Below, in pieces: positions 1-64,000 of a DNA stretch of 64,000 nucleotides. The translations under genes were made by a program, and so were the position numbers. Numbering within the stretch: the first letter of the stretch is position 1; each line of letters opens with the position of its first letter. This DNA comes from Triatoma infestans. Lineage: Eukaryota > Arthropoda > Insecta > Hemiptera > Reduviidae. Under the pieces are notes generated by a model. It searched no databases, was not told the origin of the DNA, and saw only the letters and a program-made list of their open reading frames with translations. Location of the stretch: the NCBI GenBank assembly GCA_011037195.1, contig JAAEAF010014808.1, positions 62,001 through 126,000 of the forward strand, written 5' to 3'.

Positions 1-412
1 TACCGATCTAAAATCAATTTATTCCAGTAAAATGTTTCAAAATTTATAAAAGTGATAGGTATTTTATATGTTTAGATAATACAGGAAGTTGAAAACAAAA
101 TCGTTGGAACAGTTTTCAAGGAAATCATGAAAAACTGGAAAATTATTCAGTAAAGTTACAACTTCCGGTTAAATATTTTGTCGGAAATCTTCTTGTCTGA
201 TGCGGAGGTAGTGCTTAAATGGTAATATCAAGTTCATGCCCCTTTTTTCGTTTTGGAGAGATATTCTGTTAAAACACTCACCACACAGACCATTCGCTAG
301 AAAATTTTTTTAGTGGAACCTCAAAACATGTATTTCCGGTGAAAAAGCAATTTCGAAAATCAAGTACGAACGTAATACTTCCTCCTTACTTAGAGTAAGA
401 GAAAGTAAAAAT
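1..412 (+). mobile_element. HINE-like repeat, 3' part, cut by window start
   Basis: The segment ends with the family's 3' signature: a TTTCCGGTGAAAA block, then TACTTCCTCCTTACTTAGAG and GTAAGAGAAAGTAAAAA, a weak hairpin. Similarity to complete copies at 48489-49493 and 30160-31140 covers most of its length. It is non-coding. The 5' part lies outside the window or is lost. Confidence 0.6.
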
Positions 413-897
413 GCTTTTTTTAAATAGGTTTGCGACATTTGTGGCGGTAACTTCCAAATATGTGAGATATTATTGGGGTGCTCTTCACTTTACTACCTGC
501 TTGGGTTGGTACGTTGGTATTTACCCCCCTCCCCGAACCGCCATTTGCTGTGTATTATGTTAGAACAAATGAACAAAATATGAAGTTTTAAGAGATTTTC
601 AGAGATTTTTATCTCATTTCTGCGGATATCTGTCAATTTCCAACGACTGTATGTTTTCTTAAGAACATAATATCGTGTTTTGAGCAAATACATATTTCGA
701 GTATTATTATAGTTATATGAATTTTACTGATAATAAAAGAAAGTACAAAGATTTAAAATAAATTCCTTAAGAATATTTTAATATATATAATATATTATAA
801 TTATTACGTTTAATATATTTATGCTTGGACAACTAAACGATGATTGAAGTGGAAAGTTTAAAATAAATTGGTGATTTTATACTTGTATTAACTGCGA

Positions 898-1670
898 TAA
901 GAGAAAGTTGTGTGTGTGTGTGTTTCACATTCCAGATTTTTATTTTCACTTACGCTAGTAAGTGGGGCAAATTTTCGAAATTGAATTATATCCTGAAATT
1001 TCGGTTTGAGATCCTTCTTTGTGCAAAAAGTTCGGTGGAGCGGTTCGTGAAACTATCGGAGATTGGCTTCGAAGCAAGCATGAGGCGCTCTGGGGGAGGG
1101 GAGCCCAGAGGCTATAAACAGTAAAAGGTTGATGTCAAGCCTGTGTAAAAAGAGGACCAAAGTGTCTTCCCTTAGCCCTTAGATTTCTCTGGTTGCGGGG
1201 CTATTCATAAATAGCTCAGGTTCAGGAAACATCTGTACAAGGTGGGGCTAATAAGCTCGGAAACCTTGTGCATAATGTGTCAGGAGGAGGAGGAGGAAAC
1301 GGCCACCCCAAATTGCTCTGGTACGTTGCGACCCGAGGAGATAATAACGCAAAATGATCTAGTGGTGAAAGCCCTTAAACTCTTTAGGAGGGGAGAGCTC
1401 ACCTACTAGAATTATCGGGTATGGCACAATAAGCCTTTGTTGGCAGCAGTGCCGGGGTATAGCCCGCCCCGTTGTAGAAAATAAATAAATAAATAATTGT
1501 GCAAAAAAATTGTTTTTAGCGAGTGGTGCATTCGCTATAAACATTTCTTTATATATGTGTGTGCGTGAGAACAGTAAATTTCAAAAACAAAAAATAAGCA
1601 TGAAGTTTGGTATTCCGTTTAGGTACTACTAACGCATCTTACAACAAGGTTTCGGACCAAATCTGTTATA
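898..1670 (-). mobile_element. HINE-like repeat, diverged, split by a retrotransposon tail
   Basis: The left edge carries the reverse complement of the family 5' end (AAGAGAAAGTTGTG, then CACATTCCAGA). Positions 945-1018 and 1508-1670 match the family's 3' half, including the GT-rich stretch. The 1030-1496 retrotransposon fragment interrupts it. The order of parts suggests two partial copies joined, so the outline is uncertain. Confidence 0.45.
1030..1496 (+). mobile_element. 5'-truncated non-LTR retrotransposon tail (RNase-H type, zinc knuckle)
   Basis: Broken frames give the C-terminal region that follows RNase H in I/R1-like non-LTR elements: a tract like YKQ-KRLMSSLCKKRTKVS, then HLYKVGLISSETLCIMCQEE with the first pair of a C-x2-C knuckle at about 1240-1280. 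A 3' UTR and a tail of AAAT repeats (about 1478-1496) follow. The 11-bp direct repeat TTGTGCAAAAA at 1019-1029 and 1497-1507 is a good target-site duplication, so both ends are fixed. Stops and frameshifts show it is dead. Clade assignment below RNase-H-bearing non-LTR elements is inference. Confidence 0.7.
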
Positions 1671-2364
1671 GTGGATTAGGGAAAGAGAGAGAATGAAGGA
1701 TGAGAATTAGAGCGAATGAATTTAGGAATGATGAAGCAGAAATAAATTAGTAGATGCTGAATACTGTATAATAAATAGAAACACAAACTGCAAGAACTTA
1801 ACGCTGTTATATGGATGTTAGAGAATAAGGTGGAGAGAGTAATTATGGATGCGAGAGAATAATTAAGAGAAAGAGAGACAGACTGGCTGAGTAGAATGAT
1901 GAAAGTGAAAGTAGAATGATGTCTTCTGACTGGTGTCGATGACTGTTCACCTCTAGGACAAGCTTGGCTGTATATATATGTGAATTCTCCGTCCCTATTT
2001 TGGCATAGATAAGTGACTACTTCGGTTCCTCACGAATCTTAATGACTCGGATCCCATTGCATCACTCAACTTAAAGTGCTACTTTCTCTGAATGATATTT
2101 TTCCGATTTTTACAAATTTTTCTCAAAAACGGCACTAACAATTTTCTTTAAACTTAGTATACTATCTACATACATAAATAACTATCACTTCCATTTCCCC
2201 GGGAAAATTGATTTGTTTTTTTTTTTGGAGGTTTCTATGGGAACACAGCTTTCCTCTAAAGTGTTATTTCAATTCAATATATATGGTGTCTACCATTTAT
2301 ATAATATTAATGCATTGGTAGAATTCCAAATATGAAAGATCTGTTAATAGGAAATGTTAACTAG
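1671..2364. other. AT-rich interval, nothing recognised
   Basis: Low-complexity purine-rich stretch (GAGA-rich, about 1680-1920) followed by AT-rich DNA with weak similarity to the HINE-like family near 2100-2340. No coding signal. Confidence 0.5.
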
Positions 2365-2530
2365 GGTTAAATGTTGTTCTCTGCGTCCGAGATCGTTCTC
2401 ATGTGCTCCCTGGATATTCAACTAAACGAACGATATCAATCGCCACGCAACCTTGTTCTTTTATGCTCGGCCCCACGACGCTGAATGGCTGATAGCCGGA
2501 GTAGGAAAAACAAAAATTAAAAATCCATGG
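2365..2530 (-). repeat. Short repeat shared with 51288-51409
   Basis: Read on the minus strand, this contains GTTGAATATCCAGGGAGCAC and ATCTCGGACGC, which recur on the plus strand at 51320-51400. The minus strand stays open from 2590 to about 2399 but matches no protein family I know. At the 51 kb site the repeat interrupts another repeat between two CTTTAAAG copies, so it looks mobile. Its class is unknown. Confidence 0.5.
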
Positions 2531-2698
2531 TTCTGGGTATTCAAAGTCAATCTGTCCATTGGGGAATTGAAATCCGCGGGTTTCATTCACTTGGTACCTA
2601 AATGCACTGTACGGTTATCCTTTAATGGTGCTGAAATTCTATTTATTAATGGAACGTTACTATTTTGTTACTCCTTCATTCAATTCATCTATGCTTAT

Positions 2699-3703
2699 TT
2701 CTTTCTCTTACTCCTAGTCAATCGTGTCAAATTTTCGATATCGAGTTTTCACCGGAAATACCCGTTTTGAGGTCCCATGAGTCCAAAAAAGTGGTTTTTA
2801 GCAAATGGTCTGTGTGTGTGTATGTGTGATCTGTGTGTTTGCGTGTGTCTTTGTATATGTAAACAGCATAGCTCAAAAACGGAAAACCGTAGAAAGTTGA
2901 TACTTGATATTCCGTTTAGGTATCACCATGGGATCAGACAGTACGTTATCTGTCAAAATTCTTCAACCGGAAGTACCACTTTACTAGTTGGTCTTTTTAC
3001 CTTTTTGAGATTTTCTCAAAAATGGCTCCGACGATTTTCTTTAAAATTAGAATATCAATTACATATACAAAAAGCTACAACTTTTATTAGAAATATTTCT
3101 CTGGAAAAATTCATTTAAGGGCACTTCCGGGGGAAGGGTTGGGTTAGGTTTACATCTAAAGTGCTATTTCAGTTTATTAGACAATTCTGCCTTCTTAATA
3201 ATGTTAATTAGAATTAAATATGTTGTTGAAATTCCGAGTTTGAAAAAATCGGATAAGCGGAAGTGCGCTTATTTTAACACTTTACTAAATTTTTTTTCTT
3301 CACTTTTTCGCGATTTTCTCAAAAATGGCTCCGACGATTTTCTTGAAACTTCGTATATAAGCTAAACATGCAACGATCTACATCTTCTATTTAAAAAATT
3401 TCACTGGGAAAGTTCATTTAAGGGCACTTTTAAGGGAGTGTTTGGGGGTTACAGCTGCCTCTAAATTGCTATCATAGTTGATTATACAGTTCTATCATCC
3501 AAACAAAATTAATTAGAAATAAATAGATGTCCAAAATTCTGAGTTTTAAGAAAATTAGTAAACCGGAAGTGCGCTTTTACCGAACATTTTTTTTTTCCAA
3601 ATTTTCGACGAATTCATTAAATTTGGTACACAAACTATAACATTGTCAATTATAATTTTGAGAACAGGAATAAGAGAAAGTTGTATGAGTGTTTCACACC
3701 AGA
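2699..3703 (-). mobile_element. HINE-like non-autonomous element, near full length (1005 bp)
   Basis: On the minus strand it runs from TCTGGTGTGAAACACTCATA to the CTTTCTCTTACTCCTAG end. It shares with the 48489 copy the order: 5' hairpin (GTGTGA / TCACAC), three internal diverged ~0.34 kb units each with an ACTTCCGGT-like block and a CGATTTTCTT-like block, a TG-rich microsatellite (about 2810-2860), the CCGGAAATACCCGTTTTGAG block and the terminal GTAAGAG. It has no coding capacity. The 3' hairpin is half lost here (CTAGTCAATC replaces CTAGTAAGAG). Hairpin ends plus subterminal inverted repeats and a microsatellite suggest a Helentron-associated (DINE-like) element; the class is inference. Confidence 0.6.
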
Positions 3704-4506
3704 TTTTTTTTTTTATTGTGAAGAGTGCACGAATACCTGCATCATTACTGTGAATTCGTTCTTTACTGATAAAATTTCTGTTGTTTTAACTTTCTTTTTA
3801 AAATAGAAAACTATTAAGAAATCCGACTATACCATAAAGGAATCATTTCCTTCCATTTCAATTAATAATAATAATAATAATAATAGGTAATTCAAATATT
3901 TTTTCCCTTGATACTAATGCAGTGATTTATTTATTTATTTTATTTAAATCCTGATTTACCCACTAAGTGCATGAAAAAATAAAAGTTAAAAAAAAAGAAG
4001 AAAAAACACATTGTATAAAAAGAGATACTTGGTGAAGTACACTTTGCTGTTTTTAGATAGTAGGTACAACCTTAGGTGTTTACTTAGCTTCTTACCCTCT
4101 ATTTATTTTACCACTATAGTGTGGATGCTGGCTGGAATTTACAACAGTCATCCTATTGCCTTGTCGTCCAGTTTTGTAGTCTTTTCATGTTACTAACATG
4201 CTATATAAGTTTGAACATTCGGTGACCATATGATAAACAGAGAGACCCGTATACTCAACATACTTCTGTACACTCTCTTACCATTAATTTCCTGACACTT
4301 GAACAACTATTTCACTTTGGCTACCTGCTACATTACATTACAACACTCAGTCAATTCTCTTGAACATTTCTACAAAAAAAATATCCACCACTAAACTAAA
4401 TTTTAAAATAAATTACATGTTTCTTATTTATTTTATTATTATATTATGAATAATAGATAGAATTAGATATTATTATTATTATAATTCGAGTGATTTTTTT
4501 TTATTG
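3704..4506. other. AT-rich interval, nothing recognised
   Basis: Contains a short ATA/AAT run (about 3865-3890) and homopolymers. One short open frame (4011-4196) has no family resemblance. No gene, tRNA or repeat boundary seen. Confidence 0.5.
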
Positions 4507-5006
4507 AGTAATTGTTCGCATATTTAGTAAAATCCAAAATAAAAGAGTGAGAAACTTTTTAGGAAAAAAGCTTCCTTACACATTCTGCAAGTTTTAACCA
4601 AAGTAAAAAAACACTGTCAGACATAATACTGAGCAAGGTGATAATCACTAATAAAACACGATGTAGAGGAAGTCTCTAATAACAACAGACAAAACACTTT
4701 ACAACCTTTTATGATCGAGAAGTAGCATATGTAGGAGCGATCTCTTTTACAACTGTTTGTCACAAGAAGAAGTTAAGGACACCAAAGAGAATAAATTCTA
4801 AGTTCGTAAAGAAAAAAAAAAATGTAGGAACACGCTGGCTGAAGAAGCCTTCATATTCTAAAACAAATGTTTGTAAAAAACATATCCACACTACTAAATA
4901 GCAGTATAATTATCGTTATCAGTTTTGCTGTTAATAATGATTTGTAAATTAATAGATTTGGCTTAAAATTTTTCCATGTTTTATAGTCTATGGATTATTG
5001 GAATAA

Positions 5007-5045
<39 letters not shown>

Positions 5046-5049
5046 ACCT

Positions 5050-5601
5050 GCCCAACTGATTGGGCGGAAAGAAGGCATGGCGAGGTAAATTACTACCTTA
5101 CCCAGTTCCTTACGGGACATGGGTATTTTACCTCGTATCTTTATAGGATGGGGAAGGTGGGTGATCCGTCATGTCTTTTCGGGGATTCAGCTCTCGATGA
5201 CGCCCACCACACTTTCTTCGAATGCGAAAGATGGGCCGTTGAGAGAAACGGTCTGGAACAGGAATTAGGCCGTTTGACACCCGAGTCCATCGTGGAGTCC
5301 ATGCTGTCCTGCAGGGACTATTGGGTGAAGGTAGCGTCTTTCGTCGAGATGGTCCTGCGGCGGAAGAAACAGGAGCTAGACCAACGCCTACAACTATTGG
5401 CATAAAGTAGTATCGAGGGAGAAGGAGCCTGAAAGGGCTTAATACGAGGCACCACCCTGATGCAATGCGATAAGTGGTCCCTGGGTGGGTTTCAATGCCT
5501 GTAAGGACGAGTTTTGGTTTTTTAGTGGGTGAGAGTCCCACACATCTGGGAACATTATCCCCAGATGTGCATAACGCATTTTCCCCCTCCCCCCCAAAAA
5601 A
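5050..5601 (+). mobile_element. 5'-truncated R1-clade non-LTR retrotransposon, 3' end
   Basis: An open frame at 5148-5405 encodes 85 residues ending the ORF2-type protein. A knuckle (C-L-F-G-D-S, then H-H-T-F-F-E-C) is followed by ERWAVERNGLEQELGRLTPE, IVESMLSCRDYW and a charged C-terminus (RRKKQELDQRL). This order is characteristic of R1-clade elements after RT. About 200 bp of GC-richer 3' UTR follows, ending in a C-run and A-run. The 16-bp repeat ATTATTATTATAACCT at 5034-5049 and 5602-5617 is a plausible target-site duplication, though partly microsatellite. The ATG at 5148 is not a native start; RT and endonuclease are missing. It lies only in the left arm of the palindrome, so it arrived after the inverted duplication. 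Confidence 0.8.
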
Positions 5602-5835
5602 ATTATTATTATAACCTATATAGGGTAATATAAGGACTCCCACTCATCGCTATATTTAATTATAAATATTAACTGCAGTTAGAGAAACTCGTTGAAACAA
5701 TTTCAGCCCAAATTTTTAAATTTTTTTACTACTGGTTAGAAGAAGAAATATAAACGGTTTCAATTGAGTTTTCACCTTGAAATGCCCTTTTCGAGGTTCT
5801 CCTGAGTCAAGAAAGTGGATTTTAGAAAATGGTCC

Positions 5836-6010
5836 ACCATTGTTGTGGTTGGTTCCGCAGAACTGGAAAGTATCAGAGATATTTTCCATGATTAGCCTGC
5901 TTCTTTTTGCAGGTCATCGACTGGTTTCCGGCAGCCGCCCATCATCAGCATCTGTTTTTGTCAATACAGTGTGATAACGTAGACTTACACAGAGCAAATT
6001 TCGTTGATAC
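5836..6010 (-). repeat. Family A ribozyme repeat, left palindrome arm
   Basis: About 175 bp matching the 12.1 and 8.0 kb copies, from the GGTTGGTTCCGCAGAACTGG edge to CACAGAGCAAATTT. It carries a degenerate hammerhead core at 5919-5948. It sits at the inner end of the left arm, divergent from the copy at 7970-8150. Confidence 0.75.
5919..5948 (-). ncRNA. Hammerhead-like motif, family A, degenerate
   Basis: On the minus strand: CTGATGA, one extra T, a helix II tract GGGCGGCTGCC, then GGAAACCAGTC. Helix II is damaged and the ACCGGT palindrome has become ACCAGT. Probably inactive. It is the partner of the motif at 8048-8077. Confidence 0.5.
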
Positions 6011-6041
6011 ACTATCTCTGATGGTCTATGTTTGTTTGCGG

Positions 6042-7951
6042 TATGAATGAGTATGAAGTTGAAAAATTAGATTATTTTTCAATAAAACATTTGGGGAATG
6101 CAACAGAAAATGTATACAGAAAAATAGAAATTACCAGATTAGCTAAAGAAATTATGTATTCATTACACAAAAGAAATCCCGTATAAAAATAAAAGGAAAT
6201 TGGTGAATATTTACTGAAGACATATTTCTGGGATCACTCTTTACTGTTCAGTTATTTACAAATACGTCACTATCTTGTCTCTTCCTAGACCTTTACACTA
6301 ACTGTGAACGAAGAAGAGACAAGATGCCTGGTGGAGCGGTTCTTGTTCGATAATAGAGATTGTGCGTGTGTGTGTGTCACTGGAAACAAGAAAAGAAACG
6401 AAAAGAAAAAAATAAAAGGAAGACTAAGTGAAGTGACGGGGAAAGGGCGCGCTGCGAACATCTTAAAAAGGAGATGTCTCGTTTCCTCACACCTCCAATC
6501 TGACAACAGTGTATCATTTAGTGTTTCACTAGGGACGACGACAACACGCCACTAATGCATCTTTTATAAACAAGATGTCCCTATTTTTAAATGACCCAAG
6601 AATATAATTTTTTTTTTTTTTTAACTTAAAAAATTTGGCCTAGAACAATTACACAATTTGCTATTCCTTGTAACTACAATACCATTATAAAGTTGACGAA
6701 TTCTCTTTAAACTTTGAAACTATTCAATATTATAACAATGCTACGAATCTAAATAATAAGACTTTAGTGAGAGAAGGGTAATCATCCAACATTCTGGAAA
6801 ACCTCCAAAATCAATATGTTTGAAAATATGTTTCAAACAGAAATGATAGGTCTCAGTATGTGTAGTTAGTTCACCAGTTTAGTGAAAATCGTTGGTGTGG
6901 ATAATGAAGAAAAGCTGGAGAAAAACAGAAAAGGAAAAGAAACTCAATGAAACCGTACTTTTGATGAAACGATTTTCTATAAACTCCAATTTTTGTCAAC
7001 ACTTTAATGATGTTGAAATGTAATTGATGTGTCGTAGTTGTGGCTTGTGGCGTGAGCGGTTTTGTAAAGGGCTTGTGAGTATATATGTTTAAGAGAGAGA
7101 AGTACTAGAAATAAGTAAAAGATCACACTGTTTTTAAAATAGATATATTCTCTGAGTGAATTTAAGTACTTTTCAAGTACACAATAATATGCTTATAGTA
7201 TAACTCTTATGTTTTAACTTATAACTGGCACTGATGCTAAGAGAGCGAAAGACAAGTGTTCTGATTGAATGTCTATTTCAGACTGTTCTGAAAGAATGCC
7301 TTCTCTTGTTAATATTAATCTTCCCCTGTGAGAAGGGGTGAAAAGACAAAGCTACCAAAGTTCTGTGAACTCTAAAAGACAAAGCTAGCTAGATTCTTTC
7401 TGTAACTGTAGTCTTTTACCTGTGTGTACCATTTTTGCCAGCGAATGTTAGATTTTTCTTGAAATAATATTTTTCGAATAAAATATATGTCTGGCATCCA
7501 CCATATTGCCAGCGAGAGGTTTTTTGCCAGCGAGTGTTATATGTTCTTCATAGTTTTGATATATTTTTATATTTCTGGCATCCATCACAATGTAATTAAC
7601 ATTAAATTGATAATAGAATCGTTTGATAAAGTAAAATGGCACCTTTAAAGGATGGCAATACCTAAAATTATCCCCAAAAACAAACCCTTAAACAAAATTA
7701 TTCCCAGAAAAATATTTTGTAATAAAAGTCATAGAACTACATAATATGCAATGTATGCACAAACTTTAAATCGAATCGTTGAAGTCGTTTTCGAGGAAAA
7801 TTGCAAAAAACTGAAAAATCTCTTCAGTTAGAGGGAAGGATACTTTAGTAAATAATATCCATCAATCGATAATTACTGTCTGTCGGTTTTGACCGATTTG
7901 GACCGATTATCAAGTGTAAAGTTTCTACAAATTTTCCTATTTCGACCACAC
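6042..7951. other. Central spacer of the palindrome
   Basis: No gene recognised. Pieces recur inside the retro-A copy of the right arm: 6310-6345 at about 8942-8976, 6572-6805 at about 8710-8935, and 7396-7600 inverted at about 8988-9188. The last piece contains alternating TGCCAG and CTGGCA blocks roughly 65 bp apart. About 7735-7900 resembles the HINE-like family. Confidence 0.6.
7396..7600 (-). repeat. Repeat with TGCCAG/CTGGCA blocks, inverted copy of 8988-9188
   Basis: Contains TTTTTGCCAGCGAATGTTAG (7433) and TTTTTTGCCAGCGAGTGTTA, each paired with a TCTGGCATCCA block. The reverse complement, including GGTACACACAGGTA and TACAGTTACAGAAAG, is at 8988-9188. Too short to classify; possibly part of a non-autonomous DNA transposon. 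Confidence 0.6.
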
Positions 7952-7969
7952 ACACGCAAACAAACATAG

Positions 7970-8150
7970 ACCAAACATAGAGATAGTATATCAACTAAAT
8001 TTGCTCTGTGCAAGTCTAGGTTATCGCATTGTATTCACGAAAACATCCTGATGATGGGCGGAAGCCCGAAACCAATCGATGACCTGCAAAAAAGAAGCAG
8101 GCTATCACGGAAAATATCTCTGATGGTTTCCAGTTCTGCGGAACCAACCA
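7970..8150 (+). repeat. Family A ribozyme repeat, right palindrome arm
   Basis: Runs from TCAACTAAATTTGCTCTGTG through the hammerhead core at 8048-8077 to GCGGAACCAACCACAACC. It mirrors 5836-6010. The outer flank on both sides is the same HINE-like segment, so the repeat predates the inverted duplication. Confidence 0.75.
8048..8077 (+). ncRNA. Hammerhead-like ribozyme motif, family A
   Basis: CTGATGA (8048-8054), one extra T, helix II GGGC-GGAA-GCCC (8056-8067), GAA (8068-8070), A15.1 at 8071 and a candidate cleavage base C at 8077. Helix I forms as CATC (8044-8047) with GATG (8078-8081). The loopless helix III palindrome has mutated to ACCAAT, which weakens it. The core matches the natural hammerhead consensus CUGANGA...GAAA. 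Activity is unproven. Confidence 0.65.
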
Positions 8151-8266
8151 CAACCAAGGTGGACCATTTTCTAAAAAATCCACTTTCTCGACGCAGGAGA
8201 ACCTCGAAAAGTTTATTTCCGGTGAAAATTCAATTTCGATAAATGAACACGTAATTCTTCTTCTAG

Positions 8267-9418
8267 GTTACTGGGAAAAAGAGGACAGAGTCATTTGCCG
8301 TTTCAAATTGCCGCCAGGCCTTAGCCAAGCTGGAACAGCCAGGAAAGCAAGTCGCTTTTCAATGGATCTCTTCTCTCATTGTGGATTAGTTGGCAACGAG
8401 GAAGCTGACAGACTTGCCAAAAATGCATCAGGAACCCTTCAACCTGAATACTCCCTACCTTATGCCTTCGCATAAGGAGAATAATTCGCTAAGCAGTGGC
8501 GGAGGAAACACAGAACTGTCATCGTCAGCAGCGGCAGGGAAGCAGTGGGAACACTTGGAAGTGAAATCAAAGCGCATTCCGACTAATCTGAAAAGGAGGA
8601 ATGCTGTAGCTTGTTTTGGGTTAACTACTTGCACATGACTACCTACCAAGGCATCTGTTCAAAATCGGGATAGCCGTGTCTGCAACATGTCCTCTTTGCC
8701 AAATAACCAAGATGTCCCTATTTTTAAATGACCCAAGAATATAATTTTTTTTTTTTTTAACTTAAAAAATTTGGCCTAGAACAATTACACAATTTGCTAT
8801 TCCTTGTAACTACAATACCATTATAAAGTTGACGAATTCTCTTTAAACTTTGAAACTATTCAATATTATAACAATGCTACGAATCTAAATAATAAGACTT
8901 TTGTGAGAGAAGGGTAATCATCCAACATTCTGGAAAACATTCTGGAAGAAGAGATAAGATGACTGGTGGAGCGGTTCCCGGAACATTACATTGTGATGGA
9001 TGCCAGAAATATAAAAATACATCAAAACTATGAAGAAAATATAACACTCGCTGGCAAAAAGCCTCTCGCTGACAATATGGTGGATGCCAGACATATATTT
9101 TATTCAAAAAATATTATTTCAAGGAAAATCTAACATTCGCTGGCAAAAAGGGTACACACAGGTAGAGAAGGCTACAGTTACAGAAAGGACCTGGTTAGCT
9201 CCTGACATGTTTCAAATTGCCGCAAACATGCTATCCTACGATGCTTTTGTGTGCTATCCTGCGATCACCTCGACACATGTCCCGGAATTGTGGACATAAG
9301 AAATTCTTTAAGCACGAACATGGACAAGTGGACAACCATGTCCCAAACTTTACTGGGCAGCGCGATACCGAATGGCACACTCCGCCACCGTTCACAGGCG
9401 TAGTAAAAAAGTATATAT
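8267..9418 (+). mobile_element. Retro-A copy 1: 5'-truncated non-LTR element (RNase H end, zinc knuckle), interrupted
   Basis: It begins inside RNase H. Visible parts are SHCGLVGNEEADRLAKNASG (about 8380-8434, the final His/Asp region), then after a frameshift KRIPTNLKRRNAVACFGLTT, the start of the C-x2-C knuckle (CPLC near 8692), and after the interruption IRNSLSTNMDKWTTMS (about 9298-9345) and the element end with a short A-rich tail. The homologous copy at 59518-60266 lacks the 8710-9255 insert. A 12-bp direct repeat TTCTTCTTC(T/A)AG at 8255-8266 and 9419-9430 marks the target site. It lies only in the right palindrome arm. Several frames are broken, so it is dead. Confidence 0.8.
8710..9255 (+). 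repeat. Composite insertion inside retro-A
   Basis: Breaks the retro-A coding region between TTTGCCAAAT and CACATGTCCCGG, which are close together in the 59.6 kb copy. It is built from three pieces also present in the spacer 6042-7951, in a different order and orientation. A T-run lies at about 8745-8758. No coding signal or clear terminal repeat. Confidence 0.6.
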
Positions 9419-10103
9419 TTCTTCTTCAAGCCAGCAGTAAAAGATGAAGATGTAAAAGAAATTTAAAAATCTTGGCTGAAATTGTTTCAACGAGTTTCTC
9501 TAACTGTAGTTAATAGTTATAATTAAATATAGCGATGAGTGGGAGTCCTTATAATAATAATAATTTATTGCAATAACCCATAGAAAATAAAATATGGAAA
9601 AATTTTAAGCCAGATCTATTAATTTACAAATCAACATCATACAATCAAATCAAATTTACACGGTAATCAATCAACAGCAAAATTAATAACGGTAATTATA
9701 CTGGTATTTAGTAGTGTGGATATGTTTTTTTTATAATTAAAATATTTGTTCTAGAATATAAAGGCTCTTCAGCCAGCGTATTCCTACATTTTTTTTTTTA
9801 CGAACTTAGAATTTATTCTCTTTGATGTCCTTAACTTCTTCTTGTGACAAACAGTTGTAAAAGATCGCTCCTACATATTCTACTCCTCGACCATAAAAGG
9901 CTGTAAAGTGTTTTGTCTGTTGTTATTAGACTTCCTCTACATCGTGTTTTATTGGTGATTATCACCTTGCTCAGTGTTATGTCTGACAGGTTACATTTTT
10001 TTACTTCGGTTAAAACTTGCAAAATGTGTAAGGAAGTTTTTTTTCCTAAAATGTTTCTCACTCATTTATTTTGGATTTTACTAATTATGCGAACAATTTT
10101 TTG

Positions 10104-10980
10104 CCAAGAATTTTAAAAATTTCTGGTGATTCGGAACTATTCCCCCCCTGAACCGTGTATAAGTGGAATTTGAATAGCCCACATAGCAGGGTCGTTAATT
10201 TCTAAAATATTTAATAAATTCTTCTACAAAGTACAAGTGATGTTTAGAGTTTCTTTTGCAGTTTTTTTTTTATGTTTTATGTTTTTTACCTTCAAGTTTT
10301 CAGAATCTCGTCAATTAAAATGTCTAAAAAAAAAAAAAAAAAGAAAGTATTTTTAACTTTTTCAATTGTTACGAACATTATTGAATTGAAATGAGATACT
10401 ATTTGATCCGCTTCCTTTGTTGGTAAACTCTTTTATTAACTGTTATTTTTAAGTTTACTTTTAGTTTATTTCTGTCCATTCATTCGATTAATTGTACCAA
10501 ATAATTGTGAAAAATAACAGAGTTACGTCTTCTACATAAAGAAAATTAATGTCTCCGAAAGTTTTGAATAATTGGGAAGTTCATTGATGTATACTAAAAA
10601 ATAGATGGCAGATTGTCTTCAATGAGTGTATATTGTACAATACAAGACAGCGTCAATATCAAACCTCAACCCCACTTGTGAAATCTAACGTCACAAATTC
10701 CTCAGAGCTTTTAAAAAATCAATTTTTCCGAGAAATACTCCAAATCAAAGTGGTAGCCATTTTCGAGAAAATTCCAAAAATATCCAGAAATCCTGTAAAT
10801 TTGCACTTTTTTTTTAACCGATTTTCTCTAGTAATGCTTTTATTGAGGTTTCTAGAAACTATACACTTTTATTGAAGTAATACTTAAGGGGAAAACTAAA
10901 TGCTACTGTTCTTATAAAATCTGTAAAAAAATCCATTTTTCGGGGCAAATGTTTCAAATAAAAGTGATAGGTATGGCCAC
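10104..10980. other. AT-rich interval with HINE-like fragments
   Basis: No gene recognised. About 10670-10975 resembles diverged HINE-like internal units (CAATTTTTCCGAGAAATACT; AAATGTTTCAAATAAAAGTG). An open frame at 10633-10875 matches nothing. Confidence 0.4.
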
Positions 10981-10982
10981 TC

Positions 10983-11056
10983 ACGCGTTGGTCTAGTGGT
11001 TAGCGCACTCGCTTTTGTTGCGAGATTTTAGGGTTCGATTCCCGTGAAAGCATAAG
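10983..11056 (+). repeat. tRNA-like (Pol III promoter-like) sequence
   Basis: Has a good A box (TGGTCTAGTGGTTAG), an anticodon-stem hairpin CTCGC-TTTTGTT-GCGAG (anticodon TTG, Gln-like) and a B box (GGTTCGATTCC). The acceptor stem does not close and the T stem pairs only three bases, so it is a tRNA-derived relic or SINE head. A weaker relative is at 42640-42705. Confidence 0.6.
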
Positions 11057-11171
11057 GAAAAATGGGAAGCTCAGTTGGTAGGACACCTAGTAGCGAAAAT
11101 CAAACCTAAACCCCCCCACCCGCCAAATAAATATCGCTTTCTTGGAGCTGGTCCCTTCATGGGTTAGATAT

Positions 11172-11923
11172 TTATTATGATTTGTCTGTGAGGAGGGAAA
11201 CCCTACGCTATCCAAAACCTCACTGGACCCATATAGCTACCCCAAGAAAAACAACAACAAACCGGGTCTAGAACTAAAATCCAGACCCGGATCTGATCCA
11301 TCTCAGTTTCATCGCAGTCCGAATAAATCGGACAATAACCTTAAGCGGAAATAGTCTAAGCTCTTCCACAGACATCCTATTCCGACCAAAGGTCCTAAAC
11401 CTAATTTCATCACAACCCAGGCAATCAATCATAAGATGGATGGGTGTTTCCTCTTCTGTCTCACAGACTCTACAAAATCGATCCGGCATGAGCCCCATTA
11501 TGTAGAGATGTCTCCTTAAACCACAATGACCAGTAAGAGATCCGACCAGATGCGATGCCTGAGAGCGCTCCGTGAAAAACACAGCAACGTCTTACTGATG
11601 GCCTTGTCCGGACCACTGATGAGCATTTTGGACTGCCGAAAACCTACTGAGCTCATCCATAAGAATGAATGCTGTGAAGCTGTCCATGTCTGGAAGCCTG
11701 ACAGATATGTGCCAGAAGACCAGCCAACAGCTGGCTCGGGACCAATGAAAGGAAGAGAGGTGCCTAATTTGGCAAACCTATCCACCTCCTCATTCCCAAA
11801 AATTCCCATGTGACCTGGCACCCAGACTAGAAGCACATCCAGAGAAGAAAGCTCTTCCAGTCATTTAGAACATTCTAACACCAACCTGGAAGTAAAGACA
11901 CATGAACTCAGCGCCTTCAGCAA
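11172..11923 (-). mobile_element. Retro-B copy 1: 5'-truncated non-LTR element (RNase H end and zinc knuckle)
   Basis: Minus-strand frames give the end of RNase H (LLVWVPGHMGIFGNEEVDRF, about 11777-11836) and, after a frameshift near 11550, SLTGHCGLRRHLYIMGL and the knuckle CRVCETEEETPIHLMIDC, then a conserved C-terminus to about 11274. The 3' UTR ends in an ATT/TAA-type tail near 11172-11180. A direct repeat GGGTTAGATAT (11161-11171) / GGGTTAGGTAT (11924-11934), one mismatch, is the target-site duplication. RNase H plus a TAA-type tail suggests the I group; that is inference. Frameshifted and dead. Confidence 0.8.
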
Positions 11924-12009
11924 GGGTTAGGTATACAGCTGGTGGGAGTTGTGTCCAAGAAAATCACATAAAACTAAAAAAAAAAAAAATAGTGAAGTTG
12001 CATTTCAGA

Positions 12010-12112
12010 TTGATGGATTTTGCCCATAATCTTCATTTCAGAAGCGATAGTAGTCTCCAAACAGAATATTAAGTTTAAACTTCCTGCGACACACACACAC
12101 ATATATATGTTG
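12010..12112 (+). mobile_element. HINE-like fragment with CA-rich tract
   Basis: Matches the family segment that precedes the microsatellite (CTAAACGGAATATCAAGTTT in other copies) and ends in ACACACACAC. The family A foldback at 12115 follows directly, as though it inserted in the microsatellite. Confidence 0.45.
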
Positions 12113-12189
12113 TTGTGATGGTTGGTTCCGCAGAGTTGGAAAGCAACAGAGACATTTTCCGTGGTAGCCTGCTTCATTTTGTGGTCATC

Positions 12190-12219
12190 GACCGGTTTCG
12201 GGCGTTCGCCCATCCTCAG
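12190..12219 (-). ncRNA. Hammerhead-like ribozyme motif, family A
   Basis: Minus strand: CTGAGGA, extra T, helix II GGGC-GAAC-GCCC, GAA, then ACCGGT and C17 (complement of 12190). Helix I pairs CATC with GATG across the core. All core positions fit CUGANGA...GAAA...UH except for the one extra base after A9. Helix III is a loopless palindrome, so cleavage would likely need a dimer, as described for Penelope-type and retrozyme hammerheads. Confidence 0.7.
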
Positions 12220-12391
12220 GATGCGTTTTTCAGACAGTGTGACAACACAGACTTGCACAGAGCAACTTAGTTTCTCACTAACTCTTTTACTCTTCACACT
12301 AACTCAACTTAGTTTAACACTAACGAGTTAGTGTGTAAACTAAATTTGCTCTGTGCAAGTCTGTGTTGTCACACTGTTTGAAAAACGCATC

Positions 12392-12421
12392 CTGAAGATG
12401 GGCGAACGCCCGAAACCGGTC
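12392..12421 (+). ncRNA. Hammerhead-like ribozyme motif, family A (best copy)
   Basis: CTGAAGA (12392-12398), extra T (12399), helix II GGGC-GAAC-GCCC (12400-12411), GAA (12412-12414), palindrome ACCGGT (12415-12420) and C17 (12421). Helix I inner part is CATC (12388-12391) with GATG (12422-12425); an internal loop follows, then an outer helix TTTG (12377-12380) with CAAA (12430-12433). An inner helix, internal loop and outer helix is the usual type I layout. Predicted cleavage is between 12421 and 12422. Confidence 0.75.
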
Positions 12422-12495
12422 GATGACCACAAAATGAAGCAGGCTACCACGGAAAATGTCTCTGATACATATATATGTATATAATATATACTTGT

Positions 12496-12673
12496 TTTTC
12501 AGGCAGACTTAATTTTCCAACTAACAAATTAGGTATCGTGCAAAGGGGCGGAAGCACATACTTTTCTATTAACATTTGTTAAACTAATAATAAAATTTAG
12601 CAGTTCTACGTGGGACTCGAACTGGGGACCTTACATTTACAAGTCCATGCCCATAACCACTACACCAAACCCC
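12496..12673 (-). mobile_element. SINE1 copy (tRNA-derived)
   Basis: On the minus strand a tRNA-like head (GTGTAGTGGTTATGGGCATG; B box AGTTCGAGTCC) is followed by AAATTTTA, a GGAAGC-type block read as GCTTCCGCCCC, AATTTGTTAG and a pyrimidine-rich end. Matches 19140-19336 and 34702-34892. About 180 bp; no target-site duplication could be fixed. Confidence 0.75.
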
Positions 12674-13526
12674 AATATTTTAAAAATTGTTAATACTGTC
12701 ATTAATAATAATTCACTATTAAAGTGTTTAACATACTGTACTTACATAAAATAATATATGAACCATCGACTTCATCAAATGGTTATTAAATCAAATGTAG
12801 TAATTATTTGCATGTATAGATCTTCACTTGTACAATTGTGAACTTAGTTAAGTTCCACTTAATTAAAGATTGTATACGTTTATAGACTTTAACTCTACTT
12901 TCACATTATTCTAATTATAATTTAATATTGGTTTTTGTATATAATACCGATTAAAAATTGAGCTTTTATATTTCCAAAAATCAAAAAATAGTTCTGCGTA
13001 GACACCTAATTTCTGACCGATTTCATGTTCAATAGAGATCATGACAAGTTTTTCCAATAAAAAGAAGAAAAAAAAACTTATCAATGTAATAGTCACTAAG
13101 ACTGAGCGAAAAATCAACTTTCCTTATATACACACTCGAAAACATGAAAAGCAAAGGGTAAAACCCCCCCCGGTTCATTTCTGTTTCACCTAGACTATAG
13201 AATTGTAACAGGAAGTTGTTCATACAATGGATAAATCGATTTTAATATACTCTTACAATCTCTTTTGGTCGTCCTTCTGAACATTTTTCTCTTAAATGTT
13301 TCAAACAGTTGCACTCGGGCATTGGTTATGGCGGAATTACCAGAGGTCAAATCCAGACCATTAAACAATCTGACCACATAATAAATTATTTTAATTATGT
13401 CCAGGAAATTATATCAAATATGGTTTCTTAATATATATATTGATACAATAATCTCTGAACAAAATCCATTTAACAAACATAACATTGAAATTTTTCGTCT
13501 GTAGCAGATTATTTCCTTTGCAACCA
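12674..13526. other. AT-rich interval, nothing recognised
   Basis: Open frames on the minus strand here are short, AT-driven and match no family. No repeat with another part of the window was noticed. Confidence 0.45.
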
Positions 13527-13770
13527 AATTTGGGGTTCTATGTGAATCCAATGATATATGAAGGTTGTCGGAATGTTTTATATATATAAAAAAAAAAGCA
13601 AGCAGTCTTTCTTTATTCATACAAATTCTTAGCAGAATATGAACAATATAAAATAAATTTATGTTAATTCTTAAAATAAAGAATTGGGGGGCGGGAGAGA
13701 GAGAGAACGTATCTTCTTCAGACATTCCTTTATTTCTTAATGATAAATATTTATAAAAAAAAAGTATTAA
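13527..13770 (+). repeat. Segment duplicated at 15293-15556
   Basis: From AAATTTGGGGTTCTATGTGA through TATGAAGGTTGTCGGAATG, GCAAGCAGTC, a G-run and GAGAACGTATCTTCTTCAG to about TAATAAAGT. It is non-coding and shows no terminal repeats, so it looks like unique DNA copied to 15.3 kb rather than a transposon. Confidence 0.75.
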
Positions 13771-14604
13771 TAAAGTGATAACTAGTTTTGTAGACACTCC
13801 TGAAGATGTTTAAACAGATTTATATAATTTAAAAAATTAAAAAAAAAATTCTTTTTTTGAATAAATATAATATAATGTATAGGTCAAGTAGATGTTGTTT
13901 TGTACAATGTATTTAAACAGGCTTCAGATGGACGCATGATATTTAAATGTCACTGGGTCTTTTATAATAATTTTATAAGGTGGAATCTTTCTTGAAAAAA
14001 AATAAATAAATAAATAAATTAAATAAAAACACAAATTAAATTAGTTTTTTTTTCTATCTGAGAATTAAATCCTAGAAATGAAATTTGGTTTCATCAAATA
14101 TTATAGGAATGTGTATATAAATGATATGATGTATTTTGAAAGAATTCTCAAACCATTATACTGGCAAAAAGATGAGCAGAACCATTCCTTTAAGAGTACA
14201 AGGAAATAAGATTTCTAACATAACTTTCGGCTATTAAATTTCAATTATAATATTGCCTAAGTGAATTTTTATATTTAAAAAAAAGGAAATTCCTGATTAT
14301 GAATTCCATTTGGACACTATTAGAGAATTTTTAAACCTGTCGAGTGGATCGAAAATACTTCCTAACTGATTATTTTTTTTTTTTTTTTTAGTGATTTTTT
14401 TATGGAGTGGAGGGATTCCATTATAATCTTCGTTTTCGACCTCAATAAAATGGTCCGTGACTTACTTAACATGATAGTTTTCTTCTCTCGATGTTATCTT
14501 CACCAAAAAAAAAGAAAAAAGAAGAAGTGAAGTAACGCCTATTGCTTCAAGCAAGCATCGTAGATGAAGACGGTTAATAAATTAGCTAATATACTTAACT
14601 TGTA
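13771..14604. other. AT-rich interval, nothing recognised
   Basis: Homopolymer runs (T-run at 14373-14389), no coding signal, no window repeat noticed. Confidence 0.45.
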
Positions 14605-14647
14605 TCAGAGACATTTTCCGTGGTAGCCTGCTGCTTCATTTTGTGAT

Positions 14648-15282
14648 TGTAGTGGAATCGTTTATTGTGATTCCTGAGGTATGCAGTATATGTCTTGAAG
14701 AGGGCGGAAGTTAGTTTAGAGATTTTGGAAGTTAGTGCTTGAATTATTAACACGGAATTTATAAAAATATACAACTGTATTTGTACAATAATTTAAACGT
14801 GAGTAATGGTAACTATTAACAAGAAATACTTAGAAATAAATAGGAGATAAATAACTAATAATTTAGAATGATTAAAATAAATGAACTAAGATGCACAACT
14901 AAGGAAATAAGTATATATAAAAATCTGTATAGGGACGCGGAACTGTTACACGTATAATAGTCTTGAAAACGTACTGAAGTATAATCCTCCCCTCTTTCAA
15001 TGGGGCGAAGTTTAAATCAGTGTTAGCAACACTCACACCAAGACATCTGTCCTAGTGTGCGATTTTGTGCGACCTTGGTTAGTTCGGTGACCAGCGATTT
15101 AGGTCATTGGCCAGCTTATCGGTGCTTGCTTTGATGTAAAGTATTGACCCTTGGTTTTGTTTGTTTGGCCGCGGCCTTGTCTTGAGGACAGCGGCCGGCT
15201 AGGCCACTAGTTATAAATTATTCTTTCTTTTGTTATGTGTTGTGAAGGTTTGACATTGCTATGACATTGCCACGTCATTACA
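14648..15282 (+). mobile_element. Solo LTR 1 (635 bp, Gypsy-like)
   Basis: Starts TGTAGTGGAATCG, ends CGTCATTACA (TG...CA) and is flanked by a 4-bp target duplication TGAT (14644-14647 and 15283-15286). A near-identical sequence with its own 4-bp duplication is at 45446-46060. Internal marks include CTGAAGTATAATCC (possible promoter) and a GC-rich block with GGCCGCGGCC. No primer-binding site or internal coding region is adjacent, so it is a recombination remnant. Assignment to Gypsy rests only on the TG...CA ends and 4-bp duplication. It inserted into a family A repeat. Confidence 0.85.
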
Positions 15283-15292
15283 TGATCATCAA

Positions 15293-15556
15293 AAAAATTT
15301 GGGTTCTATGTGAATCCAATAATGATGTTATATGAAGGTTGTCGGAATGTTTTATGTAAAAAAAAGCAAGCAGTCTCTATTTATTCATACAAATTCGAAT
15401 ATGAACAATATAAAATTTATGTTAATTCTTAAATAACAGAAGGGGGGGGGGAAGAGAGAACGTATCTTCTTCAGACATTCCTTTATTTCTTAATGATAAA
15501 CATTTATAAAAATGTATTAATATGATTAATAAAAGTATTAATATGAATTAATATTA
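15293..15556 (+). repeat. Copy of 13527-13770 between ribozyme arms
   Basis: Same order of blocks as 13527-13770, with small indels and a final stretch of ATTAATAT repeats before the right arm. Direct orientation. Non-coding. Confidence 0.75.
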
Positions 15557-15640
15557 ATGATGACCACAAAATGAAGCAGGCTTGCACGGAAAATGTCTCT
15601 GATGCTTTCCAGCTCTGCGGAACCAACCACCACAACATAC

Positions 15641-16372
15641 ACGTACTTCACTTGTTTTGTGCTTGATATAGCGGCCTGCTTGGCTGTCTATGACTGTAAC
15701 CACTCAGCTACTGTGGGCAACTCCGCCAAATATGCATCCTTACTTTCTCTTCTAGCATATCGCATATCAAATTTTTCAGCGAAATATGTGTTTTCTGGAA
15801 ATGTTGTTTTATAAAGAATGTTCTTTCTTTCGCCATTAATCTATTCATTCCATAGCAATTAAATATGCATTTTTCTTTACTAATTATTGCTAACATTTCT
15901 CATCCTTTCTCATATCATCTATAAAAACTATACTGAATGATTTGAAGAAAAAATTTTTTTGTTTTAACACATATCACTCTTCTTAACATCTCTTTAAAAA
16001 AGTCTTCTTCAATCTACATCTTAAGCTAACGCATTTCCATTGTCAAAAGATCTTTCCCCTGTATTATCCCGCCGTTTTATTTATTTATAATCATTTCCTA
16101 AGCTAGGAGAAATTGTCTAAGACTGAATATTTCTTAACTAAGTGTTAGGAAACTCGAGATTTATAATAGAATTAGTTTTTTTTTTAATTTAACTTATTTG
16201 GCACTTAATGGAATACTAATTCCCTATGTAAATACAAATAATTTACGCATTGTCTTACCAGACGCTGTAATATGACACTTTTTAGAAGCATTTCATGGTA
16301 AATGGTAGAATGACCGCATTGCTTTGCTTGCAAGAAATTTGCTATTTTTAATCTTGTTATAATAATTAATTA
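15641..16372. other. AT-rich interval, nothing recognised
   Basis: Short frames here match no family. No RNA gene or repeat was noticed. Confidence 0.45.
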
Positions 16373-16429
16373 ATGTAAATTGGATTTTGAGGTTCGGTCA
16401 TACAAAAGAACTTGTTTTAAATTTCTACC

Positions 16430-16460
16430 GACGTTTCGGCAAATTTATTGCCTTCTTCAG
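16430..16460 (-). ncRNA. Hammerhead-like ribozyme motif, family C (copy 1)
   Basis: Minus strand: CTGAAGA, one extra A, helix II GGCAA-TAAAT-TTGCC, GAA, palindrome ACGT, C17 (complement of 16430). Helix I is TACC/GGTA (4 bp, perfect) and can continue after a bulge through AAATTT/AAATTT. Sequence is unrelated to family A outside the core, so the fit to the hammerhead plan is independent evidence. Helix III is only a 4-nt palindrome. Confidence 0.7.
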
Positions 16461-16530
16461 GGTAAAAATTTTCAGTTAGAATTCCAGTAGTTATTAATCT
16501 AGTTTAACCTGTGACATACCATCACCAAGT

Positions 16531-16561
16531 GACGTTTCGGCAAATTTATTGCCTTCTTCAG
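16531..16561 (-). ncRNA. Hammerhead-like motif, family C (copy 2)
   Basis: Core identical to 16430-16460, with the cleavage position 101 bp away in direct orientation. Its flanks differ: ACCC on one side and C-ACTTGG on the other, so helix I does not pair well. It may be a recombinant copy or a boundary between repeat units. Confidence 0.6.
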
Positions 16562-17304
16562 GGTCTCAGCAATATTGATGTTTTTGGTGTTCGTTACGAC
16601 CATTCACTGTGATTGATGTATTCACTGTTGTAAATTGGATTTTGAGGTTCGGTCATACAAAAGAACTCTTTCTAAATTTCTACCGAAGGCAAATTTATTG
16701 CCTTTGTAGTGGAAGAACAAAATCGAAAAATAATAGTTTAAAGTTTCTGAATATTTTATAGTATCCAAAATTGTATTTTTGTTAATATTTTATAATTATT
16801 TTAGTGCTGTGAATTTACCTGTATTTTAGAACCAGGTATATTAAATCTGGTCATTGCTATTAAGAAAACAAAGGCACTAAATCCCGTTATGGTAACTCTT
16901 TTGTATAAGAGAATTCCCCAGCGAGAGAGAGAGCAATTCAAAAGAAGAGAGCCATCAGCTTTAAAAGAGTAAAGAGTAGACAGTCTTAACTCAGCCTTTA
17001 AACCATACAGTCGTAATTCTACTTCCAAAGCTAGAACACTTCAGGAATCGCCCTCTTCAAATCAGTGCCAGTTATAAGTTAAAACATAAGAGTTTAGCAT
17101 TTAATCTAGATTAATTAATTGATTTATACTTAATCGCTGTGATATTATAAAGCTATTTAAATTCAGTTAGAAAATATATTTATTTTATAATCAGTGGTGC
17201 TTTCTTGATTATATTCTTATATTCTATCTCAAACAAACACAAGCCCTTTTCGCTAAAACGCTCAAGCCACAAGCTACCTATATACATCAACACCACCAAT
17301 CACA

Positions 17305-17480
17305 TTACACCTTCTTCAGGGTAAAAATTTTCAGTTAGAATTCCAGTAGTAATTAATCTAGTTTAACCTGTGACATACCATCACCAAGTGAAGGAGGCAA
17401 TCAATTTAACGAAACATCGGTAGAAATTTAAAAAGAGTTCTTTTGTATGACAGAACCTCAAAATCCAATTTACCACATTG
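17305..17480 (+). repeat. Family C repeat, rearranged inverted copy
   Basis: About 17311-17390 repeats CTTCTTCAGGGTAAAAATTT and the TCTAGTTTAACCTGTGACAT block in the same orientation as 16451-16530. Then 17390-17475 is inverted: a decayed core (GAAGGAGGCAATCAATTTAA, CGAAACATCGGTAGAAATTT) followed by TCTTTTGTATGACAGAACCT, CAAAATCCAATTTAC. It forms a divergent partner to the 16.4 kb cluster. Confidence 0.65.
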
Positions 17481-18396
17481 AATACTGCGGTCGTAACGAA
17501 CACCAAAAATATAATTAATTAACTTTAATGACAGCTTTCCAGTTATGGGGGATTTTTCTTCTTAGTGTTCAATCTAACATTAATTTTTAATGAAATAGGC
17601 CGACAAATAAATAACCAATTATATACCTAATTAAAATTGTCTTATAAAAAAAAAATACATTAATTTTAAATTTATAATGGTTTTGTGATAAGTTGTTTTT
17701 TAAAGCTGAAAAATGAGAAAACTAATTACTTTTTTTTTTAGAAGGAAATATTTGATATTTATCAGAAGTAATTTATAAATCCTAATTACAGTAGTAGTTC
17801 AATATGCAAATAAAAGGTTACATTCCTGAACAAAATAGCCTCTTAACATACACACACACAAACTCAACCACAAAATCACAACAAACTACACACACACAGT
17901 GAGAGAAACACACAATGTGTGCTGTTGGTCCAGTTGTTAGTTTTATTTTAGGTTTACAAAGTGGTTATTCTCAGTTGTATCTTCTCTTCCGCAGTATAAT
18001 GTTTATCGCTGAGCAGCGGTAGTACTTCCGCGAGTAGATAATCTAAACAAATTTGTTGTATGTAGTATGAGTGTGTGTGTGCGTATGTATATATGTATAT
18101 AAAAGTTGTAAAATTGGATTATGTATTTCATAGAAGCTATTTTTTTATAATGTATGCACACAGATTTACAAAACTTTCTTCTGAATAATGTTACAATACA
18201 ACTTAATTTATTACCATCTTTCCAATCTACACTTTCAGCCGTATATCAGATGTACCACTATTTTTAGACAGAAGCGTCAAAAATTCATAACGTTGTACCT
18301 CAGAGTTCGATCGGGCAAGATTTGATTCAGGCTCCAACTTATCCACTGTCTCATTTTCACCTGTAGGAAACCCCTTATATTTAAGTATGTTTTATA
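17481..18396. other. AT-rich interval, nothing recognised
   Basis: Contains CA and TG microsatellite traces (about 17850-17905 and 18070-18100). No coding signal. Confidence 0.45.
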
Positions 18397-18820
18397 AGGG
18401 ATTATTGTATTGCGACCTCAAACATCTATAGTGCCCCCCGAAGACTTCTCAGTTATTGCCGCCCTCCGAGCAGTGTCCTCTAGCTACTGACAACAACGCC
18501 CATCACCGGACAGTGAGTTATAGAGGCTCCTAGAAAAAGAAAATCTCAGGGCAGCGTGCCGAAACTCGGGACCACCGCGTTGCTAGTCCAGCGCGCTACC
18601 ACCGTCTAAACTATTCCTTCTCCCTTGGCTTACGCCAATTAACTAGGGACGGAGACTCTAGTTTGTGTCCTGTACTTGTCCTCGTCTTTAAAGGGTAGAG
18701 CGTATGTAGTTTAAGTGCATTGTGTACTGTTCTGATGAAGTGCATGAAGTACTGAATGTATGAGTAACCCATGGGGTCGCTATTCTCCAAGTAACTGCAT
18801 GCAATAGATACCCCTTGCCG
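18397..18820 (-). mobile_element. SINE2 long form
   Basis: Minus strand order: leader with GCATGCAGTTACTTGGAGAA, TAGTTAATTGGCGTAAGCC, a tRNA-Ala-like head (TAGCGCGCTGGACTAGCAAC; B-box region CGAGTTTCGG, decayed), then the SINE2 body (CTAGGAGCCTCTATAACTCA, CTGTCCGGTGATGG, GAGAAGTCTTCGG) and ending GCAATACAATAATCCC. The head lies ~220 bp inside rather than at the 5' end. Other long copies: 34221-34661, 53298-53682, 55116-55567, 62477-62899. Confidence 0.75.
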
Positions 18821-19139
18821 GCATAGAGAAACCCCTTTCATGCCTATGGATTGTGTTCAGTCATCATTCTACCCTTGCAGACCTTAAGACCTTAAGGTAT
18901 TAACTACAGACCTTGCAGATAGGTTAGTAACATAGATTTATAAATATCTAAACAATTTACTTCCTTTTTTAAAATAATCGGTATCTCAAATTCCAAGGAT
19001 AGCTTCCACATCGGTTATTTTTTTATCTCCGGTTCTTATAGAACCGTCGAACAGTTAGTAGAATTATAAAAATCTAATCAAAATGCTTGTTTATTAAAAA
19101 CAACGAGAGTAAGTCAGATTAACAACGTAATGAGTGTAA

Positions 19140-19336
19140 GGTGTTGGTGTAGTGGTTATGAGCATGGACTTGTAAGTGGGAGGTCCCCAGTTCGAGTCCC
19201 GCGTATAACTGCTAAATTTTATATTCGTTAAAAAAATGTTAATAGTAAAGTAGGTGCTTCCACCCCCGTCCACGACACCTAATTTGGTAGTTTGGACGTT
19301 AAGCCCGCCTGAAAAAATAGGCGTTACTTTACTTTA
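19140..19336 (+). mobile_element. SINE1 copy (tRNA-derived)
   Basis: Best copy of the family. Head: GGTGTAGTGGTTATGAGCAT, GGACTTGTAAG and GTTCGAGTCCCGCG (A and B boxes). Body: AAATTTTATATTCG, GTAGGTGCTTCCACCCCCG, ACACCTAATTTGGTAG, GGACGTTAAGCCCGCCTG, ending AATAGGCGTTACTTTACTTT. About 195 bp. It would be transcribed by Pol III and moved in trans by a LINE; the partner LINE was not identified. Confidence 0.8.
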
Positions 19337-19799
19337 CTACACCCTACTTGCCTTTCCCATCTTAACGACACTTCACTCTTCTATGCATTGTCGTAGAGGG
19401 GCTCATGCGCGATTAGAGTAAAAGTAGCGCCACCAGCGTCACAGTTGACAAACAAGAATTCATCTTACTCAGATTTTCATAGTAAGAATGTATATTTTAA
19501 GTATGCATTTTTCCAGGGGGTTCACATACGAATGTGGACGATATTATCGACCAGCCGCCACTGTGATACTACAGATTAATAAAGTCTTCTTCATTCACTT
19601 ATTCCTCCCCACTCGCTCATTTCGTTTCTTTTTTGCAATGAATTAAATGGTATACTTAAAACAAAAAGTCTGGTGTGAAACATCCACACAACTTTCTCTT
19701 ACTCCAATTTTCAAAATTGTAAGTGTCAATTATTTTTATATTATTTTTTTTATAGTTAGTGTATCCCATTCACCAATGTCATCCGCTGTTTGGGTTGTT

Positions 19800-20440
19800 C
19801 ATAGACAAGAGAACTTAACTGGAATCCACATACACGATTAAAAAGGATTGAACTTAACAGACGCTATCGGCTATTGAAAAGACTACTTGAAAATAGATCT
19901 AATCTCTCTCTCTAGGTAACAAATGACTGATATTTAACTCTATATTGAAACCAATCTGGACTTACGGTATTGAACTATGGGGTTCAACGAAACATTCAAA
20001 TCTCCATAGACTACAATCCCTTAGATCAAAAATCCTACAAACAATCCTTAATGCCCTCTTCTATGTTTCTAATCTATCTGACCATCCATATGGACTTTGA
20101 AATTCCTTTTGTCAGCCTAGTTGCCAGAACCCGATATAAAAAATTCCATCAACCCCTGCGATCTTATTCTAATCCTTTAGTCCGTCCATTTACTACAACT
20201 TCACTATTCCAGATAACCCACCCAGGCGTTTAGCCTCGTGTTTTTCTCTCCGCAAGTATAAGTGCAATTAGCTTTGCTTTTGTGTTACCGCTGGTTAGCT
20301 TCTTTCCCCGGAGTTTGCTTGTGCGGGCATGCTTAAATGGTTACTGAGAAATCATTGTTACTTTTAGCGTAAGAATTGCTTGTGTAACAATAAATACATA
20401 ATTAATAATAAATGTAAATAAAATATATAATAAATAATTA
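19800..20440 (+). mobile_element. Jockey-clade non-LTR retrotransposon relic (post-RT region)
   Basis: Broken frames give classic Jockey ORF2 C-terminal signatures: NWNPHTRLKRIELNRRYRLL (about 19818-19877), then in another frame ILKPIWTYGIELWGSTKHSN (about 19946-20005), LRSKILQTILNALFYVSN, and in a third frame HMDFEIPFVSLVARTRYKKF (about 20080-20140). The region past RT is complete to about 20260, followed by an AT-rich 3' UTR. Upstream RT and endonuclease are absent. Multiple stops and at least two frameshifts mean it is inactive. Exact ends inside the host repeat are not resolved. Confidence 0.8.
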
Positions 20441-21017
20441 ATGGAATTCCTCGGTGTTATTATGGAGAAAAGCGAGGGGAAACAAAACTGTTCAGTAAAA
20501 ACATACTTCCGGTCATCTGATTTTTTTCAAATGTCCGAATTTCAACTATATATTTAATTCTAATTAATATTTATTTAGAGATGATAGAATTGTGTAATAA
20601 ACTGAAATATTGCACTTTAGAAGAAAACTTCACCCCATCCCCTACTTCCCAAAAAGTGCTCTTAAATAAATTTCCCCCCTAGAGAAATACTTCAAATAAA
20701 AATTATAGCTCGTAGTTGATATACCTAGGTTTAACGAAAATCGCAAAAAAGGGGGAAAAAAAAATTCAGTAAAGTGGTACTTCCGGTTGAGGAATCTTGA
20801 CATGTTACGTCATAGTGTCCGGATCCCATGGTGGTATCTAAACGGAATATCAAGTTTAAACTCTCTGCGATTTTTCGTTTTTGTACTATGCTGTTTACAT
20901 ACATAAACAAGCACACATACACACATATAGAGACCATTTTCTGGACTCAGGGAACCTCAAAACGTATATTTCGGGTGAAAACTCAATATCGAAAATTTCG
21001 ACACTATTACAATACTT

Positions 21018-22092
21018 ACTACTACTACTACTACATACTAAATGGCACTACAGCCCTAGTTGGGCCTGGGCCTCCTCCAAAAAGAATTGCCAATCTTGTC
21101 GATCTTCGGCTTTTCTTCTCCATCCTCTTGTACCCAGCTCCTGAGCCGTCCTCTACAACATCCAGCCACCTTAGCCTCGGTCTTCCTCTTAATCTTCTTC
21201 CTCCAGACCTTCCTGCCATCATCCTTTTGGGTAGTCTGGCTTGTGGCATTCTCTGCACATGACCAGGCCCCCGGAATCTTCCTTTCTCAATGAAAGCCAC
21301 TAAACTGGGTTCCTCAAATAACTCAGAAAGCTCCGTATTTTTTTTTTTTTTTTTTTTTTAATTTAAGGCGTCCTCAACATCTGTGGTTATTTGCGCCGGG
21401 AGCCTTCTCAGTGCACTGCCGGCCTCCGGACAGAGTTCTCTCGTTATAGACATATTACGAATTCTCCAGTTTCTATTTTCGTTGACCGGTCCAAAAACGT
21501 TTCTCAGTGCTTTCCCTGACACTCGGTATCATCTCACTCCTTCTCATCAATACCCAGCTCTCACTTCCATACGCGATGACGGGTCTAACAATCATCCTGA
21601 AACGACAATCTTAGCTGCACCAGAGAGTGACCTGAAGCTTAGTACTCTATTTAAAGCAAAAAGGCATCTACTGCCTGCTGCTATCCTTGCTTTGATTTCG
21701 GCTTCTACATCATTCTCCTCAGTTAGTAAAGCTAAGTATTTGAAACTTTTGTGGCGTCGGAAATTGTGCCTATTAATCTGCACTCTGTTTTCCCTACTTC
21801 CGAGTTCTTGAAGTCATCATATATTCAGTCTTGTTTTGATTAATACTCAGGCCAGTATATGCTGCTGCTATTTCCAGCTCTTGCAGTGCGCCGGATAAGG
21901 AGGGTAAGGTGCGCGCTGTGAGAATCTTGTCGTCCGCGTATGCCATATGTTGTTGCGTCATCCTGTTGTATATTGTTTCGCCCTTGTTTGTTCGGATGGC
22001 TCTTATCGCTTTTTCGAGGGCTAGAATGAATAGGATGGCAGGGGACAATGGGTCTTCCTGTGTCAGACCACCTGTAAACCTGGAACTCATCA
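21018..22092 (-). mobile_element. RTE-like non-LTR retrotransposon, 5'-truncated
   Basis: Minus strand. The N-terminal surviving part is RT: FTGGLTQEDPLSPAILFILA (about 22020-22080; E replaces the usual G of GLTQGD), then QQHMAYADDKIL (the catalytic YADD box, about 21930-21965). Next LSINQNKTEYMMTSRTRK, then NRHNFRRHKSFKYLALLTEE, and at the C-terminus GRFRGPGHVQRMPQARLPKR and RRLRGRPRLRWLDVVEDGSG (about 21150-21280). The 3' end carries a TAG-repeat tail. An 18-bp duplication GACACTATTACAATACTT at 21000-21017 and 22093-22110 fixes both ends at 1075 bp. A SINE2 body is nested inside. Frames are broken. Confidence 0.85.
21338..21451 (-). mobile_element. SINE2 body fragment nested in the RTE-like element
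   Basis: Long T-run (A-tail on the minus strand) at 21338-21359, then on the minus strand the SINE2 end TGCGCTGAGAAGG-like block read from GAGCCTTCTCAGTGCACTG and CCGGCCTCCGGACAGAG, stopping at CGTTATAGAC. It splits the RTE-like coding region between GEFVI and ELSELFEEP. The tRNA head is absent (5' truncation). Confidence 0.7.
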
Positions 22093-22140
22093 GACACTAT
22101 TACAATACTTCCTCTTTATTACGGGTAAGAGACAATAAAT

Positions 22141-23384
22141 GATGTTAATAAATATTTGATAATAATAGAAGTAATATTCAAGAGTTATAAATTCCAATTT
22201 CTGTGCTTATTTAAGAAGAGAAACTTCCATATAATCTGAATGATGAATTATTTTCTATGTAATGTAACTTGATTTAAAATTATGGAGAACAAAATTAAAA
22301 AAAATAAATAAATAAATAAATAAAAACATAAATTATCATTATGTTTAATGATTATTATTTAACCTTTAAAATTTTTAAAAAACAAGTGCTATAGCCTTGT
22401 TTATTAATAGTTTAGTTTTACCATTTTAAGAAAACAAGTCAAAAAAAAAAAAAAAAATTAAAAAATCAAAAATTCTTTGATTTTTATAAATATTTATTTA
22501 AATTTTTATATCTCATCATTATAGTAAAATTTATGTGCTATTCATTAAAATTACTATTAAAAAAAAAAACACAAACAAAAAAAAACAGCTGAAAATTACT
22601 GTGAATCCCTTTGGGTGTTATCCAAATATTACCTGATGATTAAATTAGAATAGTAACGCACCACTTTTTTTGGTATATCTTACTTAACTAACGATAAGTT
22701 ATTTACAAAGATCAGCTAAAGTTAGATAAATGTTATTGCTGACATTAAGATAAAATATTGAAAAGTTTTTAAAAGTTATTACTTTATTTATTACTAGATT
22801 TTATAATAGTACGTTTCTAATTTAATATTATTAATTAATTTTTATCTGTCAATTATGGTAATTGAATAGTTTTTATTATCATTTTCTCATATTGCTGTTA
22901 TACGATGCTGCCCAGTTTTCACCGGAAATAAATGTTGACATACTCAAATGTGGCATAATAATAAAAAAGAAAAAGTTTTTAATGAGAACAAATATCTCAA
23001 GAACCAAAAAAAAAAAGTCATAAGATGTTTAAACTTGATATCAATTTAGGATTTACCACCATATTTGACCATATAGATTTCGGTGAAAATCCCAAATAAC
23101 GGCTCAATGATTTTCATTAATCTTCGCATACTAACAACAGATATAAAGGCCTATCACTTTTAATTTGAAACATTTTTTTCAGGGAAAATTTCATTTTTAG
23201 ACGATTCTGAAGAGATGCCAACTATAATAAGCTTTCATCTTGGAGAGTACGACATTTCATTGCCAACAGAATAAATACGTATTCCTATATAAGTACATAT
23301 TTAATGCATAGCCAGTCCATTGCAAGTTTTAAGAAAATTGGTTAACCAAATTTGAGACTTTGTATAATTCGATTTTTTTATGAC
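22141..23384. other. AT-rich interval with diverged HINE-like fragment
   Basis: Homopolymers to about 22900. About 22910-23330 shows weak HINE-like similarity (TTTTCACCGGAAATA; GAAACATTTTTTTCAGGGAA). No gene. Confidence 0.4.
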
Positions 23385-23812
23385 TTCTTTTACTTTCTCT
23401 TACTACCTTTGTAAGGAGGAAGTATTGTAATCGTGTCAAATTATCGATATCAACAATTTCACCGGAAATACCCGTTCTGAGGTCCCCCTCAGTCCAAAAA
23501 CAGTGGTTTTTAGAAATGGTGTGTGTGTGTGTGAAAAGCATAGCTCTAAAACAAAACAAAAAATCACAGAAAGTTCAAACTTGATATTACGTTTAGGTAT
23601 CACCATGGGACCGAACAAATAAGTTATGCGTCAAAATTGCTCAATCGAAAGTACCACTTTACTGAATGATTTTTTTTTTTTTTTACTTTTTTTTAAGATT
23701 TCCAACGATTTTCCTTAAACTTGTTTACATCAACTATACATAATTATGACCTACAATTAATGACTTGAAACATTTCTCTGGGAAAATATATTTAAGAGCA
23801 CTTTTTGGGCAG
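23385..23812 (-). mobile_element. HINE-like 3' part
   Basis: Minus-strand 3' end at TTTTACTTTCTCTTACTACC with GTAAGGAGGAAGTATTGTAA; it includes the TG tract (about 23520-23534) and the ATCACCATGGGA block. It stops at the RTE-like scrap at 23812. Confidence 0.6.
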
Positions 23813-23991
23813 AGAATGCCAGAAGATAGACTACCCAAAAGGCAGGAAGGCCGGGAGGAAGAAGATGAAGAGGAAGAGCGAGGCTGAGGTGGCTGGATGT
23901 TGTAGAGGACGACCTCCGGAAGCTGGGTACAAGAGGATGGAGAAGAAAAGACGAAGATCGACAAGATTGGCACTTCTTTTTGGAGGAGTGT
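23812..23991 (+). mobile_element. RTE-like retrotransposon C-terminal scrap
   Basis: Same family as 21018-22092. A frame reads RRRSTRLALLFGG and YKRMEKK, matching YKRMEKKSRRSTRLAILFGG there, with frameshifts upstream (RECQKIDYPKG against HVQRMPQARLPK). Only about 60 codons survive. The downstream host sequence (GTCTAAAATTTTCGATATTG) matches the flank of the 21 kb copy. Confidence 0.75.
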
Positions 23992-25764
23992 CAAAGTATA
24001 GTCTAAAATTTTCGATATTGAGTTTTCACCCGAAATATACGTTTTGAGGTTCCCTGAGTCCGGAAAATGGTCACTTTATGTGTGCTTGTTTATTTATGTA
24101 TGTAAACCAGCATAATACAAAAATGAAAAAATCGCAGAGAGTTTAAACTTGATATTCATTCAGTTTAGATATCACCATGGGATCCGGACACTACGACGTT
24201 ACAGGTCCAAGATTCCTCTACCGGAAGTATACCACTTTACTGAATCTTCTTTTCACTTTTTTGCGATTTTCTTTAAACCTTGGTATATCAACTATGAGCT
24301 ATAATTTTTATTTGAAATATTTCTCTGGGGTGGGGTCAAGTTTTCTTTTAAAGTGTAATTTTTCAGTTTATTACACAATTGTATCATATAAATAATATTA
24401 ATTAGAATTAAATATGTTGTTGTAATTTCGAGTTTGAAAAATCTCGGATGACCGGAAGTGCGTTTTTTACAGAAAAGTATTTTTACGGCTCCAACGATTT
24501 TCTTTAAACTGATTCAAAGAGCTATAACTTTTTTTTTGGAACATTTTTCCAGGTAAAGTCATTTAAAGGGGTTTATAGGGTATGGTTGGGGTAATGTTTT
24601 CCACTAATGTACTATCTTAGTTGATTAACAATTCTACCATCTATGCAATATTAATTACACATAAATAGATTGCCAAAATTCCATGTTTCATGCAAATCAG
24701 TAAAACCGGAAGTGCATTTTTAGTAGAAAGTATGTTTCAGTTCGCTGCTACTTTCTCTAAAACGGCTCCAACGATTTTCTTTAAACTAGTAACGTGAACT
24801 ACCCATTTATATGCACAGTTATAAGCATACAACTTTTATTTGAAACATTTCTCCTAGTAGAGTCATTTAAGGGAGCTCTTGGGGGCGGGATGGGGTTATG
24901 TTTTCCTTAAGGTGCTACCATTGTTGATTATTCAATTCTAGAGAATAGAATAGAAACGGGGGGGGGGGTCGAGCCTCATTCCACTGCGACCTACAAATCG
25001 AGGTCTATTGTGGATCCCCTTACGTTACAGAACAGCCCCCAGCCTTGCCCTCCTAATCAGACCTAGCAAAGCTGAGAGCAGCTCCATCATGAAGCTTCCA
25101 GCTTCGGGATTGCCCGTCCTCAATTGAAGAAACCTAATCCTCGGCAGGCCGGCGCACTCACAAAAGATGTGGGCCGGGGTCTCCTCCCCTACCTTGCAGA
25201 ATCGGCATACCGCACTATCCAAGGTGGTGCAAGTTGTAGGTGGTGCATGTGTCTGTTCAGCCTACAATGCCCTGTTAGTAGACGCACAATTAGCCTTATA
25301 TCCCTTCGGGTCTGGCTCAGTAGGTCTCTGGCAAATTTAGGCAAATGTCTTTTGATGAAAAGCTTTGCCTGCCTCTGTCCTGGTGTTCCCTCCCACCAAG
25401 GCCGACGCTGTTCTTCTACCCAACCCTTGATAGAAGTTTGAATGAGGCTCCTGGTCAAGCCGCAGAAGTGTTCGGGGCCTATAAAGGTATCCTGCGATCC
25501 CTCCCTCGCATTCAATTCTAACATCTAAACAAAATTTATAGATTGCCATTTATTAGAAATAAATAGATTCCAAAATTCCGAGTTTTAAGAAAATTAGTAA
25601 ACAGGAAGTGCGTTTTTACTGAACAGTTTTTCAGTTTTTGCTGTTTTCTCCATAATAACACTGACGAATTTCATTAAATTTGGTATAATAACTATAAAAA
25701 TTGTCAATCGCAGTTTTGCAAACTGTAGTAAGTGAAAGTTGTGTGAGTGTTTCATACCAGATTT
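23992..25764 (-). mobile_element. HINE-like element, long copy interrupted by retro-C
   Basis: Minus-strand element from CACACAACTTTCACTTACTA (about 25725-25750) to GAAAATTTTAGAC at 23992. It has several internal ~0.34 kb units. It matches the 19669-22140 copy especially well around GGATCCGGACACTACGACGT. A retro-C fragment with its duplication interrupts it at 24941-25509. Confidence 0.65.
24941..25509 (-). mobile_element. Retro-C copy 1: 5'-truncated non-LTR element
   Basis: Minus-strand frames: AREGSQDTFIGPEHFCGLTR (just after RNase H), WVEEQRRPWWEGTPGQRQAK, then after a frameshift RRDIRLIVRLLTGHCRLNRH and the knuckle CRFCKVGEETPAHIFCEC, ending GLIRRARLGAVL (about 25025). The 3' UTR has a C-run and a tail of ATTCT repeats. 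An 11-bp duplication ATTCAATTCTA at 24930-24940 and 25510-25520 fixes the element at 569 bp. It is very similar to 47285-48213, which is longer at the 5' end. Confidence 0.9.
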
Positions 25765-25952
25765 ACCAGATTGTCACATTCAAGTACTAGCTTTTCCAGT
25801 ACTGAGAACCAATGCAATAAAAAGAGTGGATAAAGGTGTTTCATACAAATCCGTTAATGGATTTTGTCTAAATCTATACTGTCAGATGCGGTACCTAAAC
25901 GGAATATCAGGTTTGAGCGCTTCCTGCTGTCTTTCGTTTTTGTGATATTTTC

Positions 25953-26004
<52 letters not shown>

Positions 26005-26096
26005 ACCATTCGCTAAAAAATTTACTTCTGGTAAAAATGTAATTTTCAAAAAATACAACACGATTCGTAATACTTCCTGTTATAAGTAGGAAGTAA
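25765..26096 (+). mobile_element. HINE-like 3' fragment with (CA)n
   Basis: From about 25880 it carries GGTACCTAAACGGAATATCA, a long (CA)n at 25954-25998, the CCATTCGCTAAAAA block and the TACTTCCTGTTATAAGTAGG hairpin end. The first ~100 bp are unclassified. Confidence 0.55.
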
Positions 26097-27567
26097 AAAG
26101 AGAACTGACGAAAATCTCATCCATATTTGTTACCATAATTATTGCTTTCAAAGAAGTAACTTATTTTATTCAATTATACCGTACTGATTTCCGGTTCCAA
26201 TTTCAGTAATTTCCTTTTTGACTTGATATTGCCATATTGTATGTATACGACCTTTCTGTATCTCTTTTGTTGAACCATAACATATGTTTTTTTGTTTTGC
26301 CATATTTTTTTTAGTAGGTTAGTGAGATATTTAAAAAGTTTCCATGCAACCGGAGATGGTTGACCAAATGTGTTTCCAACAGTTACCGCTCATAATTACT
26401 TAGTAAATATATAGAATACGTATTTTAGTACGTCATATGTTTAAATGTTGCATGCATTCTTAAGAATAGATGGCTTTTATTTTTATTTCTTTTATACATA
26501 ACATGCGTTTGTGTTTGTGAAACAAGCTCTCTTATATAAAACTAAGATTAAAACTTAATGACCGGATATATTATTTTTATGTTATATTTATTTATCTACT
26601 TGGAAACGCAATCATCATGGATTTAAAAAAAAACAAAAACAGACTAATTCTTACAAAACAATTCACCAAGTGTTTTTGAATTACCTCTAATGCAACTGAC
26701 AAACAAAACACACACACACATGATTCTGCTTTATATTTATATATATATAAACATAAAAAAGAAAGAATGAAAAAGCCTTTCGTGATCAAACAACCAAACG
26801 GGCATCGATCCAACTTAACTAAGTTAAAAGTTGTAATCTTCCATGGTTGAAATCGGGTCATGCTACCCGGCCGAGAATGTACCTTAAAATGACTTTTCTT
26901 TCGTATTTTATCATACAATCTTTTTTTTTTTTTTTCATACTGTTATTTGTTATTAGCTATTGTAATTAATAAACCAGATGCGATTTATTGAAGATGATGT
27001 CTTGTCCACCCTACATTTCTGGACAAGGAAATTACTTAGGTTTTTTTTAAATTCATTTTTACACTTTTCTACATAAGTTTTGTAATGTTTTGTGCTTACT
27101 AGTATATAATTAATTGTAATGTAGCGCGACTTTTGTGGGCTTGGATAGAGATAAACATAGAAGAGAAAAGCAAACTGATTGTATACTGATATATTAACTG
27201 AAAACGACTTGACAGAATTGAAAATAGAAATACGGGAAGCATGTGTAGAAATGACTGACTGAAAACTACCAGAGTGTTTAGTGACGGTGAAGTTTTCTTG
27301 AAGACTGTGTATACAAGACAAGATGTTCAGCCTAGCCCTTATTTTATACATGTATAAACTTTCCCTACTTCTCCGTCTCCCTCCTAGGCATTGAGGTAGG
27401 CAGATCTTGATCTCTGCCCTATGGTCGATAATTTGAATAGCTTGTCGTTAAGCGATGAGATGCGTTATTCTCATGTGACGTATTGTGACATAGCGTGGGC
27501 TGAATCAAGCGAATTTCCATAAAGTTTTTGACTGCAAGCAAGAAAACGCCGCTGGTAATCCAATACA

Positions 27568-27570
<3 letters not shown>
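26097..27570. other. AT-rich interval, nothing recognised
   Basis: Minus-strand open frames at 26592-26918 and 26953-27351 show no known motif or convincing splice context. A host exon cannot be excluded but is not supported. Confidence 0.4.
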
Positions 27571-27612
<42 letters not shown>

Positions 27613-27650
27613 TAATATAATAATAATAATAATAATAAATAATATAAATA
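27571..27650. repeat. (ATA)n microsatellite
   Basis: About 80 bp of imperfect AAT/ATA triplets directly upstream of a SINE2 body. A second AAT run (about 27811-27832) follows the SINE. Confidence 0.9.
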
Positions 27651-27655
27651 ATATA

Positions 27656-27812
27656 GCTACCCTTAGATTTTCTCTTCCTAGGAGCCCCTACAGCTACTGT
27701 CCGGTGATGGACAGTGTTGTCTGTAACGGGAGAACACTGTCCGGAGGCAGGCAGTGCACTGAGAAGGCTCCGGGCGCAAATGACCTCAGATGTTGAGACG
27801 CCTTAAATTAAT
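27656..27812 (+). mobile_element. SINE2 body copy
   Basis: Has CTAGGAGCCCCTACAGCTAC, CTGTCCGGTGATGGACAGTG, GGAGGCAGGCAGTGCACTGA, GAAGGCTCCGGGCGC and ends GACGCCTTAAATTA with an AAT tail. The tRNA-like head is missing. GGAGCC near the start and GGCTCC near the end can pair, giving a hairpin with a further CACTGTCC / GGACAGTG arm. Confidence 0.75.
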
Positions 27813-28213
27813 AATAATAATAATAATAATAATAGTCTTTATTATCAGTAATTACAATAAAGACTATCAACAACTAGTCGGCGACCATCCGCATGGAAGC
27901 CTTTCGTTCATAACTTACATTCTTACAAAATAAATTAGGATATAAGAAAATTATGAAAAATGAAAGAATGAATAATTAAAATTAAACATACGAGATAGAA
28001 ATGCGTAATCAAAGAAGAAAATAGTAACTGAAGGTATACTTTTGAACATGCTCAAATATAATAACAGATAATATTTATTTAAATATGTATATATACATAT
28101 ATACACAAAGGTGGTTAATAAGATTGTGTGATAATTAATTAATATTGTAGTTTTTTAAACTGCGATGTTGTTAATTATATGGCTTGTTTCATACTAATCT
28201 TATGTCTTGTCCA

Positions 28214-28303
28214 GTAAGTGGGTCGCGGCGATGAGCGCAGAAGGGTCTGGGCGAGAGCCCGCCTGAAGCTGTCACTGATGCAGATCTTGATGGTAGTAGC
28301 GAA
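28214..28303 (+). pseudogene. 28S rRNA fragment
   Basis: About 90 bp match a conserved part of the animal 28S rRNA as I remember it: GTCGCGGCGATGAGCG, GGGTCTGGGCGAGAGCCCGC, then GATGCAGATCTTGATGGTAG and TAGC. Conserved 28S reads GCAGATCTTGGTGGTAGTAG, so a G-to-A change is visible. Flanks are AT-rich and not ribosomal, so this is a dispersed scrap rather than part of an rDNA unit. The rest of 28S is absent. Confidence 0.75.
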
Positions 28304-29499
28304 TTAAAAGGAGATTAATATTTAGATATTTATTTACGAAAATGTGAACAAAAAAATATATTTAATAGAAAGGTTGTCCACTTGATGATCAAGAAACAAA
28401 CAGAATTCAATGTATACCTGAAATATCAACTATAAATTAGTAATATACTAAAAAAAGGAAAACAAAATTAAAAAAGAAAAGGAAAAACTGTAAATAAAGA
28501 AAATTCATTTGTTTAATAGGATAAAAATAAACAAATTAAATTTATGAGCGAATGAGATGTGATAAAAAAAAGGTCATTAGGAAATTAAATTCTGCATTAA
28601 ATTCTATTTATTAAATTGTAGCTATTTTATAATTAATTTAATACTAATTAATTTAAATATTTTAATCTAAGTTCATTAAAAAAAAGAAATGGACAGCTTC
28701 TATCAGCTTCTTGGGAAAGTTACTGTAGGGAAGGGATGCGATTCGTGAAATTATGTTCACGATGATGTTAAATTGTAATGTTTAAAATCAATAAATCACT
28801 TTTGGGCTTTATGATCCAAATACTTTTCTTTCATATTATTATTATACATAAACCTAATTATTATAATTTTTATGGTCAAAGTTTAATTCTTCTTTAAATA
28901 TTTGTTGATTTCTGTGCTCGATCAATATATTATCAATAAAAAATATCTTCTAAACAATTACGTATATTTTTTTTTTTTAATTGAAATTTCCAATTACCCA
29001 TATTTTCAATTGACATGTTCACAGTTATAGTGTGTTTGATTATCGAAGATTTTTTAGGTCATTATACCAAAAAATGTTTTGTCCATTAATTCTTTTGTTA
29101 ATACACATGGGTTAAAAATTACTATTCCTTGAAAGCTAGCTAATTTTTAATACATAAAATTTAAATGTATTCTTAATGTATAGATAAAAATATGTGTTGT
29201 ATTTATGTATAGATACATTAAATATGTGACTTTTATTAAGAAAAATTTATGCAGCTTCCTTCCACTTCTTTCATCATTTTACTTCCCCACCCACACATGC
29301 ACCCTCCGTAACACATTACTGCCCTAGAAACTATATTAAATACATTTCTCTTCGCAAACATATTTTTTCATTATCCATTTTTTTTAAGCTTAGCTTGAAA
29401 ATGTGGTTTAAAACTTAATTAAACCTAGATATTTGTACTTATTATATTAATAATTTGAATTAATTATTCCCCAAAATTTTCATTTTTCAATCTTTAAAG
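28304..29499. other. AT-rich interval, nothing recognised
   Basis: Very AT-rich with homopolymers; no coding signal or repeat boundary seen. Confidence 0.45.
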
Positions 29500-29957
29500 G
29501 TCTTCCGCCATTTCGTAATATTTGAGATTTAACTAAATTAAATTTTAAATTCCCCCTTTTTTTCTAAAATACCGTAGCCAGAATAACCAAGTCATCTAGT
29601 ATTACTGGGTAAGCATAATGTTCGTGTTAGATTTTAGAATTTTGAGCTAGCATCGGAAAATACTGAGAATTGAATATAATTTTTCTTTGATTAGTCTTTG
29701 TTAATTAAATAATGACGGATATGGGTATCTATTTCTGTAAGCTGGTGAGGTTGTTTGACAATAGTTGACGACAGTTTCGGAAGTCAACTCTATCATGTGG
29801 TTTCATTTACATGATAGCCCATAATTTTAATGAAGAAATGGACTAGCTGAGTGAACTCTGCCCTGCATTTTCTACAATCTGAACAGCTTTAGACAATCGG
29901 AGCAGCTGTTTGCCTTTGTTAGTGATATATTGATAAAGTGGAAAGAACAGCTGGCGT
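29500..29957 (+). repeat. Repeat F, copy 1
   Basis: A ~455-bp block starting TCTTCCGCCATTTCGTAATA and ending near GATAAAGTGGAAAGAACAGC. A direct copy is at 32371-32818. It contains TAATGACGGATATGGGTATC and GCTGGTGAGGTTGTTTGACA. No coding capacity or terminal inverted repeat seen; class unknown. Confidence 0.8.
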
Positions 29958-30159
29958 TTGATGAAGCAACTTTTATTGTAGATTAAGATGGATTCAAAGA
30001 AAATTATCCTAGTAAAAACTGTGTGATTACCTTTATGAATATAGAGAGAGTTGCAATTGCAAGTGGATTTATTCTTTTAAAAATTGAATAAGAATTTGTT
30101 CTCCTGGCTCAAAAGTCATGGTTGATAATGATATCAGTAAAATTATAAAAAAAAAAAAA

Positions 30160-30966
30160 TCTGGTGTTCATTAAAAATCTGGTGTGGATCTTTAAATACT
30201 CACACAACTTTCTCTTACTCCAGTTTTCAAAATTGTAATTGGCAAATTTTATAGTTAATGTACCAAATTTAATGAATTCGTCAAAGCTGAAAAAAATGTT
30301 CGGTAAAAACCACTTCCTGTCAACTAATTTTCTTGAAACTCCAATTTCGGCCATCTATTTATTTCTAACTAATTTTGTTCGGATGATAGAATTGTATAAT
30401 CAACCATGACAGCACTTTAGAGAAAAACATACCCCACCCCTCTAAAAGTGCCCTTAAATGAATTTTCTCAGAGAAATATTTTAAATAAAAGTTGTATATC
30501 TTTGTATGTGTAGTTTATATACGAAGCTTCAAGAAAATCGTCGGAGCTATTATTGAGAAAATCGCGAAAATTGAAAAAAATCATTTTAGTAAAGTGGTAA
30601 AATAAGCGCACTTCCGGTCATCAGATTTTTTTTTTATACTCGGAATTTCTACTACATATCTAATTCTAATTAACATTATTTAGATGACAGAATTGTCTAA
30701 TAAACTGAAATAGCACTTTAAAGGAAACTGTAATCCCACTCCTCCCCCGGAAGTGCGCCCTTAAATGCATTTTTCCCGAGAAATGTTTCAAATAAAAGTT
30801 GTAGCTCAAATTGTGTGTGTGTAGTTGATGTAAGAATTTCAAGAAAATCGTTAGAGCCATTTTTGAGAAAATAGCAAAAAAGTAAAAAAAAAAAAACAAA
30901 AAAACACTAGTAAAGTGGTACTTCCGGTTGAGGAATATTGACATATAACGTACTCTCAGATCCCAT

Positions 30967-31010
<44 letters not shown>

Positions 31011-31140
31011 CCATTTGCTAAAAACTTCTTTTTTGGTGGACTCAGGGGACCTCAAAACGGTTATTTCCGGTAAAAACTCGATATCGAAAATTTGACATGA
31101 TAATAATACTTCCTCTTCCTAGGAGTAAGATAAAATAAAA
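30160..31140 (+). mobile_element. HINE-like element, near full length
   Basis: 5' end duplicated locally (TCTGGTGTTCATTAAAAATC then TCTGGTGTGG), followed by CACACAACTTTCTCTTACTC. Three internal units carry CACTTCC(G/T)G blocks at about 30320, 30610 and 30920. It has a (CA)n at 30966-31004, the ATTTCCGGTAAAAACTCGAT block and the hairpin TCCTCTTCCTAGGAGTAAGA. Good reference copy for the family. Confidence 0.7.
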
Positions 31141-31946
31141 ATAATAATAATAAGAGCTATTATATTATTATATCGAGTTATTATAAATTAAGCAGCCACA
31201 TAAAGCAAATATTTTGGCATCATGGCTTTTTTTGAGAAACAACTCCCTTGCCTTCCTGAGAACGATTCCATGACTCAGCTTTTTGCGATTTTCTCAAAAA
31301 TGACTCTAAGGATTTTTTCTCAACACTATCTATAGACATATAGCTCTAAAACTTCTATATGAAGTATTTTGCCAACAAAATAATATTTTGGGATTCTGAA
31401 GAAGCTGCAAAGTTAAACTTTCCTTAAAGTACTACAATAAAATAAATATACTTTTTATTGTAACTTTTAACTCTTTTTTTTGATTTAGAATGAACTGTAT
31501 TACATTAATTACAATAAGAGTCTAACGAACTTATTATTTTAATTACAATAATCCAGAGCCTAACGATGACGCCTTAATATATTATATTATGTTTAATAAA
31601 AAATTCTAACAATCTAAAGTTGTGGATAATACACAATGTAACATTAAAATATCTTCTTTAACTTGATAAGAGTTTCAAATGAAAGTAAAAGCCCCCTTAA
31701 CTGTTGGCTAAGGTTTAGGGCCAGTGGGTCACCAGGTACACAAAAAATGTTGACATGTTTAGTGTGGCTTACTTTACTACCTCTACCTAAACTTACCCAG
31801 TCACAGTCCCTTTCTAGCCCTTTCCGGTTCTTATGATAGTCTAAATGCTCGTGAAGTAATTTTATTTACATTTTATTCCAAGTCTCGAAACTGAAAGTAA
31901 CTTTTAATATATTTTTTTGAAACAATACTTTATTTAAAAAAAAAAA
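31141..31946. other. AT-rich interval, partly HINE-like
   Basis: About 31255-31420 has weak similarity to HINE-like internal units (TTTTGCGATTTTCTCAAAAA). Nothing else recognised. Confidence 0.4.
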
Positions 31947-32340
31947 AATCTGGTGTGAAACACTCACAAAAACTTTTCTCTTATTCCTGTTTACAAAATT
32001 GCAGTTGACAAATTTTTATAGTTAGTATACCAAATTCAATGGCTTTTATGGAGTTAATCGTGGAACTGAACAAAAATGTCGCGGAGAAATTGCATTTCCG
32101 GTTTACTAATTCCCTTGTAACTCGAAATTTGGGCAATCTATTTATTTCTAATTAATTTTGTTTAGATTATAGAATTGTATAATCAAATATGATAGCACTT
32201 TAGAGGAAACCACAATCCTATCCGTTCCCACAAAAGCCTGTTTAAATGAATTTACCCAAAGAAATGTTTGAAATAAAAGTTGTAGTAGGCCCGCAAAATT
32301 CTTGTAAAATTGTTGTGGGGGGGGGGGGATGTTTCAAATA
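31947..32340 (+). mobile_element. HINE-like 5' part
   Basis: Starts TCTGGTGTGAAACACTCACA, continues through one and a half internal units and stops at a G-run (32318-32328). Repeat F copy 2 follows. Confidence 0.6.
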
Positions 32341-32370
32341 AAAATGATAGAGTTCAATTTTACAGAAATG

Positions 32371-32818
32371 GTCTTCCGCCATTTCGTAATATTTGAGATT
32401 TAACTAAATTAAATTTTAAATTCCCCCTTTTTTTCTAAAATGCAGACGCCAGAATAACCAAGTCATCTACTATTACTGGGGAAGCATAATGTTCATGTTA
32501 GATTTTAGAATTGCATCGAAAATACTGAGAATTGAAAATAATTTTTCTTTGATTAGTCTTTGTTAATTAAATAATGACGGATATGGATATCTATTTCTGT
32601 AAGCTGGTGAGGTTGTTTGACAATAGTAGGCGATACAATAGTTTCGGAAGTCAAGTGTTTCATGTGGTTTCATTTACATGATAGCGCACAATTTTAATAA
32701 AGGAATGGACTAACGGAGTGAACTCTGTCTGTCCTGCTTTTTCTACAATCTGAACAGCTCCGGAGCAGCGTTTGTCTTTGTTATTGATATATTGATAAAG
32801 TGGAAAAAACAGCTAGGG
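32371..32818 (+). repeat. Repeat F, copy 2
   Basis: Direct copy of 29500-29957 with small deletions, e.g. around 32510 and 32760. The two copies lie 2.4 kb apart with a HINE-like element between them. Confidence 0.8.
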
Positions 32819-33329
32819 CAATAGCTTAACTGGTCGCTAACGTGTAATGAGGGTTGTAAAGTTCTTGACAGGCATTTGTGACAAATTGTCTCATTTTTAA
32901 AATACAATTGGCAATAAAAGAAATTTCAGTAAACAAAATCAGTTTTCACAGTAGGATGTAGGTTTTAAACATTAATGTAAGTTGTTCTATCCTTTCAGAA
33001 CTAGTTGGCTTTAAAAAAAAAATGAAAATATTTCTTTAACTTTAAATATGTAATTGGGAAGTAAAGAATGTCATAATAGAACACAAAAAAAGAATAGAAA
33101 TCGAAAGAAAAACCATCAGGTAAAGTAAAATGAATATTATATAAAAACTCGAATAAATAATATGAAGGAAATGTAGTAATAAACCATTGTAGCAAACTTA
33201 AAAATTAGAAGACAAAGTAAATATAAGAATTAGAAGACAAATTAAACTTAAGAATTAGTAGACAATGTTAAAATAAAATAAATTATGACAATAAAAATAA
33301 ACAAATATTTAAAACCAAACTAAATTTTT
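32819..33329. other. AT-rich interval, nothing recognised
   Basis: A tRNA A-box-like string (TAGCTTAACTGGTCG, about 32823) lacks a matching B box. Otherwise low complexity. Confidence 0.4.
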
Positions 33330-33462
33330 TTTTCCTAGGAGCCTCTACAGCTCACTGTCCGGTGATGGACAGTGTTGTTTCTGTAACGGTGGCCGGCAGT
33401 GCCCTGAGAAGGCTCCAGGCGCCAATCACCATACATGTTAATGCGCCTTAAATAAAAAAAAT
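33330..33462 (+). mobile_element. SINE2 body copy
   Basis: Headless body: CCTAGGAGCCTCTACAGCTC, CTGTCCGGTGATGGACAGTG, GAGAAGGCTCCAGGCGCC, ending AATGCGCCTTAAAT with an A-rich tail. Shares the short-form 3' end with 46640-46870 and 27656-27812. Confidence 0.75.
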
Positions 33463-34142
33463 TAAAAACTAACTGCAATCACAAATCAAACTGTACTTGC
33501 ATTGCCCAGGCTTGTTTACAAAATTAAACTAAATTTACAATAGTTTTCCATTTAATATTTCTTAAAATTTTTTAAAACCTAAAAATATAATTTGTTAAAA
33601 TATATCTCATCCTGAATATTTTTAACATAGGTCATAAGGAAATAAAATGAAACACATCTTCATTTCTAGATTACATAACGAACATAATTTCGGGTTTGAA
33701 CTGAATGAGCAATAATTATTTAAATGAAAAGGTTTCCCTCTGTATTTTATAATCCATCCTATAGTTTCTATTGCTACAGAAACACTAGATATCTATTGAC
33801 TAGATCAGTCTGATTATCTAAGTATTTATACAAAGTATGATTACAACAGTTTTGAGCAGTTAATCAGTTATTAATTTTTTTTCATATTAGTATTCTAAAT
33901 TTTTTATTTAATAATTATTATTCTAAAGCAATATAAGTTAAACAGAATTCCCGCTGATATTGAACATAAAAATCTTCTTTTGTATGATTTCCTTTATTAA
34001 AACATCAGGATAACTTTATGTGGCTAAAATAAGGCAACTGTATAAATAATTTAAATGCCCTAATTGTATATAAAAATTATAATGGATCATATAGATTATT
34101 GAGGAATTTGATCAGTTTTAATAAAATAAAATTTACTCGGCC
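33463..34142. other. AT-rich interval, nothing recognised
   Basis: No coding signal; the last 60 bp lead into a hammerhead-like relic. Confidence 0.4.
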
Positions 34143-34175
34143 AACGTTTTTTCTTAGCTTAAGAGACATCATCAG
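34143..34175 (-). ncRNA. Hammerhead-like relic, family D
   Basis: Minus strand: CTGATGA, extra T, GTCTCTTAAGCTAAG, then A-run in place of GAA, palindrome ACGT and T as the candidate base 17. Helix I pairs GCC with GGC. Helix II does not pair properly and the GAAA box has decayed to an A-run. The similarity is to the layout only, so confidence is low. Confidence 0.35.
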
Positions 34176-34220
34176 GGCTACAAAATAACAAATAACAATT
34201 ACTAAACAAAAACCACTAGA

Positions 34221-34661
34221 TTGTAGATTGTTGTAGGGGATTATCACACTGCACCTGAAAGATCTACTGTGCCTCCCCCCGAGCCTTCTCAGTGTACTGT
34301 CGGCCTCCAAGCAGTGTTCTCTAGCTAAAGACAACACTGCCCTCACCGGACAGTCAGTTGTAGAAGCTCCTAGGAAGAGAAAATCTAAGAGCAGCAAGGC
34401 TGGACTCGAACCCGGAGCCGCCGCGTTGCTAGTACAGCGCACTCCACTGAGCTAACCCTTTCTTCTCCCTTGACTTACACCAATTAACCAGGGACGGAGA
34501 CCCTAGTTTGTGTACTGTGTTTGTCCTTGTCTGTAAAGAGTAGAGTGTATATAGGTTAAGTGTATTGTGTACTGTTCTGACGAAGTGCATGGAGTACTGA
34601 GTTGTGGTAACCCGTGGGGTCGCTATTCCCCAAGTAACTGCATGCAACGGATAGTCCTTGC
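34221..34661 (-). mobile_element. SINE2 long form
   Basis: Minus-strand leader GCATGCAGTTACTTGGGGAA, TAGCGACCCCACGGGTTACC, then GGCGTAAGCC-like block, a tRNA-like head (TTAGCTCAGTGG, GGTTCGAGTCC-like box), the body and the end GGTGCAGTGTGATAATCCCC, TACAACAATCTACAA. At 441 bp it is one of the most complete copies. Confidence 0.8.
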
Positions 34662-34701
34662 AAAAAAAAGAAAACACTAACTCACTACTTTTTTGTACCT
34701 T

Positions 34702-34892
34702 CAAGTGAAGTAATGCCTATTTTTTTGGGCGGACTTAACGTCCAACTACCAAATTAGGTGTCGCGATTGGGGGCGGAAGCACCTACTTTACCATGAATAC
34801 TTTTCAAACGAATATAAAATTTAGCAATCATACGCGGGATTTGAACTGGGCGTCTCCCGGTTGCAAGTCCATGCTCATAACCACTACACCAA
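34702..34892 (-). mobile_element. SINE1 copy (tRNA-derived)
   Basis: Minus strand: TGGTGTAGTGGTTATGAGCA, B-box region decayed to AGTTCAAATCCC, AAATTTTATATTCG, GTGCTTCCGCCCCC, GACACCTAATTTGG, ending AATAGGCATTACTTCACTTG. It sits directly between a SINE2 and a HINE-like copy. Confidence 0.75.
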
Positions 34893-35705
34893 CAGTATTT
34901 TTAGATAATGATCTGTGTGTATATGTGTGTATGCGTCTAAGTGTGTCTCTACGTACATATGTGAACAGCCTGGCTCAAAAACGAAAAATCACAGAAAGTT
35001 CAAACTTGATACTCCGTTTTGGGTATGACCATAGGATCCGGCTGTAAGTTATCTGTCAAAATACCTCAACAGGAAGTACCACTTCACTGAGTGTTCCATT
35101 TTTTGCGATTCTCTCAATAATAGCTTCAGCGATTTCTTTATACATCATAATATATGAATTACACATACTACGAACTATAATTTTTAATTGAAACATTTTT
35201 CTGTGAAAATTCATTTAAGGTGACTTTTGGGAAAGAGATGGGATTATGTTTTCTTGTACAGTGCTATTACCGTTTATTATATAATTCTATCATCTAAATT
35301 ATAATAATTAGAATCAAATATGTTGCCAACATTTCGTGTTTGAAGAAAATCGGTTGAACGAAAGTGGGTTTTTTACTGAACAGGTTTTTTTTTTTAATTT
35401 TCTGCGTTTTTCTCCATAAAAACGCCCAAGGATTACTTTAAATTGTATATACTAAACGGGGACCTATAAGTTTTGTTTGAACCTTTTTTTTTTCCAAGAG
35501 AGTTCATTTAAAAATATTTAGGGGTTGATGGGGAAAGTTATGCATTCCTCAAACAAGTCATTTTATTAAATTTACATTCCCCACATTGATAAAAAAATTG
35601 AAGAATCTAAAACATTTAGTACAAATTATAAGTTTGAAGAAAATCAGTGAATTATAATTGTGTAAACGGCAGCAAGAGAAAATTTTGTAAGTTTTTCATA
35701 CCAGA
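34893..35705 (-). mobile_element. HINE-like copy, 3' end missing
   Basis: The TG tract (34912-34950) and ATCACAGAAAGTTCAAACTT block are at the left, the 5' end (TCTGGTATGAAAAACTTACA on the minus strand) at 35705. SINE1 adjoins where the 3' hairpin should be. Confidence 0.6.
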
Positions 35706-37425
35706 TTTTTTTTCCTTACAGACTATAATTTATGACATAACATCATAATATTATAAATGGCAAAATAAATAAATAATAAAAATGTATGAGTTCAAATCTG
35801 GCTCTAAAAGAAATAACGTCCCTGATCTATTAAAAAAAAAAAACTTTTTTATGTCTAAAAAAAATAAAAATAAACAATAAAATAAAAAATTTTTAAAAAG
35901 TAGACATAATAGAATTTTGAGTAGAGTTTTTGTTCCATTTCTTGGCCACCTACATTCCAATATAACTAACTGTACTTTTAGGGCTTAAGTTGGCCAATCA
36001 CGCTTTTACATTATTATTATTATTATTTTTTTTTTTTTGTCAAAAGAAATGTGGCAATAACGTATTCAACAGAGATTATGCTAATCTAAATCTGTTCCTT
36101 AACTCAGATAGTTTCAATGGAGGATTTCTTGAAAAATAAATAAATAAATATTTAAAATATCATCTTGATTTACTTAAGTATTTTATATAAAATAATATTT
36201 TATGATTATAATTGCAGAATTTAATTTAAGACTGGGCACAAGGAAAGTAATAATAAATATAGTAAACAACCTTGAAATTAGATATAAATAAGATGTACAT
36301 TCTGTAATTGTTGGGTACAAATGAAGCAAACAAACAAAACAAAAACAAAAACAAACAAAAAAAATCTGTTTACTTAATAAATTAATTTTAGTTATTACGC
36401 CATAACAAGTTTACAAGTTTGTATTAAGTACAAACATAAAAGTGCAAGTTTGTGTGCGATGGATAATATTATATAGAATTTAATAAACAACTTAACTTGT
36501 TTTAAAAGTTATTGTTTACTAAAATGAAAAATAAATTATGTTTATAATATATATTTGTTTGTTTCTTAGTATATCTTCTATTTACATTATATTAGTAAAT
36601 AATAAATTACAATACATATTGATAACATAAAATGATGAACAATAATAAATATTAATGCTGAGAAATTATAGCTCAAATATGAATGAAATTTCTGCCCATG
36701 ATTTTATTCTAAATTTTGTTTAGAATTTTCCTTTAAAGGTCTTCAAGATTCTCTTCATTCCGATAAGATGGTGTGATAACAGAAGTTTTTTTTTTTTATC
36801 AGTACATTGACTTTTCCAAAATTTATTTCTCGAATGTTTTTCAAGTCCATCGATAATAGGCTGGCTTCATAGAATGTATGTCTGACTATATTCAACAATG
36901 TCTAGAACTTTTTGCGCACCGATTAAAAACTATATTTTATTTATTTATTTATTACATACTCTGTTATAGCCATTGGCATACAGAGGGGTTGGCCCAAAAT
37001 ATTTACAAATTGAAATTCATAAAAATAGATTGTATCTGCTTACAAACTATATAATTAAATGCAAATATTCTTTATGCAGCCAAGATCATACAATTGGCTA
37101 ATTTTAAATACGGCCGGACCATTAAAAAGTGACGCAGTTTTCCAATTAAATTCTATCTTTTAAATGCCGAGTGTGTTTACGGCGTTTTTTTTTTCGTGGT
37201 TGCACCTATTAGAAGTGCATGCAGTATTGCACCTTAAAGTAATATTCAAAGAAAGGGTATATTATGAAGATGAAATAAGTAATATGAATTAACCTCTCTA
37301 AAGTAGATAACTTAAAGAATATAAAGTTATGCATTGTGCGCATTTAAAATCACTGCAACAGTCATGTTTTGCTTCTTTTTTTTCTAAAATAATCTCTCGT
37401 ACCCTTTGTTCTCATACCTAATGAT
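35706..37425. other. AT-rich interval, nothing recognised
   Basis: Very low complexity, with an ATT run at about 36010-36030 and many A/T runs. No gene or repeat boundary. Confidence 0.45.
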
Positions 37426-37438
37426 AAGATCAACAACT

Positions 37439-38521
37439 TGAGATGTTCCTGTTACAGGTTTTCCTTCTGATAGAGTTGAAGACTTTTGTTTTCGAGCATT
37501 CTTACAGTGTCAGGTTACCCTATAGGGAAGATTGGTCAAGGTTGTGTCCGTCTGGCGTGATACCTGATAATTACTACCGGTGTAAAACGGACGGTTCCAG
37601 AATGGATGGTAGGTCTGGAGCTGCGGTCTATTTTGAGTATCCGAATGATCGGAGATTATTTGACAGTATCTCTTGGTGAATGGACCTCGGTCTTCCAGAC
37701 TGAGGTTTATGCTATTCTTTGTTGTGTCTTGGATGAGAGGGTATGTAACACTAACTTAAAAGGTGTTTGTATCTGCTCGGACTGCAAGGCTGCGCTGAAG
37801 GCGCTGAGTTCATGTTCTTCACTTCCAGGTTGGTGTTAGAATGTTCTAAAAGACTGGGAGAGCTTTCTTCTCTGAAGGATATGCTTCTAGTCTGGGTGCC
37901 AGGTCACATGGGGATTTTTGGGTTGAGCCATATTAGGCGCCTCTCTTCCTTTCAATGGTCCCGAGCCTGCTGTTGGCGTGTCTTCTGGCACATGTCTGTC
38001 AGGCTTTCAGACATGGACAGCTTCACAGCATTCATAATTATGGATGAGATCAGTTGGTTTTCGGAGCCCCAAAATGCTCATGGGGGGTCCGGACAAGGCT
38101 ATTAGTGAGACGTTGCTGTGTATTTCACGGAGCGCTCTCAGGCATCTGGTTGGATCTCTTCCTGGACATTGTGGTTTAAGGAGACATCACTACATAATGG
38201 GGCTCATGCCGAATCCATTTTGTAGAGTCTGTGAAACACCCATCCATCTTATGACTGATTGCCTGGATTGTGAGGAAATTGGGTTCAAGACTTTTGGTCG
38301 GAATAGTATGTCTGTGGAAGAGCTTAGGCTATTTCCGCTTAAGGTTACTGCCCGATTTATTCCGACTGCGGCGAATCTTAGATGGATTAGATCCGGGTCT
38401 GGATTTTTATTCTAGGCCCGGTTTGTTGTTGTTTTTCTTGGGGTAGCTATATGGGCCCAGTGAGGCTTTGGATAGCGTAGGGTTTTCCTCCCCAGAGACA
38501 AATAATAATAATAATAAGAAG
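37439..38521 (+). mobile_element. Retro-B copy 2: RNase H domain and C-terminus, 5'-truncated
   Basis: Carries all RNase H blocks in broken frames: YRCKTDGSRMDGRSGAAVYF (first Asp, about 37578-37637), VFQTEVYAILCCVL (Glu, about 37690), ICSDCKAALKALSS (second Asp, about 37771-37812) and MLLVWVPGHMGIFG (His). A deletion of ~27 bp after GIFG removes NEEVDRFAK, which copy 1 retains, so the last acidic residue is lost. Then LPGHCGLRRHHYIMGLMPNP, CRVCETPIHLMTDC (knuckle, shortened) and the C-terminus to 38415. The 3' UTR ends in AAT repeats. Duplication AAGATCAAC(A/T)ACT at 37426-37438 and 38522-38534. Confidence 0.85.
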
Positions 38522-38534
38522 AAGATCAACTACT

Positions 38535-40339
38535 AACGCTGATGGACAATTTTTATCGATTGCAACTATATCTGCATATCTTCAGGCAACGTCTGTGTCA
38601 ACACAGTAGACCTCTTTATAGCATAAAATATCCTTTTAACTTTAATAACTCGATGACCCTACCTTTGACATTATCGAATAGTCAAACGGACGAGGAGCAT
38701 GTTGTTCGGAAACATGCATATCACTTTTATTTTGGATGTTTTAAATGTTGATACGGTTTGTTTGGCTTTAATATGGCTATAATAGCTAGGTTGATGAAAA
38801 CCCTCTGGCCAGTAAAAGGACTTTTGATAGAGAGTTGACTGAGGACCGTTAATGGCTTGTTATAACGCTCAGAGAATGTTGTTGTAGAGCTCCTCAGGTG
38901 ATAATTAGTAAGCTCTTGAATGTTTTTTCCCAGACTGGTGTTTCTTGATTTATTGTTTCTTTATACGTCTTCGGAGTTAGAATTTAGACATCTTGATTGT
39001 TGATAGTGGATCTTAGATAATTGATGATTGATGTTAGACTTCTTCAAATGTTGATAGCCTCTTCAGTTATTGATTTTATGTCTGACTGAAGCCATGAAAT
39101 TATGATGCTTAAATATGATTTTTGATATCTCTTGGAAGATACAGTTCTTGGGAGGAACTTGTTTCTTAAAATTGTAGTCCATTTGTCCGTACCGTGTAGG
39201 TAGGCGTGACAGAGAGGTTTAAGAAATCATCGGAGGCGAGCAAACCGCTGATATGGCTGGTATCGCAACATGGAATCTCCAAGCTTGTTGATGCGAATTG
39301 CCTCAACAGAAGACTGATGATTATTCTGTTACATTAAATATTTCAACATTCATCTGTTATTTTGACCTATCTTAAATTCTGGACTTTCTCAATAACATAT
39401 AATTTAGCAGCAAATTCAACTATTTAAGAAAACAACTAAAGTAAACCGTTGACACAATAGCCATGATGTGCCAAGCTTGCCTAAGTGATGTTTGGGCAGA
39501 AGATGTGGTCCGCTTGTCATGGTTTTTGGAATTGACTCCTTATTTTTCAGAAAAGAAAGCTAATACTGAGATAGGATTTAATTATTTATTAATTACTATA
39601 ATTACTTTACCCTCAGAGACTGTTTATTTTTTCTGCGGCTTGTTTCCTCCGCAGCGCACAATGTTCATAATTTTTTTAAGAATATGATAGATATATATTA
39701 CTATATGAGTTTACGCATAGACTATGCAGTATCTTGGAATATCTTTGTCTCATTAAGAATGACAAAGGAGCAAGCAATTAAGATCGTATAACAAATATGA
39801 AGAAAGAAAAATAAAGAAAGGTTGGTCTTAAATACAGTTTGGCCAACTGTAATAGAAATTGCCAACATCATTATTAATTATTATTATGTGGCATTAATCC
39901 AAAATGAAGTCGAGCGTTCATAATTAGTTAACGTTTATAAGGGATGCCCAATTATAAATGTTTAAATACATTACAAATACTGAATCTGTATGTGTATAAC
40001 TTATTTATTTTTTTTCTTACAATATTATTAGTGCAGTGCTCTTCCCTATTCAATAAAAGAAAATTGAGGCCCTAAGTGTTACGCCATTAGTTTATATTGT
40101 AATTTACTTAACTGCATTACAACGTTTGCTTGTTGTTATTAAGTTAACTACTCTTATTTTGAAAGGTGCAAATCAAACTAGAGACACGTTCGTCAAACAC
40201 TGTTATTACAATTTATCCAAAGTAGTTATATACTTTAGCTATGAGTTCTTATATAATAATGTATGTTTTTTTTATTCATTGACTGTTTATAAAGTGTTTC
40301 TTCCATTACTACATTCCTTATTAGACTAAATATATGCGT
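38535..40339. other. Unclassified interval, somewhat less AT-rich at 38540-39480
   Basis: No homology recognised by eye. Open frames at 38542-38751, 39463-39687 and 40126-40329 carry no motif I can name. The region shows no obvious repeat structure and is the best candidate here for unique host DNA. Confidence 0.4.
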
Positions 40340-40585
40340 AGTTTATTTTTACTTTCTCTTCTTACACCTAATTAGAGGTAGTTACTGTTAGAGATAAGTT
40401 CGTGTCAAATTTTCAAAATTGAGTTTTCACCGGAAATACCTGTTTTGAGGTCCCCTGAATACGAAATAAAAGTTTTTAGTGAATGTATGTCCCAACGATT
40501 TTCGTTAAATTTCGCACACTATCTATACACATAAATACCAATTAATTTTATTTGTAACATTTTCCGGTAAAAATGTATTTTACAT
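40340..40585 (-). mobile_element. HINE-like 3' fragment
   Basis: Minus-strand 3' end: TTTTACTTTCTCTTCTTACA, then GTGTCAAATTTTC, GAGTTTTCACCGGAAATACC and TGTTTTGAGGTCCCCTGAAT. Its inner half is missing where the RTE-like element begins. Confidence 0.6.
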
Positions 40586-40589
40586 ACTT

Positions 40590-41956
40590 ATGCGGAATTT
40601 TTATTGCGAAATTTTAAATTTCAAATGTAGCCGATACCTTTTGCGCGCCATAAAAAGTCTTTACAGATCCGCACGAGCAAGAGTCCAAATGAAGACGGGT
40701 TTTGTAACAGATAGTTTTCCGATTACAAAGGGGGTAAAGCTAGGATGTTCGCTAACGCCCACTCTTTTTAATATTTGTGTGGAACACGTGCTGGACCTAT
40801 GGAAAAGGAAGTGTGCCCTAGATATGGGGATCAGAATTGGAGATGACACATTATATACACTGCAGTTTGCTGACGACCAAGTCATCATAGTGGAAGATGC
40901 CGATGATGATAGCGGCGTACATGATGAGGAAACTAAATGAAGAATTCCTCAAGTGGGGATTGGAGGTCAGCAAAGCAAAAAGACAGAATATATGGTTTGT
41001 GGCGAAATCGTGTGATACCTAAAGATTGATGATAATTGGTTTATTTCCTCGGTAAATGATTTCAAATATCTCGGGTTTTCAATCAACCAATTAGGGGGAC
41101 CAGTGACGCGGACATTTTAAAGAAAAGCCAGTCTGGTAGAAACATGGTGAGGGCACTGAATTCTGTCTTAGATAGGGTAAGTTGAAAGAAAAATTTATCA
41201 TGCCTTCATAGTATAATGGAGTTGATGAGGAGAGAAATTGGGATTGATTAATTAGACGAAATATGAAGATACTGTTATAATATAGATATAAGTTAACACA
41301 AGCTGCACTGGACTTGTAATGATTTTATAGAATAAAAGGTGGGAGTAGAGACATGACACGATGCGATGTATGGTTGAATCTGATAGATGATATCTAGATC
41401 TCTCACTGGCTTATATACAGGTTCTCCCCGCTCTAGCCTGCATAAGTCAGAGAGTACCAGAGAGAGTCTGTTTTCTCTCGGTCGGGCTTGTGTTCTCTCT
41501 CTCTTGCCGTTACAATAGAAATTGTAGCCCTCGATGGTTCGGAATGCTGGACGGTTACAAGAAAGCTGGAAAGAACTCTTCTGGTCATGGAGATGGACTT
41601 CTGGAAGGCGAAGCTGTGGAGTCTCCAGATTGGAAAATGTCCCTAACGAGATATACGGCGGCGCGCACGGCGATCCTGCAACATTATCCACACGTAGAAA
41701 CCCGGCGGTTAATTTGGTATGGTCATGTCATGAGGATGAGGGAGAAATGGCCAAAAAAAAAAATGCTCCATTACAGGCCGGTGGAGAGGAGACTCCGCGG
41801 TAGGTCAAGGAAGTTAAGGATGGACGGCATGACGGTAGCTCTGATGGCTAGAGGTCTACGTGAAGGAGAATCGCAAGATAGAGAATACTGGAGGGAAACT
41901 CTTATGGGCAACGGGATGCACTAAACGGTGTAAATATCCGTAAAAAAAAAAAAAAA
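40590..41956 (+). mobile_element. RTE-like non-LTR retrotransposon relic, RT palm to C-terminus
   Basis: The first frame (40590-40937) is RT: LLRAIKSLYRSARARVQMKT, KGVKLGCSLTPTLFNICVEH (motif B region; L replaces Q) and TLQFADDQVIIVED (catalytic FADD box, about 40860-40900). Further frames give EFLKWGLEVSKAK, SVNDFKYLGFSINQLGG and MVRALNSVLDRVS. After a foreign insert, IVALDGSECWTVTRKLERTL (about 41520-41580) and RRLIWYGHVMRMREKWPKK with RRLRGRSRKLRMDGM and REYWRETLMG end the protein at about 41924. A poly-A tail is at 41942-41956. Different subfamily from 21018-22092. Frameshifted and dead. Confidence 0.85.
41275..41510. mobile_element. ~235 bp insertion of unknown class inside the RTE-like relic
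   Basis: Separates ...KYEDTVI from EIVALDGSECWT, which should be contiguous. Near-repeats GTTATAAT and GTTACAAT border it. The ends could also be read as TG...CA (TGTTATAATATAG to GCCGTTACA), which would suit a very short LTR, but no matching flank duplication is seen for that reading. It contains pyrimidine-rich CTCTCTCTCTTGCC at the right. Confidence 0.45.
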
Positions 41957-42639
41957 TCAATGTTGTATGGGGTTGATTCAGTATTATTAGCACTCTCTTC
42001 TGGACTACAATTTAATTACTTCTACTATCTAACTGGGTAGTTACACTTGTCCCCCAACCTCTCTACATTTACGTTAAGACAAATGAGTAAAGGTTGAAGT
42101 TAAAAAGACATTAGTCATTTTCATATAATATAATTGTACTGACAGCCATGATAAAAAAAGTCGAAGTTTCAAACTAAACTTCTAATTTTCAATTATTCAA
42201 TTTTATTACAGAAGACTTATAATAAAATGATAACAAAATATATTATTATTACAAAAAATTCGTGAAGTCATTTAAATGAAAGATGTTAATTCCAGACCTA
42301 TATTATTTGTTGTGAAGATATCAATTGTTTAATGTATAATTTGTTGTATCTTCTGAATTCCAGAAGCTATTTTGTAGAATTGAAAATTACTGGTGAACTG
42401 GTATATTTTCTCAACTAAATCCTCTTATCGACATTTCACCTTCCGCCATTCAATTTTGGCATGTACGCATAATATATTTTCTGTTTTTTACGATGTCCTC
42501 TGATAACACACACACAAAAATTTTAACAAAATAGAGGTGTCTGTGTTTGATGATTATGTACAGGGTGGACATATAACTCAAAAACTGCAGGATGATCTAA
42601 CTTAATTTTCCGATTGAGTATTACCAGTGATCCCTTACG
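41957..42639. other. AT-rich interval, nothing recognised
   Basis: No coding signal or repeat boundary seen. Confidence 0.45.
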
Positions 42640-42705
42640 CGTTGGTCTAGGGGCTAGTACACTCACTATTGGTGCTAGAATTCTTGGTTCCTTGAAGGCA
42701 AAGAC
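42640..42705 (+). repeat. Decayed tRNA-like sequence
   Basis: TTACGCGTTGGTCTAGGGGC and TAGTACACTCACTATTGGTG align with the tRNA-like copy at 10983-11056 (ACGCGTTGGTCTAGTGG). The B-box area (TTCTTGGTTCCTTG) is mutated. Likely a relic of the same small SINE. Confidence 0.5.
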
Positions 42706-42749
42706 GGTGTTGACCTAGTGTATTCAGAAAGACTTGCAAGCTAAAGTAC

Positions 42750-43165
42750 GTCCAATTTTGAAATGAGATATATCTCTCACAAAAGAATCTGGACGTCTAT
42801 AAAACGTGCAGCCCCTTTAAAGTGATCCAAGGGGCTGTATGAAGGGGCTATCAACTGTGGCCAGGAGACGTTTTAGAATAATAAGTAATATAACTGCCTT
42901 ACGCGTATTTTATTTTTATTTTGTATAATGCTATTAATTATGATAGGAAGTGTCTAATGCTGATACGCTAGGAAAATAATCTTTGTAAATTCACTAGAAA
43001 CCACTCTTTTCGTGGGCATCTCGGTTTTATTCTATATCAATCAAATGGATATGGCAAAAAACTAAAGTCTGTCTCCATAGGCAGGAAGACAGCAACAATC
43101 AAACATTGTGGCTATATTCTTAGAGAATATCAGCTATTTTTCGCTGATAGACTGCATTATGATGG
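42750..43165 (+). repeat. Repeat G, copy 1 (empty site for the 51.3 kb insertion)
   Basis: Shares ATATCTCTCACAAAAGAATC, CTATAAAACGTGCAGCC and the block AGTCTGTCTCCATAGGCAGG with 51218-51825. At CCCTTTAAAGTGATCC it is continuous, where the other copy has a 122-bp insertion. A GACCTAGTGTATTCAGAAAG block just upstream (about 42711) recurs at about 43296. Non-coding. Confidence 0.75.
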
Positions 43166-43640
43166 TATCCAACGATTTAAGCGTTCATCTATCTCCAGGA
43201 AATTTGATGAATTGTTTGGAGATTGTTAACTAGCATCTATATTAACAAGCGCACACTGCCTTCTTTTATAAAATTGCTTGTAAATGTGACGGGTTGACCT
43301 AGTATATTCAGAAAGACTTGGAAGCTAATGTTGGTAGCAAACCTAGACAACGAAGGCCAGAAAAGAACGGCGAAGAAACTGCGGCCTGCTTGTCAGACGT
43401 CCCCTGATAAAAATATCCGTCTGGCAAACCTTCATGGGCTGTTGCGCTTTCGGTATCACTAGAGGATTCAAAATCTGTCAGCCTCAATGGCGACTTAACT
43501 TTCTTTAAACATATTATACCCTCCTCATATCTACAGGCCAATATCTTTATTTGAAATCTGGAAATTTTGATTTGTAAGTATCATACGTAGTAAGAGAGGC
43601 ATTGGTTATGTTCCTATTTACTACATATTTCACATTTATA
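43166..43640. other. Unclassified interval
   Basis: A minus-strand frame (43308-43541, 77 codons) contains SSSDTESATAHEGLPDGYFY and similar, matching nothing I recognise. No splice or promoter evidence. Confidence 0.35.
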
Positions 43641-44873
43641 CTAACAAAGCAACAATGTTGGTGCTTACAGGAAACGATTCTAGGCTGTAGTTGTATAGCC
43701 GTTAGGGTAAATGATACATTTACACTAGAGCGCTATATCGCTTTGAAAAATTTAATGACTCTATCATGGAATAAACTGCCTTGTGATGAAAAAATCCACC
43801 ACAGCAGCGCCTGAATACTTCATGTTCCGATATTTGCAGCTCCAGCGCTATAGTTGTCTCAGGGCACTTAGCAAGCATCAATCATCTATTAGAGCTTCCA
43901 CCATACTATATATGAGCTTACTAAATTCGAAGCTTAATTCAGTACAAAAACAGTTCTCTGATAGTCTAAAAAAATCACGATTACGAGTCAACATTTCATA
44001 TTCAAAGAATTTAAAAAAAAGATTTCAAGTGTCTTCATCAAGAACTCTACAAAGCATCTGATAAAGAGTTTATAACAAGCAATATCTTCAGGAATCAATT
44101 ATCAATTAATGCAAGGAGTTTTCATTCAACTCTCTGTCAAGAAACCCACTTAGAAACTAGGGAGTTCTCTGCAAGTTAACCAATACATTGTAACAAGCAA
44201 GATTAACTCACCAAACAATATTGCTATTCGGCCGGCTTTACGAAGCAATAATGCTGGAGCTACCAGGAAACTATTCCAGGCTGCGGTCATATAGCCGTTA
44301 GTGTAGATGATGCATTTAAACTAGAGCGCTATATCGCTTTGAAAATTTAATGACTATATCGATGAATAAGCTGCTTGTATTGAGAAAATCTACCAAAGCA
44401 GCGCTTATAACTTCATGTTTCGATATTTGCCGCTCCAGCGCTACGGTTATCTCAGGCCACATTTTATTTAACGGACGAAGAAGCCCCAACATTACAAGCA
44501 TCAAGCTTTCATTAGGTCTCCCACCATACTATATGTGAGCTTGCCAAATTCGAAGCTTAAGTCATTACAAAAACCGTTCTCCAAGAGTCTAAAAAAAAAC
44601 TACGATCACGAGACAACATTTCATATTCGAAGAATTTAAAAACAAGAATTCAAGAGGCTTCATCAAGAACTCTACAAACCAACTCTTAAACAGTTTATAA
44701 CAAGCAATATCTTCCAGGAATCAATTATCAACCAATGCAAGGAGTTTTCATTCAACTCTCTGTCAAGAAACCCTCTTAGAAACAAAGGAGTTTACTACAA
44801 GTTAACTAATCGATACGTACATTATAACAAGAAACATTAACTCCCCAAACAACATCGCTATTAGGCCGGCTTC
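43641..44873 (+). repeat. Tandem duplication, two ~600-bp units
   Basis: Unit 1 is 43641-44240, unit 2 is 44241-44873, offset 596 bp at the start. Shared blocks: CTAGAGCGCTATATCGCTTT, CTCCAGCGCTA, ACAAAAACAGTTCTC/ACAAAAACCGTTCTC, AGCAATATCTTC(C)AGGAATC, CAAGGAGTTTTCATTCAACT, and a final GGCCGGCTT. Both units have scattered mismatches and small indels, so the duplication is not recent. Short frames differ between units, which argues against selection for a protein. Confidence 0.85.
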
Positions 44874-45441
44874 ACTCAACTTCTCTTTATAGTTTCTTCT
44901 CACATAGTTAACCGTAAATATAATTATTGTGGGTTCAAGTGCATTAGTGAGCTTTGTTTATTATCAATATCACCATCGTCTAAATTTCAACTATTAAAAT
45001 TATCCTCAGAATACTTAATTTGTTTGTTTATTTATTTTAATGTCTTTTAAAAATTGTAGTGAGATTGTAGATTTCTCTGCACGTTTTTAATATAACTTAA
45101 CGTGTTTTTAGATTTTATTTAAATAAGATATTTTATATTATTTTTGTCTGACTTTGATATGTAACTATCATGTCTAATATAACATGAAAGTATCACGAAA
45201 ACAATTTGACCGAATGGAATAAATATTTCACCACTACGATAATATTCAAATCCAACTTATTTATTTTCAATATGTTGTGTTTCATTACCTTTTCTGCAAT
45301 AAGATCGTGTTCAGAGGAACATCAGATATATTTTAGCTCATTTCTTGATTAACACCATTGTTTCGAAAAAATCATTATATCTAAAATTTATTATGGAAAT
45401 CGATATAGCCCAGAGTTTATTCAAGAATTTTATTCGTAAGG
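44874..45441. other. AT-rich interval, nothing recognised
   Basis: No gene or repeat noticed. Confidence 0.45.
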
Positions 45442-45445
45442 ATAA

Positions 45446-46060
45446 TGTAGTGGAATCGTTTATTGTGATTCCTATGGTATGTAGTAGATGCTTGAAGAGG
45501 GCGGAAGTTAGTTTAGAGATTTCTCGGAAGTTAGTGCTCGAATTATTAACACTGAATTTATAAAAAATTACAATAATTTAAACATGAGTAATGATAAATA
45601 TTAACAAGAAATACTTAGAAATAAATAGGAGATAAATAACTAATAATTTAGAATGATTAAAATAAATAAACTAAGATGCACAACTAAGGAAATAAGTATA
45701 AATAAAACCTGTATAGGGACGCAGAACTGCTGCTCGTATATGATAATCTAATGAGTGCTGAAGTATAATCATCCCCTCTTCCAATGGGGCGAAGTTTATA
45801 TATTAGTGTTAGCAACACTCACACCAAGACATCTGTTCTAGTGTGCGACCTTGGTTATTTCGGTGACCAGCGATTTAGGTCAGTGGCCAATTTTATCGGT
45901 GCTTGCTTTGATGTAAAGTATTGACCCTTGGTTTTGTTTGTTTGGCCGCGGCCTTGTCTTGAAGACAGCAGCCGGCTAGGCCACTAGTTATAAATTATTC
46001 TTTCTTTTTGTTATGTGTTGTGAAGGTTTGACATTGCTATGTCCTTGCCATGTCATTACA
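45446..46060 (+). mobile_element. Solo LTR 2 (615 bp, same family as 14648-15282)
   Basis: Starts TGTAGTGGAATCG, ends TGTCATTACA; 4-bp duplication ATAA at 45442-45445 and 46061-46064. Same internal landmarks: GGACGCAGAACTG, TGGGGCGAAGTTTA, ACACTCACACCAAGACATCT, GGCCGCGGCC, CGGCTAGGCCACTAGTTATA. The orientation is the same as LTR 1. No internal region remains. Confidence 0.85.
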
Positions 46061-46064
46061 ATAA

Positions 46065-46639
46065 TAAAGTAAAAACGAATGAAGCTGTCTTTAGAGACTA
46101 GATATGGTCCAGATATTTGTCTTAGAAAGTTTAAAGACTCAAATTAATGTCATGATTAGACCATAGGTTAAACAATAAACCAAAGTTAAGAATGTACCTT
46201 TAATTCCCACCTTAGCGGAACAAGAGAGATTAGAGTTGGACAGCCAACCTGAGGTATTTCAGTACGCAGTATTGGATTCCATTTCCAGGCATGGTCTTGG
46301 ATTTTATTTATGGTGTTAATCTGCATAAATTATAGTAATGTATGTTTACTATCTGCCTTTGTGTCCATTACTCCGGATGTATGACCTACCAGAAAAATTA
46401 GGCTTTACTTCACTTTTAAACGCCAATTTAGGCACTCAAGTTCGCTCTCATTTATTAATTAATCATCATGATCAATTCGACAAAAAATTAACATTTCTGT
46501 TTTTCAACATGTTTTCCACAAACCCGTGGAAATCTTTCAATAGTTCACCGATCACTCGAATTTATTGGCAAAAAGAAATTAATGTGAAATATTCACACGA
46601 TTTCTCTTAATCTAATTAACACAATTTAATAGGGAAGGG
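46065..46639. other. Unclassified interval
   Basis: A 90-codon frame (46338-46610) has no recognisable motif. No repeat seen. Unique host DNA is possible. Confidence 0.35.
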
Positions 46640-46870
46640 AATAGCTAAGTGGTTAGCACACTGGACTCACATGCTGAGGACCCGAGTTCGAGTCCAGCTG
46701 TGCCATCCTTAAATTTTTTCTTCCTAGGAGACTCTACAGCTCACTGTCCGGTGATGGATAGTGTTGTCTGTAACGAAAGTACACTGTCCGGAGGACAGCG
46801 ATGCACTGAGAAAGCTCCGATCGCCAATATCTATAGATGTTGACGCGCCTTAAATTAAAAAAAAAAAAAA
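46640..46870 (+). mobile_element. SINE2 short form with tRNA-like head at the 5' end
   Basis: Head: ATAGCTAAGTGGTTAGCACA (A box), ACTGGACTCACATGCTGAGG (anticodon arm) and GAGTTCGAGTCCAGC (B box). The body follows without the long-form leader: CTAGGAGACTCTACAGCTCA, CTGTCCGGTGATGGATAGTG, GAGAAAGCTCCG, ending GACGCGCCTTAAATT and an A-tail (46858-46874). A standard SINE layout. Its head differs from that of the long form, so body sharing between heads suggests modular evolution. Confidence 0.8.
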
Positions 46871-46874
46871 AAAA

Positions 46875-47284
46875 TCTAGTGTGAAACACTCACACAAATT
46901 TCTCTTACGTACCTCGGCGACCCATCTGTGTCCACACAGTATGCCGCTTCACGGCACGCGTAACCTTTCTCTTGCATAAGCTCAATGATACTCCTCTTAC
47001 GTCATGGTTAAAATTTCGCGTTCCTAATATACCTAGTAAACTGTTAAAATTCGATTAATATTACATTTGATATGGACCAATAAAACTACCACTTCTCAAA
47101 ATATATCTTGCAGTATTGTAATGGACTTAATTAATGAACTTAATATTCAATTTAGTGGTTCAACTCAAAAGTGGTACTAAGGAGAGATCATGTAGCAAGG
47201 CAGAGATCATTTTAGGACAGTATTATCAAGAGCAAATATGAACATCATTGAAAAAATTGCAGGGAACTGGAAAATTGCGCAGTA
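46875..47284 (+). mobile_element. HINE-like fragments
   Basis: 46875-46912 is a family 5' end (TCTAGTGTGAAACACTCACA). 47230-47284 is an internal segment that continues at 48226-48488 on the far side of retro-C. The middle part is unclassified. Confidence 0.45.
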
Positions 47285-48213
47285 GAATAGAATAGAAGAA
47301 GCGGGGGGGGGGGGGTAGCCTCATTCCACTGCGACCTACAAGTTGAGGTCGATTGTGGATCCCCTTAAGTTACAGAACAGCCCCCAGCTTTGCCCTCCTA
47401 ATCAATCCTAGCAAAGCTGAGAACGGCTCCATCATGAAGCTTTCAGATTCGGGATTGCCCGTCCCCAATTGAAGAAACTTAATCCACGCCAGGCCGGCGC
47501 ACACACAAAGGATGTGCGCCAGGGTCTCCTCCTCTACCTTGCAGAATCGGCATACCGCACTATCCGCAAGTTGTAGGTGGTGCATGTGTCTATTCAGCCT
47601 ACAATGCCCTGTTAGTAGACCCACAATTAACCTTATATCCCTTCGGGTCTGGCTCAGTAGGTCTTTGGTAAATTTAGGCAAATGTCTTTTAATGAAGAGC
47701 TTTGCCTGCCTCTGTCCTGGTGTTCCTCCCACCAACGCAGACGCTGATCTTCTATCCACCCCCTGATAGAAGTTTGAATGAGGCTCCTGGACAAGCCGCA
47801 GAAGGGTTCGGGGCCTATAAAGGTATCCTGCGAACCCTCCCTCGCTAGGGCATCCGCCCTCTCATTGCCCAGGAACCCCGCATGTCCCGGCACCCAGGCG
47901 AGTGTCAGTTTATTCTGAGTACCCACCTCGGTGAGGGCAAGTAGGCAGTCCCACACCAGTCTTGAGACTATTTGGTGTGAGGAAAGTGCCTTCAGGGCTG
48001 CCTGAGTGTCGGAGTATATGGCCACTCTTCTGCCCAACATCTTTTGTTTTATAATCTCCCTAGCGCAGAGTTGTAACGCCACGACTTCAGCCTGAAAGAC
48101 CGTGGCGTACTTCCCTAGGCTGGCGTTAATTTTAACTTCCCCCGTAGACTCCAGCTCCGACCCCAGTCGGAATTTGGATCCATCTGTATACCAGATCGAG
48201 TTACCGAACAGGG
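47285..48213 (-). mobile_element. Retro-C copy 2: RNase H and C-terminus, 5'-truncated
   Basis: Best protein in the window. The minus-strand frame 48232-47654 encodes RNase H: IWYTDGSKFRLGSELES (first Asp), VFQAEVVALQLCA (Glu), RRVAIYSDTQAALKALSS (second Asp), LAWVPGHAGFLGNERADALA (His/Asp), then EGSQDTFIGPEPFCGLSRSL. A frameshift near 47720 leads to RRDIRLIVGLLTGHCRLNRH, the knuckle CRFCKVEEETLAHILCVC and GLIRRAKLGAVL (47370). The first six codons come from flanking DNA, so the ATG is accidental. A 12-bp duplication AATTGCGCAGTA at 47273-47284 and 48214-48225 fixes the 929-bp insertion. The 3' tail is ATTCT repeats after a C-run. All RNase H catalytic residues are present. Confidence 0.9.
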
Positions 48214-48488
48214 AATTGCGCAGTAAAATCAAATGAGATTTTTTTTTTTTTTCAAAATTCGGAATTTTGGTTTAAATTATATAAGTGATGGAATCGTATA
48301 ATAAAATTAAATAGCAATTTAGAGGAATGTATGATCACACGTCTCCTCAATGACATCCCTTTAATGAATATTCCCGTCAAAAATATTTCATTCATAAGAC
48401 ATAGACCTTCCATGTATGAATGAATACCACAATGTTTAAAGAAAATTGTCTCAGCTATTTTTGAGAAAATTGGAAAAGTTAAAAAAAA
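48214..48488 (+). mobile_element. HINE-like internal fragment
   Basis: Continuation of the fragment interrupted by retro-C: CAAAATTCGGAATTTTGG, TAAATAGCAATTTAGAGG, GAATATTCCCGTCAAAAATA, CAGCTATTTTTGAGAAAATT. It adjoins a complete family copy at 48489. Confidence 0.55.
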
Positions 48489-49493
48489 TCTGGAGTGAAA
48501 CACTCACACAACTTTCTCTTACTCCTGTTCTCAAAATTATAATTGACAAATGTTATAGTTTGTGTATCAAATTTAACGAAATTCGTCGAAAATTAAAAAA
48601 AAAAAAGTTCAGTAAAAGCGCACTTCCGGTTTACTAATTTTCTTAAAACTCGGAATTTTGGCCATCTATTTATTTCTAATAAATTTTGTTTGGATGATCA
48701 AATTGTATAATCAACTATGATAGCAATTTAGAAGTAGCTGGCACCCCACCCCTCCCATAAAAGTACCCTTAAATGAATGTTTCTATTTGAAATGTTTTAA
48801 ATAAAAGTTGTAGATCATTGTTATGTTTAGTTTATATGAGAAAGTTTCAAGAAAATCGTCGGAGCCATTTTTGAAAAAAAAACGCAAAAAAGTAAAAATA
48901 TTATTTAGTAAAGTGATAAAGTAAACGGACTTCCGGTTATCCGATTTTTTTTTTTTTTTTTTGAAACTCGGAATTTCAACAACATATTTAATTCTAATTA
49001 ACATTATTTAGGTGATAGAATTGTTTAATAAACTGAAATAGTACTTTAAATGAAAATCGAACCCCACCCCTCCACGGGAAGTGCGCCCTTAAATGAATTT
49101 TTCGAGAAACATATCAAATAAACGTTGTAGCTCTTGATATATGTAGTTGATGTACCAAGTTTCAAGAAAATTGTTGGAGCTATTTTTGAGAAAATCGCAA
49201 AAACTTAAAAAAAAAAAACTAGTAAAGTGGTACTTTTGGTTGAGAAATTTTGACAGATAACGTACTGTTAGATCCCATGGTGATACCTAAACGGAATATC
49301 AAGTTTCAATTTCTACAGTTTTTCGTTTTGAGCTATGCTGTTCAATACATACATACACACACAGACCATTTGCTAAAAACCACTTTTTTGGACTCAGGGG
49401 ACCTCAAAACGGATATTTCCGGTGAAAATCGATATCGAATATTTGACACGATTACAATACTTCCTCTTACTAGGAGTAAGAGAAAGTAAAAAT
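48489..49493 (+). mobile_element. HINE-like non-autonomous element, reference copy (1005 bp)
   Basis: 5' end TCTGGAGTGAAACACTCACA, then ACTTTCTCTTACTCC. 3' end CCTCTTACTAGGAGTAAGAG (8-bp stem hairpin) then AAAGTAAAAA. ACTTTCTCTTACTCC near the 5' end is the exact inverse of GGAGTAAGAGAAAGT at the 3' end: a 15-bp subterminal inverted repeat. GTGTGAAACACTCACAC-type sequence near the 5' end folds as a 6-bp hairpin in other copies. Three internal ~0.34 kb units, a CA tract (49352-49363) and the ATTTCCGGTGAAAATCGATA block follow. It has no coding capacity. Length equals the 2699-3703 copy exactly. Confidence 0.7.
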
Positions 49494-51217
49494 CTAATCT
49501 GTAATGTGGTATAGGAGCCACAAGTTGAGGAATTTGGAATAGATAACTTCCTGTCGGATCTCATTGTGATACCTTTACTATATGTCAAAATTTCGAACTT
49601 TCTGCGATTTTCCGTTAGAATGTCAAAAAAAAAAATAAGGCACAAATTGCGTCACAATATGGCCATCATTATAATTAGTACTTTATTTTTAAAGTAATCG
49701 GGTGAACTTGAAAAAATATTTTATAACTAATTAATAAATTATTGGTTTCTTTCTAAATAAATCATTGTTTTGAAACCTTAATTTATATTGTACTCTAGGA
49801 TCGTGTAGCTTCTGTTTTTGGCTTAATTTGGTCTAGTATTAAAAGGAAGAAATAAATAAATAACGATAAAATGTATATTTATTCATTGAATTGAGAAAAA
49901 AAAAATAAAATAAAATAAATGGCCAAACTGATGTCTAAGATATGAATTACTCATGATGTTAAAACTAGCCCTGAAGCGATTAGCCGACATAAAATTCACT
50001 TAGAGTCAAGTATGGCCCTACCAATTATTATAGCAATAAACTGACTTACAAAATTTTATATTTAATGCATATTTATTACGCACTACTCTTAAAGTCGCCC
50101 TCTCAACCCTCCCCCTACTCTTAATACAATCCTTCTTTTAGAATGACTGACTTTAGTTAGGACCTATCTAAAATTTCCCCTAAGGCAAATTATTCCTTTA
50201 TTGCATGTCGGACTTGGATTTTTAGTGTGGTTAACTAACTCACATAGAAATGTGAATATAAACCACGCGATTTACTATTAATATTGCCCAAGTATATATA
50301 TATTTTTTTTTTTATTTGTTTTTTTATTATTATTTTTCTTCCTTATCGGAACACCTGCTAGTGAAGAGTATGAGGAATTAGCTACCTCCGTCACCGTAAC
50401 AACAAAACCATGAGGAAGTCGTTAATAGAACGTTCAGTAAAGAGTGAAGTCATTCCTTTTTTTTTTATTTCTTACACTAACTAGACGTTTTTGAAGATTA
50501 AAATTGTACGGATTGGATCCTCTGCGGGTGTCTCACCTGCCCATTTCTGGTTCATATTAAACGGTGGCCAGGTGTTTTTTTTATTTTTTAAATAAAGGTC
50601 TATGAACTCTAATTTAGTACAATGTTCGCGTTTTATTTAATCTTCAAAAAAAAAAAAAAATTCTCAAATAAATAAAAGTACAAAAACATATTTATATGAA
50701 CCGTTATTTTTTCAAAATATAAATAAAAACATCTAAATAACCAACCAGATATTTTGCTAAAAAAAAAAAAATGTAATAAATTTTCAAACTATAACTACTT
50801 ACTTATAAGTTTGGCACAATAGCTCTGAGTGCATAAATTTATTATACTGCTAGACGGCGATTTATTAAGGGAAATGAGGTGAGCAAAGGAAACCCAATTT
50901 TACTCAGAATTTAAGGTGAAAGCCATTCGAATCAGCAACATTAGCCTTTGGGATTGGCTTCTTCGCTAATACAAGAGACGAATTTAAAAAAACTTAACTG
51001 ATTTAACATTAAAATTAATTAGAATGATTTAATATTTAAAGTAAGAATTGTAAACAATTTTGTTTCAAGCTTTTTGCTTCTTTATGATTACATTAAGCTG
51101 TCAAGTATCCTAAGTAACGCTGAGGCACAAGCCTTTAGTGCGAGCATCCGGTTCGCTTCCTGTGGGGTACTCAAAACTTACACCGGCAATTTATAAATTT
51201 TGACGCATCTCTGGTAT
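49494..51217. other. AT-rich interval, nothing recognised
   Basis: 49500-49640 holds a degraded HINE-like piece. The remainder is low complexity (T-rich at 50295-50340 and 50457-50470). Confidence 0.45.
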
Positions 51218-51825
51218 CGAATTTTGAAATCAGATATATATCTCACAAAAGAATCTGGATGTCTATAAAACGTCCAGCCTCTTTAAAGTTTTGTTTTTCC
51301 TACGCCATTATAAATGGACGCGCTGGCGATTGATGTGTTATTCGTGGAGTTGAATATCCAGGGGGCACGTGAGAACAATCTCGGACGTGAACAACTTCAC
51401 CCTCCCCCCCTTTAAAGTGATATAAGGAGCTGTCATGAAAGTTGGAGAGAACAGGGTTCAATTTAAGGGAGTACAACGAGTCTCAGAGCAGTCTATTATC
51501 TGTTGGAAGGGGATTCATTAGAATATGTATAATAATTGCCTTACGCTGATTTTTTTTAAATTTTATTTTGCATAATTATTAATTATGAGAGGAAGTGTCT
51601 AATGCTGATACGTTTGGAAACTAATCTCCGTAAATTCGCTAGAAACCAGTCTTTTTTTATTTTCATGGGAATCTCTGTTTTATTTTATATAAATCAAATG
51701 GATATGGCAAAAAACTGTTAAGAGTCTGTCTCCATAGGCAGGAAGACAGCAACAATCAAACCTTGTGGCTATATTTTTAGAGAATATCAGCTACTTTTTC
51801 GCTGATAGTCTGCTTTATGATGGAC
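51218..51825 (+). repeat. Repeat G, copy 2, with a 122-bp insertion
   Basis: Homologous to 42750-43165. The insertion at 51288-51409 lies between two CTTTAAAG copies (51280-51287 and 51410-51417) and carries GTTGAATATCCAGGGGGCAC, also found inverted at 2365-2530. The empty form is preserved at 42.8 kb. Confidence 0.75.
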
Positions 51826-51859
51826 ATAGACATAAGATATAATTTATTGTTTTTTAAGA

Positions 51860-53158
51860 TTTACATATCTCCTAACAAGGAGTTGGTGGTATGTACAAAC
51901 AATAATTAAACAAAATAAAAATAAAGAACTACTGGGCAAGAAAGTAAATACAGCAACAAAAACAAATACAAATGCATATTATTGAAAATAAATGTAAGCT
52001 AAGAATAAATAAACCAAAATCACAATACTTCTTGGATAGTTAAGTCAGATTAAAGTACAGTTTTGTTTAAGATAGTAAACTGAATTCACAACTCTATTCG
52101 TTTAATATGTACGATCTAAGCTTTAAAGCGGATATTGTATAGTAATATAAATTATTCAAGTGCTCCAAATTAGAAATACATAACATATTTTCCATATTAA
52201 CCTGTTCTGGCCATATTCTATTAATATAATTATTTAAATAGATTTATACGGTAGAAATTGTATATTGGGCAATCTAATAAAAAATGAATTAAATTTTCTG
52301 GTTTTTCCAATTTACAAATTGTACAATTTTCCATAGTTTCAAACTTGTATATATTTCCATTAAAATATAATCTAAAGTAATTTTCACCTAAAATTCTTAA
52401 TTAACTTATCAGTCCTTCGTTTATGCAAGTTACATGAGATTTGTATATAGCTTTCACTCAGGCCTAGCATACTTACGTATCTGTAACTCATATTTTATTT
52501 AGAATTAAAAACTGATTCCACATCCAGACTGATATGATGATTTACATATTTCTCAAGAATATTAGGTAGTTCATTTCTAATGATGTCGCTATTTTCACAA
52601 TTAAGAATATAAGACATCCCTACAATTGACAATTTCTCTTTTAACTGGCTATACCAATTATAATACTAATTTTAAAGTATTTCATTAGTCGTAAAGTTTC
52701 ATTAGTTTTAAAGTATTTCATCTATCTAATACTTCCAATCTTTTAATGCATCATTTTGGCAACTTATAAGAGGGCATTTCAATTATTTTACACAACCAAT
52801 TAATCATACGCTTAATTACTTTTATTTTTATATTGTTATGTCCCATTTCCAATCGCACGAAGTGATTGGGTGTATTTCTGAGCCAGTGATATAGAAATTT
52901 ATAAAATCTTAAGGGTACTACCTCAAGCTTGCGGTAGTATAGAGGTGCCCAAACTTCAGCGGAATACAACACAATAGATTCAACCACCAAGCAACACAAT
53001 GCCACCTCTGTAGCTCAGTTGTTACTGCGCACTTTATTTAAAATACTGCGGACATTAGCTGAAGCAAGCATTCCTTTTTTAATAAAAGATTCCGCATTTT
53101 GCAAAAATCTACCTGACGAATTAAACATAACACCAAGATCCTGAGTACAGTCCTAACC
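51860..53158 (-). mobile_element. Old non-LTR retrotransposon relic (RT thumb to C-terminal knuckle)
   Basis: Minus-strand frames in order: CTQDLGVMFNSSGRFLQNAE (about 53090-53149, end of RT), SFIKKGMLASANVRSILNKV, SIVLYSAEVWAPLYYRKLEV (about 52920-52980), FYKFLYHWLRNTPNHFVRLE, VIKRMINWLCKIIEMPSYKLPK (52751-52830), KEKLSIVGMSYILNCENSDI, and the knuckle CTICKLEKPENLIHFLLDCP followed by IYNFYR (about 52250-52330). This order is typical of post-RT regions in LINE families with a C-terminal C-x2-C...H...C motif. Stops and AT drift indicate age. The clade is not certain; no RNase H is seen. Confidence 0.75.
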
Positions 53159-53297
53159 TAAAGTTTTTTACGGTTCGCTTCAGATTCCTGTATAACGTCT
53201 CTCTCTGTCACCTTTCAGGTAAAGTTGAAATCACCGGAAAATATCTCGCATAATCGCAATTAGGTAATGTTGCATTTATACATTTTTTTTTTTTTTT

Positions 53298-53682
53298 AGA
53301 TTGTTATAGGAGATAATTGCACGGCGACATGAAACATAGAAAGACTTCTCAGTGCACTGTCGGCCTCAGAGCAGTGTTTTTTAACTGCAAACAATACTGC
53401 CCATCACCGGACTGTGAGCTGTAGAGGCTCTTAGGAAGAGAAAATCTAAGGTCAGCATATTGGATTCGAACCCAACACTTCCGCGCTGCTAGTCCAGCGC
53501 GCTACCACACTGAGCTAATCCGTTCCTTCTCACTTGGCTTACGTTAATTAACGTTTGTCCTTGTCTATAAAGGGTAGAGTGTATGTAATTTAAGTGTATT
53601 GTTTACTGTTCTGACGAAGTGGATGGAGTACTGAGCTGTGGTACTTGTGGTGTCGCTACTCCCCAAGTAACTGAATGCAACA
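53298..53682 (-). mobile_element. SINE2 long form, shortened leader
   Basis: Minus strand: GCATTCAGTTACTTGGGGAG, GCGACACCACAAGTACC, tRNA-like head (TAGCTCAGTGTGGTAGCGCG, CTGGACTAGCAGCGCGG, GGGTTCGAATCC), body with CTAAGAGCCTCTACAGCTCA and CAGTCCGGTGATGGGCAGTA, end TATAACAATCT and A-run. Part of the leader between the GTAAGCC block and the CTTGTCC-like block is deleted. Confidence 0.75.
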
Positions 53683-54664
53683 GCGGCATGGTTTCTTGGC
53701 AACATATGCAAGCGTTTTATTGAAAATTATATTGCTCGATAATTATATTGATCCAGGGTGTTTAAAATTTGGTCTTATATAATAATAACTACACTGAATA
53801 TAAAAAAATATTAAACTTATTATATAAAACTATTTATATTAGTTGCAATGTTTAGTACCTGATATTGAAAAAGATAAATTCCATTGTTGTATTTATAGTT
53901 ATAAGAAAATATAACCATATACCTGCTGAGAGAAACTATCAAGAAGGCAACAAACGATAAGGCGTGGTAACTGTACATTCGTTATACGAATTTTTCTAGT
54001 TGTTCTCCCTCCTTGGTTGCAAACTAATTTATTATCATACCTGTATAAAGAGGGATTGGTAAGATGGGAAAATACATTTAGGCAAGAAGAGAGATAGAAA
54101 AAAAAAACAAAAAAACATTAACTGTGTATGAGGAGGATTGAACATTTCAGCCGTCAGTTGTTGTCCAACCTCTCACCCTTCTCATCTAGGGTAAACAATT
54201 TCAATTTGGTTACTGTATAGTGATGTGTAGGTGGAAGATTTTTCGGTTGTACTCTGTATGTATATATGTAGGCATATAAGAGTCTCACTCCGGGGGGTTT
54301 CCATGCAGTCACCTGCTAGATTCTTTTTTATTTGCTTTTTTCCTCTCTCTCTCTCATTTTTTTTTATTTTACCTGACCCTTCTGTTCAACTATCATCTGC
54401 AACTTATTTTGTGATTTTTTTTTGTTTTTATTCCTTGAAATATATAATGTTATTTATGAACATCAGTGAATCTGTAACAGTATCGAAAATTTGTCTTCTC
54501 TTCTAAGCTGTTATAATAAAAATTAAAAATAATTACTGTAATATAACAAATAGTTACCAGTTCTTTGCTAACTCTAATAAAGAATGGATCTAATGCACTA
54601 GAGAGATCTTGACATGCACTGATTGAGTAAAACATGATAAATGATGATTCGTTAAAACAATACA
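53683..54664. other. AT-rich interval, nothing recognised
   Basis: An open frame at 54231-54506 is T-rich, hydrophobic and without motif. No repeat noticed. Confidence 0.4.
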
Positions 54665-55100
54665 TTATTATTTTTACTTTCTCTTACAGCCTAGTAATTT
54701 ATTGCGTTCGAAATTATGTTTTGCAACGGGAATACTATTGTTCAAGGTCCCTTCAGTACGTAAAAAAAAAAGAAAATGTTTTTCGAATAGCCTGTGTGTG
54801 GGGGGGTTTTTGCGCATGTTCTATGTCTTTGTGAACGAAATATAATGTATCACCACATATGATACGAAGATTTCGGTAAAACTACAACTCCGTTTTTTCT
54901 TTTTCACTTTTTTTCACGATGTTCTTTAAAATAGCTTAAGCGATTTTCTTTTAACTTTGTAAAATATCGAGACACATAAATACAAATAACTTTTTTATTT
55001 AAAAAAACATTTCTCTTTCACTAAAATCACTTTTCACTTCTGACAACAATATTAAGCCACCACTTTAATACAATATATGGTGTTAACCATTGTCTCATAT
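54665..55100 (-). mobile_element. HINE-like 3' fragment, diverged
   Basis: Minus-strand 3' end TTTTACTTTCTCTTACAGCC with CTAGTAA. The TG tract (54790-54815) is interrupted. GCGATTTTCTTTTAACTTTG and AAAACATTTCTCTTTC blocks follow. Confidence 0.5.
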
Positions 55101-55115
55101 TAAGATGCATTAGAT

Positions 55116-55567
55116 TTGTAGATTGTTGTAGGGAATTATCGCACTGTAACCTGAAAGATCTATTGTGTACCCCGGAGCCTTCTTAGTGCACTGCTGCTTC
55201 CAAGCAGTATTCTCTAGCTGCAGGAAGCACTGCTCATCGCCGGACAATGAGTAGTAGAGGCAGCTAGGAAGAGAAAATCTAAGGGCAGCATGCTGTATTT
55301 GAACCCGGGACCTCCCCCGTTGCTAGTGCAGCGCACTACTACTGAACTAATCCCTTCCATTTCCCTTGGCTTACGCCAATTACTTCCAAACTAGGGACGG
55401 AAACCCGTAGTTTGTGTACTGTGTTTGTCCTTATCTGTAAAGTGTCAAGTGTATGTAGTTTAATTGTATTGTGTACTGTTCTGAAGAAGTGAATGGATTA
55501 CTGAGCTGTGGTAACCCATGGGGTCGCTTCTACCCAAGTAACTGCATGCAACACATACCCTTCGCGG
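55116..55567 (-). mobile_element. SINE2 long form
   Basis: Minus strand from GCATGCAGTTACTTGGGTAG to TACAACAATCTACAAATC. Head: TTAGTTCAGTAGTAGTGCGC, TGCACTAGCAACGGGGGAGG, GTTCAAATAC (decayed B box). The body has CTAGCTGCCTCTACTACTCA and GTCCGGCGATGAGCAGTG. At 452 bp it is the longest copy and the most diverged. Confidence 0.75.
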
Positions 55568-56237
55568 GCGTTAAAATACAATAAATACACTGCTAAATTT
55601 ACAAGTTTGAAAAACATTGGTTAATTTGTTAATGGAACTTTACTCTATAGATTTCTGAATTTTTCGTAATTTTTTTGGAAAACCAGTCAAAACGATTTTT
55701 CTTTCAACTATCATAACTAGCATAATAATATCTACACACATAAATGTCTATGATTATTATAATTGGAATAGTTTGCTGGGGAAAAATAAAAATTATTTTC
55801 GAGAGTTCTGGTGGTATGTGTGTTCTTAGATTTCATACGTTTTTTTACAATTTGATTTAGGCCTTGTTTTCTCTTGTCTACAAATATGATCACACTTAAG
55901 TACTAGCTTTTCTGTATATTTATTTAAGAATAAATAAATTCTTTTAAGTAAACATTTCAGTTTTCGAATATAATTTGTCAATTATTCTAGTTTTAATTCC
56001 AATAAGAAAAGTTTTTATGAGGTGGATATGGCAGTCATGCTACAATATCCCCTAGTTCCATGTTACATCTAATGGAAGCTGCGATTGATATCGTGGATAA
56101 AAAGAAAGATACCATACCAGCTCGAGTGTTCCTAAATAACTACTTCGGCGCTAAGTTGACAAAAGTTGACGATGTGCAAAAATAGAAAAATTGTGCAAGT
56201 GTTTCACACCAGATTTCTTTTTGCCGATTCTTTATCG
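55568..56237. other. AT-rich interval with HINE-like traces
   Basis: About 55610-55860 resembles diverged HINE-like units. 56160-56215 (GTGCAAGTGTTTCACACCAG) is another family 5' end on the minus strand. Confidence 0.4.
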
Positions 56238-56883
56238 TTTTTACTTTCTCTTAATCCTAGTAAGAGGAAGTATTGTAATCGTGTGAAATTTTCGATATTG
56301 AGTTTTCACCGGAAATATCCGTTTTGAGGTCCCCTGAGTCCAAAAAAGTGGTTTTCAAGTCAGGTTTTCATCTTAAATGCTATATCAGTTTATTAGGCAA
56401 TTCTGTCCTCTTAATAATGTTAATTAGAATTAAATAGGTGGTTGAAATTCCGGTTTGAAAAAAAAAATCAGATAACCGGAAGTGCGTTTACTTTACCACT
56501 TTACTAAATAATTTTTTTCACTTTTTCGCAATTTTTTCAAAAATCTCAGACGATTTCCTTGAAACTTCTTATATAAACTAAACATACAAAGATCTACAAC
56601 TTTTATTTAGGTTATGTTTATTAGGGTATGTTTTTCTCTAAAGTGCTATCATAGTTGATTATTAAAATTCTATCATACAAACTAAATTAATTAGAAATAA
56701 ATAGATGGCCAAATTGGATGGAGTTTCAAGAAAATTAGTAAACCGGAAGTGCGCTTTTACTAGACAGTTTTTTTTCCGTTTTCGACGAATTTCTATAAAT
56801 TTGATACATAAACTACAAAAGTTTGTCAATTATAATTTTGAGAACTGGAATAAGAGAAAGTTGTGTGAGTGTTTCACGCCAGA
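56238..56883 (-). mobile_element. HINE-like element with internal deletion (646 bp)
   Basis: Both ends are intact: TTTTACTTTCTCTTAATCCT with AGTAAGAGGAAGTATTGTAA at the left and TGTTTCACGCCAGA at the right. Compared with the 1005-bp copies it lacks about 360 bp, near the size of one internal unit plus the TG tract (GTGGTTTTCAAG joins directly to TCAGGTTTTCAT). Unequal recombination between internal units is a likely cause. Confidence 0.65.
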
Positions 56884-57957
56884 TTTTTTTATTTTTTTTT
56901 ATATTTCTTTTTGTTATTTTATCGCATTATGTACAGAAATAGTTTAATATTGTTTATTATAACTTCGCAAGTTATGTAGTGCCATTTTTTTTTTCTTTTT
57001 TTCTTTTCAAACTAACTTTAGTTCCAGCAGTTTTAGTTTCTTTAATTTCATTGAATTGTAGTACCGTAATAATAATGGAAACACGTAACAACTGCAACAC
57101 ATACTTTCATGACCTTTTGTAATATATAAAGTCAGGTAGTCAGGTACAAAGAAAGTTGTTCATGTAATGTTTCTAACCGCCCACAACTAATCATTTCCCT
57201 TAATGGTATTATGGGAAAGAATGTTTACCTACTGCAAGAATATAATATCTTTTAGGATATTTTTCACTTAACATACACAGGCATCCTCCTAGTGAGCTCA
57301 TAATATTCAATAGTAGAGATTGTATATGGGTTTACCAATTTACCAGTTAAACGATAAATTGACAGAAAAAACGTTCGGTAATTGAAAAAATCCATACTAG
57401 AAATTTTTATATAGAAAATATTGTGTTTATAGATTTTTAAGACGGCTAAAAGGACATTGAACATAAAATAAAAAAAACAGGTAAGTATTAAGCAACAATA
57501 CACCTAATTATTGATTTTATGCGAGTATATTTTTTGTTTAATTTTAATTTAAAGTTTCTTGGGTTTGAGAGCCGCTATAAATCATACAGAAAGCGCTAGT
57601 TACAGTTAGCTTATGTGATTTATGCTCTGCAGTTTTTTGAGAATTTTTAAAGGTTTAAAATCTTTACAATCAACGTTTTTCTTAAAGAATAAGTAAATAT
57701 CTCCTTTTTTAATATTTAAAAATAATTATATGTAAATATTTCACGTATTTTTTAAACTTAATAGCAATTTTGAATAGACCACATTATCAAACAGGACATT
57801 AATGCAATATTATTGTAAAATAACATTAAAATTTAATGTTAATAAATTTTTACTTCTAACAACTGTTCAAAATAATTAAATACATTACAAGATTAAAATA
57901 ATGACATTAAATACAAATACTTATTACAAGATTCTAATATTATGCCTTATAATTGTG
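56884..57957. other. AT-rich interval, nothing recognised
   Basis: No coding signal or repeat noticed. Confidence 0.45.
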
Positions 57958-58472
57958 CAAAATATGTATTATTCTAACAAATTATTTATGTACTATTACA
58001 AAAAACATACAAAATATGTATTATTCTAACAAATTATTTATGTATTATTACAAAAAACATACAAAATATGTATTAATTTCTAACAAATTATTTATGTATT
58101 ATTACAAAAAACATACAAAATATGTATTATTCTAACAAATTATTTATGTATTATTACAAAAAACACAAAATATGTATTATTCTAACAAATTATTTATGTA
58201 TTATTACAAAAAACATACAAAATATGTATTATTCTAACAAATTATTTATGTATTATTACAAAAAACATACAAAATATGTATTCTAACAAATTATTTATGT
58301 ATTATTACAAAAAAACATACAAAATAAGTATTATTCTAACAAATTTATTTATGTATTATTACAAAAAAACATACAAAATATGTATTATTCTAACATATTA
58401 TTTATGTATTATTACAAAAAAACATACAAAATATGTATTATTCTAACAAATTATTTATGTATTACTATAAAA
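57958..58472. repeat. 52-bp minisatellite, ~10 copies
   Basis: Units begin near 57958, 58010, 58062, 58116, 58166, 58218, 58270, 58320, 58374 and 58427. Each contains AAAATATGTATTATTCTAAC, AAATTATTTATGTATTATTA and an A-run with CATAC. Period varies 50-54 bp because of the A-run and a small deletion in unit 7. The open frame through it is a product of the repeat, not a gene. Confidence 0.95.
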
Positions 58473-58701
58473 AATGATGAATTTACTTTAAATTTTATTT
58501 TCTTGAAAATTCTTATTCAGTTACATAATATGGAAATGTTGGAGGTACTATAGTGGGTTAGCACCATGGCAGGTAGCAAAAAAACAGCACAAAAACAATG
58601 AACAAATCTCAAAAAACAAAAAAATAAGCTTTTGGTTAGTGCAATATTACTATTTTATCCAGTATTTTATCCGTCATAGCATGCATATTAGTTTTATTCC
58701 T

Positions 58702-58731
58702 CACCGGTTTCGGATTTTCATCCATCGTCAG
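58702..58731 (-). ncRNA. Hammerhead-like motif, family B (left)
   Basis: Minus strand: CTGACGA, extra T, perfect helix II GGAT-GAAA-ATCC, GAA, palindrome ACCGGT. The base at position 17 is G, where hammerheads need A, C or U, and helix I pairs poorly. The layout is conserved but cleavage is doubtful. Confidence 0.5.
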
Positions 58732-58943
58732 AACAAATTCACCAAGTTCGTATAGAGAGTTCACTTCAACGAAATGTTACTGTAGACTCACACTTGTAAG
58801 TTGTATATATGTGGGAAGGTTATCAAGTGAATACATTGGGTGGATAACCTTCCCATATATATATATATATATAATCTACAAATGTGAGTCTACAGTAACA
58901 TTTCGTTGAAGTTAACACTCTATACGAACTTGGTGAATTTGTT

Positions 58944-58974
58944 CTGACGATGGATGAAAATTCGAAACCCGGTG
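58944..58974 (+). ncRNA. Hammerhead-like motif, family B (right)
   Basis: CTGACGA (58944-58950), extra T, helix II GGAT-GAAA-ATTC (one G-T pair), GAA, then ACCCGGT with one extra C, and G at position 17. Mirror of 58702-58731; probably inactive. Confidence 0.45.
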
Positions 58975-59030
58975 AGGAATAAAACTAATATGCATGCTAT
59001 GACGAATAAAATACCGGATATTATCCAGCA

Positions 59031-59389
59031 TTACGGACCTACCCACATTTTCAAGATTATAATTTTAAATTAATACAGTTTTCTTTTAAAATTGGATAAA
59101 TATATTATTTTCGAACGCATAAAACAACGCTATCTATCATCCAGCCAACAAATACTTTTTAATCCACATGAAATCAATTGTTTTCGAAAAAACGTATATA
59201 TTACTTACAAGACAGCCTTCAAGTTTTTAAGAAAAAAAAAAATAGTTGAAGTCGAATTGGATAAAATTTTAAAAAAACTTTGTAACCTATCATGTAAAGT
59301 AGCACTTTCAATTAATTGATGATTTTTTTTTTATTTCAAATTGGAATCTAGCAACTTCTAATAGATATGGTATGACCATTATATTTGAG
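59031..59389. other. AT-rich interval, nothing recognised
   Basis: An open frame at 59092-59319 encodes a lysine-rich 75-mer with no recognisable domain; possibly chance in A-rich DNA. Confidence 0.35.
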
Positions 59390-60685
59390 TGGTCCTTAAA
59401 AAGGAAACCATAACTTTACTGATCCCCAGAATATCACAACAAAAAGAGAGAGCATTTTTCCGGAAAAAGTTTCAAATAAAAGTGATAGGCATTTGGATAA
59501 TATAGTTTAGAGAACATTTTTTTTTTTTTTTTTTTTTTTTACTACGCCTGTGAACCGGTGGCGGAGTGTGCCATTCGGTATCGCGCTGCCCAGTAAAGTT
59601 TGGACATGGTTGTCCACTTGTCCATGTTCGTGCTTAAAGAATTTCTTATGTCCACAAGTCCGGGACATTTGTCAAGGTGGGAGCCGGTCATCTCGTCAAT
59701 TTGGCAAAGAGGGTATGTTGCAGACACGGCTACCCCGATTTTGAATAGATGACTTTGTAGGTAGTCATGTCCAGTAGTTAACCTAAAACATGCAACAGTA
59801 TTCCTCCTTTCCAGATTAGTCGGAATGCGCTTTGATTTCACTTCCAAGTGTTCCCACTGCTTCCCTGCCGCTGCTGACGATGACAGTTCTGTGTTTCCTC
59901 CGCCACTGCATAGCGAATGATTCTCTACGCAAAGGCATAAGGTAGAGAGTATTCAGGTTGAAGAGTTCCTGATGCATTCTTGGCAAGTCTGTCAGCTTCC
60001 TCGTTGCCAACTAATCCACAATGAGAACGATCCATTCAAAAGCGACTTGCTTTCCTGACTGCTCCAGCTTGGCTAAGGCCTAGGGGCAGTTTAAAACAGC
60101 ATGTAAAACATGACTCTGTCTTCTTTTTGCATGTAATCGCTTGTATAGCGGCCTTTGAGTCAATAAAAAGTGCAATTTTACTCTCCGCCGAGGTTTCTAC
60201 CGCTCTCAAAGATTCGTAGATGGCACCGATCTCGCCATCGAAGTTCATGGCTTCCCTTACCCCTGGTTAGAGAACATAGTATATGATGTTTACAGAAAGT
60301 TCGTAAACTTGGTATTTCATTTAGGTACCACCATGTGACATGAAGCTGTCCATCAAAATCGTTGGAGCCTTTTTCCAAAATTCACGAGAAACTGAAAAAA
60401 AAAAAGTTGAATGATAAAGGTTGATGGATTTTTGGTATACAGCTTCTTGTCCGAAGAGGTACGTACCTAAATCGAATACCAAGTACAACAACTTTCTGTA
60501 AATTTTTTGTTTCGAAGATATTTTGTTCACACACCAGACTATTTGCTAAAAACATTTTCTTTCGTACTTACGAGACTCAAAACAGGTCATTTCCGGAGAA
60601 ACCTTAATTTCGAAAATTTGACACATACGCTTCTTCAAAATATTTGCTCTTCTCAGCAGTAAGAGAAAGTAAAAATTAAAAAAAA
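59390..60685 (+). mobile_element. HINE-like element interrupted by retro-A
   Basis: 59440-59517 and 60278-60685 are contiguous parts of one copy: TTTCAAATAAAAGTGATAGG, then GTTCGTAAACTTGGTATTTC, CCTAAATCGAATACCAAGT, ATTTCCGGAGAAACCTTAAT and the end CAGTAAGAGAAAGTAAAAA. The insertion of retro-A with an 11-bp duplication separates them. Confidence 0.6.
59518..60266 (-). mobile_element. Retro-A copy 2: RNase H centre to C-terminus, 5'-truncated
   Basis: Minus strand: GVREAMNFDGEIGAIYESLR (Glu of RNase H), ALFIDSKAAIQAITC (second Asp), CGLVGNEEADRLAKNAS-like frame near 60000, then RIPTNLERRNTVACFRLTTG, HDYLQSHLFKIGVAVSATYP, knuckle CQIDEMTGSHLDKC (first cysteine of the pair altered: YPLCQI) and IRNSLSTNMDKWTTMSKLYW. 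Poly-T at 59518-59540 is its A-tail. An 11-bp duplication TTAGAGAACAT at 59507-59517 and 60267-60277 fixes a 749-bp insertion. It shows the uninterrupted form of the 8267-9418 copy. Confidence 0.9.
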
Positions 60686-62476
60686 TAAATAAAAATAAAT
60701 AAATAATAAAATACTATTTTATTTGTAAATTAATTGAAACAGGAATAGAACTGGAGTAGGAATGTCTTTCAACCATAACTTCAATCAGTTTTTTTTTTTT
60801 GTGGGGGGGGGGAAATCATTCACAAAAAGAGAATTATTTCCGGGGAATATTCATATGGACCTTTTTATATTTTATTAATCACCCATCATTTCGGCGTTTT
60901 TGTATTAATCTGGCGCCATTCTTTTTAATGTAATATAAGTAGATTTTTTTTTTTTTTTCTTGTTATTTATATGTAATATATATAATATATATATTTTAAT
61001 ATCAAGTTAAAATGTTTTAGTCAAATATAAAAGAATTAAAACTCTGAGAAACTTATATTTGATCTTTCTCCACACACAAGTGTAACTAATTACTTTTTAA
61101 GTCTGGCCATGAAATGAGAAAAAATCATAAATTATGTTAACTGTCTAGTACAAACTGATTTATCCTTAGCAGTTGGTCACACGTGTTCATTTTTACTTGC
61201 AAAACTTACAAGAAGAAGGACATACTCTTTATAAAACTAGACTGTAATATACACTTATTTGCTTCACTATCTAATATATTTAACCCTTTTTTTAATATAT
61301 TATTAGTCCAGACGGGATAATGAGTAAAAGGATGCATTTAACTTATTTACTTTCCCTTTCTTAAATATAAAAAGAACACCTTTAACTGGCAATGAGTGAT
61401 TCAATAAAATAAATTATCTAAAGCAATAATTTCGTGATTAATAATAAAGTATAATAAGTTTATGTAGAAGAAGATACTTAAAAATCCATCTGTGAGCAAC
61501 ATAAGGAGGAGAAAACAAACACGATGCCTTAAAGATATGGAGACAATTGGGCACAACTGGTTCCAAGGAAGGGAGTGACTTAGGCTAGGAAAAATTTATT
61601 TTAACAGTTGTTTTATGGGAGGAAATATAAAGAGAAATTACGAGAATGACTACGACTGGAGGCTCAAAGGGTTTGAATTTGAAGATATGTGGAGGTGTTA
61701 TGACTGGATAGCTGGTAATGAAAGTTCAAGGGCATACAGATGATGGGAAATGGAACTAATTTATTCAGCTGCGGTGTCTGACTGATAGAAATGGAGACCG
61801 ACAGCGACTAATAGCATCATTTCGGAGATCCTGAACATGTAGCTTAAGAAGAAGAGCAATAAAAGTTTATCATCGTCCTCCCTAGATAGGTCTATACAAG
61901 AAAATCTAAAATACTTATTCCTTAAGAATTAGGATTTGTTGGTTACGACTGTGAAGAAAATGTGAAATGTATACCTACTTACAAGCTTTTGAAGGAATGT
62001 CCAAAATGGGGTCTAGAAGTAATAAAAGTGAATCTGTTGCAGAAGCCAATCCACATTACTATGTACGACATACTACTATAACAAGCACAATTTCATCGAA
62101 AAACCTTAAAATCAACAATTTTTCAAGAAAAATGTTGCTGTGATTTGCCATAAATTCATAAGGTACCGCCCACAAGCAGCGAAACTCCATAAGTCTCGTG
62201 AGACGTAGCATGCCTCCATATCACAAACGGTTAAGATTCTGGCCGTAACAAAGAGAAAGTGATCCACCTATCTGAACCTTACAGTACCTGAAGAAGAAGT
62301 TAAGGAGTAGTAGAGGAGTTGAGAAAGTGTTTATAAATGCGCGCAATTCTCAACTAAGCGGATTCAAATTATATCGTTCAAGTCATCATAAAAGGGCTAC
62401 ATCAAGTAATCATGATACACCGTCACTCTGCCAGCTCAGTCTATCTCTCTTTCAGCCAACATACTCTTTGCTAGCC
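60686..62476. other. Unclassified interval
   Basis: 60690-61480 is AT-rich. 61490-62340 is more mixed, with a weak plus-strand resemblance (RRRKQTRCLKDMETIGHNWF, about 61508-61570) to C-terminal ends of RTE-like proteins, too short to call. No other signal. Confidence 0.35.
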
Positions 62477-62899
62477 CGCAAGGGATATCTATAGGCAGTT
62501 ATCTGTATCAAGTATGCAGTTACTTGGGGAATAGCGACCTCACGGGTACGACAGCTCAGTACTCCATGCACTTCGTCAGTACAATACACAATACTCTTAA
62601 ACTACGTGTACGTACAGACAAGGACAAACACAGTTAACTCCGTCCCTAGTTAACTGGCGTAAGCCAAAGGAGTAGGAAGGGATTAGAGCAGAGGTAGGGT
62701 GCTGTACTAGCAACGGGGAGGTCCTGGGTTCGAATCCAGCATGCTACTCTTGGATTTTCTCTTCCTAGGAGCCTCCACGACTCACTGTCCGTTGATGAGT
62801 ACTGTGTCTATAGCTATAGAACACTGCTTGGGGGCTCGGGGGGGGGAACAAAAGATCTTTCAGGACGCAGTGTGATAATCCCCTACAATAATCTACAAA
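62477..62899 (+). mobile_element. SINE2 long form
   Basis: Plus-strand copy: GTATGCAGTTACTTGGGGAA, TAGCGACCTCACGGGTACGA, CAGCTCAGTACTCCATGCAC, TAACTGGCGTAAGCCAAAGG, tRNA-like head (GGGATTAGAGCAGAGGTAGG; B box GGGTTCGAATCCAGC), body CTAGGAGCCTCCACGACTCA, then a G-run and end GATAATCCCCTACAATAATC. A duplicated TATCTATA/TATCTGTAT stretch lies at the 5' edge. Confidence 0.8.
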
Positions 62900-62959
62900 C
62901 CTCCTCTTTGCTAATTCAACAGTGTGTATAGTCCTTGCAATACTTTGCACATAATTAAT

Positions 62960-63390
62960 ATTTACAAGGTTCAGTCAGTTCATTTTTCTTTTCAATACAA
63001 AATTATATATAAGTGATGTTTCAAATATCTGGGCAATCAGCAATATTTCAAGTTTAAAATATCTCTGCAGCTATTTTCGTGAAAATTCTCAAAAGCTTAA
63101 AAAAAAACAATCATTCTGTAAATTCCGATTAGCTGATTTTCTTCAAATTTGGAATTTCAGCAATGCTTCTAATCTGTCTTAATATTTTGTAGGTGATAGT
63201 ATCACGAATTATAATTAATTACTTTAGAGGAAAACTTAAAGCTAATTTTCCATCAGAGCTTTTCCACCAAATTAATCAATTTACGAGAAAAAGGTTTGAA
63301 ATAAAATTTGTAGACATTTATATTATGTGTAGATAATACAAGAAGTTTAAAGAAAATCGTTGGAGCAATTTTAAAGGGAAAGCTTTTTTA
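62960..63390 (+). mobile_element. HINE-like internal fragment
   Basis: Blocks GATTTTCTTCAAATTTGG, TACTTTAGAGGAAAACTTAA and AAGAAAATCGTTGGAGCAAT match the family. It ends where the family A repeat begins. Confidence 0.5.
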
Positions 63391-63397
63391 GTTGTTG

Positions 63398-63642
63398 TTG
63401 TTGGTTCCGCAGAGCTGGAAAGCATCAGATATTATTTTTTCCATGATATCCTGCTTCTGTTTGTGGTCATCGACCGGTTTCAGGCGTTCGTCCATCTTCA
63501 GGATGTATTTGTCAAACAGTGTAATAACACAGACTTATACAGAGCAAATACAGTTGATACATTCAACTGTATAACTGTAGTGGATCAACTGTATTTTTGC
63601 TCTACGCAAGTCTATCTTATCACACTGTTTTGACAAAAACAT
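63398..63642. repeat. Family A divergent pair, right arm cut by an LTR
   Basis: The left arm 63398-63565 is a full repeat with a core on the minus strand. The right arm 63580-63642 starts TGTATTTTTGCTCTACGCAA and stops at ACAAAAACAT, 1-2 bases before CTGA would begin, because LTR 3 starts at 63643. The centre (ACAGTTGATACATTCAACTG) is itself palindromic. Confidence 0.8.
63472..63501 (-). ncRNA. Hammerhead-like motif, family A, helix II damaged
   Basis: Minus strand: CTGAAGA, extra T, GGACGAACGCCT (helix II mismatched), GAA, palindrome ACCGGT, C17. Helix I CATC/GATG is kept. The core is conserved but helix II is weakened, so activity is doubtful. Confidence 0.55.
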
Positions 63643-64000
63643 TGTAGTGGAATCAATTGTCGATAATCAATATAATGATAATACTGGTGATACTGATGAT
63701 ACTGTAGCTACTGATATAATGATATAATGATCCCCTCCTCCAGTGGGGCGAAGTTTATATTAGTATTACTCACAACTCACATTATGACATCTCTCGTAGT
63801 GTGCGACCTTGGCCAGGTCGGCGACCAATGTCATTTAAGTCAATGGCCAGCTTTATCGGTGCTTGTCTTTGATGTAATGTATTGACCCTTGTATTGAAAA
63901 GGGTTTGTGTTTGGCCGCGGCCCTTGTCTTGAAGACAGCGGCCGGCTGGGCTACTAGTTATAAATTATCCTTTCTTCCTGCCATCCTTTGTAAAGATGGC
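63643..64000 (+). mobile_element. LTR 3 of the TGTAGTGG family, cut by window end
   Basis: Starts TGTAGTGGAATCAATTG; shares TGGGGCGAAGTTTATATTAG, GGCCGCGGCC, GACAGCGGCCGGCTGGG and CTACTAGTTATAAATTATCC with LTRs 1 and 2. The first ~90 bp are diverged and ~200 bp shorter. Whether it is solo or the 5' LTR of a longer element cannot be told here. Confidence 0.8.

Follow-up and report, generated by a model that had tools for sequence, protein, structure and literature searches.

The window (by which is meant the whole stretch of 64,000 nucleotides of Triatoma infestans DNA under analysis) carries at about 12111-12466 an insertion, locus A, that is a near-perfect foldback. A spacer of 74 nt separates its two arms (12147-12268 and 12343-12464), whose 98% complementarity, together with profile matches at 12118-12289 on the minus strand and 12322-12468 on the plus strand, defines two units lying head to head. 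Each arm, read outward, has the form CATC-CTGANGA-U-GGGC-loop-GCCC-GAA-ACC-GGT-C-GATG, that of a hammerhead-like core. On the right, the core occupies 12387-12428 (plus strand), with C3 at 12392, an ATG at 12398-12400, the palindrome ACCGGT at 12415-12420, and C17 at 12421, the cut being predicted between 12421 and 12422. On the left, it occupies 12183-12224 (minus strand), with C3 at 12219, the ATG at 12213-12211, C17 at 12190, and a predicted cut between 12190 and 12189. The original prediction had named CTGANGA, a GGGC/GCCC hairpin, GAAA, ACCGGT, and C17 in both arms, and all are present on both strands; the cut site it proposed agrees with the position of C17 at 12421. The helix I it proposed fares less uniformly: CATC/GATG is found in both arms, but TTTG/CAAA, as judged by eye, is exact in the right arm and in a further copy (locus C, below) and inexact in the left arm and in copies D and E.

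The outer ends of the two arms are not the same. Beyond +69 (counted by hand from the ATG), the left arm runs on into an AC-rich tail of about 34 nt (12111-12144, minus strand), which is absent from the right arm. Flanking the whole is a 12-nt direct repeat, ACATATATATGT, with one copy at 12099-12110 and the other at 12467-12478 (plus strand; 12/12 identical), a match found in 0.03-0.05% of random pairs. The repeat is a candidate target-site duplication, though not a conclusive one, because its context is AT-rich and palindromic.

A full descriptor, requiring a helix I of 4 bp, the core, helices II and III, and a U16.1-H17 cut site, has exactly two matches in the 64-kb window, both at locus A; in 60 shuffles that preserved dinucleotides, it matched 0.017 times on average and never more than once. 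Four copies of a stricter string, CTGANGATG..GAAACCGG, are present in the window, and the same 60 shuffles averaged 0. The hammerhead-like cores are real and exceed the expectation from chance. They were not recognized by covariance models, the check put forward with the original prediction: the hammerhead models of Rfam 15 gave nothing in the window at E<=10, nothing in the 141-nt core region alone, and nothing at the gathering score. The sole deviation from the hammerhead consensus, which the original prediction passed over, is an additional U between A9 and G10.1. An active viroid hammerhead with an extra base after A9 was reportedly described by de la Pena & Flores in 2001. Here the extra base is simply explained, as it builds a start codon: A9-U-G10.1 reads ATG, so the ribozyme is located at the start of an open reading frame (ORF), and the predicted cut falls 24 nt downstream of that start (+24/+25).

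Other copies were located by BLAST and profile search within the 64-kb window. Copies D (7978-8151, plus strand) and E (5845-6021, minus strand) are inverted partners within a longer inverted repeat (5762-6040 and 7955-8235, 87%), and locus C (63391-63565, minus strand) is a unit with a core and an (AAC)n tail end, accompanied by a partial inverted arm that goes on to 63642; all three were found by BLAST, profile, and a model of the core. An insertion at 14.6-15.6 kb is bounded by two unit fragments (BLAST and profile), the left at about 14604-14645 (minus strand), tailless and ending at +69, and the right at about 15559-15643 (plus strand), beginning at +25 and carrying the tail. Finally, locus B (58657-59046) is a divergent foldback, family B as opposed to the family A of the foregoing, with arms at 58657-58798 (minus strand; profile E 2.8e-26) and 58877-59046 (plus strand; profile E 2.2e-33) that match at 87%. 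Profile and core model place its cores at 58695-58736 (minus strand) and 58939-58981 (plus strand), both with G for C17. When six of the cores were used to build a 42-nt model, it recovered all six together with the second core of family B (seven in total), and the next match had an E value of 0.19. Weak profile matches at 43122-43223 and 51779-51817 (both minus strand; E 0.0013 and 0.0095) are alike beyond the matched part and may be decayed relatives, a third family of such units. Near foldback B lies a tandem array (57958-58474) of about 10 copies of a 52-bp unit, with 94% matches.

Translated from the ATG, the left arm of A has 39 open codons, which was as far as the translation went; the frame stays open for 35 codons in C and for 29 in the left arm of B. 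Locus C has one additional codon, in frame, and family B aligns with family A codon for codon across 23 codons. Copy E is frameshifted, with a stop at codon 17, and the right arm of B has a 1-nt insertion. Copy D is open over the 39 codons translated, but the shared peptide carries on in another frame, indicating a frameshift. Differences at the first, second, and third codon positions number 6/8/14 between the right arm of A and the left arm of B, 5/7/11 between C and the left arm of B, and 1/6/0 between the right arm of A and C. The evidence for a silent-site bias is mixed, so the claim that the frame is coding rests on the open frames, the 3-nt insertion or deletion, and the published layout of similar elements, not on silent changes.

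The ORF-side ends of the units are either tailless or tailed. Tailless ends lie at about +69 in the right arm of A and in the 14.6 kb fragment and at +69/+70 in the left arm of B; two of the ends score 67 if the left arm of A is the reference, owing to a substitution there. Tailed ends lie at about +103 in the left arm of A, the tail being 34 nt, and at +102 to +109 in the 15.6 kb copy; the right arm of B continues into sequence that matches the tail, and its end is not fixed. Both outer ends lie inside the window at four loci, and three of these (A, B, and 14.6-15.6 kb) have a tail on one arm only. The exception is D/E, where both arms have the tail and each runs about 80 nt further into a repeat (8162-8242 and 5763-5834) that is dispersed over ten or so other sites in the window and has (CA)n-rich flanks.

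The 14.6-15.6 kb insertion is also flanked by a direct repeat, TACTTAACTTGT at 14592-14603 (plus strand) and TACTTCACTTGT at 15644-15655, which agree at 11 of 12 positions, a level reached by 0.13% of random window pairs and 0.23% of AT-rich pairs. At locus B, inspection of the flanks by eye revealed no clear direct repeat. Between its two unit fragments, the 14.6-15.6 kb insertion holds about 0.9 kb, part of which (14648-15282) is a repeat 88.8% identical to 45446-46060, where no unit accompanies it. This repeat, whose starting sequence TGTAGTGGAATC occurs as an exact string three times in the window, is found a third time at 63643-64000, and it adjoins a truncated unit directly at 14648 and 63643 but not at 45446.

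Much of this anatomy is familiar from Penelope-like elements (PLEs) and their pLTRs. PMC3846280 describes Penelope of the rotifer Adineta vaga as having inverted pLTRs, an optional one-sided tail of 31 bp, duplications of 8-10 bp, palindromes at the inverted junctions, and unrelated DNA captured between pLTRs; the word "hammerhead" does not occur in the text searched. The inverted units, the one-sided tail (about 34 nt at locus A), the short duplications, the junction palindromes, and the enclosed unrelated DNA of the window are all like these, although here the pLTR spans about 23 codons rather than 12 and the duplications are of 12 nt rather than 8-10 bp. The ribozyme finds its counterpart in Poseidon of the lizard Anolis carolinensis (PAc), for which PMC11167929 reports an ORF that starts at stem II, with the cut falling 26 nt downstream of that start (24 nt in the present case), so that in both elements the hammerhead sits at the junction of pLTR and ORF. 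In PAc, reverse transcription starts at two sites, which bound an optional tail of 30-40 bp and lie in an AC-rich stem loop at 111-118 bp of the ORF; its start region as a whole, about 100-118 nt into the ORF, resembles the AC-rich end region found here. PAc, however, is active, full-length, and arranged in tandem arrays, unlike the pLTR-sized inverted copies of the window, with which no enzyme ORF was found, and the two are likened by layout, not by sequence. PMC7761336 reports minimal hammerheads within the pLTRs of PLEs.

PLE pLTR pairs with minimal hammerheads are a known kind of arrangement, to which the repeat in the window would belong. It is highly probable that the foldback at locus A is one insertion in which two PLE pLTRs meet head to head, and that in each of them the A9-U-G10.1 of a minimal type I hammerhead doubles as the ATG of the ORF. 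Small hammerhead variants of PLEs are said to cleave as dimers (work attributed to Cervera & de la Pena, 2014, and to Lunse et al., 2016/17), and these variants have in common with the present cores a minimal type I core and a very short palindromic helix III.

A PLE is marked by an ORF for a telomerase-like reverse transcriptase, joined in canonical members by a GIY-YIG endonuclease. Neither turned up when 26 ORFs of the window, each 110 amino acids or longer, were scanned (10 + 8 + 8 ORFs, at E<=0.001). The only matches among the 26 were to LINE-like RVT_1 and RNase H. The LINE-like fragments of reverse transcriptase and RNase H lie at 40509-40937 (plus strand), 47657-48271 (minus strand), and 11519-11860 (minus strand, below the Pfam cut-off); the first, an RVT_1 ORF, matched five solved chains, of which four were LINE-1 ORF2. 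The same 26 ORFs include no transposase, and this counts against a different account of the foldbacks, as DNA transposons with terminal inverted repeats, or foldback elements, whose arms are merely hammerhead-like. At most of the loci, indeed, two arms face outward as an inverted pair around an interior that varies, and the silence of the Rfam models would fit as well. Nevertheless, the two outer ends differ repeatedly (tail or +69), single truncated units occur, and family B retains its helix pairs, so that a DNA transposon is scarcely credible. It was an early candidate, set aside on published descriptions of PLEs, as was a SINE-like reading of the AC-rich end.

The window has no tandem or partial-tandem copies of the unit, only inverted or single units. 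Tandem copies are taken here as common in PLEs rather than required, because PMC3846280 includes copies with inverted pLTRs only. The original prediction allowed either a non-autonomous retrozyme or a remnant of a Penelope pLTR, and it is the latter that is well supported, by the nested ATG, the one-sided tail, the inverted units, the direct repeats of about 12 bp, and the captured DNA. A metazoan non-LTR retrozyme would be a non-autonomous repeat of about 170-190 bp, spread via circular RNA processed by its hammerhead. The size of the unit and the type I order fit, and according to PMC7229834 many invertebrates, insects among them, have retrozymes of about 170-400 nt. However, the animal retrozymes described there are tandem repeats (about 170-400 bp) giving circular RNAs, whereas the window is without tandem monomers, and the same paper places minimal hammerheads in PLEs. 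Moreover, the core bears the start of an ORF, with open frames and an in-frame insertion or deletion, and published PLEs show the same pattern of inverted units with the tail on one side. A retrozyme in the strict sense is therefore very improbable; a retrozyme derived from a pLTR and mobilized by a PLE is a possible variant.

If the units are PLE pLTRs, is the hammerhead still of use to them? Pairing was analyzed in six cores, the right-hand core of B being excluded for its insertion. Standard pairs fill 87.9% of the cells (87.5% in helix I, 91.7% in helix II, and 83.3% in helix III), a level reached by 2 of 500 shuffles, and the value is 21-45% with the partners slid. The original prediction had named pairing across copies as a check, and in the six cores that of helices I and II is largely retained. 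Two-sided changes affect four pairs, a number reached in none of 500 shuffles; the four represent a single lineage, because all come from the row of family B. A contrary measure is the number of further pair types, 6 as against a shuffled mean of 6.8, which was matched by all 500 shuffles.

Alternatively, the hammerhead of these pLTRs may be vestigial, its motif kept only by coding or by constraint at the level of DNA. Hammerheads with G17 are not known to be cleaved. The ribozyme of family B is probably dead, because the cut position is G in both of its cores, and the substitution is silent, falling in a Val codon. The lack of an Rfam match points the same way, as does the lizard PLE: in PMC11167929, its hammerhead needed added protein in order to cut, mutants remained capable of insertion in vitro, and the cut coincided with neither the start nor the end of any RNA-seq read. 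On the other hand, CTGANGA, GAAA, U16.1, and C17 are unbroken in all five family A cores, including those of the frameshifted D and E; CTGANG precedes the ATG, and so coding cannot maintain it; and one copy begins exactly at the predicted cut. On balance, a vestigial hammerhead is unlikely, but it deserves to be taken seriously.

Helix III could hardly form within one molecule, because it has no loop. Single-strand folds of four cores were not unusually stable (z of -0.56, -0.78, -1.87, and -0.70) and did not show the full hammerhead, nor was the unconstrained fold of a dimer a hammerhead. In the predicted fold of a transcript of the foldback, the core is paired arm to arm, so that the foldback's own transcript would hide the ribozyme. 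Since the arms of its transcript would pair with each other, locus A is probably a dead end.

How such an insertion might have come about can be inferred from the published model for PLEs. The element's protein would cut AT-rich DNA, and reverse transcription would begin on the RNA at the end of the AC-rich tail or near +69. The cDNA would cross the pLTR and then either turn back or switch template to a second, oppositely oriented pLTR. Given two start sites, a turn or switch of this sort would leave an insert with a tail on only one of its outer arms, flanked by duplicated targets. The hammerhead would work in transcripts of one unit or of units in tandem, perhaps dimerizing through the palindromic ACCGGT, and would cut between C17 and G1.1.

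The copy at 15.6 kb bears on this last step. Its homology to the other units runs out precisely at G1.1 (+25), the base with which the predicted cleavage product starts. Two other internal junctions lie elsewhere: in the 14.6 kb fragment the unit starts near +31, and the end of C's partial arm falls at -21 (compared with the left arm of A) or near -8 (compared with the other arm of C). For three junctions over about 165 nt, one exact match to +25 has a chance of 1.8%, and for this reason, and because the match was spotted before being tested, the junction is a lead only. It is suggestive, one hint that cleaved RNA may be used. Perhaps hammerhead-cleaved PLE RNA serves as a template for reverse transcription in vivo, and the cDNA at 15559 then switched to an unrelated transcript, but this is rather doubtful. 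If true, the genomic 5' junctions of pLTR copies record a ribozyme activity unseen in the RNA-seq of the lizard. The junction bears on the role of the ribozyme because in the lizard study the cut was not represented among the reads and insertion in vitro did not require cleavage. The present repeat is of use chiefly for asking what difference, if any, the ribozyme makes to the element: many short pLTR insertions in one genome would provide a direct test of whether 5' junctions pile up at +25.

With the core as a signature, one can also search for copies of the kind that the Rfam models passed over in the window. Among viral contigs, the strict core pattern had no matches and a looser pattern found 12 stretches, by our own estimate about the number expected by chance. 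A helix II of 4 bp is present in two of the 12 (from contigs L007 and L013), and pairing in helix I (2 bp) is found beside that of L007 only. The stretch in L007 (9863-9904 of this IMG/VR contig) is core-like, at 30.7 bits, a score biased by the sequence having been retrieved on account of its match; it has an ATG followed by a stop after two codons. A scan of genome contigs with the core pattern gave one match, which is bacterial, has a helix II of only 2 bp, and lies inside a frame of 694 codons. Rfam's microRNA models gave weak matches, far under the gathering score, to mir-3149 and mir-2489 at 58774-58901 and 63520-63623 (both minus strand); each falls on the palindromic middle of a foldback, that of B and that of C, respectively.
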